A stretch of DNA of 36,976 nucleotides from Nitrospirae bacterium MYbinv3 (GTDB lineage: Bacteria > Nitrospirota > Thermodesulfovibrionia > Thermodesulfovibrionales > Magnetobacteriaceae). Made by a program: the position numbers and the translations under genes. The notes beneath the pieces were generated by a model, which worked only from the letters and a program-made list of their open reading frames with translations, made no database searches and was not told where the DNA came from. Shown one piece after another: positions 1 through 36,976 of this stretch; position 1 is the first letter of the stretch, and each line of letters starts with the position of its first letter. Where the stretch lies: assembly GCA_002753395.1 (NCBI GenBank), contig PEAB01000031.1, positions 1 through 36,976 of the forward strand, in the 5' to 3' direction.

Positions 1-141
1 AGTATTTTCGATAAAAGAGAAAGTTGAGTATTTTTTGCGTTAATAAATACACAATAGACCTTTTGAAAGTAGTAAAGTAGATGTTTTTAAAGTTCTTCTA
101 TTTTCTTTTTGCAAGAGGCTCTATAGTTCTTTATTAAACAT

Positions 142-1008
142 CTATAGCGGATGAGTCCCTTTTAGATTTTTTCTTATATAATCATCTCTATAAACAGCAA
201 AACCTTCTTGCAGGGCTAAGGTTATCCGACCTACGTGGTAGCTTACGTCATCAACGCAATGCACGGGCATGACCTCCATTGTAGTATTGGTCAGAAAAAC
301 CTCCTGAGCTCTGTACAAGGTAGCAGGGAAGTACTCACCCTCTTGAATCTTAAGCCCCCTTTGCCTGGCTATCTCAAGCACTATCTTTCTTGTTATCCCA
401 TAGAGGATACCGCAGTTTACCGAAGGTGTATAGAGAATCTCATCTTTTACAAAAAATATATTCGATACTGTACACTCTGTCATGTGGCCGTGGTAATTCA
501 ACATCAATGCCTCATGTGCCATCACAGCCTTGGCCTCGATCTTGGCTAGTATGTTATTAAGGAAATTCAGAGACTTAATCTCTGTGTCTATGGCCTCCGG
601 AATGTTTCTTCTCGTCTTTACAATTGCCACCTTTACAGACTTTTCAGGGTATGCCACAAAGGGCTTTGCATATATAAGTATCGTGGGTTTGCTGCAAAGC
701 GCTGGATCAAGGCCAACATCGCCGGACCCTCTGGTAACCGTAATCCTTATGTAGGCGTTAGTCAGGGCGTTTTCATCAAGTGTAGCGTTTACGGCCTCCA
801 AGAACACCTCTTGTTTTATACCTATATCCAGATTGATCAACGAAAGAGAGCGGTAAAGCCGCCGCAGATGCTCCTGCAGTTTAAAGACCACACCGTTATA
901 GGCCCTTAGGGTCTCAAACACACCGTCTCCATACAACAACCCGTGGTCAAGGACCGAGACACACGCTGACTCTATCGGAAGGATAGAGCCGTTTAGATAT
1001 ACCTTCAT
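142..1008 (-). CDS. Class IV PLP aminotransferase (branched-chain aminotransferase / aminodeoxychorismate lyase family)
   Basis: This is a fold-type IV PLP enzyme of about 289 residues, the usual length for IlvE, D-amino-acid aminotransferase or PabC. Seen: an N-terminal YLNG..LP...A.V...D.G..YGDGVFETLR block, a central EIKSLNFLNN segment carrying the likely PLP lysine, and a C-terminal EVFLTNTTMEVMPV segment that contacts the PLP phosphate. The family transfers amino groups to branched-chain 2-oxo acids or cleaves aminodeoxychorismate in folate synthesis; sequence alone does not separate these. I chose the ATG at 1008 (MKVYLNG). A GTG at 1068 would add about 20 residues that match nothing in the family and would run into ligA. 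No strong ribosome binding site is visible. It is transcribed divergently from ligA across about 50 very AT-rich bases that must hold both promoters. Confidence 0.85.
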   Translation of the reverse strand: MKVYLNGSILPIESACVSVLDHGLLYGDGVFETLRAYNGVVFKLQEHLRRLYRSLSLINLDIGIKQEVFLEAVNATLDENALTNAYIRITVTRGSGDVGLDPALCSKPTILIYAKPFVAYPEKSVKVAIVKTRRNIPEAIDTEIKSLNFLNNILAKIEAKAVMAHEALMLNYHGHMTECTVSNIFFVKDEILYTPSVNCGILYGITRKIVLEIARQRGLKIQEGEYFPATLYRAQEVFLTNTTMEVMPVHCVDDVSYHVGRITLALQEGFAVYRDDYIRKNLKGTHPL

Positions 1009-1058
1009 TTTATATATTAACAAAACAACGTTAATAGTGTTAATATTTTTTATTATAT
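1009..1058. promoter_or_regulatory. Divergent promoter region between aminotransferase and ligA
   Basis: These 50 bases separate two outward-facing start codons, so both promoters or leaders must lie in or overlap them. The stretch is almost pure A/T and holds two direct GTTAAT copies (about 1030-1035 and 1039-1044) plus one inverted ATTAAC (about 1017-1022). These could be -10-like material or a small regulator site. No clear -35/-10 pair can be assigned. Confidence 0.35.
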
Positions 1059-3119
1059 ATGGATACACTCACTGATGAGATAAGAGACGAGATAGTTAGA
1101 CTGGTAAAAGAATTAAATCATCACAGCTACAGATACCATGTCCTTGACGCACCTGAGATATCAGATGCCGACTACGACAGGATGTTTCACACCCTTCAGG
1201 GACTTGAAGAGATCTATGGTTTTATTTTGCCCGACTCTCCAACTCAGAGGGTTGGAGCGCCGCCGTTAGAGAGATTTGATAAAATAACACACAATATGCC
1301 CATGCTTTCGCTGCAGGATTCGTTTTCTTTTGAGGAGGTAAGGGAGTTTGATAAGAGGGTCAAGAAACTGCTTAACCGCCCTGAGTCAGTGATACTCACC
1401 GTGGAGCCAAAGTATGACGGTCTTGCCATAGAGATCACCTATAGGGATGGCATATTGTATCGGGCCTCCACTCGAGGGGATGGCTACACCGGTGAGGACG
1501 TCACAAACAACGTCAGGACGATCAGGACGATCCCGCTAAGTATCCAGACCGAGGGGATCGAGGAGATAGACCTCAGAGGCGAGATCTATATCAATACCAC
1601 GGACTTTGAGGCCATCAACGCTGAGCGAGTAGCCGCTGGCGACCCTCCATTTGCCAACCCGCGTAATGCTTCAGCTGGCTCTATTAGACAGTTAGACCCA
1701 TCAATAACGGCCAAACGGCGGTTAAATGCGGCCTTTTATGGTGTGGGACTGGTTAGAGGCTCAGTTGAGATGACATCGCAGACGGCATTGATGCAGTGGT
1801 TAAGACAGCAGCGCTTTCCAACGCCGTTTATCTTTCAAGAGGTCGTTGACATAGAACAGGCAATAGAGGTCATCAGCCATATAGAGAGGGAACGAGCCAG
1901 CCTCCCCTTTGAGATCGACGGGGTGGTGATTAAGGTAAACGATTTTGCACTCAGAGAGGGGTTAGGCGTTAAGACACGCACCCCTCGTTGGGCAATCGCT
2001 TATAAGTACCAGAGTCATCGCAGCGTTACGAGGATCGAGTCGATAGAGTTAAGCGTCGGAAGGACAGGCATCATCACACCCGTTGCGCTGTTGCAGCCGG
2101 TGCGGGTTGGAGGCGTTACCGTTTCCCGGTGCTCTTTACACAACTGGGACGAGATCAAACGTAATGACTATAGGGTTGGCGATACCGTAGTGGTTGAACG
2201 TGCAGGGGATGTAATCCCTCATCTTGTCGAGGTAGATGTGACCAGGAGAAGTGGTCAGGAGCAGTCGTTTCCTGTTCCACAGGCATGTCCTGATTGCAGC
2301 GCTGCCGTGGTACAGGATGAAGGGGCGGTGGCATTTCGGTGTATAGGGTTAAACTGTCCCGCTCAGTTGCGCGAGAGGCTTCGTCACTTTGTCTCAAGGG
2401 ACGCCTTGAACATAGATGGGCTTGGGGAGAAGAACATCCTGTTGTTATACGATAGTGGTCTGGTCAAGAGTTTTGTCGATATCTTTTTGCTTAATAAGGC
2501 GGAGTTGTTAAAGTTGCCCAGGTTCGCTGAAAAATCGGCGGACAACCTAATAAAAGCAATAGAGAAGAGTAAACAGGTAACCCTTGCCCGTTTTATCTAC
2601 GCACTTGGTATCCTTCACGCCGGTACGTTTGTATCGAGGCTGTTGGCCGCCAATTTTAGCGACATCTATGCCCTCTTTCACAAAACGGCAGATCAGCTTC
2701 TGTCCATCCAGCAGATAGGGCAAAAGATTGCCAACAGCTTAAGTGTTTTTTTCAACGACGATGTAAACCTCAAAACAATCGATGACCTCAAAGGTCTGGG
2801 CTTGCAGATATCTAACCCTGACTACCTTATGCAGCTCGAAATGCCCTCTATCTTGAATGGTCTTACGTTTGTAATAACTGGCACTCTACCGGTTGGTCGG
2901 AAAGAGGCAGAGGAGCTTATAGATGCAAATGGGGGCCGCTGTGTGTCATCGCTCTCAAAAAAAACGTCCTATCTACTTGCCGGCAGCGACCCAGGTTCAA
3001 AACTGGATAAGGCCAAAAAGCTCGGTGTCAGGATTGTCTCTTATCAGGAGTTTTTGTCAATACTAAAACCTGTCCAATGTCTGAACCACGATTTAACGGA
3101 TTTAGGGTATCCTCTTTAA
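1059..3119 (+). CDS. ligA: NAD-dependent DNA ligase LigA
   Basis: This enzyme seals nicks in duplex DNA using NAD+, in replication and repair. Seen: the N-terminal Ia domain (HHSYRYHVLD...ISDADYD), the adenylation motif KYDG with the nucleophilic lysine at about residue 118, the OB-fold region, a four-cysteine zinc finger (CPDC...C....C), helix-hairpin-helix repeats, and a C-terminal BRCT domain from about residue 595. At 686 residues it is near the family's usual length. The ATG at 1059 gives the expected N-terminus. The last dozen or so residues (CLNHDLTDLGYPL) are translated from repeat DNA: a family D repeat begins at 3078 and a family A element at 3107 supplies the final codons and the stop. 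The native stop was probably lost or overwritten near residue 673-675. The BRCT domain itself looks complete, so the protein should be functional. Confidence 0.96.
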   Translation: MDTLTDEIRDEIVRLVKELNHHSYRYHVLDAPEISDADYDRMFHTLQGLEEIYGFILPDSPTQRVGAPPLERFDKITHNMPMLSLQDSFSFEEVREFDKRVKKLLNRPESVILTVEPKYDGLAIEITYRDGILYRASTRGDGYTGEDVTNNVRTIRTIPLSIQTEGIEEIDLRGEIYINTTDFEAINAERVAAGDPPFANPRNASAGSIRQLDPSITAKRRLNAAFYGVGLVRGSVEMTSQTALMQWLRQQRFPTPFIFQEVVDIEQAIEVISHIERERASLPFEIDGVVIKVNDFALREGLGVKTRTPRWAIAYKYQSHRSVTRIESIELSVGRTGIITPVALLQPVRVGGVTVSRCSLHNWDEIKRNDYRVGDTVVVERAGDVIPHLVEVDVTRRSGQEQSFPVPQACPDCSAAVVQDEGAVAFRCIGLNCPAQLRERLRHFVSRDALNIDGLGEKNILLLYDSGLVKSFVDIFLLNKAELLKLPRFAEKSADNLIKAIEKSKQVTLARFIYALGILHAGTFVSRLLAANFSDIYALFHKTADQLLSIQQIGQKIANSLSVFFNDDVNLKTIDDLKGLGLQISNPDYLMQLEMPSILNGLTFVITGTLPVGRKEAEELIDANGGRCVSSLSKKTSYLLAGSDPGSKLDKAKKLGVRIVSYQEFLSILKPVQCLNHDLTDLGYPL

Positions 3120-3369
3120 AAAGCATGGTAAGATTTTTTATGGTTTCAAGACTATGGATTCTCACTTTCGTGGGAATGACAGTAATGGCCGTTTTTCAAA
3201 TATGTCATTCCGCAGCCTGCCCCTGGCTTGAACAGGGGTAAACAGGAATCCAGAAAGCGTAAAAGCATAGTTACCATGAAATATAAAGAAGATACGATTA
3301 GGGATTACCATGCTTAATTAAAATCTTTTTCCTGTAAATCATTTAATCCGTATAATCCTAGTTCAGACA
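3078..3369. repeat. Family D inverted-repeat element, copy 1, interrupted by family A
   Basis: The left arm (TGTCTGAACCACGATTTAACG, from 3078) lies inside the 3' end of ligA. The right arm (ATCCGTATAATCCTAGTTCAGACA) ends at 3369. The arms are imperfect inverted complements and match the intact 96-base copy at 24659-24754. Here they are pushed apart by the family A element at 3107-3295. This accounts for most of the 329-base gap between ligA and rel; apart from the repeats I see only AT-rich promoter-like DNA close to rel. Confidence 0.8.
3107..3295. mobile_element. MITE-like element, family A copy 1 (inside family D)
   Basis: The element is about 189 bases with terminal inverted repeats GTATCCTCTTTA...GCATGGTAA and, on the other strand from the right end, GTATCTTCTTTATATTTCATGGTAA. 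The interior holds a REP-like hairpin (ATTCTCACTTTCGTGGGAAT) and a second, altered arm ending in CAGGAATCCAGAAAG. It has no coding capacity. Copy 2 is at 16198-16363. Its insertion into a family D repeat makes it younger than that repeat. The transposase that moved it is not in the window. Confidence 0.75.
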
Positions 3370-3448
3370 ATCTATATGCGATTGCCCTATCCTGTGCATC
3401 TACTTTCTACTTTACACATTACTCACCTATAATGTTGTATAATATGAT

Positions 3449-5593
3449 ATGGCAGGGTCGGTTATAATTAGGTTAGACGAGTTGCTTAGTAAGATAGCTT
3501 CATACAATCCTGACGCCAATACTGAGCTTATAAGGTTAGCGTATCATTTTACACACGAGGCTCATTGCGACCAGAAACGGCGGGAAGGCACCCCATATGT
3601 GGGGCATCCGTTGTCCGTTGCCTCTATATTAGCCGACATGCACCTGGACTGCACGACTATTACTGCTGGCCTGTTGCACGACACAGTAGAGGACACTGAT
3701 ACTACTATTGATGATATTAGTGACATGTTTGGCGTAGACGTAGCATACATGGTTAACGCCGTGACCAAGTTGAAACAGATGGAGTTTAAGACCAGAGAGG
3801 AAGCTCAGGCGGAGAACTTCAGGAAGATGTTTTTGGCTATGGCCGAGGATGTGCGTGTAATCCTGATTAAATTTGCCGACAGACTGCACAACATGAGAAC
3901 ACTAGCCTTTATGCCAACAGAGAAGCAAAAGCGTATATCGGCTGAGACACTGGATATCTATGCCCCGCTGGCCAATCGCCTCGGTATAGGGTGGCTTAGG
4001 GCCGAATTCGAGGACCTTGGCTTCAAACACCTGCACCCTGAACTCTACGAGGAGATCTCACGCAAGGTCGCAGAGAAACGTCACGACCGTGAAGACTTTA
4101 TAAAGGAATTAGCCCTAAACGTGGAGGCAAAACTAAAGGAACACAATGTTTTTGCAAGGGTCAGCGGGAGGGTAAAAAACTACTATGGCATATACCAGAA
4201 GATGCTCAAACAGAGGGTCTCCTTTGAAGAGGTCAATGACATCTTGGGCCTTAGAATAATAACGCAGTCCAAGGAGCAGTGCTACATGACCATGGGCATA
4301 ATACACTCAATGTGGATCCCTGTACCGGGCAGGTTCAAGGACTATATTGCCATACCCAAGGCCAATATGTACCAATCCCTGCACACCACTGTGCTTAGCT
4401 CAAACGGGGAGCGGATCGAATTCCAGATAAGGACGGAGGATATGCACCTGTTGGCAGAGAGGGGGATAGCCTCTCACTGGATCTACAAGGAAAAGGAACG
4501 GCCCTTTGACGACAGGGACGCCAAGTACTTTAACTGGCTCAGAGAGCTAATCTACATGCAGAAAGACTCAAGCGACGCCAAGGACTTCCTCGAGATGTTC
4601 AAGGGCGAGGTGTTTCAGGATGTCGTGTTCGTTCTGACGCCGGCTGGAGAGATAAAGGAGCTGCCAACCGGTTCTACTCCTATCGACTTCGCTTTCGCAA
4701 TCCACTCCGAGGTTGGTAACAGGTGCGTGGGCTGCCGTATAAACGGCAGGATTGTCCCCCTTAAATACCATCTAAAAAACGGCGATATTGTCGAAATTCT
4801 GACCTCTGCCTCACAAACGCCAAGCAAGGACTGGTTGAGTTTTGTCGTAACGCACAAGGCGCGCAGCCGTATCAGGCACTGGATAAAATCCGAACAGCGT
4901 AAACAGGCTGTAACTCTGGGTGCTGCCATGCTTGAAGATGACTTCAGAAAAAACAGCCTCAGCCTGTCCCTCTTAAAGTCCAAGAAGATGATAGAGGTTG
5001 TGCATACGTTTAATCTCAGAACCTTTGAGGAGCTGTGCGTCGAAATTGGCTATGGCAAGCTCTCAGCTCATCAGGTCGTTAATAGGTTAAAGCCAGACAA
5101 GCACCCAACAGAAGTAGAACCTATATCCATAAAACCACCTAAAAAGAGCAAGCCACATAAGGGTATACAGATTACCGGTATAGACAACCTGCTCTACAAC
5201 ACTGCAAAGTGCTGTTTCCCCGTACCCGGAGACAGTGTGATGGGCTTTATTACAAGAGGCAAGGGTGTCACCATTCACAGACTCGACTGCAATAACTATC
5301 AACGCCTGGCCGTAGAAGACTCAAGGCTGGTTAAGATTTCCTGGGATGCCAGCGGAGATGTTACAACCACAACAAGGCTGTATGTTGAGACTATCGACAA
5401 ACCAGGTATCCTGGCAACCCTAAGCTCACTGATCTCAACGTTTAATATAAACCTCTCTCAACTGGAAGCCAGATCAGCCCAAAACAAACACGCACACTTT
5501 GCCTTCACCCTGGAGGTCAAAGATAAGGTTCAACTGACCAACCTCAGCAACAAACTCATGTCCGTAGACGGCGTGATCAGCGTACACAGATAA
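3449..5593 (+). CDS. rel: Bifunctional (p)ppGpp synthetase/hydrolase, Rel/SpoT family
   Basis: This enzyme makes and degrades the stringent-response alarmone (p)ppGpp. Seen, in order: an HD hydrolase domain with H53, HD at 77-78 and ED at 81-82, followed by FADRLHNM; a synthetase domain with GRVKNYYG, DILGLRI, and GRFKDYIAIPKANMYQSLHT ending in EFQIRT; a TGS domain (VFVLTPAGEIKELPTGSTPIDFAF) near residues 390-450; and a C-terminal ACT domain from about residue 640. The RFKD motif is the RxKD signature of bifunctional Rel/SpoT enzymes, as opposed to the ExDD of RelA-type synthetases. The hydrolase motifs are intact, so both activities are expected. The 714-residue length is typical. The ATG at 3449 has only a weak ribosome binding site, with TATAAT-like sequences just upstream. 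Confidence 0.95.
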   Translation: MAGSVIIRLDELLSKIASYNPDANTELIRLAYHFTHEAHCDQKRREGTPYVGHPLSVASILADMHLDCTTITAGLLHDTVEDTDTTIDDISDMFGVDVAYMVNAVTKLKQMEFKTREEAQAENFRKMFLAMAEDVRVILIKFADRLHNMRTLAFMPTEKQKRISAETLDIYAPLANRLGIGWLRAEFEDLGFKHLHPELYEEISRKVAEKRHDREDFIKELALNVEAKLKEHNVFARVSGRVKNYYGIYQKMLKQRVSFEEVNDILGLRIITQSKEQCYMTMGIIHSMWIPVPGRFKDYIAIPKANMYQSLHTTVLSSNGERIEFQIRTEDMHLLAERGIASHWIYKEKERPFDDRDAKYFNWLRELIYMQKDSSDAKDFLEMFKGEVFQDVVFVLTPAGEIKELPTGSTPIDFAFAIHSEVGNRCVGCRINGRIVPLKYHLKNGDIVEILTSASQTPSKDWLSFVVTHKARSRIRHWIKSEQRKQAVTLGAAMLEDDFRKNSLSLSLLKSKKMIEVVHTFNLRTFEELCVEIGYGKLSAHQVVNRLKPDKHPTEVEPISIKPPKKSKPHKGIQITGIDNLLYNTAKCCFPVPGDSVMGFITRGKGVTIHRLDCNNYQRLAVEDSRLVKISWDASGDVTTTTRLYVETIDKPGILATLSSLISTFNINLSQLEARSAQNKHAHFAFTLEVKDKVQLTNLSNKLMSVDGVISVHR

Positions 5594-5610
5594 TAAAAAA
5601 AAGGTGATAG

Positions 5611-5757
5611 CTATCTTTTGCACTTTTTTATAAACCAGCATTCTATGCAGCTCTTGAAGATAGATTCCCGCTTTCGCGGGAATGACAGCAAATAGCGTTT
5701 TGAGTTGTTCTATGTCATTCCTGCGTAAGCAGGAATCCAGAAAGTGTAAAACTATAG
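5611..5757. mobile_element. MITE-like element, family B copy 1
   Basis: The element is about 147 bases. The left end CTATCTTTTGCACTTTTTTATA pairs with the right end, read on the minus strand as CTATAGTTTTACACTTTCTGG. The interior has two hairpins: ATTCCCGCTTTCGCGGGAAT and ATTCCTGCGTAAGCAGGAAT. It fills most of the gap between rel and the P-type ATPase and ends 18 bases before that ATPase's ATG. It is non-coding; the apparent 138-residue minus-strand reading frame across it is an artefact. Confidence 0.8.
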
Positions 5758-5775
5758 GTAATAGTTCATTATACG

Positions 5776-8361
5776 ATGGATAAAAAGACTGGTGTAATAG
5801 ACGGGTTTGATATCCACTCCATAGTCGGGCTTTCTGAGGACGAGGCAGCCTTGCGGCTGAAGAGAGACGGGTATAACGAGCTTCCCGCATCTAAGAGACG
5901 AGGTATCTTTAATATTGTCTTCGAGGTGTTTCGTGAACCGATGTTTCTGCTTCTGATTGCGGGTGGGACTATATATTTAGTAATAGGCGATACGCAGGAG
6001 GCCTTAATGCTCCTGGGATTTGTGTTTGTGGTTATCAACATTACCATCTATCAGGAACGCAAAACTGAACATGCCTTAGAGGCATTAAGGGATCTGTCTT
6101 CCCCGCGGGCATTACTTATAAGAAATAGAGAGCATAAGAGAATCCCAGGGCGAGAGGTTGTAAGAGGTGATACGATAATCCTCTCAGAGGGTGATCGCGT
6201 CGTTGCCGATTCGGTTCTGATATACTGCATCAGTCTATCTGTTGATGAGTCGCTTTTAACTGGCGAGTCAATACCGGTAACCAAGATCACCGGTCGTGAG
6301 GACATGGAGATGTCAAGGCCAGGGGGTGATGCACAGCCTTTTGTTTACTCAGGTACATTGGTAGTAAAGGGTTTTGGCGTGGCAGTGGTTAAAAAGGCAG
6401 GCGCTGACACTGAGATGGGGTTGATTGGAAATGCCTTGCTGTCTATCGAATATGAACAGACTATACTGCAAAGAGAGATGGGGAGGATAGTGCGCACTAT
6501 AGCTGTCATAGGGCTGTCGCTTTGTGTCATCGTGGCTGTCGTACATGGGGCGATGCAGAAGGATTGGCTCAATGGGCTCCTTGCAGGGATAACGCTTGCT
6601 ATGGCCATACTGCCGGAGGAGTTTCCCGTTGTCTTTACGATCTTTCTTGCCATTGGCGCATGGCGTATGTCAAAGAAGAACGTCCTCACCAGGCGGGTGA
6701 CATCAGTTGAGACCCTTGGGGCGGCCTCCGTCCTGTGTGTGGATAAGACAGGCACAATAACGCTAAATCGGATGACCGTCAGTAAGATCATAGTTGACGG
6801 CCATGTCTACGACATAGGAGATACAGCCTTTCCTATTGAAGAGACACTGCACGAGGTTTTAGAGTTTGGCATACTCGCCAGTCAGATGGCCCCGTTTGAC
6901 CCAATGGAGAAGGCTATAAGCGATATTGGTCTTAATAAGCTCTCCGGTACAGAGCACATCCATAGCAATTGGACATTAGTACAAGAGTATCCTCTGTCAG
7001 AGAACCTGTTGGCAATGTCTCGTGTCTATAAGTCGCCTGACAACGACAGCTTTATCATAGCAGCCAAGGGTGCACCCGAGGCCATTGCAGACATCTGTCA
7101 CCTGGATAAAGAACAGCAATTGCAATTGTCCAGGAATATTGATTTAATGGCAAGAGATGGCTTGAGGGTTATCGGTGTGGCAAAGTCCGAGTTTGAGGAG
7201 AGCAGTCTGCCACAGGAGCAGCATGATTTTAGGTTTCAGTTCTTAGGTCTTATTGGTCTGTCAGACCCGGTACGTAATGGTGTTAAAGATGCCATAAAGG
7301 AATGCTATGATGCTGGCATCAGGGTTGTCATGATCACGGGGGATTACTCTATTACGGCCCAAAAGATAGCACAACAGATAGGGTTAGCGTCCTCGGATCA
7401 GATAATTACGGGTGAGCAACTCAGCAGTCTCAATGACTTAGAGCTACAGAACAGGATCAAAACTGTGAACATCTTTGCCCGCGTCGTGCCTGAGCAAAAA
7501 CTGCGTATTATAAATGCGCTTAAGGCCAACGGTGAGGTTGTAGCAATGACAGGTGATGGCGTTAATGACGCCCCTGCCCTGAAGTCCGCTCACATAGGCA
7601 TCGCAATGGGCGGGCGCGGAACGGATGTGGCACGTGAGGCGTCGGATATCGTTTTGCTTGATGATGACTTTTCCTCCATCGTTCAGGCGGTAAGGATGGG
7701 AAGACGGATATTTGCCAATCTCAAAAAAGCAATCTCATACATTATTGCCATTCACGTCCCTATCGCGGGCATCTCGTTGTTACCGGTTTTTTTCAATTGG
7801 AATCTTATCCTCTTGCCAGTGCACATAGTGTTTCTCGAGCTGATTATTGACCCAGCCTGTTCTATTGTCTTTGAGGTGGAGCCCGAGGAGGCCGACGTTA
7901 TGAACAAACCACCGCGGCAACTGAAAGAACCATTGTTTAACAAGGCGACCCTAACGTATAGTATCATGCAAGGTTTTGTTGTGTTACTTGTTGTAATGAT
8001 GGTATATACTGCAGCCAGATATCTTAACTTTGGAGAAACGGATGCCAGGACACTTGGTTTTACAACATTAATAGTTGCAAACATGTGTCTGATTTTAACA
8101 AACCGTTCGTGGTCTCAGACGATATTATCCACGCTGAATTGTAAGAACTCGGCCCTCTGGTGGATACTAAGCGGCACTGTTTTGTTTTTAGGGTTAGTCC
8201 TCTACGTTCCGGTATTAAGGGAGCTCTTCCACTTCTGCACGTTACACGTAGGCGACCTGGTTGTCTGCCTGGCTCTTGGTATTATAAGCATACTATGGTT
8301 TGAAGGGGTTAAGGTGGTTAAAAAAAATAGAAACAGGTACGCTGCTCCCCATCACCCCTAA
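5776..8361 (+). CDS. P-type cation-transporting ATPase (P2/calcium-pump-like)
   Basis: This is an ATP-driven inner-membrane cation pump of 861 residues. Seen: an N-terminal cation-ATPase domain (residues ~15-75), the actuator loop TGES at 162-165, the phosphorylation motif DKTGT with Asp323, the ATP-binding region (KGAPEAIAD, DPVRNGVKDAI), the hinge TGDGVNDAPAL near residue 590, and about ten membrane segments, four of them C-terminal. The overall order matches P2-type (Ca2+, Na+/K+-like) pumps. The fourth membrane segment reads ILPEEFPVV (279-286), where classical Ca2+ pumps have PEGLPAV; this motif helps set ion specificity, so the ion is not assigned. The ATG lies 18 bases after a MITE-like element, so the promoter or leader lies within or upstream of it. 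Confidence 0.9.
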   Translation: MDKKTGVIDGFDIHSIVGLSEDEAALRLKRDGYNELPASKRRGIFNIVFEVFREPMFLLLIAGGTIYLVIGDTQEALMLLGFVFVVINITIYQERKTEHALEALRDLSSPRALLIRNREHKRIPGREVVRGDTIILSEGDRVVADSVLIYCISLSVDESLLTGESIPVTKITGREDMEMSRPGGDAQPFVYSGTLVVKGFGVAVVKKAGADTEMGLIGNALLSIEYEQTILQREMGRIVRTIAVIGLSLCVIVAVVHGAMQKDWLNGLLAGITLAMAILPEEFPVVFTIFLAIGAWRMSKKNVLTRRVTSVETLGAASVLCVDKTGTITLNRMTVSKIIVDGHVYDIGDTAFPIEETLHEVLEFGILASQMAPFDPMEKAISDIGLNKLSGTEHIHSNWTLVQEYPLSENLLAMSRVYKSPDNDSFIIAAKGAPEAIADICHLDKEQQLQLSRNIDLMARDGLRVIGVAKSEFEESSLPQEQHDFRFQFLGLIGLSDPVRNGVKDAIKECYDAGIRVVMITGDYSITAQKIAQQIGLASSDQIITGEQLSSLNDLELQNRIKTVNIFARVVPEQKLRIINALKANGEVVAMTGDGVNDAPALKSAHIGIAMGGRGTDVAREASDIVLLDDDFSSIVQAVRMGRRIFANLKKAISYIIAIHVPIAGISLLPVFFNWNLILLPVHIVFLELIIDPACSIVFEVEPEEADVMNKPPRQLKEPLFNKATLTYSIMQGFVVLLVVMMVYTAARYLNFGETDARTLGFTTLIVANMCLILTNRSWSQTILSTLNCKNSALWWILSGTVLFLGLVLYVPVLRELFHFCTLHVGDLVVCLALGIISILWFEGVKVVKKNRNRYAAPHHP

Positions 8362-8370
8362 TGGGTATTT

Positions 8371-8886
8371 TTAGCCCGGTGATTTCCAAAGAAAGCAGGT
8401 CTTAAAATCCTTGAGCATATCGAAAGTGTTAACGCACATGACGTCAAAAGCATTACAGACATTTGGAATCTTAACTCTAACTTTTACGGATGGATCATAT
8501 ACTTCGTGCGTCACAAGGATTAAATTATTGACTTTTGCATATGCTATTAGCCATCCATCTGCCGCTTTTGCAAAGTCTGCCTTTGCCCCTTGAGTGAATT
8601 GTGATTGCGTTTGAACCCAATTAGATATTTGAGCAAACCATTTTATAATGTCAGAATCATCTATTGATACAAAGCACGTTTTTGGCATGGTTTTGTTTAT
8701 CCATTTAGCCAGTTCATCATTCCCGCGGGACAATTCATCCTTAATGAGATTAATACTTGATAAGCGATTTTTCTTATGATGCCATAATAGTGCTTCCCAA
8801 AACCCTGGACATAGCTCGAAAGAATAATATCGTTTTTTTGCTTCGATAAAAATATTTGCATCTAAGGCGTATCTAGCGTTATTCAA
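8371..8886 (-). CDS. DUF4411 PIN-like protein, predicted toxin
   Basis: This 171-residue protein resembles the DUF4411 group of PIN-like ribonucleases. Seen: an N-terminal LDANIFIEAK segment (Asp9 and Glu14 as likely metal-binding acids), a middle acidic D..DIIKWF region, KADFAKAADGWLIAYAK near residues 103-120, and VTHE at the end of a predicted strand. Its ATG overlaps the stop of the upstream ImmA/Xre gene by 4 bases (ATGA), so translation is probably coupled. The pairing suggests toxin and antitoxin; toxicity and RNase activity are inferred from family resemblance. The gene converges with the P-type ATPase, 9 bases apart. Confidence 0.75.
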   Translation of the reverse strand: MNNARYALDANIFIEAKKRYYSFELCPGFWEALLWHHKKNRLSSINLIKDELSRGNDELAKWINKTMPKTCFVSIDDSDIIKWFAQISNWVQTQSQFTQGAKADFAKAADGWLIAYAKVNNLILVTHEVYDPSVKVRVKIPNVCNAFDVMCVNTFDMLKDFKTCFLWKSPG

Positions 8887-10040
8887 AGTTTTTTCCGAGC
8901 CTCAAATTTTTCCACATATTTATCATATCTCTCACCGTAAAGACCTGTAAGATGATATGCTTCATTGTATAGCAGGCGTCCTTCTTTAGCAGCTCGAATA
9001 ACAGTATCAGCAAAACGTCTTCCTAAACGAAAATTTTGAGTTGCGTAAAAATTTCCTCCGCCACTTTTTTCTGTCGTTTTTTTTCGCTGAGCATCGTCCT
9101 GATATCCATGGTAAAACTCAAAAAAATCTGCCTTATTGATTAATTTTAGATCTAATGCACGTCTTGCGGCAACAATCGGACTCACTTTTAACTTTCTGGC
9201 AATGACTTCGAAAGGCTTATTTCTATTCTTAACATTAGGCCAATCCGCTGTAATCTTACTTTCTGGGACAAGAAATTCCGCTGCAACTCTATTACAGAAT
9301 AGCTCTACAGAATTTTCTATAGGTAAGAAGTTGCTGAAGTTGAAAACGCCCCCCTTTCCTATAAGAAGATGTGCAACCTCATGAATCAAAGTGAACATCT
9401 GAGCAGCTTTGGCATCCGCTCCATTGATAAATATTAAAGGTGCATACTCATCGGATAGGACAAATCCTCTAAATTCATTTATATCAAGTCTCCTACTGGT
9501 ATTGTTTCCAACAATACTGTTGATAGTCACTATCACTCCGACTCTTTCAATAGCAAGGTAAAGAGCGCTTAAGGCTGCCCCCCAGGTTTTATGCCGTTGT
9601 GCCCAATCGGGTGAAATATCCAGGAGTTTATAGAGTTTCATTGCAGATTGTTTAACATCGTCAGAGAGATTTACGCAACCAATAAAGGCTAAAGGCTGTT
9701 CCCCCTGTTCGATAAGGAAGTCTCGTAGCCATTGTTGACGACGCTGCATAGTCTGCACAGTTTCAAGCAAATTTGGACTTGGTTGTTTGATGGCTTCATC
9801 CCCCACAGTCCTAAAATCGATGATGGAAAGCTCATCTTTTGGTGGTTCAGGGAGGAAAAAATAACCTAATGGGGTTAATGTCTTCTTTGCTAATCTATTC
9901 AATTGACTCAGTGTCGGCATTTCTTTACCACTCTGCCACAAATGAAACTTTTGGAACTGTTTCTGCAAATCCCCCTCAGACAAGCCAGAACGCTCCTGTG
10001 CCCATCGAAACAACTCCGGTCTAATAGTTACATAGTTCAT
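8883..10040 (-). CDS. Xre-HTH / ImmA-IrrE metallopeptidase, predicted antitoxin
   Basis: The protein has 385 residues. The N-terminal ~65 residues resemble an Xre-type helix-turn-helix leading into LTPLGYFFLPEPP, a linker typical of COG2856 proteins. The ImmA/IrrE zinc-peptidase domain follows, with the HEVAH motif at 220-224 (His220, Glu221, His224) and later FCNRVAAEFLVP. Members commonly cleave or bind a partner regulator. Here the gene is upstream of, and overlaps by 4 bases, a DUF4411 PIN-like gene, as expected for the antitoxin of such a pair. The short TGCGT/ACGCA dyad in its promoter could be an autoregulatory operator. Binding of its partner is inferred. The HTH is weaker by eye than the peptidase domain. 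Confidence 0.82.
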   Translation of the reverse strand: MNYVTIRPELFRWAQERSGLSEGDLQKQFQKFHLWQSGKEMPTLSQLNRLAKKTLTPLGYFFLPEPPKDELSIIDFRTVGDEAIKQPSPNLLETVQTMQRRQQWLRDFLIEQGEQPLAFIGCVNLSDDVKQSAMKLYKLLDISPDWAQRHKTWGAALSALYLAIERVGVIVTINSIVGNNTSRRLDINEFRGFVLSDEYAPLIFINGADAKAAQMFTLIHEVAHLLIGKGGVFNFSNFLPIENSVELFCNRVAAEFLVPESKITADWPNVKNRNKPFEVIARKLKVSPIVAARRALDLKLINKADFFEFYHGYQDDAQRKKTTEKSGGGNFYATQNFRLGRRFADTVIRAAKEGRLLYNEAYHLTGLYGERYDKYVEKFEARKKL

Positions 10041-10101
10041 AGCATCTATCGCTTATCGTTAACATTACAGCTTTCATATAACTTGTGTCTCCATACTTTC
10101 T

Positions 10102-10131
10102 ATTGTAGCATGTTCAACCCCACTGCGTAAA
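10102..10131 (-). promoter_or_regulatory. Candidate promoter of the toxin-antitoxin operon
   Basis: On the minus strand a TACAAT -10 box (10102-10107) lies 18 bases downstream of a TTTACG -35-like box (10126-10131). This predicts a start of transcription near 10095 and a leader of about 55 bases before the ATG at 10040. The rest of the 294-base gap up to 10334 shows nothing I recognise. Confidence 0.4.
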
Positions 10132-10135
10132 CGCA
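10124..10135. promoter_or_regulatory. Candidate operator dyad overlapping the -35 box
   Basis: TGCGTAAACGCA is a 12-base inverted repeat (TGCGT, AA, ACGCA) covering the -35 region of the candidate promoter of the Xre/ImmA-DUF4411 pair. Its position fits repression by the operon's own HTH protein. It is short, so chance occurrence is possible. Confidence 0.35.
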
Positions 10136-10334
10136 ACTGCTATCGTTCTGACTGTAAGTTGGTAATAATATTTCTCTTGACATCTGCTACTTGAAAAGTA
10201 GTGAAACCTCTTAAATTCATCCGGATTATAATCCTCGGCAGAAAAAATAAGCGCATTTTACTCATCAACTTTAGCTATCATCGATCTCTCCACCTTAGAC
10301 ATGAAGCAAATCCTCAACCGTGTTTTGCTATACA

Positions 10335-11738
10335 TTACGTAGAATTTAGGACATCATAATTTTCTTTTAGCAGATTATCAATAGGGTTAATCGTGCAGGC
10401 CTTTTCGACCCATTTACGGGCGCTAACTACGTCATTGTTACGAGCGAAGATAACCCCTATGTTGTTAGCAATCTCAAACAGATAGTTATCTTTTTCCCAG
10501 AGTAACTGTAATCTCCTGATAGCCTCGCTACCACTTATTACGCCATGCTGCCAGTTGTGCATGTGCCTTTGAAATTCACTGTTTAATGTAAAAACATTAT
10601 AAGGCTGCTTAATCTCAGGGGACGCTGATATATACGAATCCGTATTAAGGGTGCGTAGACATGACTGTTCATGCTTGTCCAGCACCTGAAAGAACGGGCA
10701 GTTCTTACAACCGTCAGGAAGGTTGCCGCTTCTTAGATTTAAACGCAGACTTCGATAATTATGTCCGTGCCAGACTTCCATCAGGGTATTATGTCTAAGA
10801 TTACCCATAAACAGATGATCTATAAAACAACACGCCCTGATAAGACCTTTAAAGCCTATTGATACGTTTTCTTCAGCCGTTCTACAGGCAAACCTGCCAT
10901 CAGGAGTCATATCAAAAAACCTGTTTATTAATCCCTCAGGAGGAGGGATTGCTCCAGAGTACGACCCTCCATGTATGATACTTATATCGTGACTGTGGCA
11001 GATAGATACCGCCTTTTGTAGATAGTGATCAAACCGCTCCTTTGCAAACAACAGAGACTTCTGCTTAAAATCTTCCTTGTTGAAAAATATGCGTTGTGCA
11101 ACAACAAGCTGTTTTGCCCTCATATCAACTGCAAGTTTCGCTATCAAGGGAAGCTCTGTAACGTTATCCTGCCACGCTGCAAAGGCGAACTCTATGGAAG
11201 GTTTATCAGTTTGATATCTGTCTTTAAGCGTATTTATTAGTCGTATATTCCTTAACAGTTTTTCAAAGCTGCCCCCCTGTCTTATCGACTCATATGTATT
11301 TTGAGTCGCGCCATCTACAGATATGGTAATACTTACGTTTTTCCCTAATAGCGGGAGTATCTTTTCCTTGGTAAACAACAACCCATTTGTTGAAAAGGTT
11401 ATATCTACACCATCTGGCAGGTTTTCTACACAGTATCCAACGATACTGTCCCAGTTCCTTGCCAGTAAAGGTTCGCCAGCCGAGAACAAGCATACAGATT
11501 TGATGTCACCGCACTGTCTGAAGACATCCTCAAACAACGGCCACTCCATATGCCCCTTTTCCATGCGCAAACCCTCCTGCGTATGGGCGCACATAACACA
11601 CCTGAGATTGCAGTGATTTGTAACCTCAAAAAACGCCACCCTTGGCGCGTTCCAATATAAAAGGCTATCGAAAAAACGCATATGCTCAGCTACAATTAAC
11701 TCATAAGGCATGATATAAATACAAGGCTCTGTCTTCAT
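10335..11738 (-). CDS. Radical SAM/SPASM protein with C-terminal helical repeats
   Basis: This 467-residue protein has the radical SAM cluster motif CxxxCxxC at Cys43, Cys47 and Cys50 (NHCNLRCVMC). A typical SAM-binding GEP motif (SAGEPLL) and a SPASM-type C-terminal cysteine set (RACCF..., GCKNCPF) follow, the latter expected to hold an extra Fe-S cluster. The final ~90 residues look like TPR-type helices (VVSARKWVEKACTINPIDN). Similar proteins are common in polysaccharide and peptide-modification clusters, but no substrate can be named; no precursor peptide is visible beside it. Only a weak AGG-type ribosome binding site precedes the ATG at 11738. It starts 14 bases after the Rpn-family gene and may be cotranscribed with it. 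Confidence 0.85.
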   Translation of the reverse strand: MKTEPCIYIMPYELIVAEHMRFFDSLLYWNAPRVAFFEVTNHCNLRCVMCAHTQEGLRMEKGHMEWPLFEDVFRQCGDIKSVCLFSAGEPLLARNWDSIVGYCVENLPDGVDITFSTNGLLFTKEKILPLLGKNVSITISVDGATQNTYESIRQGGSFEKLLRNIRLINTLKDRYQTDKPSIEFAFAAWQDNVTELPLIAKLAVDMRAKQLVVAQRIFFNKEDFKQKSLLFAKERFDHYLQKAVSICHSHDISIIHGGSYSGAIPPPEGLINRFFDMTPDGRFACRTAEENVSIGFKGLIRACCFIDHLFMGNLRHNTLMEVWHGHNYRSLRLNLRSGNLPDGCKNCPFFQVLDKHEQSCLRTLNTDSYISASPEIKQPYNVFTLNSEFQRHMHNWQHGVISGSEAIRRLQLLWEKDNYLFEIANNIGVIFARNNDVVSARKWVEKACTINPIDNLLKENYDVLNST

Positions 11739-11752
11739 TACCTAGCAGTTGG

Positions 11753-12637
11753 CTATAATCGTTTATTAATACGATCTATCAACTCATCAACGGATGCAGA
11801 CCTTTTGATCAGCTCCTTAAACTCTTCTAGTTTTTCCATACCCCCAAGATTTCTAATACTGTCCATAAGTTCAACCCCTCTATCTCCATACTTAATCTCA
11901 AGCATCCCCTCGATCCCTACGAGTAATCCTTCAATGAATGAATACTCTATCGCACCCTTTTCATCTTGTGCTTTCATCTGCCAATAATCGTATATATCGA
12001 GCTCTTCCTTGTTCCATAACATCTTATTTGCTAAATCATATGCCTCTCTCATCTCCTCAAAGTCAGCACACTTGGGCACCATTTCCAAAGAACGAGCATT
12101 CTTTATGAAATATATCCACTTATCCGTTATGCTCTCTAACTCATTCTCATCTTTGGTAAACTTGGGTAACTCTATAAAATTAAACTCCTGATCCTTCAAT
12201 TCTTGTTTAAACGTGCTCGTATTTAATATCAAATGCCTCGTTAAATAATCATTGCCTCTAAATATATCAAAATCCACTATCCCTATATATATCACCTGAT
12301 TTAGTTTGGGATAGTCATCTCCTTTGTCTAGCTGCGAAACATATGCCTTACTTGTATAGTACAATACCCGCTTCTCAAATCCTACCTTCTTTTGTATCTG
12401 TATCTCTACTATAAAAGTTCTTTTTCTCTTATCTATTGCTCTTATGTCTAATATAGTTTCTTTCAATATTGCTATCTTTGGCGCTTGATAGGGATTCAAT
12501 ATCTTTAAATCCTCTATCTCCTTATCACCGCTGAGACCTAATACGGAGTTCAAAAAAGATATTAATATCTCCTTCTTACCCTCATTGCCAAATATCTTTT
12601 TAAACGCTACGTCATTTCTTACGTCTACGAACCGCAT
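11753..12637 (-). CDS. Rpn-family recombination-promoting nuclease (PD-(D/E)XK transposase-like)
   Basis: This 294-residue protein belongs to the Rpn/PDDEXK transposase-like family of DNA endonucleases that stimulate RecA-independent recombination. Seen: the N-terminal signature NDVAFKKIFGNEGKKEILISFLN, and the nuclease core with Asp64 (ILDIRA) and E-x-Q at 78-80 (FIVEIQIQ). YYTSKAYVSQLDKGDDY and a helical C-terminus follow. These genes are usually multicopy and move horizontally; its AT-rich sequence differs from the neighbouring glycan genes. The ATG at 12637 is the only sensible start (MRFVDVRNDVAF). A family C repeat lies just upstream. Confidence 0.88.
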   Translation of the reverse strand: MRFVDVRNDVAFKKIFGNEGKKEILISFLNSVLGLSGDKEIEDLKILNPYQAPKIAILKETILDIRAIDKRKRTFIVEIQIQKKVGFEKRVLYYTSKAYVSQLDKGDDYPKLNQVIYIGIVDFDIFRGNDYLTRHLILNTSTFKQELKDQEFNFIELPKFTKDENELESITDKWIYFIKNARSLEMVPKCADFEEMREAYDLANKMLWNKEELDIYDYWQMKAQDEKGAIEYSFIEGLLVGIEGMLEIKYGDRGVELMDSIRNLGGMEKLEEFKELIKRSASVDELIDRINKRL

Positions 12638-12680
12638 ATTTTATTATACCAGAATCTCTATATGCTTTGTCTGTGATAAT

Positions 12681-12908
12681 AGGGGCGCATAAGAAAGTCG
12701 TGGGTTTTGTCAAAGAAGGGGAGGCACTGCCCACTGTCGCAGAGGGGTTCGCAACCCCTCCCCTCAGACCTAATGCTGTTGACTTAAGGATGTAAAGATG
12801 CAAAAAAATAGAGAGGGCTTTGCCCTCCCTAGACCCTCCCACAAGGGGACTCGTCCCCTTGACCCCATTAAAGTATGTTTTTGTTCCCATAAGTTTCTTA
12901 TGCGCCCT
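12681..12908. repeat. Family C inverted-repeat element, copy 1 (most complete)
   Basis: The element is about 228 bases and ends in inverted repeats GGGGCGCATAAGAAA and, from the right on the minus strand, AGGGCGCATAAGAAA. Inside are strong hairpins: GGGGTTCGCAACCCC and AAGGGGACTCGTCCCCTT. It fills the gap between the Rpn gene and the glycosyltransferase fusion. It has no credible gene; a 100-residue minus-strand reading frame across it is a by-product of the repeat. Related copies lie near 15253, 20900, 26154 and 32843. Confidence 0.8.
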
Positions 12909-12922
12909 ATGCACCCGATAAA

Positions 12923-15241
12923 TTAGGATGTTGTAAGCCCTTTGAGTGCCCAGAGCGTGTGGATGTTTGTCCAGAAGTCCTGTCTGTGCTTAAATCCATT
13001 TTTCAGGAGGAAGGGCTTTATCTGGTTTGCATACATGGAGGCAATTACCACAAATGGGCGTCTATTGGTCTGGATCAACTTAAGCAGGAGTGCCGGACTA
13101 TGGACGCTCAACCCCATTACCTTATTATTACACCTCTGCAGAGCACTGTCTATAAAACCGTCTACCTGTATGGCTGAGTTTAAAAGCATATTGAGTGTTT
13201 CGACTCCTGCCTGACCGGTGCCCCAGATGTATAAAGGCCGCTTGTTGAAGAGTGTGTTCACCTTAACGGTCTGCTTTAGCCTCTTGAGATAGCGCTGTTG
13301 ATGGTTTAAACGGATCTCAAGGTTCTCTTGTGCTGGCAATTGCCCCTTGCGTGAGAGAGCATCGGGTGAGACCCAGTATAGGCCGGTGACCTCCGGTATG
13401 TGGAGCATCTTGTATCTTTCCGCCATACGAAGCCAGAAATCCTGATCCCCGATGGACACGTAACGCTCATCGAAGTACCCGATATCATTGTGTACGTGCC
13501 TGCGCCACATAGGATGGGGGCCTATCATACAGTCTCGCAAGAGGTCTTCGTAGCAGAACTCTGGCCATCTGTAGACGTCACAGCAGTGATGCTCTTCAAA
13601 CGTCTGATGGGCAACTTCTGTGAGGTACGAGTCGCCATAGACGAGCATACAGTCTGGGTTGTCATTGAGGCTGCTGGCCAATATCTCATAGGCGTCATTT
13701 CTAAGACGGTCGTTTGTGCTAAAAGTGGTGATGTAGCGCCCTTTTGATATCTTTATTGCAACGTTCCATGCCTCATATACACTGATCCTTGTGCCCGTTC
13801 TGACGTAAGTGATATTTGTGTATAGACGCTGAAACTCCTCAACTATCGCCCGTTCGTTCTGAGTTGAGGCGGCGTCTACAACCACGATCTCAGTGCTCTG
13901 GGCTATTGTTTGGTTTTCAAGGTCTTGCAGACATTCGCGTATAAACTCCTCTGATTTGTACGTGGAAACCAGCACAGTCACAAGGGGTAACTCGCTGCTG
14001 AGCATCTCCCGCCCCCTATGGGAGGAGTTGGCGGGCACAGTGGAGTGTATAACCTCAACGTCCTTTGAGATAAGATAGCTATTAGACCATCTCCATCGGG
14101 GTCTAAAATGGTCGGGGTCTTGTATGTGAGTGTTGTCAACGACAATTCTTGGTCTGCTCAAAGTTCCCAGAAGGGTCAATTGCATGGCCTGCACAATGGC
14201 CTCTGTAGATACATCGTTAACGCAATAAGGTGCCTGATACCTGCAATCCCAGTTGCAGCCGTAGCACTCTAAAGGCAAACAAACGGCCGTCGTAAAGGGT
14301 GAATATGGTATGAAGCGCCCAAAGTGCCCCCCGCCTAGTACTACCACGTTTGCAACGTCCTTTGCGCAGGCCATGTGAGCACCAGAGGAGTCTGAACCAA
14401 GATAGATGCGGCATCTGGCGATGATTGCAGCACACTGACGAAGCGTCGTCTTGCCGGTGAGATCATGGCAGGCCGGCAGCTCCTCTTTTAAACCTCTGGC
14501 TGCATCAGAGACCTCCTTGCCGCCAAGCACTACACAGTTGTAGTCCTTGAAGTGTTTGAGAACTTGCGTATAGTTATTGTATCTCTTATGGTAGTGCTGT
14601 GCTGAGGGGAAAAGTGCAATGGTCTTTTGGGGTGTTAGACCGTTGTCTTCAAAGAATCTGGCCGCAAAGGCCTCGTCCTCTTTATCTAGCCACAGAAGTG
14701 GTTTAAGTACATGCCGCTGGATATTAATGGGGTTTGACGCCTCCAGCGTAATCCCGATACCCTTCAAAAACTCCCTATGTCTGTCCATCTCGGGACGCTC
14801 TTGACAGCAGGTATATATTATTTTCGTGTAAAGAGGATTATTTGACTGTCTAAGCTGTGGGGTCATGCCGTTTGCGAAATCACCATTGAAGGCTATCATC
14901 TCTTTGGCCATGCTGCCAGTGGTAAACATATCAGTGAGCGGCTCCCGCGAGTAGACTGAATTTAACGCTATATCTGCTTCAAGCAGCTTTAATCTCTCTA
15001 TTAGGCCGTTGCGGTAACCCTCATTGGCGTAGGCCGCCTTTCTGTCAAATGTAATAACATCATCGATCTCAGGGCAATGCTCGTAGAGTACGGCAATGTG
15101 CCCCTGGCAAAGGACTGTTATAGAATAGTCCGAAAATCTTTGTTTGATCTCCGGTAGCATCGACGACGCAAGTATATTGTCGCCTATGGAGTCTGTTCGT
15201 ACCCAAAGGATACTCTTTTGTCTTTTTTCAATACCTCTCAT
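12923..15241 (-). CDS. Fusion glycosyltransferase: GT9 (heptosyltransferase-like) + GT2 + Rossmann-like domain
   Basis: This is a three-part protein of about 772 residues. Residues ~8-380 are a GT9/ADP-heptose-LPS-heptosyltransferase-like module (ILWVRTDSIGDNILASSMLPEI, IALFPSAQ, YLGSDSSGAHMACA). Residues ~430-670 are a GT-A family 2 module (LVTVLVSTYKSEEFIRECL, EIVVVDAAS, then GYFDERYVSIGDQDFWLRMA). The last ~100 residues have a nucleotide-binding-like start (LYIWGTGQAGVETL), as in PglD or sugar-transferase-linked Rossmann domains. It probably builds a surface glycan or modifies a glycoprotein. I prefer the ATG at 15241 (MRGIEKRQKS). An in-frame start at 15292 would add residues encoded by a family C repeat. 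The usual GT2 DxD reads as STND here, so the metal site is atypical. Confidence 0.85.
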   Translation of the reverse strand: MRGIEKRQKSILWVRTDSIGDNILASSMLPEIKQRFSDYSITVLCQGHIAVLYEHCPEIDDVITFDRKAAYANEGYRNGLIERLKLLEADIALNSVYSREPLTDMFTTGSMAKEMIAFNGDFANGMTPQLRQSNNPLYTKIIYTCCQERPEMDRHREFLKGIGITLEASNPINIQRHVLKPLLWLDKEDEAFAARFFEDNGLTPQKTIALFPSAQHYHKRYNNYTQVLKHFKDYNCVVLGGKEVSDAARGLKEELPACHDLTGKTTLRQCAAIIARCRIYLGSDSSGAHMACAKDVANVVVLGGGHFGRFIPYSPFTTAVCLPLECYGCNWDCRYQAPYCVNDVSTEAIVQAMQLTLLGTLSRPRIVVDNTHIQDPDHFRPRWRWSNSYLISKDVEVIHSTVPANSSHRGREMLSSELPLVTVLVSTYKSEEFIRECLQDLENQTIAQSTEIVVVDAASTQNERAIVEEFQRLYTNITYVRTGTRISVYEAWNVAIKISKGRYITTFSTNDRLRNDAYEILASSLNDNPDCMLVYGDSYLTEVAHQTFEEHHCCDVYRWPEFCYEDLLRDCMIGPHPMWRRHVHNDIGYFDERYVSIGDQDFWLRMAERYKMLHIPEVTGLYWVSPDALSRKGQLPAQENLEIRLNHQQRYLKRLKQTVKVNTLFNKRPLYIWGTGQAGVETLNMLLNSAIQVDGFIDSALQRCNNKVMGLSVHSPALLLKLIQTNRRPFVVIASMYANQIKPFLLKNGFKHRQDFWTNIHTLWALKGLTTS

Positions 15242-15252
15242 CCATTCCACTA

Positions 15253-15340
15253 TAGAAGGGGAGGCTCTGCCTATTGCCGCAGGGGTTCGCAACCCCTCCC
15301 CTCAGATCCCTCGCAAGAGAACCAGTCCCCTTGACCCCAT
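15253..15340. repeat. Family C repeat, copy 2 (partial)
   Basis: This is a shortened copy with the internal hairpins GGGGTTCGCAACCCC and the CCAGTCCCCTTGACCCCAT end, but without the GCGCATAAGAAA terminus. It lies 12 bases upstream of the glycosyltransferase fusion's ATG, in the divergent region shared with the FkbM methyltransferase gene, so it is part of that gene's leader. Confidence 0.75.
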
Positions 15341-15425
15341 TATTCATTTCATTACTTGTTTCCGTTTCGTCGTATATGGTAACATAATGCAAGATTAATT
15401 GGAATGAAAACATGGAGATGTAGGT

Positions 15426-16196
15426 ATGGAATGCGCACGTAACAATAAAATAGATACTAATGCCTCTGAAGATGAGTTAAGGGAGGCTGTTTTTTTGTTG
15501 CATCATGATGATGGCCTGTTGCGCATGGAGCGCGATAACAATAATATGAAACGGATAATGGATGAGGTTTTAACGGACGATTCCAACTGTATAGACGTTG
15601 GTGCTCATGCAGGAGAGGTGTTGAACTGGATTGTACAGCGCTCTCCCAGGGGAAGGCACTATGCCTTTGAACCCCTACCACGGTTTATCCCGCAGCTAAA
15701 AGCCTCGTTCCCAGGCGTTGATATCTACCAGTGTGCACTGAGTAACAAGGCTGGTAGGAGCAAGTTTTGCCACGTCGTTAATCTTCCAGGCTGGAGTGGT
15801 CTTAAACCTCAACCCTGCCCAATAGAGCCGGTCTATGAGGAGATTGACGTGGAGAGCAGGCTGCTAGATGATATAATACCTCAAGACGTAATGGTTCGAT
15901 TTATAAAGATTGACGTAGAAGGTGGAGAATATGGAGTTATAGACGGAGGTAAAGAGACCATTAAGAGGTGCCGCCCTTACATAGTCTTTGAACATGCCAA
16001 GGTGCATACCTTTGGTTATGGTACTACATCTGAGATGCTTTACGATCTAATCGTAGGTGAATGCGGGTTAGTTATCTACAGCCTTGATGGTAAAGGGCCT
16101 CATTCAAAGAACGGCTTTGTATCAAAATATGAAGAGGCCTTTATAACCAGATATAAGAAACACACAGAGACAAACTTTTTGGCAAGACCTATTTAA
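15426..16196 (+). CDS. FkbM-family SAM-dependent methyltransferase
   Basis: This 256-residue protein has the FkbM-type methyltransferase core: SAM motif CIDVGAHAGEVLNWI near residues 54-68, HYAFEPLPRFIPQL, and FIKIDVEGGEYGVIDGG, the family's characteristic DVEG.E segment. FkbM proteins O-methylate sugars or polyketides. Between a glycosyltransferase and an exporter, sugar methylation of a surface glycan is the likely role. The ATG at 15426 is preceded by GGAGATGTAGGT, a reasonable ribosome binding site. Its stop is one base before a family A element, which therefore forms its 3' flank. Confidence 0.88.
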   Translation: MECARNNKIDTNASEDELREAVFLLHHDDGLLRMERDNNNMKRIMDEVLTDDSNCIDVGAHAGEVLNWIVQRSPRGRHYAFEPLPRFIPQLKASFPGVDIYQCALSNKAGRSKFCHVVNLPGWSGLKPQPCPIEPVYEEIDVESRLLDDIIPQDVMVRFIKIDVEGGEYGVIDGGKETIKRCRPYIVFEHAKVHTFGYGTTSEMLYDLIVGECGLVIYSLDGKGPHSKNGFVSKYEEAFITRYKKHTETNFLARPI

Positions 16197-16197
16197 T

Positions 16198-16363
16198 GTA
16201 TCCTCTTAAAAGCATGGTAAACTTCTTTTTGTGGTTTCAAGACATGGATTCCCGCTTTTGCGGGAATGACAGCAATCGCTGTTTTCCTGATGTGTCATTC
16301 CTGCGTAAGCAGGAATCCAGAAAGCTTAAGAGCATACTTACCCCTGAAATATAAAGAAGATAC
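16198..16363. mobile_element. MITE-like element, family A copy 2
   Basis: The element is about 166 bases, with termini GTATCCTCTTAAAAGCATGGTAA and, from the right on the minus strand, GTATCTTCTTTATATTTCAG. The core contains ATTCCCGCTTTTGCGGGAAT and ATTCCTGCGTAAGCAGGAAT hairpins. It begins one base after the FkbM stop codon and is non-coding. The same termini and core are seen at 3107-3295. Confidence 0.78.
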
Positions 16364-16420
16364 ATAAAATATAGCAGATTTCGATATTAAAAGACAGCGT
16401 TAAAAGGAGGCGGTCAGTAA

Positions 16421-17152
16421 TTGAAGGAGAACCCAGGGAGAAAGTGCGTTAAAGTAGCCGGTGAGATAGATACCTCACGTGATCTTACTCAAATAGGCGC
16501 AAGTTCAGACTATGCTAAACATATAGGAAGGCTTTTTAAAGAACTCAGACCTCATATGATAATAGAAACCGGTACTTATCTGGGGCTTGGTTCAACAACC
16601 ATCATCGCCTCTACTATCAAGGAACTGGCAATTGAAGACTGTGTGTTTTATTCTATAGAGGTAAATCCACACCATCATAAGATCGCTGTGGAAAATCTCA
16701 CTAAAAACGGATTAATCGATCTTGTAACCCCTGTAAATGGCCTCTCCCTACCTCGCAATCTCCTGCCTGATATTGATGAGATAGAAGACAGGTTTGTAAG
16801 AAACCTGGAATTTGGAGATATCTTCGTTGATCATAAAGAGGAGGAACGGGCAAGACTGTATTTCCAAGAGGCAAATTTTGAAGGCGTCCCTGATGACCTC
16901 TTAGGCAAATACCTTAGTGAGTTTGACTATAAACCGGACTTTCTAATGCTCGACAGCGCTGGACATCTTGGGTTCATTGAGTTTAACTATGTTGTTTCCA
17001 TGTTAAAAGGACCGTGTGTCTTTGCCCTTGACGACGTCTATCATGTCAAGCATTATAAGAGTTTCTTGGCTGTAAGATCAGACAAACGATTTGAAATAAT
17101 AATGGAATCAAAAGAAAAGTTTGGTTTTTGTACGGTTAGGTTTTCTCCGTGA
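16421..17152 (+). CDS. Class I SAM-dependent methyltransferase (cephalosporin-hydroxylase/methyltransferase-like)
   Basis: The protein has 243 residues. Seen: IIETGTYLGLGSTTIIAS near residue 47 as the SAM-binding motif I, FYSIEVNPHHHKIAVENL as the following acidic strand, and DFLMLDSAGHLGFIEFNYV and GPCVFALDDVYHVKHYKSF toward the end. This layout is common among class I methyltransferases of polysaccharide clusters; the substrate is unknown. The start is a TTG at 16421, chosen because AAGGAGG lies about 10 bases upstream and the next in-frame ATG would remove motif I. Its 3' end overlaps the convergent pyruvyl transferase gene by 17 bases. Confidence 0.8.
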   Translation: MKENPGRKCVKVAGEIDTSRDLTQIGASSDYAKHIGRLFKELRPHMIIETGTYLGLGSTTIIASTIKELAIEDCVFYSIEVNPHHHKIAVENLTKNGLIDLVTPVNGLSLPRNLLPDIDEIEDRFVRNLEFGDIFVDHKEEERARLYFQEANFEGVPDDLLGKYLSEFDYKPDFLMLDSAGHLGFIEFNYVVSMLKGPCVFALDDVYHVKHYKSFLAVRSDKRFEIIMESKEKFGFCTVRFSP

Positions 17153-18272
17153 GCATATCTCCTGCATTTTTTATAAAATAGGCGTTACCCTTGCTGCGCT
17201 GGCGCATTACGTCTATTATGGTAGCCTGTTGAGTCTTTGATCTTTCGTTATTACCGAAGGCTCTACGAACTTCATCTATGAGTGTCTGCTTTGTGATTGA
17301 CTCCGGTGTCCCGATATTGATTGTACTGATGTCCTCAACCAGTTCCAGGAGCTTTTCACCCCTTATAACAGAAAGCGGTACTGACCCTGTCAGAAAGCTC
17401 AGCAATGTGAAATGATAGCGCCACGATACGGTTAAGTCGCAAAACGAAAGCAAGGCCGCCATCTCTTGAGGTGTAAAGTATTTGTTTGGCACTATAATTG
17501 GCCTTGACCTCATAAGGGAGACAACAGACAACGCAGCCTCTTTATCAAAAAAGTTCCCCTCTCGAGTCTCATTACACAGGAACGCTATCTGAAAACCATC
17601 AATATCTGTTAGTTCATCCAGTGCCTGTGCAAACTGTGTCTTTATATAGGCATTGTCTCTCCAACGCTCGTTCACCATATTAACGCCAATTAGAGGGGCA
17701 TCCTGCCTCCTTCCCTGCTGCTTCCAGTACCACTGAGCCCAATCCTTATCTATACCTTCCAGCGGTGTTAGCCAGGCCAGGTCGGCTGTTACACAAACAC
17801 GCTCAGGGGACACTCCCAAGGTCGTTAGATTATCTCTGCTCCTGACACTGCGTACCGTCCAAGACTCTATTGGCAAAAAGCCGCTATTAAACAACTGCCT
17901 CCCCCCATGAGATCTTATCTGGTCTGCGCCAACTCCTACTGCATGACATGGCACAGCCATCCTGTGACATGTCTCGTATTTCTGTCCCAAGGTCTTGAGA
18001 GGCCACTCCAAGCCATCCATCTCATTCACTATCGTAGCTCCAACTATAAGCACCATATCGGCCTCTTTGTATAGTTTGGTACACATCTCAGTATCTGTAT
18101 AGTTTACAAATCTCAAACAGTCAGGGAACTGTTTTAGCACAGGCTCGTCTTTGTCCCAGACCTCTATGGTGGTACCATCAGGCAATGGGTAGATCGATAA
18201 AAAACCTTGCATCATTGCCTCATCACCTATGTTGCCTGCACCAAGTCCGCTAAAAGCTACATGTATCTTCAT
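17136..18272 (-). CDS. Polysaccharide pyruvyl transferase family protein (CsaB/WcaK-like)
   Basis: This 378-residue protein has the fold seen in CsaB, WcaK and other polysaccharide pyruvyl transferases. Seen: the N-terminal GLGAGNIGDEAMMQGF motif, a Rossmann-like ADMVLIVGATIVNEMDG, a central VRSRDNLTTLGVSPERV segment, and a late CDLTVSWRYHFTLLSF motif matching the conserved R-x-H-x...A region. Family members add ketal-linked pyruvate from phosphoenolpyruvate to surface sugars; some act otherwise. It is the last gene of the wzm-wzt-this operon, with its ATG overlapping the wzt stop by 4 bases, which supports a role in modifying the exported glycan. Confidence 0.85.
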   Translation of the reverse strand: MKIHVAFSGLGAGNIGDEAMMQGFLSIYPLPDGTTIEVWDKDEPVLKQFPDCLRFVNYTDTEMCTKLYKEADMVLIVGATIVNEMDGLEWPLKTLGQKYETCHRMAVPCHAVGVGADQIRSHGGRQLFNSGFLPIESWTVRSVRSRDNLTTLGVSPERVCVTADLAWLTPLEGIDKDWAQWYWKQQGRRQDAPLIGVNMVNERWRDNAYIKTQFAQALDELTDIDGFQIAFLCNETREGNFFDKEAALSVVSLMRSRPIIVPNKYFTPQEMAALLSFCDLTVSWRYHFTLLSFLTGSVPLSVIRGEKLLELVEDISTINIGTPESITKQTLIDEVRRAFGNNERSKTQQATIIDVMRQRSKGNAYFIKNAGDMLTEKT

Positions 18273-19669
18273 ATTACTAGACCTGAGTGCTCTACCTGCA
18301 GCGGCAGCATCGTCATGCCATGAAAGGGCAGCTCCATGCTCTCATCAAATGTAACTACAATAGGCCCCAGTCCCTCGACCCGGTCGTGAAAATAAATACC
18401 CGCTGCCCCTATTTCTGAGGCCCCAAGGGCGAAGGTGTAGAGTCCTGGTTTTACGGTAAAGGTCAGTTTAAGACGTATTACAAGGCAATCGCCGGTATGC
18501 AGATCCGGCAGCCTGTGTCCAACCTGCCTTGCACCTCCTGCAAAGACGAAGTTACCCAGCCGGTCAAATAAACTGATTGCCGCATTAGGGTCAACAACTG
18601 TCTCGCGAGCCTTAAGCAGAAGATGAAAGTTAAGTGAGTGCATGAGTTCCACGTGTAATGTATCTATCCCCGTCTCATTTGTTACCCTGGCGCCAAGAAA
18701 CACGAGTCCACCAGTGCCGTGTCTTAAAGAACTCTCTGTATGTTCCATGCAGCCAGCATTTGGAGGGACTAACCCTTCGTACTGATTTAAGATGTTATAA
18801 GCCAGGATCTCCTGCGGCGACATCAGCGGCTCTGCGCAAGGTTCAGAAAACGTCGAGGCGGTTAGAGATTCAACAACAACATGCCGTTTCTTTATGTTCA
18901 TTGATACGGTATACTTATTAATTGAATCCACGGCTGAGCCAATGAAGTCGATCTCTCCGTTTCTTAATATTATTGCCCTATCGCACAGAAACCGTATTGC
19001 CTCCATATCGTGTGAGACAAACAGACAGGTAGTCCCCCTGTCTATGATCTGACGAATGGCCTTAAAACACTTCTGCTGGAAGAATATATCCCCAACGCTA
19101 AGTGCCTCATCCACTACCAGTATGTCTGGCCTTGTGGCAACGGCGCAGGCAAATGCAAGGCGTACATACATCCCTGTTGAGTATATCTTCATTGGCTGGT
19201 CTATGAACTGTCCTATGTCGGCAAACTCCACTATTGAGTTCATCATAGAGTCCATCTCATCTTTGGAGTAACCCATGAGTGCTCCATTTACGTATACGTT
19301 TGACCTGCCGGTAAATTCAGGATTAAAGGCGGCGCCTAACTCTAAGAGCGCTGAGATACGGCCGTTTTTGATCACCGTTCCTGATGTACAACGTAGTATG
19401 CCGCAGATGATCTGCAACAGCGTGCTCTTGCCTGAACCGTTGCTGCCAAGTATGCCAACGGCCTCACCGCAGCTTACGTCGAAGGTGATATCCTTTAACG
19501 CCCAGAACTCCTGGTGATATCTCCGCCTGTTTAGACTTAACAGCTCCTTTATCCTGTCCTTTGGGCTGGCATATATCCTATATTTTTTGCTCAGACCAAT
19601 GACAGACAGCGCCTGGGCAGGAGCATTGACAGTGGATTTCACTTCTTGTGTATTGAGGACGATGTTCAT
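18269..19669 (-). CDS. wzt: O-antigen/polysaccharide ABC transporter ATP-binding protein (Wzt-like)
   Basis: This is the ATPase subunit of an ABC-2 polysaccharide exporter, 466 residues. Seen: Walker A GSNGSGKS at 75-82, the signature YSTGMYVRLAFA near 163-174, and Walker B ILVVDEALSVGD just after, followed by the switch histidine in FVSHD. After residue ~260 there is an extra C-terminal domain of about 200 residues rich in beta strands. In E. coli O8/O9a Wzt such a domain binds the modified non-reducing end of the O-antigen before export. Capping genes alongside (methyltransferases, pyruvyl transferase) fit that recognition model. The gene overlaps both wzm and the pyruvyl transferase gene by 4 bases. 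Confidence 0.92.
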   Translation of the reverse strand: MNIVLNTQEVKSTVNAPAQALSVIGLSKKYRIYASPKDRIKELLSLNRRRYHQEFWALKDITFDVSCGEAVGILGSNGSGKSTLLQIICGILRCTSGTVIKNGRISALLELGAAFNPEFTGRSNVYVNGALMGYSKDEMDSMMNSIVEFADIGQFIDQPMKIYSTGMYVRLAFACAVATRPDILVVDEALSVGDIFFQQKCFKAIRQIIDRGTTCLFVSHDMEAIRFLCDRAIILRNGEIDFIGSAVDSINKYTVSMNIKKRHVVVESLTASTFSEPCAEPLMSPQEILAYNILNQYEGLVPPNAGCMEHTESSLRHGTGGLVFLGARVTNETGIDTLHVELMHSLNFHLLLKARETVVDPNAAISLFDRLGNFVFAGGARQVGHRLPDLHTGDCLVIRLKLTFTVKPGLYTFALGASEIGAAGIYFHDRVEGLGPIVVTFDESMELPFHGMTMLPLQVEHSGLVI

Positions 19670-20535
19670 AACATCTCAGCAAAGTCTGGTTTCAGGTACT
19701 TAAACACGGCCCCTCCCAAAAGGCAGACGACAACGCTCAAGATTCCGAGATAAAGCATCCCGTCATAAAAGCCCTCTGAAGGAATCCCCGCGTTTAATAT
19801 GGCAGTTCGGTAACCTCCTACGATATGATACAGCGGATTTACCCTTAAAAGCGGCTGTAAGCTGTCTGGAATGCTTGACGGCTCATACACAATGGGTGTA
19901 TAAAAAAACCACAGGCCTATTGCGACGTTGAGCACCTGTCCAACGTCTCGTACATATATGTAAGCAGCAGAGAGGCACCAGCTCAGACCGATGGTAAAAA
20001 GGCTCAGAAGGATAACGTAAACGGGCAGATACAAAAGCGTATAAGTGAGCCTTCTGTCGATCACGACAACAAGCAGCATGATTATGATAAACATGATAGC
20101 GTGCTTTACCAGGTTGGCCAACAGATTGCCCAGCAATAAAAGTTCAGAAGGAAAGACGCTCTTTGTTATAATCGTCTTGTTTTCTATCAGTATGCTCAAG
20201 GAGCGCTGTATCGTTTCAGAGAAGAAAAACCACGGTAAGATACCGCTAAGCAGCCACAACAAAAAGCTGTTCGTCCCGGCGTGTTGTCCAAGCCTGGATC
20301 TCAGAACGTATGAGAAGACAAACGTATAAGTAGCAACCGTGGCAACAGGATGTATTATAGCCCATGTAAAGCCTATAAGCGAATCTGCGTAGCGGCTTTT
20401 TAGTTCACGTATCACCAGGCATTTTAGCATATGTCTGTTTGTTACAATCTTGTCTACAAAGCGGCTTGCTGTACCTATTATTGCCTCTATAACTCTATGT
20501 AAAAGACTATATAAGGGCCGCCTCGAATCAGTCAT
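19666..20535 (-). CDS. wzm: O-antigen/polysaccharide ABC-2 transporter permease (Wzm-like)
   Basis: This is the inner-membrane subunit that carries lipid-linked polysaccharide to the periplasm. Seen: an N-terminal amphipathic region, then LVIRELKSRYADSLIGFTWAIIHP, the classic ABC2-membrane start, and about six membrane helices ending in YHIVGGYRTAILN and a last hydrophobic segment. The length (289 residues) is typical. I prefer the ATG at 20535 (MTDSRRP) over the TTG two codons upstream. Only a weak GGA lies upstream. The gene heads the wzm-wzt-pyruvyl transferase operon. A family B MITE begins 30 bases upstream of the ATG and therefore separates the operon from any older promoter. Confidence 0.92.
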   Translation of the reverse strand: MTDSRRPLYSLLHRVIEAIIGTASRFVDKIVTNRHMLKCLVIRELKSRYADSLIGFTWAIIHPVATVATYTFVFSYVLRSRLGQHAGTNSFLLWLLSGILPWFFFSETIQRSLSILIENKTIITKSVFPSELLLLGNLLANLVKHAIMFIIIMLLVVVIDRRLTYTLLYLPVYVILLSLFTIGLSWCLSAAYIYVRDVGQVLNVAIGLWFFYTPIVYEPSSIPDSLQPLLRVNPLYHIVGGYRTAILNAGIPSEGFYDGMLYLGILSVVVCLLGGAVFKYLKPDFAEML

Positions 20536-20564
20536 TCTCAATATCCAAAATATATCTCATACAA

Positions 20565-20712
20565 CTATAGTTTTGCACTTTCTGGATTCCTGCTTACGCA
20601 GGAATGACATGGAACAGCTAAAAACGCCATTTGCTGTCATTCCCGCGAAAGCGGGAATCTATTTTCAAGAGTTGCATAAAATGCTGGTTTATAAAAAAGT
20701 GCAAAAGTATAG
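20565..20712. mobile_element. MITE-like element, family B copy 2
   Basis: The element is about 148 bases, in the opposite orientation to copy 1. Its ends are CTATAGTTTTGCACTTTCTGG and, from the right on the minus strand, CTATACTTTTGCACTTTTTTATA. The core holds ATTCCTGCTTACGCAGGAAT and ATTCCCGCGAAAGCGGGAAT hairpins. It sits upstream of wzm. The following stretch, 20713-20899, has nothing I recognise beyond AT-rich sequence. Confidence 0.8.
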
Positions 20713-20899
20713 ATACAACATTGTCATTCATTAGATAAAATATAATGACTCCTTGTTTCTTGTCAAGCAGTAGACGGGGCTTTGGGGGTGCTTAAGAACT
20801 ACCATGACCTTACGGACACAACAAGCAATGAAAGTCCTTGATTATGTAGGATATTTTTAGACTTTCATATAAAATTAATGAGAACAAAGATATCTTTTA

Positions 20900-21020
20900 A
20901 TGGGGTCAAGGGGGCTGGCCCCCTTGTGGGTGGGTCTGAGGGAGGGGGTTGCGAACCCCTGCGGCAGAGGCAAAGCCCTCCATTCTATTTCTATAAACCC
21001 ACGACTTTCTTATGCACCCG
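20900..21020. repeat. Family C repeat, copy 3
   Basis: This copy is reversed relative to copy 1. It starts with TGGGGTCAAGGGGGCTGGCC, continues through GGGGGTTGCGAACCCCTGCGGC, and ends with CCCACGACTTTCTTATGCACCC, the complement of the GCATAAGAAAGTCGTGGG terminus. It occupies the gap upstream of the secreted-protein gene at 21092. Confidence 0.75.
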
Positions 21021-21029
21021 GCTCTGGCT

Positions 21030-21059
21030 CTGACTTGGAAAAAAATACAAAAGTATAGT
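21030..21059 (+). promoter_or_regulatory. Candidate promoter of the secreted-protein gene
   Basis: A CTGACT -35-like box (21030-21035), an 18-base spacer and a TATAGT -10 box (21054-21059) lie about 30 bases before the ATG at 21092. They sit directly after the family C repeat and follow sigma-70 spacing; not otherwise supported. Confidence 0.4.
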
Positions 21060-21091
21060 AGAATAGCTAAAGATTATTTTGGAGGCTAATT

Positions 21092-22129
21092 ATGATAGTA
21101 CGATGGAAAGTAGTTTTGTTTATCTTTGTATGTATGTTTCTAGTGGCGCCTTCTCAGGGTGTATATGCTTATAACCTTCAGGAGTATTATCCGTTAGTGG
21201 TAGGCAATGCCTTTTCCTACGATACAGAAGCGGCAGGCAATGGGCAGGTAAAACTCACACCAACCTTTAGCGTTATATCGTCAACAGAGCTGCTTAGCGG
21301 TGTGAGCGTCTATCATCAGAGTTTAGGGTGGAAGGGGCAGATACCGAATATACAGGAGGGGTACGAGCTAAAGGCATGGGATGCAGAGGGGCTTAAGTCA
21401 TATCGTCTGGTAGAGGTAGCCGACAACGGTACACCAACGACGGTGTATTCAACCCCAAGGCTGTTAATGCCGACAAGTGCAGAGCTTAATCAGAGCGTAA
21501 ACATCACGGGGGGCAGCTTAACGGTTGATGGCGTTGAGGACGTTGCATTGCCCGGGGGATGGTTCAGAGATTGTTTAAGGCTGCACACCCAGACTCTGAA
21601 TGACGGACGCACGTGCGACTCCTACCAGTGGCTGGCCAAGTGGGTAGGCGTGGTAAAAAGCGTTAAGAGTTGCAGCGGAGACAACGCTTCCTATTTTAAT
21701 GAGCTAAAAGATGGCAGGACGTATAATTACATCCTGGGCTATCCGTTTGCATCTGGTCAGACAGTGTCCTTCAAACTTGCTACCATGCAGGCCTCCGGCT
21801 GTGAGATACTCATAAACGGTATAGCTCTTGCCGGTAGTGTCGACAGCTATTGGGCCAGGTTTGTCTTTGACGGGACAGACCTCAGCTTTAAACTTTCAAG
21901 TTATGGGGCAGGCACTCAGACCTTGGCCAGTGGGGGTACGTGCAGCAGCGTTGCCGGTCTGGACTTCGCAAATCAACCGGTTATGTTTCTCTCCGATGGC
22001 AACGGTTTCTTCACAGGCCTCCTGTTAGGTCAACAGAGACTTTCAGCTCAGTTTACCTTTTCGATCCAGCACCTGATGTTCCACTTGTCAAAGGCATGGG
22101 ATGCTAAAGGCGTTCAGATCTATCCGTAA
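21092..22129 (+). CDS. Secreted protein of unknown function
   Basis: This 345-residue protein begins with a signal peptide (about residues 1-26, charged MIVRWK then a hydrophobic run, likely cut after GVYA). The mature part starts YNLQEYYPLVVGNAFSYD. A YYPL..GN.F.Y opening occurs in many secreted or outer-membrane-associated bacterial proteins of unknown role. The rest is rich in Gly, Ser and beta-strand-like segments (CDSYQWLAKWVGVVKSVKSC). Four or more cysteines in the mature part could form disulfides. A TTTTGGAGG ribosome binding site precedes the ATG. A histidine kinase gene begins 29 bases downstream on the same strand, so the two may be cotranscribed; no functional link can be claimed. 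Confidence 0.75.
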   Translation: MIVRWKVVLFIFVCMFLVAPSQGVYAYNLQEYYPLVVGNAFSYDTEAAGNGQVKLTPTFSVISSTELLSGVSVYHQSLGWKGQIPNIQEGYELKAWDAEGLKSYRLVEVADNGTPTTVYSTPRLLMPTSAELNQSVNITGGSLTVDGVEDVALPGGWFRDCLRLHTQTLNDGRTCDSYQWLAKWVGVVKSVKSCSGDNASYFNELKDGRTYNYILGYPFASGQTVSFKLATMQASGCEILINGIALAGSVDSYWARFVFDGTDLSFKLSSYGAGTQTLASGGTCSSVAGLDFANQPVMFLSDGNGFFTGLLLGQQRLSAQFTFSIQHLMFHLSKAWDAKGVQIYP

Positions 22130-22158
22130 GGTGCACAGATGATGAGTCATTCTACTGA

Positions 22159-24210
22159 ATGAATGAAAACGAGCTGATACGCAGCATTGTAGAGGTCTCC
22201 CCACTTGGTATGATGTACGTAGAAAAGGAAGGGGGGGTGAAGCTATGGAATAAGGCCGCCGAGGATATATTTGGCTGGTCAGCGGCTGACGTTGTTGGAG
22301 GCGACCTTCCCTTCATAATTGATGAGCACTCTTCAGATTGTGCAAAGGTGTTTGATTCTGTGTTAATGGGGCAGACACATACAGATCTTGAACTTAAACG
22401 CTTTCGCAGGGACGGCAGGTTGATAGACATAAGCCTGTCAACATCACCCGTGAGCGATAAAGCCGGTAATATCGTTGGTTTGATGGGGGTTTTTGCCGAT
22501 ATCACTGACCGAAAACGAGCCGAGGAATGTCTATTGGAGAGTGAAAACCTCTACCGAAGTATATTTGAAACAACAGGGGGTGCTACCCTCATCACTGATC
22601 CTGATTCAACTGTAACCATGATTAACGACGAGGTTGAAACAATAACCGGTTACAATAGAAAGGAGTTTGAAAACAAAAAAAGCTGGACAGAGATCCTTGC
22701 CCCTATCGAGGTTGACAGGATCAAAGGATACTATGACCGCAGGGGGTTGTATAACAACGAAACCCCAAAACACTATGAGACGATCATTGTCAACAAATAC
22801 GGTGTAAGAAAAAACGTCTTCTTAAGCTTCACAAACATAGCCGGCAGTTGTAAAAGCATCATATCGATAGTAAACATAACTGAACTCAAACAGGCAGCTA
22901 AGGCGCTTGAGGAACAGGTAAGACTGGCGACCTTTGCAGCGGATATTGGAAACACTCTAAGTCGTGAGGAAGACCTGCAAAAGCTGTTTAAACGCTGTAC
23001 GGAGGCTGTGGTCAACCATATCGGCGCCAGCCTTTGTCACATCTGGACCTATGATAAAGAGACCAACATGCTTGTCATACAGTCTAGTTCTGGCATAGAT
23101 GCTGAGATAGATGATATATACATCAATGTAGAGCTTGGAATGTATGAGATAGGGGACATAGGTCTAAATCGTAGACCAATAATGACGAACAACGTCCTAA
23201 CAGAGCCATTTTTTCATAACAGGGAGTGGGCAATGCGTGAGGGGATCTTGTCCTTTGGCGGATACCCGCTGGTTGTGGAGGAGCAGTTGATAGGTGTTAT
23301 TGCCATGTTTTGCCGCAGACGTCTCAGTGAATTTGCATTTAGGGCAATGGTGGCAGCAGCAGATAATATTGCAAACGGTATAAAACGCAAGCTCGTAGAA
23401 TCTGAGGTTAAGTTAAAACACAATGAGCTTCAGCACCTCAATAGGGAGCTGGAACAACGCATCCAGGAAGAGATGTTAAAAAGGCAGCAGAAGGAGCAAA
23501 TGCTTATACAGCAGTCTAAAATGGCTGCAATGGGTGAGATGATAGGGGCAATCGCACACCAATGGCGGCAGCCACTCAATGCGGTAGGCCTGATAGTACA
23601 GGATCTTGAAGACGCCTACGAATATGGCGAAATCGACAAGGAATACATCCAGAGGGCTGTTAACGATACTATGAAGCAGATCCAATTCATGTCAAAGACG
23701 ATAGACGACTTTAGGAACTTCTTCAGACCAGCTAAAGAAAAAGAGATTTTTAACTGCTTCAAGGCTATACAATCTGCCCTTTCCATAGTCAACGCCCAAT
23801 TGACCAATAATACTATAAGCGTTAAGCTCACTGCCCACAACGAGCAGGAGTTATACATCACTGGTTTCTCAAATGAATTCAAGCAGGCTATGCTAAATAT
23901 TATAAACAACGCAAAAGACGCCATAACAGAAAATAGAAAACAATCATATTCTGCACACGTAAAAGGTGAAATATCAATCGATGTATCCAAAGAAAACAAC
24001 AAGATCGTCGTGATAATAGCAGACAACGGCGGCGGCATAGACAAGGACATCATAGACAGGGTGTTCGAGCCTTATTTTACAACAAAGGATCAGGGTAAGG
24101 GCACAGGCATAGGCCTCTATATGTCAAAGACGATCATCGAGCGCAGCATGAACGGTAAATTGGACGTCCGAAACGTCAACAACGGCGCCGAATTTCGGAT
24201 CGAGATATAA
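22159..24210 (+). CDS. Soluble PAS-PAS-GAF sensor histidine kinase
   Basis: This is a cytoplasmic sensor kinase of 683 residues with no transmembrane helix. Order: PAS 1 (~1-120; NKAAEDIFGWSAADVVG, ending GVFADITDRKRAEE), PAS 2 (~125-245; INDEVETITGY), a GAF-like domain (~260-410; CHIWTYDKETNMLVI), a coiled-coil, then a HisKA domain with the phospho-accepting His467 in AIAHQWRQPLN, and an HATPase domain with N box NNAKDAI, G1 DNGGGID and G2 GKGTGIGL. The HQWRQPLN H-box is typical of a large family of orphan PAS kinases. No response regulator is next to it. Start choice: MNENEL at 22159, with no strong ribosome binding site. Confidence 0.92.
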   Translation: MNENELIRSIVEVSPLGMMYVEKEGGVKLWNKAAEDIFGWSAADVVGGDLPFIIDEHSSDCAKVFDSVLMGQTHTDLELKRFRRDGRLIDISLSTSPVSDKAGNIVGLMGVFADITDRKRAEECLLESENLYRSIFETTGGATLITDPDSTVTMINDEVETITGYNRKEFENKKSWTEILAPIEVDRIKGYYDRRGLYNNETPKHYETIIVNKYGVRKNVFLSFTNIAGSCKSIISIVNITELKQAAKALEEQVRLATFAADIGNTLSREEDLQKLFKRCTEAVVNHIGASLCHIWTYDKETNMLVIQSSSGIDAEIDDIYINVELGMYEIGDIGLNRRPIMTNNVLTEPFFHNREWAMREGILSFGGYPLVVEEQLIGVIAMFCRRRLSEFAFRAMVAAADNIANGIKRKLVESEVKLKHNELQHLNRELEQRIQEEMLKRQQKEQMLIQQSKMAAMGEMIGAIAHQWRQPLNAVGLIVQDLEDAYEYGEIDKEYIQRAVNDTMKQIQFMSKTIDDFRNFFRPAKEKEIFNCFKAIQSALSIVNAQLTNNTISVKLTAHNEQELYITGFSNEFKQAMLNIINNAKDAITENRKQSYSAHVKGEISIDVSKENNKIVVIIADNGGGIDKDIIDRVFEPYFTTKDQGKGTGIGLYMSKTIIERSMNGKLDVRNVNNGAEFRIEI

Positions 24211-24266
24211 CTGAAAACGATGGTAAAGGGTGACCAAGGTAGTGTTTCATGGACATGGAGATGTAT

Positions 24267-24640
24267 TTAGAAGAAACAAGAAGAAGGATCGTTTGGCATC
24301 CCACGTATAGTTTCAGGGCCAAACCACATCTTTAGTGTATTTATGGCTTGATTGCTCAGTTCTTGTGTAAATAAAAGAGCAAGTCGCTTCTTAGGACGAG
24401 AGCAGACGACATAGAACAAATTGCGGTTCCTTTCATCAGTGCTCTGCTTGTCAGAAGAAGATTGACCTGCCCATTCGAGGAACTGATTAAAGTTATACTG
24501 ACTCCATCCTCTCCCAAAAACTACGAGCACATTTTCAAATTCGGCTCCCTTTACACCGTGTTTGGTAGAAAATGGTGTGTTTTCATCAATAAATTGGGTT
24601 AATACAACAATCTCCTTATTATGACAATGTCATATTCCAT
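24267..24640 (-). pseudogene. Remnant of a UvrD/Rep-type helicase C-terminus
   Basis: Read on the minus strand, the frame from about 24640 to 24267 encodes the end of a superfamily 1 helicase. It has a STKHGVKGAEFENVLVVFGR segment, the motif V-like T-x-HG-x-KG-x-EF region, followed by RNLFYVVCSRPKKRLALLFT, the motif VI region. An upstream in-frame TGA, a repeat boundary and the absence of Walker A/B motifs show the N-terminal ~80-90 percent is missing. The start codon at 24530 (GTG) is internal to the conserved region, so an 87-residue gene from there would be an artefact. The remnant marks a deletion or insertion scar beside inverted repeats. Confidence 0.7.
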
Positions 24641-24786
24641 TATAGTTGCAACTAAAAATGTCTGAACCACGATTTAACGGATTTAAGGATTGTCAGGATT
24701 ATGTCATCTCTTTATCCTGTAAATCCTTTCATCCGTGTAATCCTAGTTCAGACAATCTTTATTTTTACTTAAATCTGACATTGTCA
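24622..24786. repeat. Outer inverted repeat TGACAATGTCA flanking family D copy 2
   Basis: TGACAATGTCA (24622-24632) and its complement TGACATTGTCA (24776-24786) flank the family D copy symmetrically. This could be the terminal repeat of another small element into which family D inserted, or a chance dyad. The left copy is at the broken edge of the helicase remnant. Confidence 0.4.
24659..24754. repeat. Family D inverted-repeat element, copy 2 (intact)
   Basis: The element is 96 bases with inverted arms: TGTCTGAACCACGATTTAACG at the left and, from the right on the minus strand, TGTCTGAACTAGGATTACACG. The sequence between them is built on GGATT/AATCC steps. It has no coding capacity and could fold as one long hairpin. 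The interrupted copy at 3078-3369 shares both arms. Confidence 0.8.
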
Positions 24787-24836
24787 AATTAAGAACTGCG
24801 AATTATATGATATTAGCAAACATATGAAGAAATTAT

Positions 24837-24907
24837 TATGTGAAGTAAAGTTCTCGGAAAAACCTTGTATGTGAATTGTTCTTCACAGAATTAACCTCAT
24901 ATGTGAA
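24837..24907. promoter_or_regulatory. Three TATGTGAA boxes at 31-32 base spacing
   Basis: TATGTGAA occurs at 24837, 24868 and 24900, about three helical turns apart each time. The first and third copies extend to TATGTGAAGTA followed by TTCTC; the middle one forms a dyad TGTGAA-N6-TTCACA (24870-24887). They lie 140-210 bases upstream of the small membrane protein gene at 25050. This could be a regulator-binding array or decayed repeats; no binding protein is assigned. Confidence 0.45.
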
Positions 24908-25049
24908 GTAGATTTCTCTTGTTTTTTATTTTTTTATAGTTTATTCTTTTTAATAGACAAAAGAGTTTGAAGGAATATGGTGAACAGTTTACGAGTAAAG
25001 CTGCAAAGGTAATTTGGAGATTTGATAGACTTTTAGGAGATTACTAATT

Positions 25050-25484
25050 ATGGGTTTAAAGGAAAAAGTATTGTCTAAATTTGACATAAAAGTAGAAATG
25101 ACTTCAGCTCAATTATATTCAATTATACTTGCTGTTTTAAGTTTATTTGTAGCAATTTGGAGCCTTGTTTTGACACATTACATTAAGAAGAGTGTTGCTC
25201 TCTTTGATAAGACACAAAAATTCACTCTACAGAGAGGAGAGGTTAAGAAATTTGATTATAACCTATCGAGTCTTCAGGTCTTGAAAATTGATAGTGATAA
25301 TAGTGGATGTAGCGTCCTGTTCAATATTAGAGGGCATTTAGAGGAGAAGAATCTTCGTATTACAAAAACACATACTCTGCAAATCATTAATGATCAAGGT
25401 GTTACAGAAGGGAGGTTTTATGTTCTGTTAGATGAGGTAAAAAGGGGTAAGGTTAGAATCTTATTAACTCTACAAAACAAATGA
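25050..25484 (+). CDS. Small single-pass membrane protein, unknown function
   Basis: This 144-residue protein is not recognised. A cytoplasmic-looking N-terminus (~20 residues) is followed by one hydrophobic helix (~residues 22-44, LYSIILAVLSLFVAIWSLVL) and a soluble, beta-rich domain of about 95 residues, possibly outside the membrane. AGGAGA upstream of the ATG is a good ribosome binding site. The base composition is AT-richer than the flanking glycan and housekeeping genes. The next gene starts 12 bases after its stop, so the two probably form an operon. Confidence 0.65.
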   Translation: MGLKEKVLSKFDIKVEMTSAQLYSIILAVLSLFVAIWSLVLTHYIKKSVALFDKTQKFTLQRGEVKKFDYNLSSLQVLKIDSDNSGCSVLFNIRGHLEEKNLRITKTHTLQIINDQGVTEGRFYVLLDEVKRGKVRILLTLQNK

Positions 25485-25496
25485 TGGAGGATATTA

Positions 25497-25991
25497 ATGA
25501 AGAAGCTACACTTGGTAATATGGATAATCATGTTTGTATTTGTTGGTACAATGTATGGAGTTAACTTAAGTTATGGGCAACCTAACGCAGGTTGTGAAAC
25601 CAAAAAAGTAAGCCTTGATAATTTTGCATCAAACCCGCAATATGGAAAAGCAGTAAGTAGTGCATCTGGAACAATAGAATATTGTCGTACGATGAGTGGT
25701 AAGTTCTCCGTGAAGTTAGATGTAAAAGGATTGACACCCAATGCTAAATATAGGATGTCGATAAACGGGTATCCAAACAAGCCAGGGAATCAAAACTTAT
25801 GTGAAAAGAATGGTAATGAAAGGTTTTGTGATTTTGGTCAGTTTACAACGAATAGCAGTGGGAATTACAGCGGTAGCGATAGCAGTACAAGTTTAAAACA
25901 AGGTGAATATGACATAAAGTTTCTGATCAAAGACGAAAGTGATTGGAAGTGTGTTCTTCAAAATACGATGGTTCAGTTTACGATACAGTGA
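25497..25991 (+). CDS. Small secreted protein, unknown function
   Basis: This 164-residue protein has a signal peptide (~residues 1-27, MKKLHLVIWIIMFVFVG, cut near SYG/QP) and a mature part of ~137 residues with five cysteines. It contains a repeat-free beta-rich stretch (GKFSVKLDVKGLTPNAKYRMSI) resembling small CHRD-like or Ig-like secreted domains, though I would not assign a family. GGAGG precedes its ATG. It is 12 bases downstream of the membrane protein gene; both may act at the cell envelope. Confidence 0.65.
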   Translation: MKKLHLVIWIIMFVFVGTMYGVNLSYGQPNAGCETKKVSLDNFASNPQYGKAVSSASGTIEYCRTMSGKFSVKLDVKGLTPNAKYRMSINGYPNKPGNQNLCEKNGNERFCDFGQFTTNSSGNYSGSDSSTSLKQGEYDIKFLIKDESDWKCVLQNTMVQFTIQ

Positions 25992-26018
25992 TGGTGTTCT
26001 GGTAGTTGCTCGCTAACT

Positions 26019-26035
26019 TTACCAACGGTTGGTAA
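26019..26035. promoter_or_regulatory. Perfect 8-base dyad TTACCAAC-G-GTTGGTAA
   Basis: This is a 17-base perfect inverted repeat 28 bases after the stop of the secreted-protein gene. The centre is too short for an RNA hairpin to be stable, so a protein-binding site is the better guess. No target gene is obvious: the next gene downstream is convergent. Confidence 0.4.
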
Positions 26036-26070
26036 CAACTGCCGTTGTCTCTGTGTCAAAGGATGGTGTC

Positions 26071-26099
26071 GTATGAAGGGATTTAACACCCCTTCATAC
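26071..26099. terminator. Hairpin, possible bidirectional terminator
   Basis: The arms GTATGAAGGG and CCCTTCATAC form a perfect 10-base-pair stem with a 9-base loop. It lies between convergent transcription units. There is no downstream T tract, so factor-independent termination is uncertain; it may only be a transcript-stabilising hairpin. The remaining parts of the 309-base gap 25992-26300 are the dyad at 26019 and a family C copy. Confidence 0.4.
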
Positions 26100-26153
26100 A
26101 TACACACAGTATAAGTACTCAGGTAACATATTAAGCACCATGCCTGACATTTA

Positions 26154-26292
26154 CGGGGTCAAGGGGACTGGTCCCCTTGTGGGAGGGTCTAGGGAGGGCA
26201 GGATTGATATAGCCGCTTCCTACGGTCACTAGGCCTCCTTATTTATTTTCACAGCCGTTAAGTCAACAGCATTAGCCTCACCCCTCCCCCTC
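26154..26292. repeat. Family C repeat, copy 4 (rearranged)
   Basis: It begins ACGGGGTCAAGGGGACTGGT in reverse orientation and ends in a GTTAAGTCAACAGCATTAG block, which is the complement of the matching block inside copy 1 (near 12770). The middle (about 26205-26255) differs from the other copies. It lies directly downstream of the RuBisCO-like/cupin gene's stop. Confidence 0.65.
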
Positions 26293-26300
26293 TTACCTCC

Positions 26301-27920
26301 TCAAGCTGGGAAGGGTTTATCTCGTTTGTGGTCGACGATGCAAAAGAAGCCAAAGGGGGCGCTTGACCCATTGCTCAACTGATGGGGCTTTAGCGGCGGG
26401 ACGTAGGCGACGTCAAAGGGTCTCAGTGCATACCTGTTATCGCCGATAATCAAAATGCCTTCGCCTCTGATGCAGATGATCACGTGTATGTGAACATGCC
26501 TCTCAAAAGACGAATAACCTCCCGGCTCTATCTGAAAGTATCTGACGTCAAACCGAGTGCCCTCACCGTACCTGCCGATAAGCTCATGCCTGGTTATATG
26601 CCTAAAGGGCAGACTGTCATCATCCTTGTACAACCGTGGTGGCCGACCAGTCCAGCTAAAATCAGCGCAAAACGGCATATGCTCAAACACGTCTTCAAAC
26701 AAACCACCAGCTGATTCAATCACATGGATATCACAACTGGACTGATTGACAACCTGTGTGATTGACACCTGCCTTTGGGTGTGTGAAAATAAAGCGGTTA
26801 TCTTTTCAAGAAAAGCCTCTGTGCTTTTCCTTATGTCAGATGCGTCCTTTAAGAGAGAGCCTCCGATGGTGTATACGGCATCCGCACCGTACATGGAGGC
26901 CATCTCGTGGAGGTTATCGAGTTTCATGCCCCCGGCTGGCGCTGGAAAAGCCGCCTTCAACTGACTAAACGAGCCTCTCAGGCTGTGAGATAGACTCAGA
27001 CACTCCTCTGGTGTGAAATTAAACCGGCCTCCGGCGTTGGGGAAGATGGAGATGTCAGCGCCCATCAGACGAAACACACTGCCCAACAACACCGACGGCC
27101 TTATGCCATGATCTGGGTCATGGAAGTAGGCTCCGGTCAGCGCCGGATGTGCCATGATGATTATCCGGTAGACAGAGGCCAAATACCTCACCGTGTCAAG
27201 CCCTACGAGGTAAGGTGCAATGAGCACGCCAGAGACGCCGTGTCGTAGGGCAAACTGGATGCGCCCATCAATCTTTTCAACGCTGTCAACGATGTTTGGG
27301 AAGTAGAGGGTATTATGACCGGTCTTGGCATTAGCTGCCACGACAGCCTGTTGACAGAGGGACACGCGCCCTTCATAGGAGCAAAAGGGATGATCTACCA
27401 GCCCGTGGTCATCCTTGATAATATCTGCTCCGCCCAATGCAAACTCTGAGGCCATCTGAGCAAGGGCTGCGGCTGAAAGCCCCATAGGTTTTAATACGGC
27501 ACACAACAACGGCCTTCCATATACGCCTAGCACCTTGCGAATACCCTCAATGCCATAGACAGGCCCGTTAAAGGCCCTTAGGAAGTCGTTGGAGAGATCA
27601 ATCCCGACAACCCTTACGTTATCCATAAACGAGATATTGCCAAACAGGACGTTTAAAAACTGCGGCAGTTGATATGCGGTTACCTCGGGGTTATACGACA
27701 GGATACAACGGTAACGTCCCCCTGCTTTATCCAGGGGGACGATATCTTTAATTATAGCGACTATCCTGGTGTTTATATCGGGTTGATCGAAGAAAAAGCC
27801 ATCTGGTACCTCTACTGTTTGCTCAAGGGCGATCTCTCTAAGGAGTTTTTCTATGTCTTGTCCTTGCTGCCCCCTATGATGAGGTGTTATCTCATAAGTG
27901 ATGTCGATAGAGGTTGACAT
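26301..27920 (-). CDS. RuBisCO-like protein (form IV) fused to a C-terminal cupin
   Basis: The protein has 539 residues. Residues ~1-385 follow the RuBisCO large-subunit fold: FGNISFMDNVRVVGID (93-108), LLCAVLKPMGLS (138-149), GGADIIKDDHGL (163-174), AHPALTGAYF (257-266), and late GGMKL and IGGSLL. The catalytic set is not that of a carboxylase: in KDDH the glutamate of KDDE is replaced by His172, the second loop lysine of KPK is Met146, and there is no loop-6 lysine. That points to form IV of the non-photosynthetic type. Residues ~440-539 are a cupin with histidines 475, 477, 479 (FERHVHIHV) and 513 (KPHQLSN) as likely metal ligands. Nearest precedent: the separate RuBisCO-like isomerase and cupin methylsulfurylase of the R. 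rubrum MTA-isoprenoid shunt. It starts 12 bases after the fumarase-alpha-like gene, with no strong ribosome binding site. Confidence 0.88.
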   Translation of the reverse strand: MSTSIDITYEITPHHRGQQGQDIEKLLREIALEQTVEVPDGFFFDQPDINTRIVAIIKDIVPLDKAGGRYRCILSYNPEVTAYQLPQFLNVLFGNISFMDNVRVVGIDLSNDFLRAFNGPVYGIEGIRKVLGVYGRPLLCAVLKPMGLSAAALAQMASEFALGGADIIKDDHGLVDHPFCSYEGRVSLCQQAVVAANAKTGHNTLYFPNIVDSVEKIDGRIQFALRHGVSGVLIAPYLVGLDTVRYLASVYRIIIMAHPALTGAYFHDPDHGIRPSVLLGSVFRLMGADISIFPNAGGRFNFTPEECLSLSHSLRGSFSQLKAAFPAPAGGMKLDNLHEMASMYGADAVYTIGGSLLKDASDIRKSTEAFLEKITALFSHTQRQVSITQVVNQSSCDIHVIESAGGLFEDVFEHMPFCADFSWTGRPPRLYKDDDSLPFRHITRHELIGRYGEGTRFDVRYFQIEPGGYSSFERHVHIHVIICIRGEGILIIGDNRYALRPFDVAYVPPLKPHQLSNGSSAPFGFFCIVDHKRDKPFPA

Positions 27921-27932
27921 AGTGGTAGAGTG

Positions 27933-28826
27933 TCAACCCCAGATCAGCCTTCCATGTCTGTTGGCCCAACAGCATATGGTTACGTTTACCACAAGGGCGG
28001 AGGAGTCTGAGTAACTCCCGCCTATCTTAACCCCCAAGGTTGTAGTCTCAATGCCAGGTTCAGAGACATCATCCTGGGCTTTTAAGTCCGCTAGAACATC
28101 TTTTTCAAGCCCTTGGAGGGCAATTATGGGGTTGCTGTCGTTAAGCCTTCTTAGTAGCTGCTTCCTAGCTAGCAGGGCAGCGTCATCCTCTTGTGTTCCC
28201 AGACCAACCCCTATTGTGTATGGAGAACAAACGCCTTTCTTTGCCTTTTTCACAGTTTCCAATATGATATCTCTGATTTCGTTACGGTATCTTTCGGCAT
28301 CGGCTCCACCGGCGTTATTGGGTTGTATGGCAACCAGACCACTGTCCTGCAGCAGCGACAGTCCTTCACTGTGCTGACAATCTGTGTTTCTAAGCAACAG
28401 GTCGATTACGAGGCTGGACCTGTCAGAGTCTTCAAAGTAGATGACAGGATTGACCGTATCCACAGTCTCTTCTGCCAAGCCCAACGTTGTGCCCGGTTCA
28501 CTCTTGTCTGAGGGTTGGTTATGCAGTCTTGAGACAGCCTGCCTGCAGCCCTCTACGATATCGGAGCTTATCATTTCCCGATCAAGGCCTTGTGGTATTT
28601 GTACCCAAAATATTGGTATCCCAATGTTATGACACAGCGGCTTTTTGCTGGTTTTTGCCTTTTTTACGTTTTCAATGATACCAGACAATACCGTGATCTT
28701 TGGAGACTCGCCGGTCTCGGCTGTCTCTGATGCACATGCCTGTTTTAAGGCGTCTTCAACGTCAGATGGTATCGATGAAGCCACCTTTGTGTATAACTCT
28801 ACGATGCCGTCCTTTAGCCTTAACAT
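27933..28826 (-). CDS. Divergent orphan class I fumarase/tartrate dehydratase alpha-like protein
   Basis: The 297 residues align by eye along the whole alpha subunit of class I (Fe-S) fumarases, but with striking changes. The usual CQDTG is PLCHNIG (Cys65), the KGGGSEN block is RNTDCQHSE (146-154), CPP is GVCSPY (Cys200), and the terminal VxCxAxR is TICCWANR (Cys285/286). The three cysteines that hold the 4Fe-4S cluster seem kept; the substrate-binding motifs are not. No beta subunit is adjacent. AAAGGT precedes the ATG at 28826. It lies between a parvulin gene (52 bases upstream) and the RuBisCO-like/cupin gene (12 bases downstream), so the three are likely one transcript. Function is open: a hydratase for another substrate, or a decayed paralogue. 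Confidence 0.75.
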   Translation of the reverse strand: MLRLKDGIVELYTKVASSIPSDVEDALKQACASETAETGESPKITVLSGIIENVKKAKTSKKPLCHNIGIPIFWVQIPQGLDREMISSDIVEGCRQAVSRLHNQPSDKSEPGTTLGLAEETVDTVNPVIYFEDSDRSSLVIDLLLRNTDCQHSEGLSLLQDSGLVAIQPNNAGGADAERYRNEIRDIILETVKKAKKGVCSPYTIGVGLGTQEDDAALLARKQLLRRLNDSNPIIALQGLEKDVLADLKAQDDVSEPGIETTTLGVKIGGSYSDSSALVVNVTICCWANRHGRLIWG

Positions 28827-28878
28827 ATCACCATACCTTTAAAAATTAAGCTCACCATACAATACCTAATTACGTTAA

Positions 28879-29856
28879 TTATTTGTGAGGCTCTGCCGGT
28901 TTTGCTGCATCAGGTGCACCGCCAGGAGCTGGAGCGCCTTGGCCTGGAACACCTGGGGCTGGGGCGGCAGCGGGCTGTGCTGCCTGCTTTGCGATAAACT
29001 CGTCGAGGGCCTTGTTGTCAATCTGTACGGCATAATTCTTCTCTACCTGAGAGTAGTAGTTATCAAAGGCCTTTTTCTGCTTATCACCGGTCAGGTACTG
29101 CATAATCATGGATTTAACGCTTTCAAATTCTACGGTCTTTGCTTCTTTAGTATCAACCGCCTTTATGATGTGGTAACCGAAGGACGTCTTAACCGGATTG
29201 CTTAACTCGCCCTTTTTTAATTTAAATACAGCGTCGTCAAAGTTAGGCTCCATCTGTCCTCTTGCAAAGAAACCCAGGTCTCCCCCCTTATCCGCAGTTG
29301 CCGTGTCTTGCGATAATGATTTTGCAGTGGAGGCAAAGTCCGCACCCTTTTTGAGCTTATCGTAGACATCTTTAGCTTCCTTTTCCGTTTTTACAAGGAT
29401 GTGAACAGCCCTTACCTGTTCGGGCATCATGAATTCTTTTTGATTCTTGTCGAAATAATCCTTTGCTTCTTCAGGGGTTACCTTTAGATTATCCGTCTGT
29501 ACATTTTTTTGAATAAGCGTATTGATCAGGTTTATTTTCTTAAAATCCGCTAGTTTTTTAGCAAACTCCGGGTCCTTGTCAAGACCTAACTTCTTGGCCT
29601 CTAGATACAGCACTTCCCTTTTTTTGATCTCATCAACCAGTCTCTTAAGACCGTCTTTTCCAGTAAACATGGTCTTTATATTCGGTGGCAACTTTACCAG
29701 TTCATCCTGTAACTGCTCGGAAGTTATTGTGTCCTGCCCCAACTTGACAATAGCCGTGCCGCCCTTCTTGAGTACATTGTCATCTTGTGTCTTTGCACAA
29801 GCAAGGGTTATCAATAGCACACCTACTCCAAAAACCATCAGCAACTGTTTTTTCAT
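28879..29856 (-). CDS. Periplasmic parvulin-type peptidyl-prolyl isomerase (PpiC/PrsA/SurA-like)
   Basis: The protein is about 325 residues. It has an N-terminal signal with a cysteine (MKKQLLMVFGVGVLLITLAC); it may be a lipoprotein, although TLAC is a weak lipobox. A SurA-N-like helical region (~residues 30-130) leads to a rotamase domain (~143-235; AVHILVKTEKEAKDVY, GGDLGFFARGQM, GYHIIKAVD). A Pro/Ala/Gly-rich tail of ~40 residues ends the protein. Such enzymes assist folding of exported proteins. I chose the ATG at 29856, preceded by AGAGGA, rather than the ORF start eight codons upstream. It is the first gene of the minus-strand unit containing the fumarase-like and RuBisCO-like genes. 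Confidence 0.9.
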   Translation of the reverse strand: MKKQLLMVFGVGVLLITLACAKTQDDNVLKKGGTAIVKLGQDTITSEQLQDELVKLPPNIKTMFTGKDGLKRLVDEIKKREVLYLEAKKLGLDKDPEFAKKLADFKKINLINTLIQKNVQTDNLKVTPEEAKDYFDKNQKEFMMPEQVRAVHILVKTEKEAKDVYDKLKKGADFASTAKSLSQDTATADKGGDLGFFARGQMEPNFDDAVFKLKKGELSNPVKTSFGYHIIKAVDTKEAKTVEFESVKSMIMQYLTGDKQKKAFDNYYSQVEKNYAVQIDNKALDEFIAKQAAQPAAAPAPGVPGQGAPAPGGAPDAAKPAEPHK

Positions 29857-29958
29857 ACTCTTTGTCCTCTCTCCATACATTAAAGTTAGTTTATTTTATA
29901 ACCTATTGTAACAGTAATGATTTCAGTAAAGCTATAGTTTTTTGTTTGTTAGTAGTAA

Positions 29959-29986
29959 TTGACAAATGTATAGAGAGCAGAATAAA
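29959..29986 (+). promoter_or_regulatory. Candidate promoter of transketolase
   Basis: A perfect TTGACA -35 box (29959-29964), a 16-base spacer and AATAAA as a weak -10 (29981-29986) precede the transketolase ATG at 30020. The parvulin gene is transcribed the other way, so this intergenic region serves both directions. Confidence 0.45.
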
Positions 29987-30019
29987 CTTACCTTAATAAA
30001 AAAATACGGAGGCTGGTAA

Positions 30020-32011
30020 ATGACTAAGATTGATGAGCTATGTATAAACACAATCAGGATGTTGTCTATAGATGCAGTACAGAAGGCTAATTCAGGACAT
30101 CCGGGGATGCCTATGGGAGATGCCGATATGGCATATGTTTTGTGGACGAAGTTTTTGAGGCACAATCCACAAAATCCGCATTGGCACAATAGGGACAGGT
30201 TTATTCTGTCAGCGGGGCATGGCTCTATGCTCCTGTACTCGCTGCTATATCTGACGGGACACAAGATTACCCTTGAGGACATAAAGGCATTCAGGCAGTT
30301 TGGCAGTCATACACCAGGACACCCTGAGTACTGCCCTGATTATGGTATAGAGGTATCCACTGGCCCCCTAGGTTACGGCTTTGCTGTAGGGATAGGTATG
30401 GCTATGGCCGAGAAGTATCTGGCCGATCTCCTTAATAAACCCGGGTTAAATATTATAGACTACAACATTTATGCAATAGTTAGCGATGGGGACGTAATGG
30501 AGGGACTCTCTTACGAGGCTGCCTCTCTGGCGGGCCACCTGCAATTAGGCAAACTCGTTTACCTGTATTCCTTTAATATGAACACTATTGACGGTTCAAC
30601 GGATCTAACCTTCACCGAGGATGTGGGTAAACGCTTTGAGGCATTAAAGTGGCACGTACAGTACGTTGACGGCTACGACCTGTCTGCCATTGAAAAGACT
30701 ATAAGCGCTGCAAAACAAGAGCTTGACAGACCTTCAATAATTATAGTCAACACACACCTGGGTTATGGAAGCCCCAACAAGCAAGATAATCCCGACATAC
30801 ACGGAGCGCCACTGGGTCAGGAGGAGATACGTCTTACGAAGGAGAACTTAAAGTGGCCCTACGAACCCTTCTACGTGCCAGAGGAGGTCTTAAGACACTG
30901 CCGGCAGGCTGTGGACAGAGGGCATGAGTTGGAGCAGGGTTGGCTGGATTTGTTGGAGCAATACAAGGAGAAATATCCATACGATTATGCACAATGGCAG
31001 GATCTAGAAGCAGGCAGATTCAAGGAAGGCTGGAAAGATGCTCTGCCCCGTTATGAACTGGACTCGCCAATGATAGCAACCCGAACGGTATCTGGAAAAT
31101 TCCTCAATGCTGTGGCCAACTTCATGCCGCAGTTGCTTGGAGGTTCTGCCGACCTCTCGCCGTCAAACATGACTTACCTGAATAAGTATGACATCTTTAT
31201 ACCAGGAAGGTCATGTAAGAACATCCACTTTGGCGTCAGAGAGTTTTCGATGGCAGCTATAACCACCGGCATGTCTCTTAGCAATTTACTTGTACCTTAC
31301 TGTGGTACATACTTAGTGTTTTCCAGCTACATGATGGCTGCTATACGGATGTCTGCCTTGATGAAGGCCAGGGTCTTGTACATCCTTACGCATGACTCCA
31401 TAGGGGTGGGCGAGGACGGCCCAAGCCATCATCCCATAGAGCAATTAACTGCACTAAGGGCCATACCAGATCTCACTGTCATCAGGCCAGCCGACGCCAA
31501 CGAGACAATAACAGCCATGCAGTACGCCATGGAAAACCTAAATGGACCTGTGGCGCTTGTCCTTACCAGACAGACCGTGCCAGTTACGGATACTGTAAAG
31601 TATGCCAGCAGCGAAAATCTGACTAAAGGTGCCTACGTCCTTGCCGACTCAGGGGCTAACCCCGATCTGATACTCATAGCCGCCGGCTCGGAGGTACATC
31701 TGGCTGTTGTGGCTTACGAGCAGCTTTTGAAGGACTCAGTAGCCGTCAGACTCGTTAGTATGCCGTCTTTTGCACTGTTTGAACGGCAATCCCGTGAATA
31801 TAAGGAATCGGTTCTGCCCATTGACGTTGAAAAAAGAATAGCCATAGAGGCAGGTGCAACCCTGAGCTGGTACAAATACGTCGGGTTAAAGGGTAAGGTG
31901 ATAGGGATAGACACGTTTGGTACCTCAGCCCCCGCAAAACAGCTTTTTGAACACTTTGGATTGACCGTTAAGAATGTCCTAAAAACGGCCTATGAGCTTT
32001 TAAAAGACTGA
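30020..32011 (+). CDS. tkt: Transketolase
   Basis: This is a thiamine-diphosphate enzyme that moves two-carbon units between sugar phosphates in the pentose-phosphate or Calvin-type pathways. The length of 663 residues is typical. Seen: [20 protein letters not shown] near the N-terminus, [14 protein letters not shown], the ThDP/Mg motif GDGDVMEG ([13 protein letters not shown]), the central catalytic-domain REFSMAA, and the C-terminal domain's [18 protein letters not shown]. The ribosome binding site CGGAGG precedes the ATG. It lies divergent from the parvulin/RuBisCO-like operon, so a metabolic link through pentose phosphates is possible but not shown. Its 3' end overlaps the convergent lgt gene by 22 bases. 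Confidence 0.96.
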
Positions 32012-32790
32012 TCTCTTTGTCTACGTCTGAGTATATTAAGCACAATTGCTCCTGCTATAAGCATCGAGACGCTTAGAAGTTGTCCCATCGTTAGGGGGCC
32101 TAAGATCAGGCCTAACTGCTGGTCGGGCTCCCTGAAAAACTCCACTATGAATCTAAAAAACCCATAGAGCATAATAAACACAAGCAAGAGCGCCCCCTTC
32201 GTCTTGCTCCTGTCTTTAGCAAACCACAGGACGCTAAATAGCACAAAGCCCTCTAAAAAAAACTCATAGAGCTGAGACGGATGTCTGGGCATAGAACCGG
32301 CATAGGGAAACACCATCCCCCAAGGCACAGTCGTGGGCCTTCCATACAGCTCTCCGTTGATAAAGTTACCAAGCCTGCCCAAGGCCAAACCAACCGGTGC
32401 GGTTACAATCAACAGGTCAGCCATAAGCCAAAAATCAATCTTTCGTCTCTTGCAATAAAAACCCCCGCCCATCAATGCCCCTGCCAACCCGCCGTGAAAA
32501 GACATCCCGCCATGCCAGACTGCTATTAACTCCAATGGATTACTTATGTAGTATGACAGGTTATAAAACACTATATAACCCAGCCTGGCCCCAGCTATCA
32601 GGCCTATGATTAGATACAGGTAGAGATTTTCAACGTCTTCCTTGTCTATGTCGAGCTGTCTCTTTTTTACCTGATACAAGACCAGCATGTAAGATGAGAC
32701 AAACCCCGCCAGATACATAAACCCATACCATCGGATCTGTAGAGGCCCCAACTTCAAAATATACGGGCTTATCTCAGGGTAACTTAGCAT
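31990..32790 (-). CDS. lgt: Prolipoprotein diacylglyceryl transferase
   Basis: This integral inner-membrane enzyme attaches diacylglyceryl to the lipobox cysteine of prolipoproteins. The 266 residues include about seven membrane segments and the Lgt signature [16 protein letters not shown], as well as [11 protein letters not shown] near the N-terminus and a [14 protein letters not shown] segment that holds the conserved His and Gly. The C-terminal [14 protein letters not shown] motif is present. Start at ATG 32790 ([23 protein letters not shown]). It converges on transketolase with 22 bases of overlap. The upstream gap holds family C and B repeats. Confidence 0.96.
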
Positions 32791-32842
32791 ATCGTCTCAA
32801 TATAGCATAACAGCAACTATAGTGGCAAGGAACAAACGAAGG

Positions 32843-32970
32843 GGGGTGCATAAGAAAGTCGCGTGGGTTTTTCAGAGAAGGGGAGGCTCTGCCTCCCCTC
32901 AGACCCCTCCGCAAGGGGACCAGTCCCCTTAACCCCGTAAATATTCTTACTCCCTACGTTTTTCTTAATG
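32843..32970. repeat. Family C repeat, copy 5
   Basis: Starts GGGGTGCATAAGAAAGTCGCG, holds a shortened GGGGAGGCTCTGCCTCCCC hairpin and CAAGGGGACCAGTCCCCTT, and fades into TTTTTCTTAATGTA. The central GGGGTTCGCAACCCC hairpin of copy 1 is missing. It abuts family B copy 3, so two different repeat families lie end to end here. Confidence 0.75.
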
Positions 32971-32972
32971 TA

Positions 32973-33116
32973 CTATAGTTTTGCACTTTCTGGATTCCTG
33001 CTTACGCAGGAATGACATAGAGGGGCCGCGCTATTTACTGCCATTCCCGCGAAAGCGGGAATCTATTTTCCATAGCCTTACAAAATGCCTATTGCTGGAA
33101 AAGTGCAAAAGCATAA
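32973..33116. mobile_element. MITE-like element, family B copy 3
   Basis: The element is about 144 bases, with ends CTATAGTTTTGCACTTTCTGG and, from the right on the minus strand, TATGCTTTTGCACTTTTCC. The core has ATTCCTGCTTACGCAGGAAT and ATTCCCGCGAAAGCGGGAAT. It is in the same orientation as copy 2. Its right terminus has drifted. Confidence 0.78.
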
Positions 33117-33271
33117 TTATGTACCCAAATTTTATAAACCCGTAATCTTAAGTAATCCAAAAACAAATTGACAAAAGCTATCAGGTATGACAACATAATA
33201 GAAGAGTGACAATGGGCACAGACACTTATGCAGAAAAACGCTTGAGGTAAAAACAACAGTGGAGGTTTCTT

Positions 33272-33450
33272 ATGAGACATAGAGTAAATCTGCAAAAAAC
33301 AGAGAAAGGTTACGCTGTCTGGGCTGTTGGTCTCAGGGAAAAACCGAAGAGGAGGCAATAGAAAATATTAAAGATGCAATACAGGGATATCTGGAAACAG
33401 TTGAGGGATTATGCAAGGGTAGGGAAACCAGATTTGTTGAGGCGCTATAG
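33272..33450 (+). pseudogene. Broken HicB-type antitoxin gene
   Basis: A HicB-like small protein, interrupted. The first frame reads MRHRVNLQKTEKGYAVWAVGL from the ATG at 33272, behind a good GGAGG, and then stops at 33359-33361. The +1-type frame continues GKTEEEAIENIKDAIQGYLE and ends ...TRFVEAL at 33448-33450. Intact HicB relatives have a short PGCxSQG-type link between these halves, which appears deleted here by about 20 bases, causing the frameshift. No HicA partner is seen on either side. Function is presumably lost. Confidence 0.7.
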
Positions 33451-33490
33451 AATATGAGAATATGCCCAAATATAATAAGGAGGGGTAGCT

Positions 33491-34012
33491 ATGATAATTG
33501 GTAAACCGTTACTTACTGAGGAGCAAATAAGGGTCAGGGTACACGAGTTAGGCAACAAGATAAACGAGGATTATAAGAACAAGAACTTTCTGGCTGTAGG
33601 GATACTAAAGGGAGCTTGCTTGTTTTTTGCTGACCTGATACGGCAGCTCAACGGTCCTCTATCAGTTGACTTTATAGTCTCCTCCAGCTATGCAGACACA
33701 ATGACCACTGGTAAGGTAACTCTGCATTACGACATACGTGAACCCATAACCGGAAGGGACGTTCTCTTGGTGGAGGACATTGTCGACACTGGCATAACAC
33801 TTAATTACCTCAGGGAGAGGATCCTTCAGAATCGTCCTAACTCGTTGAGGATATGTGTCTTTCTCGACAAGAAGCCTAGAAGGATTGTGGATGTCCCCGT
33901 TGATTACGTGGGCTTTGACATACCGGATGAGTTTGTTATAGGCTACGGCATAGACTATAACGACCAGTTTAGGAATCTTCCCTATATCTCTACGCTTAAG
34001 AAAGCAACTTAA
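33491..34012 (+). CDS. hpt: Hypoxanthine phosphoribosyltransferase
   Basis: This purine salvage enzyme converts hypoxanthine or guanine with PRPP to IMP or GMP. The length is 173 residues. Seen: the PRPP-binding motif VLLVEDIVDTGITL near residues 95-110, the N-terminal LLTEEQIRVRVHELG, and VDFIVSSSYADTMTTG, which holds the mobile catalytic loop. The C-terminal VDYVGFDIPDEFVIGYGIDY segment is the typical Mg/purine-binding end. A strong AAGGAGG ribosome binding site is upstream of the ATG. The first of a run of same-strand genes (hpt, queD-like, pmbA-like, R-M) with small gaps or overlaps. Confidence 0.95.
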   Translation: MIIGKPLLTEEQIRVRVHELGNKINEDYKNKNFLAVGILKGACLFFADLIRQLNGPLSVDFIVSSSYADTMTTGKVTLHYDIREPITGRDVLLVEDIVDTGITLNYLRERILQNRPNSLRICVFLDKKPRRIVDVPVDYVGFDIPDEFVIGYGIDYNDQFRNLPYISTLKKAT

Positions 34013-34033
34013 TTTAAACTACAGAGAGGTTAT

Positions 34034-34405
34034 ATGTACGAGTTAATGATCGAGGCAACCTTTTCAGCAGCTCATCAGTTGAGGGGTTACAAGGGCAAGT
34101 GTGAGCGCCTGCACGGACACAACTTTAAGGTACAAGTACATGTGCAGGCCGATAGCCTTAACGATATAGATATCGCTATGGATTTTCACGAAATTAAAAG
34201 ATACACAAAGGAGGTTGTCGAGCAACTAGACCACGCTTACCTAAACGACGTCTTCCCATTTACGGAGATAAACCCATCCTCTGAGAACATCGCCAAGTGG
34301 GTTTACGACTCTCTAAAAAAGAAGCTGGACAGCGACGACGTGCGGCTTGCTGCCGTAACAGTGTGGGAGTCTGAATCGGCATCGGCTACTTATTATGAAG
34401 ACTGA
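34034..34405 (+). CDS. queD: 6-carboxy-5,6,7,8-tetrahydropterin synthase / 6-pyruvoyltetrahydropterin synthase family (QueD-like)
   Basis: This T-fold enzyme of 123 residues acts in queuosine or tetrahydrobiopterin-type synthesis. Seen: zinc histidines His14 (FSAAHQL), His27 and His29 (LHGHNF), the catalytic Cys23 in GKCERLHGH, the LDHAYLND segment with the Asp-His pair, and the C-terminal ESESASATYYE with the pterin-binding Glu. The C-x3-HGH arrangement is typical of QueD. A GAGAGG ribosome binding site is upstream. Its last 11 bases overlap the next gene's start. Other queuosine genes are not in the window, so QueD is the best name but not proven. Confidence 0.88.
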   Translation: MYELMIEATFSAAHQLRGYKGKCERLHGHNFKVQVHVQADSLNDIDIAMDFHEIKRYTKEVVEQLDHAYLNDVFPFTEINPSSENIAKWVYDSLKKKLDSDDVRLAAVTVWESESASATYYED

Positions 34406-35729
34406 GCTTATCGAAAAAGTAATCAACTACATATCCTCAACGGCTAACCTCAAGGGCGAGGTGTTTTACATCAATTCACGCAGCATCACCGCCGAGGCAA
34501 AAGACGGGCAGGTAGAGGCATTGCTGCGTGCAGATGCGGCCGGTTTCTCCGTCCGGGTAATCAACGGCCTCAGACAGGGCATATGTTACTCAAATGACCT
34601 TGGCCAGTGGATGTCAGTCGTAGACAAGGCCATCGAGATATCGAAGTGGACAGAGGATGATCCGTTTGCGGATTATCCATCCGCCACCGCGTATCAGAAG
34701 GTGGAGGTCTACGACGAAAACGTTGCAGAGGCTAGTGAGACCTACATCATTGATGTGGCAATGGAGGTGGAAAGGTCAGCCCTTGCCTTTGACCCTCGGG
34801 TGAAGAAGGTGAGAAAGGCCATGTTCGGTTTCTCGCTCAAGGAGATACTGCTAGCAAACACCTATGGGCTAAGGGGTAGTTATAGAAGCACTTCCTGCTC
34901 GGCCTCGGCAACCGTTTTGGCAGAGGGACAGGGCGAAAGTCAGATGGGATGGGGGTACGAGGTAGACAGGTTTCTAAGCGGCGTATCTGCACAGAGCGTT
35001 GGCAGGAGCGCAGCCGACAGGGCTGTAAAACTCATCGGGTCAAAGAATCTTGCTGCTATAAAATCCCCCGTCATATTGGAAAACTCCATAGCCGGAGAAT
35101 TTCTCGATATAGTGGCATCAACGCTATCCTCCGAAAACGTCCAGAAGGGCAAGTCCCTCCTTGCCTCTAAGGTTGGACAACAGATAGCCTCAGACAAGAT
35201 CCACATCGTGGACAACGCCCTCTTACCAGGTAAGACAGGTAGTAGACCGTTTGACGCCGAGGGTGTCCCCTCACAGCGAAACGAACTTGTAACCAACGGT
35301 GTCCTAAATGGCTTTCTGTACAACGTCTACACAGCTAAGAAGTCAGGTGTCAACTCCACCGGCAATGCCAATAGAGGCGGGATCTCCGGGCTCCCCGGAG
35401 TGGGCATATCCAATCTCTATATCGAGCCAGCCTCTAAAGACATCGTCTACCCCCTCGATGAACTTCTCCTTCACATGGGCAAGGGGCTGCTTATAACGGA
35501 CGTAATGGGTATACACACGGCCAACCGCATCTCCGGCGACTTCTCGGTTGGAGCCAGCGGTCTGTGGATAGAGGACGGAAAGGTATCTTACCCCGTTAAG
35601 GAGGCTGTAATATCGGGCAACATCCTCGACATGTTCAAAAACATCGAGGCTATCGGTAACGACCTATGCTTCTACGGCAACATCGGCACCCCAGCCCTGA
35701 TGATAAGCGGCGTCGATATCAGCGGCTAG
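34395..35729 (+). CDS. pmbA: TldD/PmbA family protein (PmbA/TldE-like)
   Basis: This is a 444-residue member of the TldD/TldE metalloprotease-linked family. In E. coli TldD-TldE degrades unfolded peptides and processes microcin B17; TldE/PmbA is the non-catalytic partner. Seen: an N-terminal ...SRSITAEAKDGQVEALLRADAAGFSVRVI part, a central DILVIE-type region (SPVILENSIAGEFLDIVASTL), GVPSQRNELVTNGVLNGFLYNVYTAKK, and the C-terminal GDFSVGASGLWIEDGK. The HExxxH of TldD is not visible, which fits PmbA/TldE. A TldD partner is not in the window. The start ATG overlaps the queD-like gene by 11 bases. Its TAG stop shares a base with the GTG start of the next gene. Confidence 0.9.
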   Translation: MKTELIEKVINYISSTANLKGEVFYINSRSITAEAKDGQVEALLRADAAGFSVRVINGLRQGICYSNDLGQWMSVVDKAIEISKWTEDDPFADYPSATAYQKVEVYDENVAEASETYIIDVAMEVERSALAFDPRVKKVRKAMFGFSLKEILLANTYGLRGSYRSTSCSASATVLAEGQGESQMGWGYEVDRFLSGVSAQSVGRSAADRAVKLIGSKNLAAIKSPVILENSIAGEFLDIVASTLSSENVQKGKSLLASKVGQQIASDKIHIVDNALLPGKTGSRPFDAEGVPSQRNELVTNGVLNGFLYNVYTAKKSGVNSTGNANRGGISGLPGVGISNLYIEPASKDIVYPLDELLLHMGKGLLITDVMGIHTANRISGDFSVGASGLWIEDGKVSYPVKEAVISGNILDMFKNIEAIGNDLCFYGNIGTPALMISGVDISG

Positions 35730-36976
35730 TGAACAGTAGCGGATATCTAAGCGATATAGCAAGGACTTTCAATCTTGGGGATGCCAGAGAGGAGTCCTAT
35801 TATCCAGTGCTTTCAAGGCTGCTCTACGAGTACCTGGAGCTGACCGGCAGAAAAGACATCGTCGTAACGACGCTTCCCAAACAGACCGACGGGGGTAATC
35901 CTGACTTCAGGCTCTGGGATGGCAGGCAGCACATCACAGGATACATCGAGGCCAAGGAGCCATTGACAGATGACCTCGGAAAGATTGAACGCACCGAGCA
36001 GTTGAGACGCTATCTGTACACGTTCCCAAACCTGATACTGACAAATTTCCTGGAGTTCAGGTTGTACCGCAACGGTGAGCTCATAGACAAGGCAACCGTA
36101 GGCAGCCCGCTTGTATTAAACGCACTGCATATAACGTCACCCGCGGACAATGAGGCAGGACTTAGCAGCCTGCTCGATAAGTTCGTTGCCTTCTCCGTGC
36201 CAAAAATCTACGACGCAAGGGATTTATCAAGGGAGTTGGCTAAACGGACACGTTTCTTAAAAGACGTAATCATATCTCACGGTTTTAGTGATGTCAGAGA
36301 GTCGCCAAGCGGTAGTATTGCGGGATTTTACGAGGCCTTTAGTAACTACCTGATAGGTAGTCTCAAGAAGGAGGAGTTTGCGAATCTCTATGCCCAGACG
36401 GTTACGTATGGGTTGTTTGCCGCAAGGACACGCTCCGACAACGGGTTTAACCGAGAGGGTGCGTTTTCTAAGGTGCCCAGGTCTCTTGGCATATTGAGGG
36501 ACGTCTTTAGATTTGTCTCTTCAACAGACCTTCCAAGGCAGATGGAGTGGATCATTGACGACATATCGGAGGTCTTGGCTGTCACCGAGGTAAAGGCCAT
36601 ACTGCATCAGCATTTTCACGAGGGCAAGGGCGAAGACCCTATTGTTCACTTTTACGAGACCTTTCTCTCTGAGTATGACCCTAAGACACGGAAAAGCAGA
36701 GGGGTTTATTATACGCCACAACCGGTGGTTTCCTATATTGTGAGTTCGCTGAACAATATCCTGAAAGATCAGTTTTCTCTGCACAATGGATTAGCCGGCG
36801 ATGATGTTACCTTGCTGGACCCTGCCGCAGGGACGTGTACGTTTCTGGCAGAGGCAGCAAGAGTGGCCATAGAAGAGTACACTGCATCATATGGCAGCGG
36901 TGACAGGTCTGGTTTTATTAAACGTCATGTGCTTCAGAACTTCTACGGATTTGAGCTGATGATGGCGCCGTATGCG
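35729..36976 (+). CDS. Restriction-modification protein, PD-(D/E)XK nuclease + N6-adenine methylase (partial at right edge)
   Basis: This is an open frame of 416 codons running off the window, not closed by a stop. The N-terminal ~80 residues hold a nuclease-like PD-x14-ExK (PD at 58-59, E74-A-K76 in YIEAKEP). A helical linker leads to GVYYTPQPVVSYIV (325-338) and the methylase SAM motif I, LLDPAAGTCTFL (362-373). Motif I usually reads DPAAGTGTF; here Gly is Cys370 (codon TGT at 36836), which might weaken SAM binding. This order resembles type IIG or Type ISP-like single-chain restriction-modification enzymes. It starts at a GTG whose first base is the last base of the pmbA-like stop (TAGTG), so re-initiation is likely; no ribosome binding site is seen. 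Confidence 0.8.
   Translation, partial: MNSSGYLSDIARTFNLGDAREESYYPVLSRLLYEYLELTGRKDIVVTTLPKQTDGGNPDFRLWDGRQHITGYIEAKEPLTDDLGKIERTEQLRRYLYTFPNLILTNFLEFRLYRNGELIDKATVGSPLVLNALHITSPADNEAGLSSLLDKFVAFSVPKIYDARDLSRELAKRTRFLKDVIISHGFSDVRESPSGSIAGFYEAFSNYLIGSLKKEEFANLYAQTVTYGLFAARTRSDNGFNREGAFSKVPRSLGILRDVFRFVSSTDLPRQMEWIIDDISEVLAVTEVKAILHQHFHEGKGEDPIVHFYETFLSEYDPKTRKSRGVYYTPQPVVSYIVSSLNNILKDQFSLHNGLAGDDVTLLDPAAGTCTFLAEAARVAIEEYTASYGSGDRSGFIKRHVLQNFYGFELMMAPYA

Follow-up and report, generated by a model that had tools for sequence, protein, structure and literature searches.

The window analysed here, a contig of 36,976 nucleotides, is contig 46 of a 3.7-Mb genome (G000) that belongs to the same genus as Ca. 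Magnetobacterium casense. On its minus strand lies a gene with a single reading frame in which Pfam recognizes both RuBisCO_large (E 8e-28) and Cupin_2 (E 8e-12) (Table 1); the plus strand over the same interval carries stops throughout. With one 539-residue frame and both Pfam domains, the proposal of the first-pass annotation that a RuBisCO-like protein (RLP) and a cupin are joined in one gene is borne out. The same can be said of the residues it singled out: KDDH stands in place of KDDE, the loop-6 lysine is missing (the position reads FPNAGGRF) and the four histidines proposed as metal ligands, 475, 477, 479 and 513, are numbered exactly. None of these histidines varies across nine aligned fusion proteins, and neither do KDDH, E473 and C527. 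The linker, which had been put at ~55 residues (390-440), is shorter than claimed. Because homology to 3qfw ends at residue 375 and homology to Rru_A2000 starts at about 414, the true linker measures about 35-40 residues, and residues 418-440 belong to the cupin. Most fusions have 12-35 residues between the parts that match, and two fusions have 53.

Table 1. Features of the fusion gene and its upstream neighbour (window coordinates), with the loci of related cupin clusters.
Feature	Position	Strand	Evidence or remark
RLP-cupin fusion gene, 539 aa	26301..27920	-	ATG start; stop 26301-26303
RuBisCO-like isomerase domain (assigned by homology), residues 1-378	26787..27920	-	phmmer to 3qfw, residues 12-375, E 7e-70; tree
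KDDH, residues 169-172	27405..27416	-	metal/carbamate-site motif, His replacing RuBisCO Glu204
A329-G330-G331	26928..26936	-	phosphate-site motif, Ala at RuBisCO Ser379 position
Linker, residues about 379-413	26682..26786	-	sequence and length variable
Cupin domain, residues 414-539	26304..26681	-	homologue of the MTXu-5P methylsulfurylase Rru_A2000; phmmer, tree
H475-x-H477-x-H479 metal motif, after E473	26484..26498	-	same E-x-H-x-H-x-H in Rru_A2000
H513, likely fourth metal ligand, PHQ motif	26382..26384	-	conserved among fusions
C527 in GFxC, candidate thiol nucleophile or acceptor	26340..26342	-	conserved cysteine
Class I fumarase/tartrate-dehydratase alpha-like gene	27933..28826	-	12 bp upstream of fusion; TIGR00722 121 bits, cut-off 100.65
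Zinc alcohol dehydrogenase and cupin clusters	L094:2830-5333; also L087-L090, L092, L093, L095, L096, L098-L100, L102; Planctomycetota L168		

The fumarase-like gene is probably co-transcribed with the fusion. It was rejected as a pathway partner, as it adjoins the fusion only in close relatives (L003, and L004 from Ca. Magnetobacterium casense) and not in Scalindua or the other family members read. Within the window it also adjoins a PpiC/SurA-type gene, and in genomes G083 and G062 this pair is kept, divergent from the fusion and about 3-4 kb off. In one genus an LsrF-type aldolase gene lies directly downstream of the fusion (L070:7920-8807, L073:1290-2177), and in the window's genome (G000 contig 85, L069) a gene of this type stands beside an aldolase/short-chain dehydrogenase. 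The window also carries two copies of an intergenic repeat, at about 5474-5890 (minus strand) and 20450-20734 (plus strand), whose reading frames give FLDSCLRRNDxEQLKTxFAVIPAKAGIYxQELHxMLVYKKVQK.

The RLP half was placed in a maximum likelihood tree of 62 proteins, in which MtnW is represented by two sequences and 3qfw stands in for the R. rubrum RLP clade. All 23 fused RLPs fall on one branch (support 93/95), together with six cupin-adjacent RLPs, 3qfw and ten unfused planctomycete RLPs, and 3qfw is also the best PDB match of the RLP half, at 38% identity. The active site follows the same division. His at position 204, giving KDDH, is found in 23/23 fusions, 6/6 cupin-adjacent RLPs and 3qfw, and at the Ser379 site these same proteins all carry Ala, where the transketolase-linked RLPs have Gly (6/6). 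Over the whole set K175, K201, D203, E204 to H and S379 to A, every one of the 23 fusions matches 3qfw. A CO2-fixing RuBisCO was excluded, its Lys177, Glu204, Arg295, Lys334 and Ser379 being replaced here by Met, His, Pro, no lysine and Ala, and the NCBIfam score lying far under the cut-off. MtnW, the 2,3-diketo-5-methylthiopentyl-1-P enolase, also belongs to the RuBisCO superfamily and to methionine salvage, but it has Glu at position 204 (KDDE) and Ser at the Ser379 site and falls, like the transketolase-linked RLPs, outside the branch; the window protein reaches only 152 of 514 bits (TIGR03332) and 204 of 409 bits (NF007095) against the MtnW models. For the OiaX decarboxylase the NCBIfam score is 74 bits against a cut-off of 700. 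Thus neither of the two groupings that the first-pass annotation had set against its own reading, with MtnW or with OiaX, was found, and tree and active-site letters side with 3qfw. We take 3qfw to be R. palustris RLP1. The RLP closest to it in the tree (100/100) is that of Terrarubrum, whose next gene encodes a cupin grouping with Rru_A2000 (100/88), so that the cupin-partnered identity of the 3qfw clade is supported independently of this assumption.

For the cupin half, phmmer returned 3ibm (E 3e-25), 3jzv, which is Rru_A2000 (E 5e-24), and 3kgz (E 2e-18). Rru_A2000 is the R. rubrum methylsulfurylase of 1-methylthioxylulose-5-P (MTXu-5P) (PMC4958253). The window cupin is 37% identical to it, 41% identical to 3ibm and about 50% identical to stand-alone Nitrospirota cupins that occur without any RLP. 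In the cupin tree the fused cupins form one group (98/92), and Rru_A2000, 3kgz and the Terrarubrum cupin form another (100/99); the branching order among subclades is not settled, and the fused cupins stand as a group of their own. E-x-H-x-H-x-H, the distal His and GFxC are common to every cupin row compared, Rru_A2000 included. The match to the methylsulfurylase on which the earlier reading depended is supported, in that the best solved relatives are Rru_A2000 and its kin and the metal ligands are kept.

A search of 396 Nitrospirota genomes found the complete fusion in 12 of the 13 genomes of the window's family, the one-contig genome G083 included; the thirteenth, G326 (93% complete), lacks the fusion and also mtnA. 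Among Planctomycetota the fusion is present in Scalindua/Brocadiaceae records and in other lineages (G772, G615, G676, G630, G720 and G682), the copy in G676 being interrupted by a contig end. An assembly or frameshift artefact is ruled out because the single frame is seen again in numerous genomes, including one that consists of a single contig, and chance is ruled out because the frame recurs across two phyla. From this wide recurrence we infer that the fused frame is old and retained. The Scalindua fusions (L005-L009) group with those of Nitrospirota and not with those of other Planctomycetota (L132, L133, L140, L142; support 100/100), which suggests that the gene passed laterally between magnetotactic Nitrospirota and anammox bacteria. 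No second RLP was found in the window's genome.

The two halves also occur as separate genes, RLP then cupin, in Nitrospirota sister lineages (L076, L077, L078, L079 and L080, from genomes G342, G227, G093, G236 and G203) and in Terrarubrum (L123). Unlike in the fusion, a stop codon separates the genes: in L076 a TAG stands between them, and in L078 and L079 they overlap. Among the Nitrospirota RLPs of the nearest branch the cupin is fused or adjacent in every one, and in our reading the unfused pairs directly support, from genome organization, a joint action of the two halves. The genes that follow the pair differ, being cysE in Terrarubrum (order RLP, cupin, cysE) and the mercury methylation genes hgcA and hgcB in G093 and G236 (L078:7711-10666, L079:4533-7488); in L078 HgcA scores 374 bits over an NCBIfam cut-off of 275 and HgcB 121 over 99.

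Given these data, we consider the fusion most likely to be a bifunctional enzyme that acts in the MTA-isoprenoid shunt, with the RLP half as isomerase and the cupin half as methylsulfurylase, a reading that the available sequence tests support. MtnP would convert 5'-methylthioadenosine to methylthioribose-1-P, and MtnA would convert the latter to 5-methylthioribulose-1-P (MTRu-1P). By a 1,3-proton transfer that shifts the carbonyl, the RLP half would turn MTRu-1P into MTXu-5P, from which the metal-bound cupin half (HxHxH and H513) would pass the methylthio group to a thiol, which leaves 1-deoxyxylulose-5-P (DXP) for isoprenoid synthesis together with a donor of methanethiol. We infer both activities, the metal, C527 as a possible thiol site and a thiol other than glutathione. 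Channelling between the two sites is a further possibility: free R. rubrum RLP yields a 3:1 product mixture, and in one chain less MTXu-5P might escape, or more of it might form relative to its epimer MTRu-5P. An AlphaFold2 prediction with nine fusion sequences had a mean pLDDT of 44 and a pTM of 0.29, and the prediction, which at this pLDDT gives no geometric support for channelling, was not used. Against the shunt stand the modest identities of the two halves to their characterized relatives (38% for the RLP to 3qfw, 37% for the cupin to Rru_A2000) and the fact that the fused cupin is nearer to cupins that occur without an RLP.

Among the closest known systems is that of R. rubrum, where the same two enzyme families (Rru_A1998, of the DeepYkr clade, and Rru_A2000) act in the same order, and where the genome, like the window's, holds mtnP, mtnA and an O-acetylhomoserine sulfhydrylase. 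R. rubrum uses two separate proteins and glutathione, whereas the window encodes one chain and no GshB was found. In R. palustris RLP1 (RPA2169) and the cupin (RPA2170) are adjacent, unfused genes with knockout evidence (PMC5893883), and in both species the RLP and the cupin perform the isomerase and methylsulfurylase steps (PMC5893883, PMC4958253). The structures 3qfw and 3kgz resemble RPA2169 and RPA2170 by sequence; 3qfw shares about 38% identity with the RLP half of the fusion and 3kgz about 32% with the cupin half. The identity of 3kgz to Rru_A2000, 56%, is the value reported for RPA2170.

Of the genes that had been named as a check, three were found in the window's genome above their cut-offs: mtnA (C72, 411 bits) and mtnP (C52, 288 bits), which would act upstream of the fusion, and dxs (C114, 835 bits), the gene by which the DXP-using pathway downstream was assessed. 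An O-acetylhomoserine sulfhydrylase is present as well (C21, 651 bits summed), although none was found in six other family genomes, and no stand-alone MtnB-type aldolase was found in the window's genome. Co-occurrence of mtnA was dropped as evidence, since it was also present in 18 of the 20 control genomes, which are of the same order and lack the cupin; being nearly universal in the order, the gene is permissive and not diagnostic. On G000 contig 72 (L085:4033-6649) mtnA is followed, in one operon, by a polyprenyl synthetase gene and AMMECR1, and the same arrangement was seen by eye in L104, L105, L108, L111, L113, L122, L042 and L047, with the polyprenyl synthetase Pfam-confirmed in one. 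This gene order links MTA salvage to isoprenoids even without an RLP. The R. rubrum reaction uses glutathione as its thiol (PMC5893883), and GshB had no match in any of the six family genomes tested or in four other Nitrospirota. In the present bacteria glutathione is therefore probably replaced by another thiol, as judged from gene content, and the absence of GshB counts against identical chemistry and not against function, as the reaction could use such a thiol. Genome G203 (L080, L171; 94% complete) holds RLP and cupin, mtnA and mtnP, with no DXS over the cut-off, its partial dxs match being a split transketolase; here the shunt is a candidate for the sole source of DXP.

Other RLPs are encoded with a split transketolase and no cupin (L124:3695-9119, L125:3627-9047, with variants in L127 and L128, and L081:6068-9173). 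Two of these operons, from Alphaproteobacteria, read mtnK-mtnA-TK_N-TK_C-RLP, and the combination of RLP and split transketolase is also found in one Nitrospirota genome. These RLPs (Rhizobium and Mariluticola, with the Ponticoccus and Vibrio variants) are of the KDDH type, with KEDD in Vibrio, and several are tied to methylthioribose (MTR) salvage genes; they differ from the fusion in their lack of a cupin, in Gly at the Ser379 site and in falling on separate branches. They probably serve a further, undescribed fate of MTXu-5P.

In many genomes of the order that have no RLP, the nearest cupins are accompanied by a pair of zinc alcohol dehydrogenases (ADHs; Table 1). ADH2 (at least 55% identity) is present in 16/16 cupin genomes versus 0/19 others (Fisher p 2e-10), where the 16 were selected on their cupin, the 19 comprise the 13 genomes of the family and six that bear an RLP, and the p value ignores relatedness. 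In 13 of 16 loci read, ADH2 is found no more than a few kb from the cupin. The ADHs belong to the threonine-dehydrogenase/polyol-phosphate-dehydrogenase superfamily and score under every equivalog cut-off. Reducing the ketone at C2 and oxidizing C4 would bring about the same carbonyl shift as the RLP, and we put forward purely as a hypothesis that the ADH pair is a redox replacement for it. A broader and rather doubtful possibility is that two machines feed one methylthio-releasing cupin, namely the RLP, fused for direct hand-over and working by proton transfer, in Magnetobacterium-like bacteria and Scalindua, versus the zinc ADH pair, working by redox chemistry, in the RLP-free relatives; in both, the methylthio group would go to the GFxC cysteine or to some other thiol, glutathione playing no part.

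The same observations allow the fusion to be read in other ways. The RLP half might mainly isomerize 5-deoxyribulose-1-P, which arises from the 5'-deoxyadenosine left by radical-SAM enzymes, directly to DXP, with the cupin needed only for the methylthio-bearing substrate, and the enzyme would then be a general route from 5'-deoxynucleosides to DXP. MtnP and MtnA are at hand for this, 5'-deoxynucleosides enter a salvage shared by MTA and 5dAdo (PMC10986504), and the RLPs of related clades do without a cupin, having the transketolase pair instead. We nevertheless judge it unlikely, as a cupin would be needless for a sulfur-free substrate and yet accompanies all the nearest-branch Nitrospirota RLPs, fused or adjacent. 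That the cupin half might be some other metal-dependent sugar-phosphate enzyme or a binding domain, with the RLP isomerizing for a different pathway, is suggested by the functional diversity of cupins and by the position of the closest stand-alone cupins beside two zinc ADHs with no RLP; with all metal ligands and GFxC matching Rru_A2000, and cupins of the same family paired with an RLP in unfused operons, this seems quite unlikely.

An aldolase could also compete for the substrate, so that MTRu-1P is mainly cleaved as in a DHAP-type shunt and the fusion contributes little or serves some other purpose. The window's genome does encode a 682-aa aldolase/short-chain dehydrogenase beside an LsrF-type aldolase, and in G083 both genes are near the fusion, the LsrF-type gene directly after it. 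The 682-aa protein, however, belongs to the bifunctional aldolase/SDR (RhaD-like) family and is neither MtnB nor Ald2, and in the window's genome the aldolase is on a different contig from the fusion, which makes cleavage as the main route very improbable.

Form IV RubisCO was noted long ago in all magnetotactic Nitrospirota and in Scalindua (PMC10278575, PMC11344931, PMC3655542), with its function given as unknown or, vaguely, as 'sulfur metabolism', and Ca. Magnetobacterium was named as the nearest relative of the Scalindua protein (PMC3655542). In the portions of the open literature available to us no paper pairs Magnetobacterium with a cupin, and the papers that mention RubisCO-like proteins, fusion and cupins concern other fusions or the separate enzymes. 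Hence, although the RLP of these bacteria was already known, its fusion to a cupin is likely new as far as those portions of the open literature extend. The cupin half would give this long-noted form IV protein a specific reaction, namely an oxygen-independent conversion of a SAM waste product into DXP and methanethiol. The fusion may serve as a 'Rosetta stone' link between the two shunt enzymes and as a natural case for channelling, and it suggests a glutathione-free chemistry and an output of volatile sulfur in sediment and anammox bacteria.
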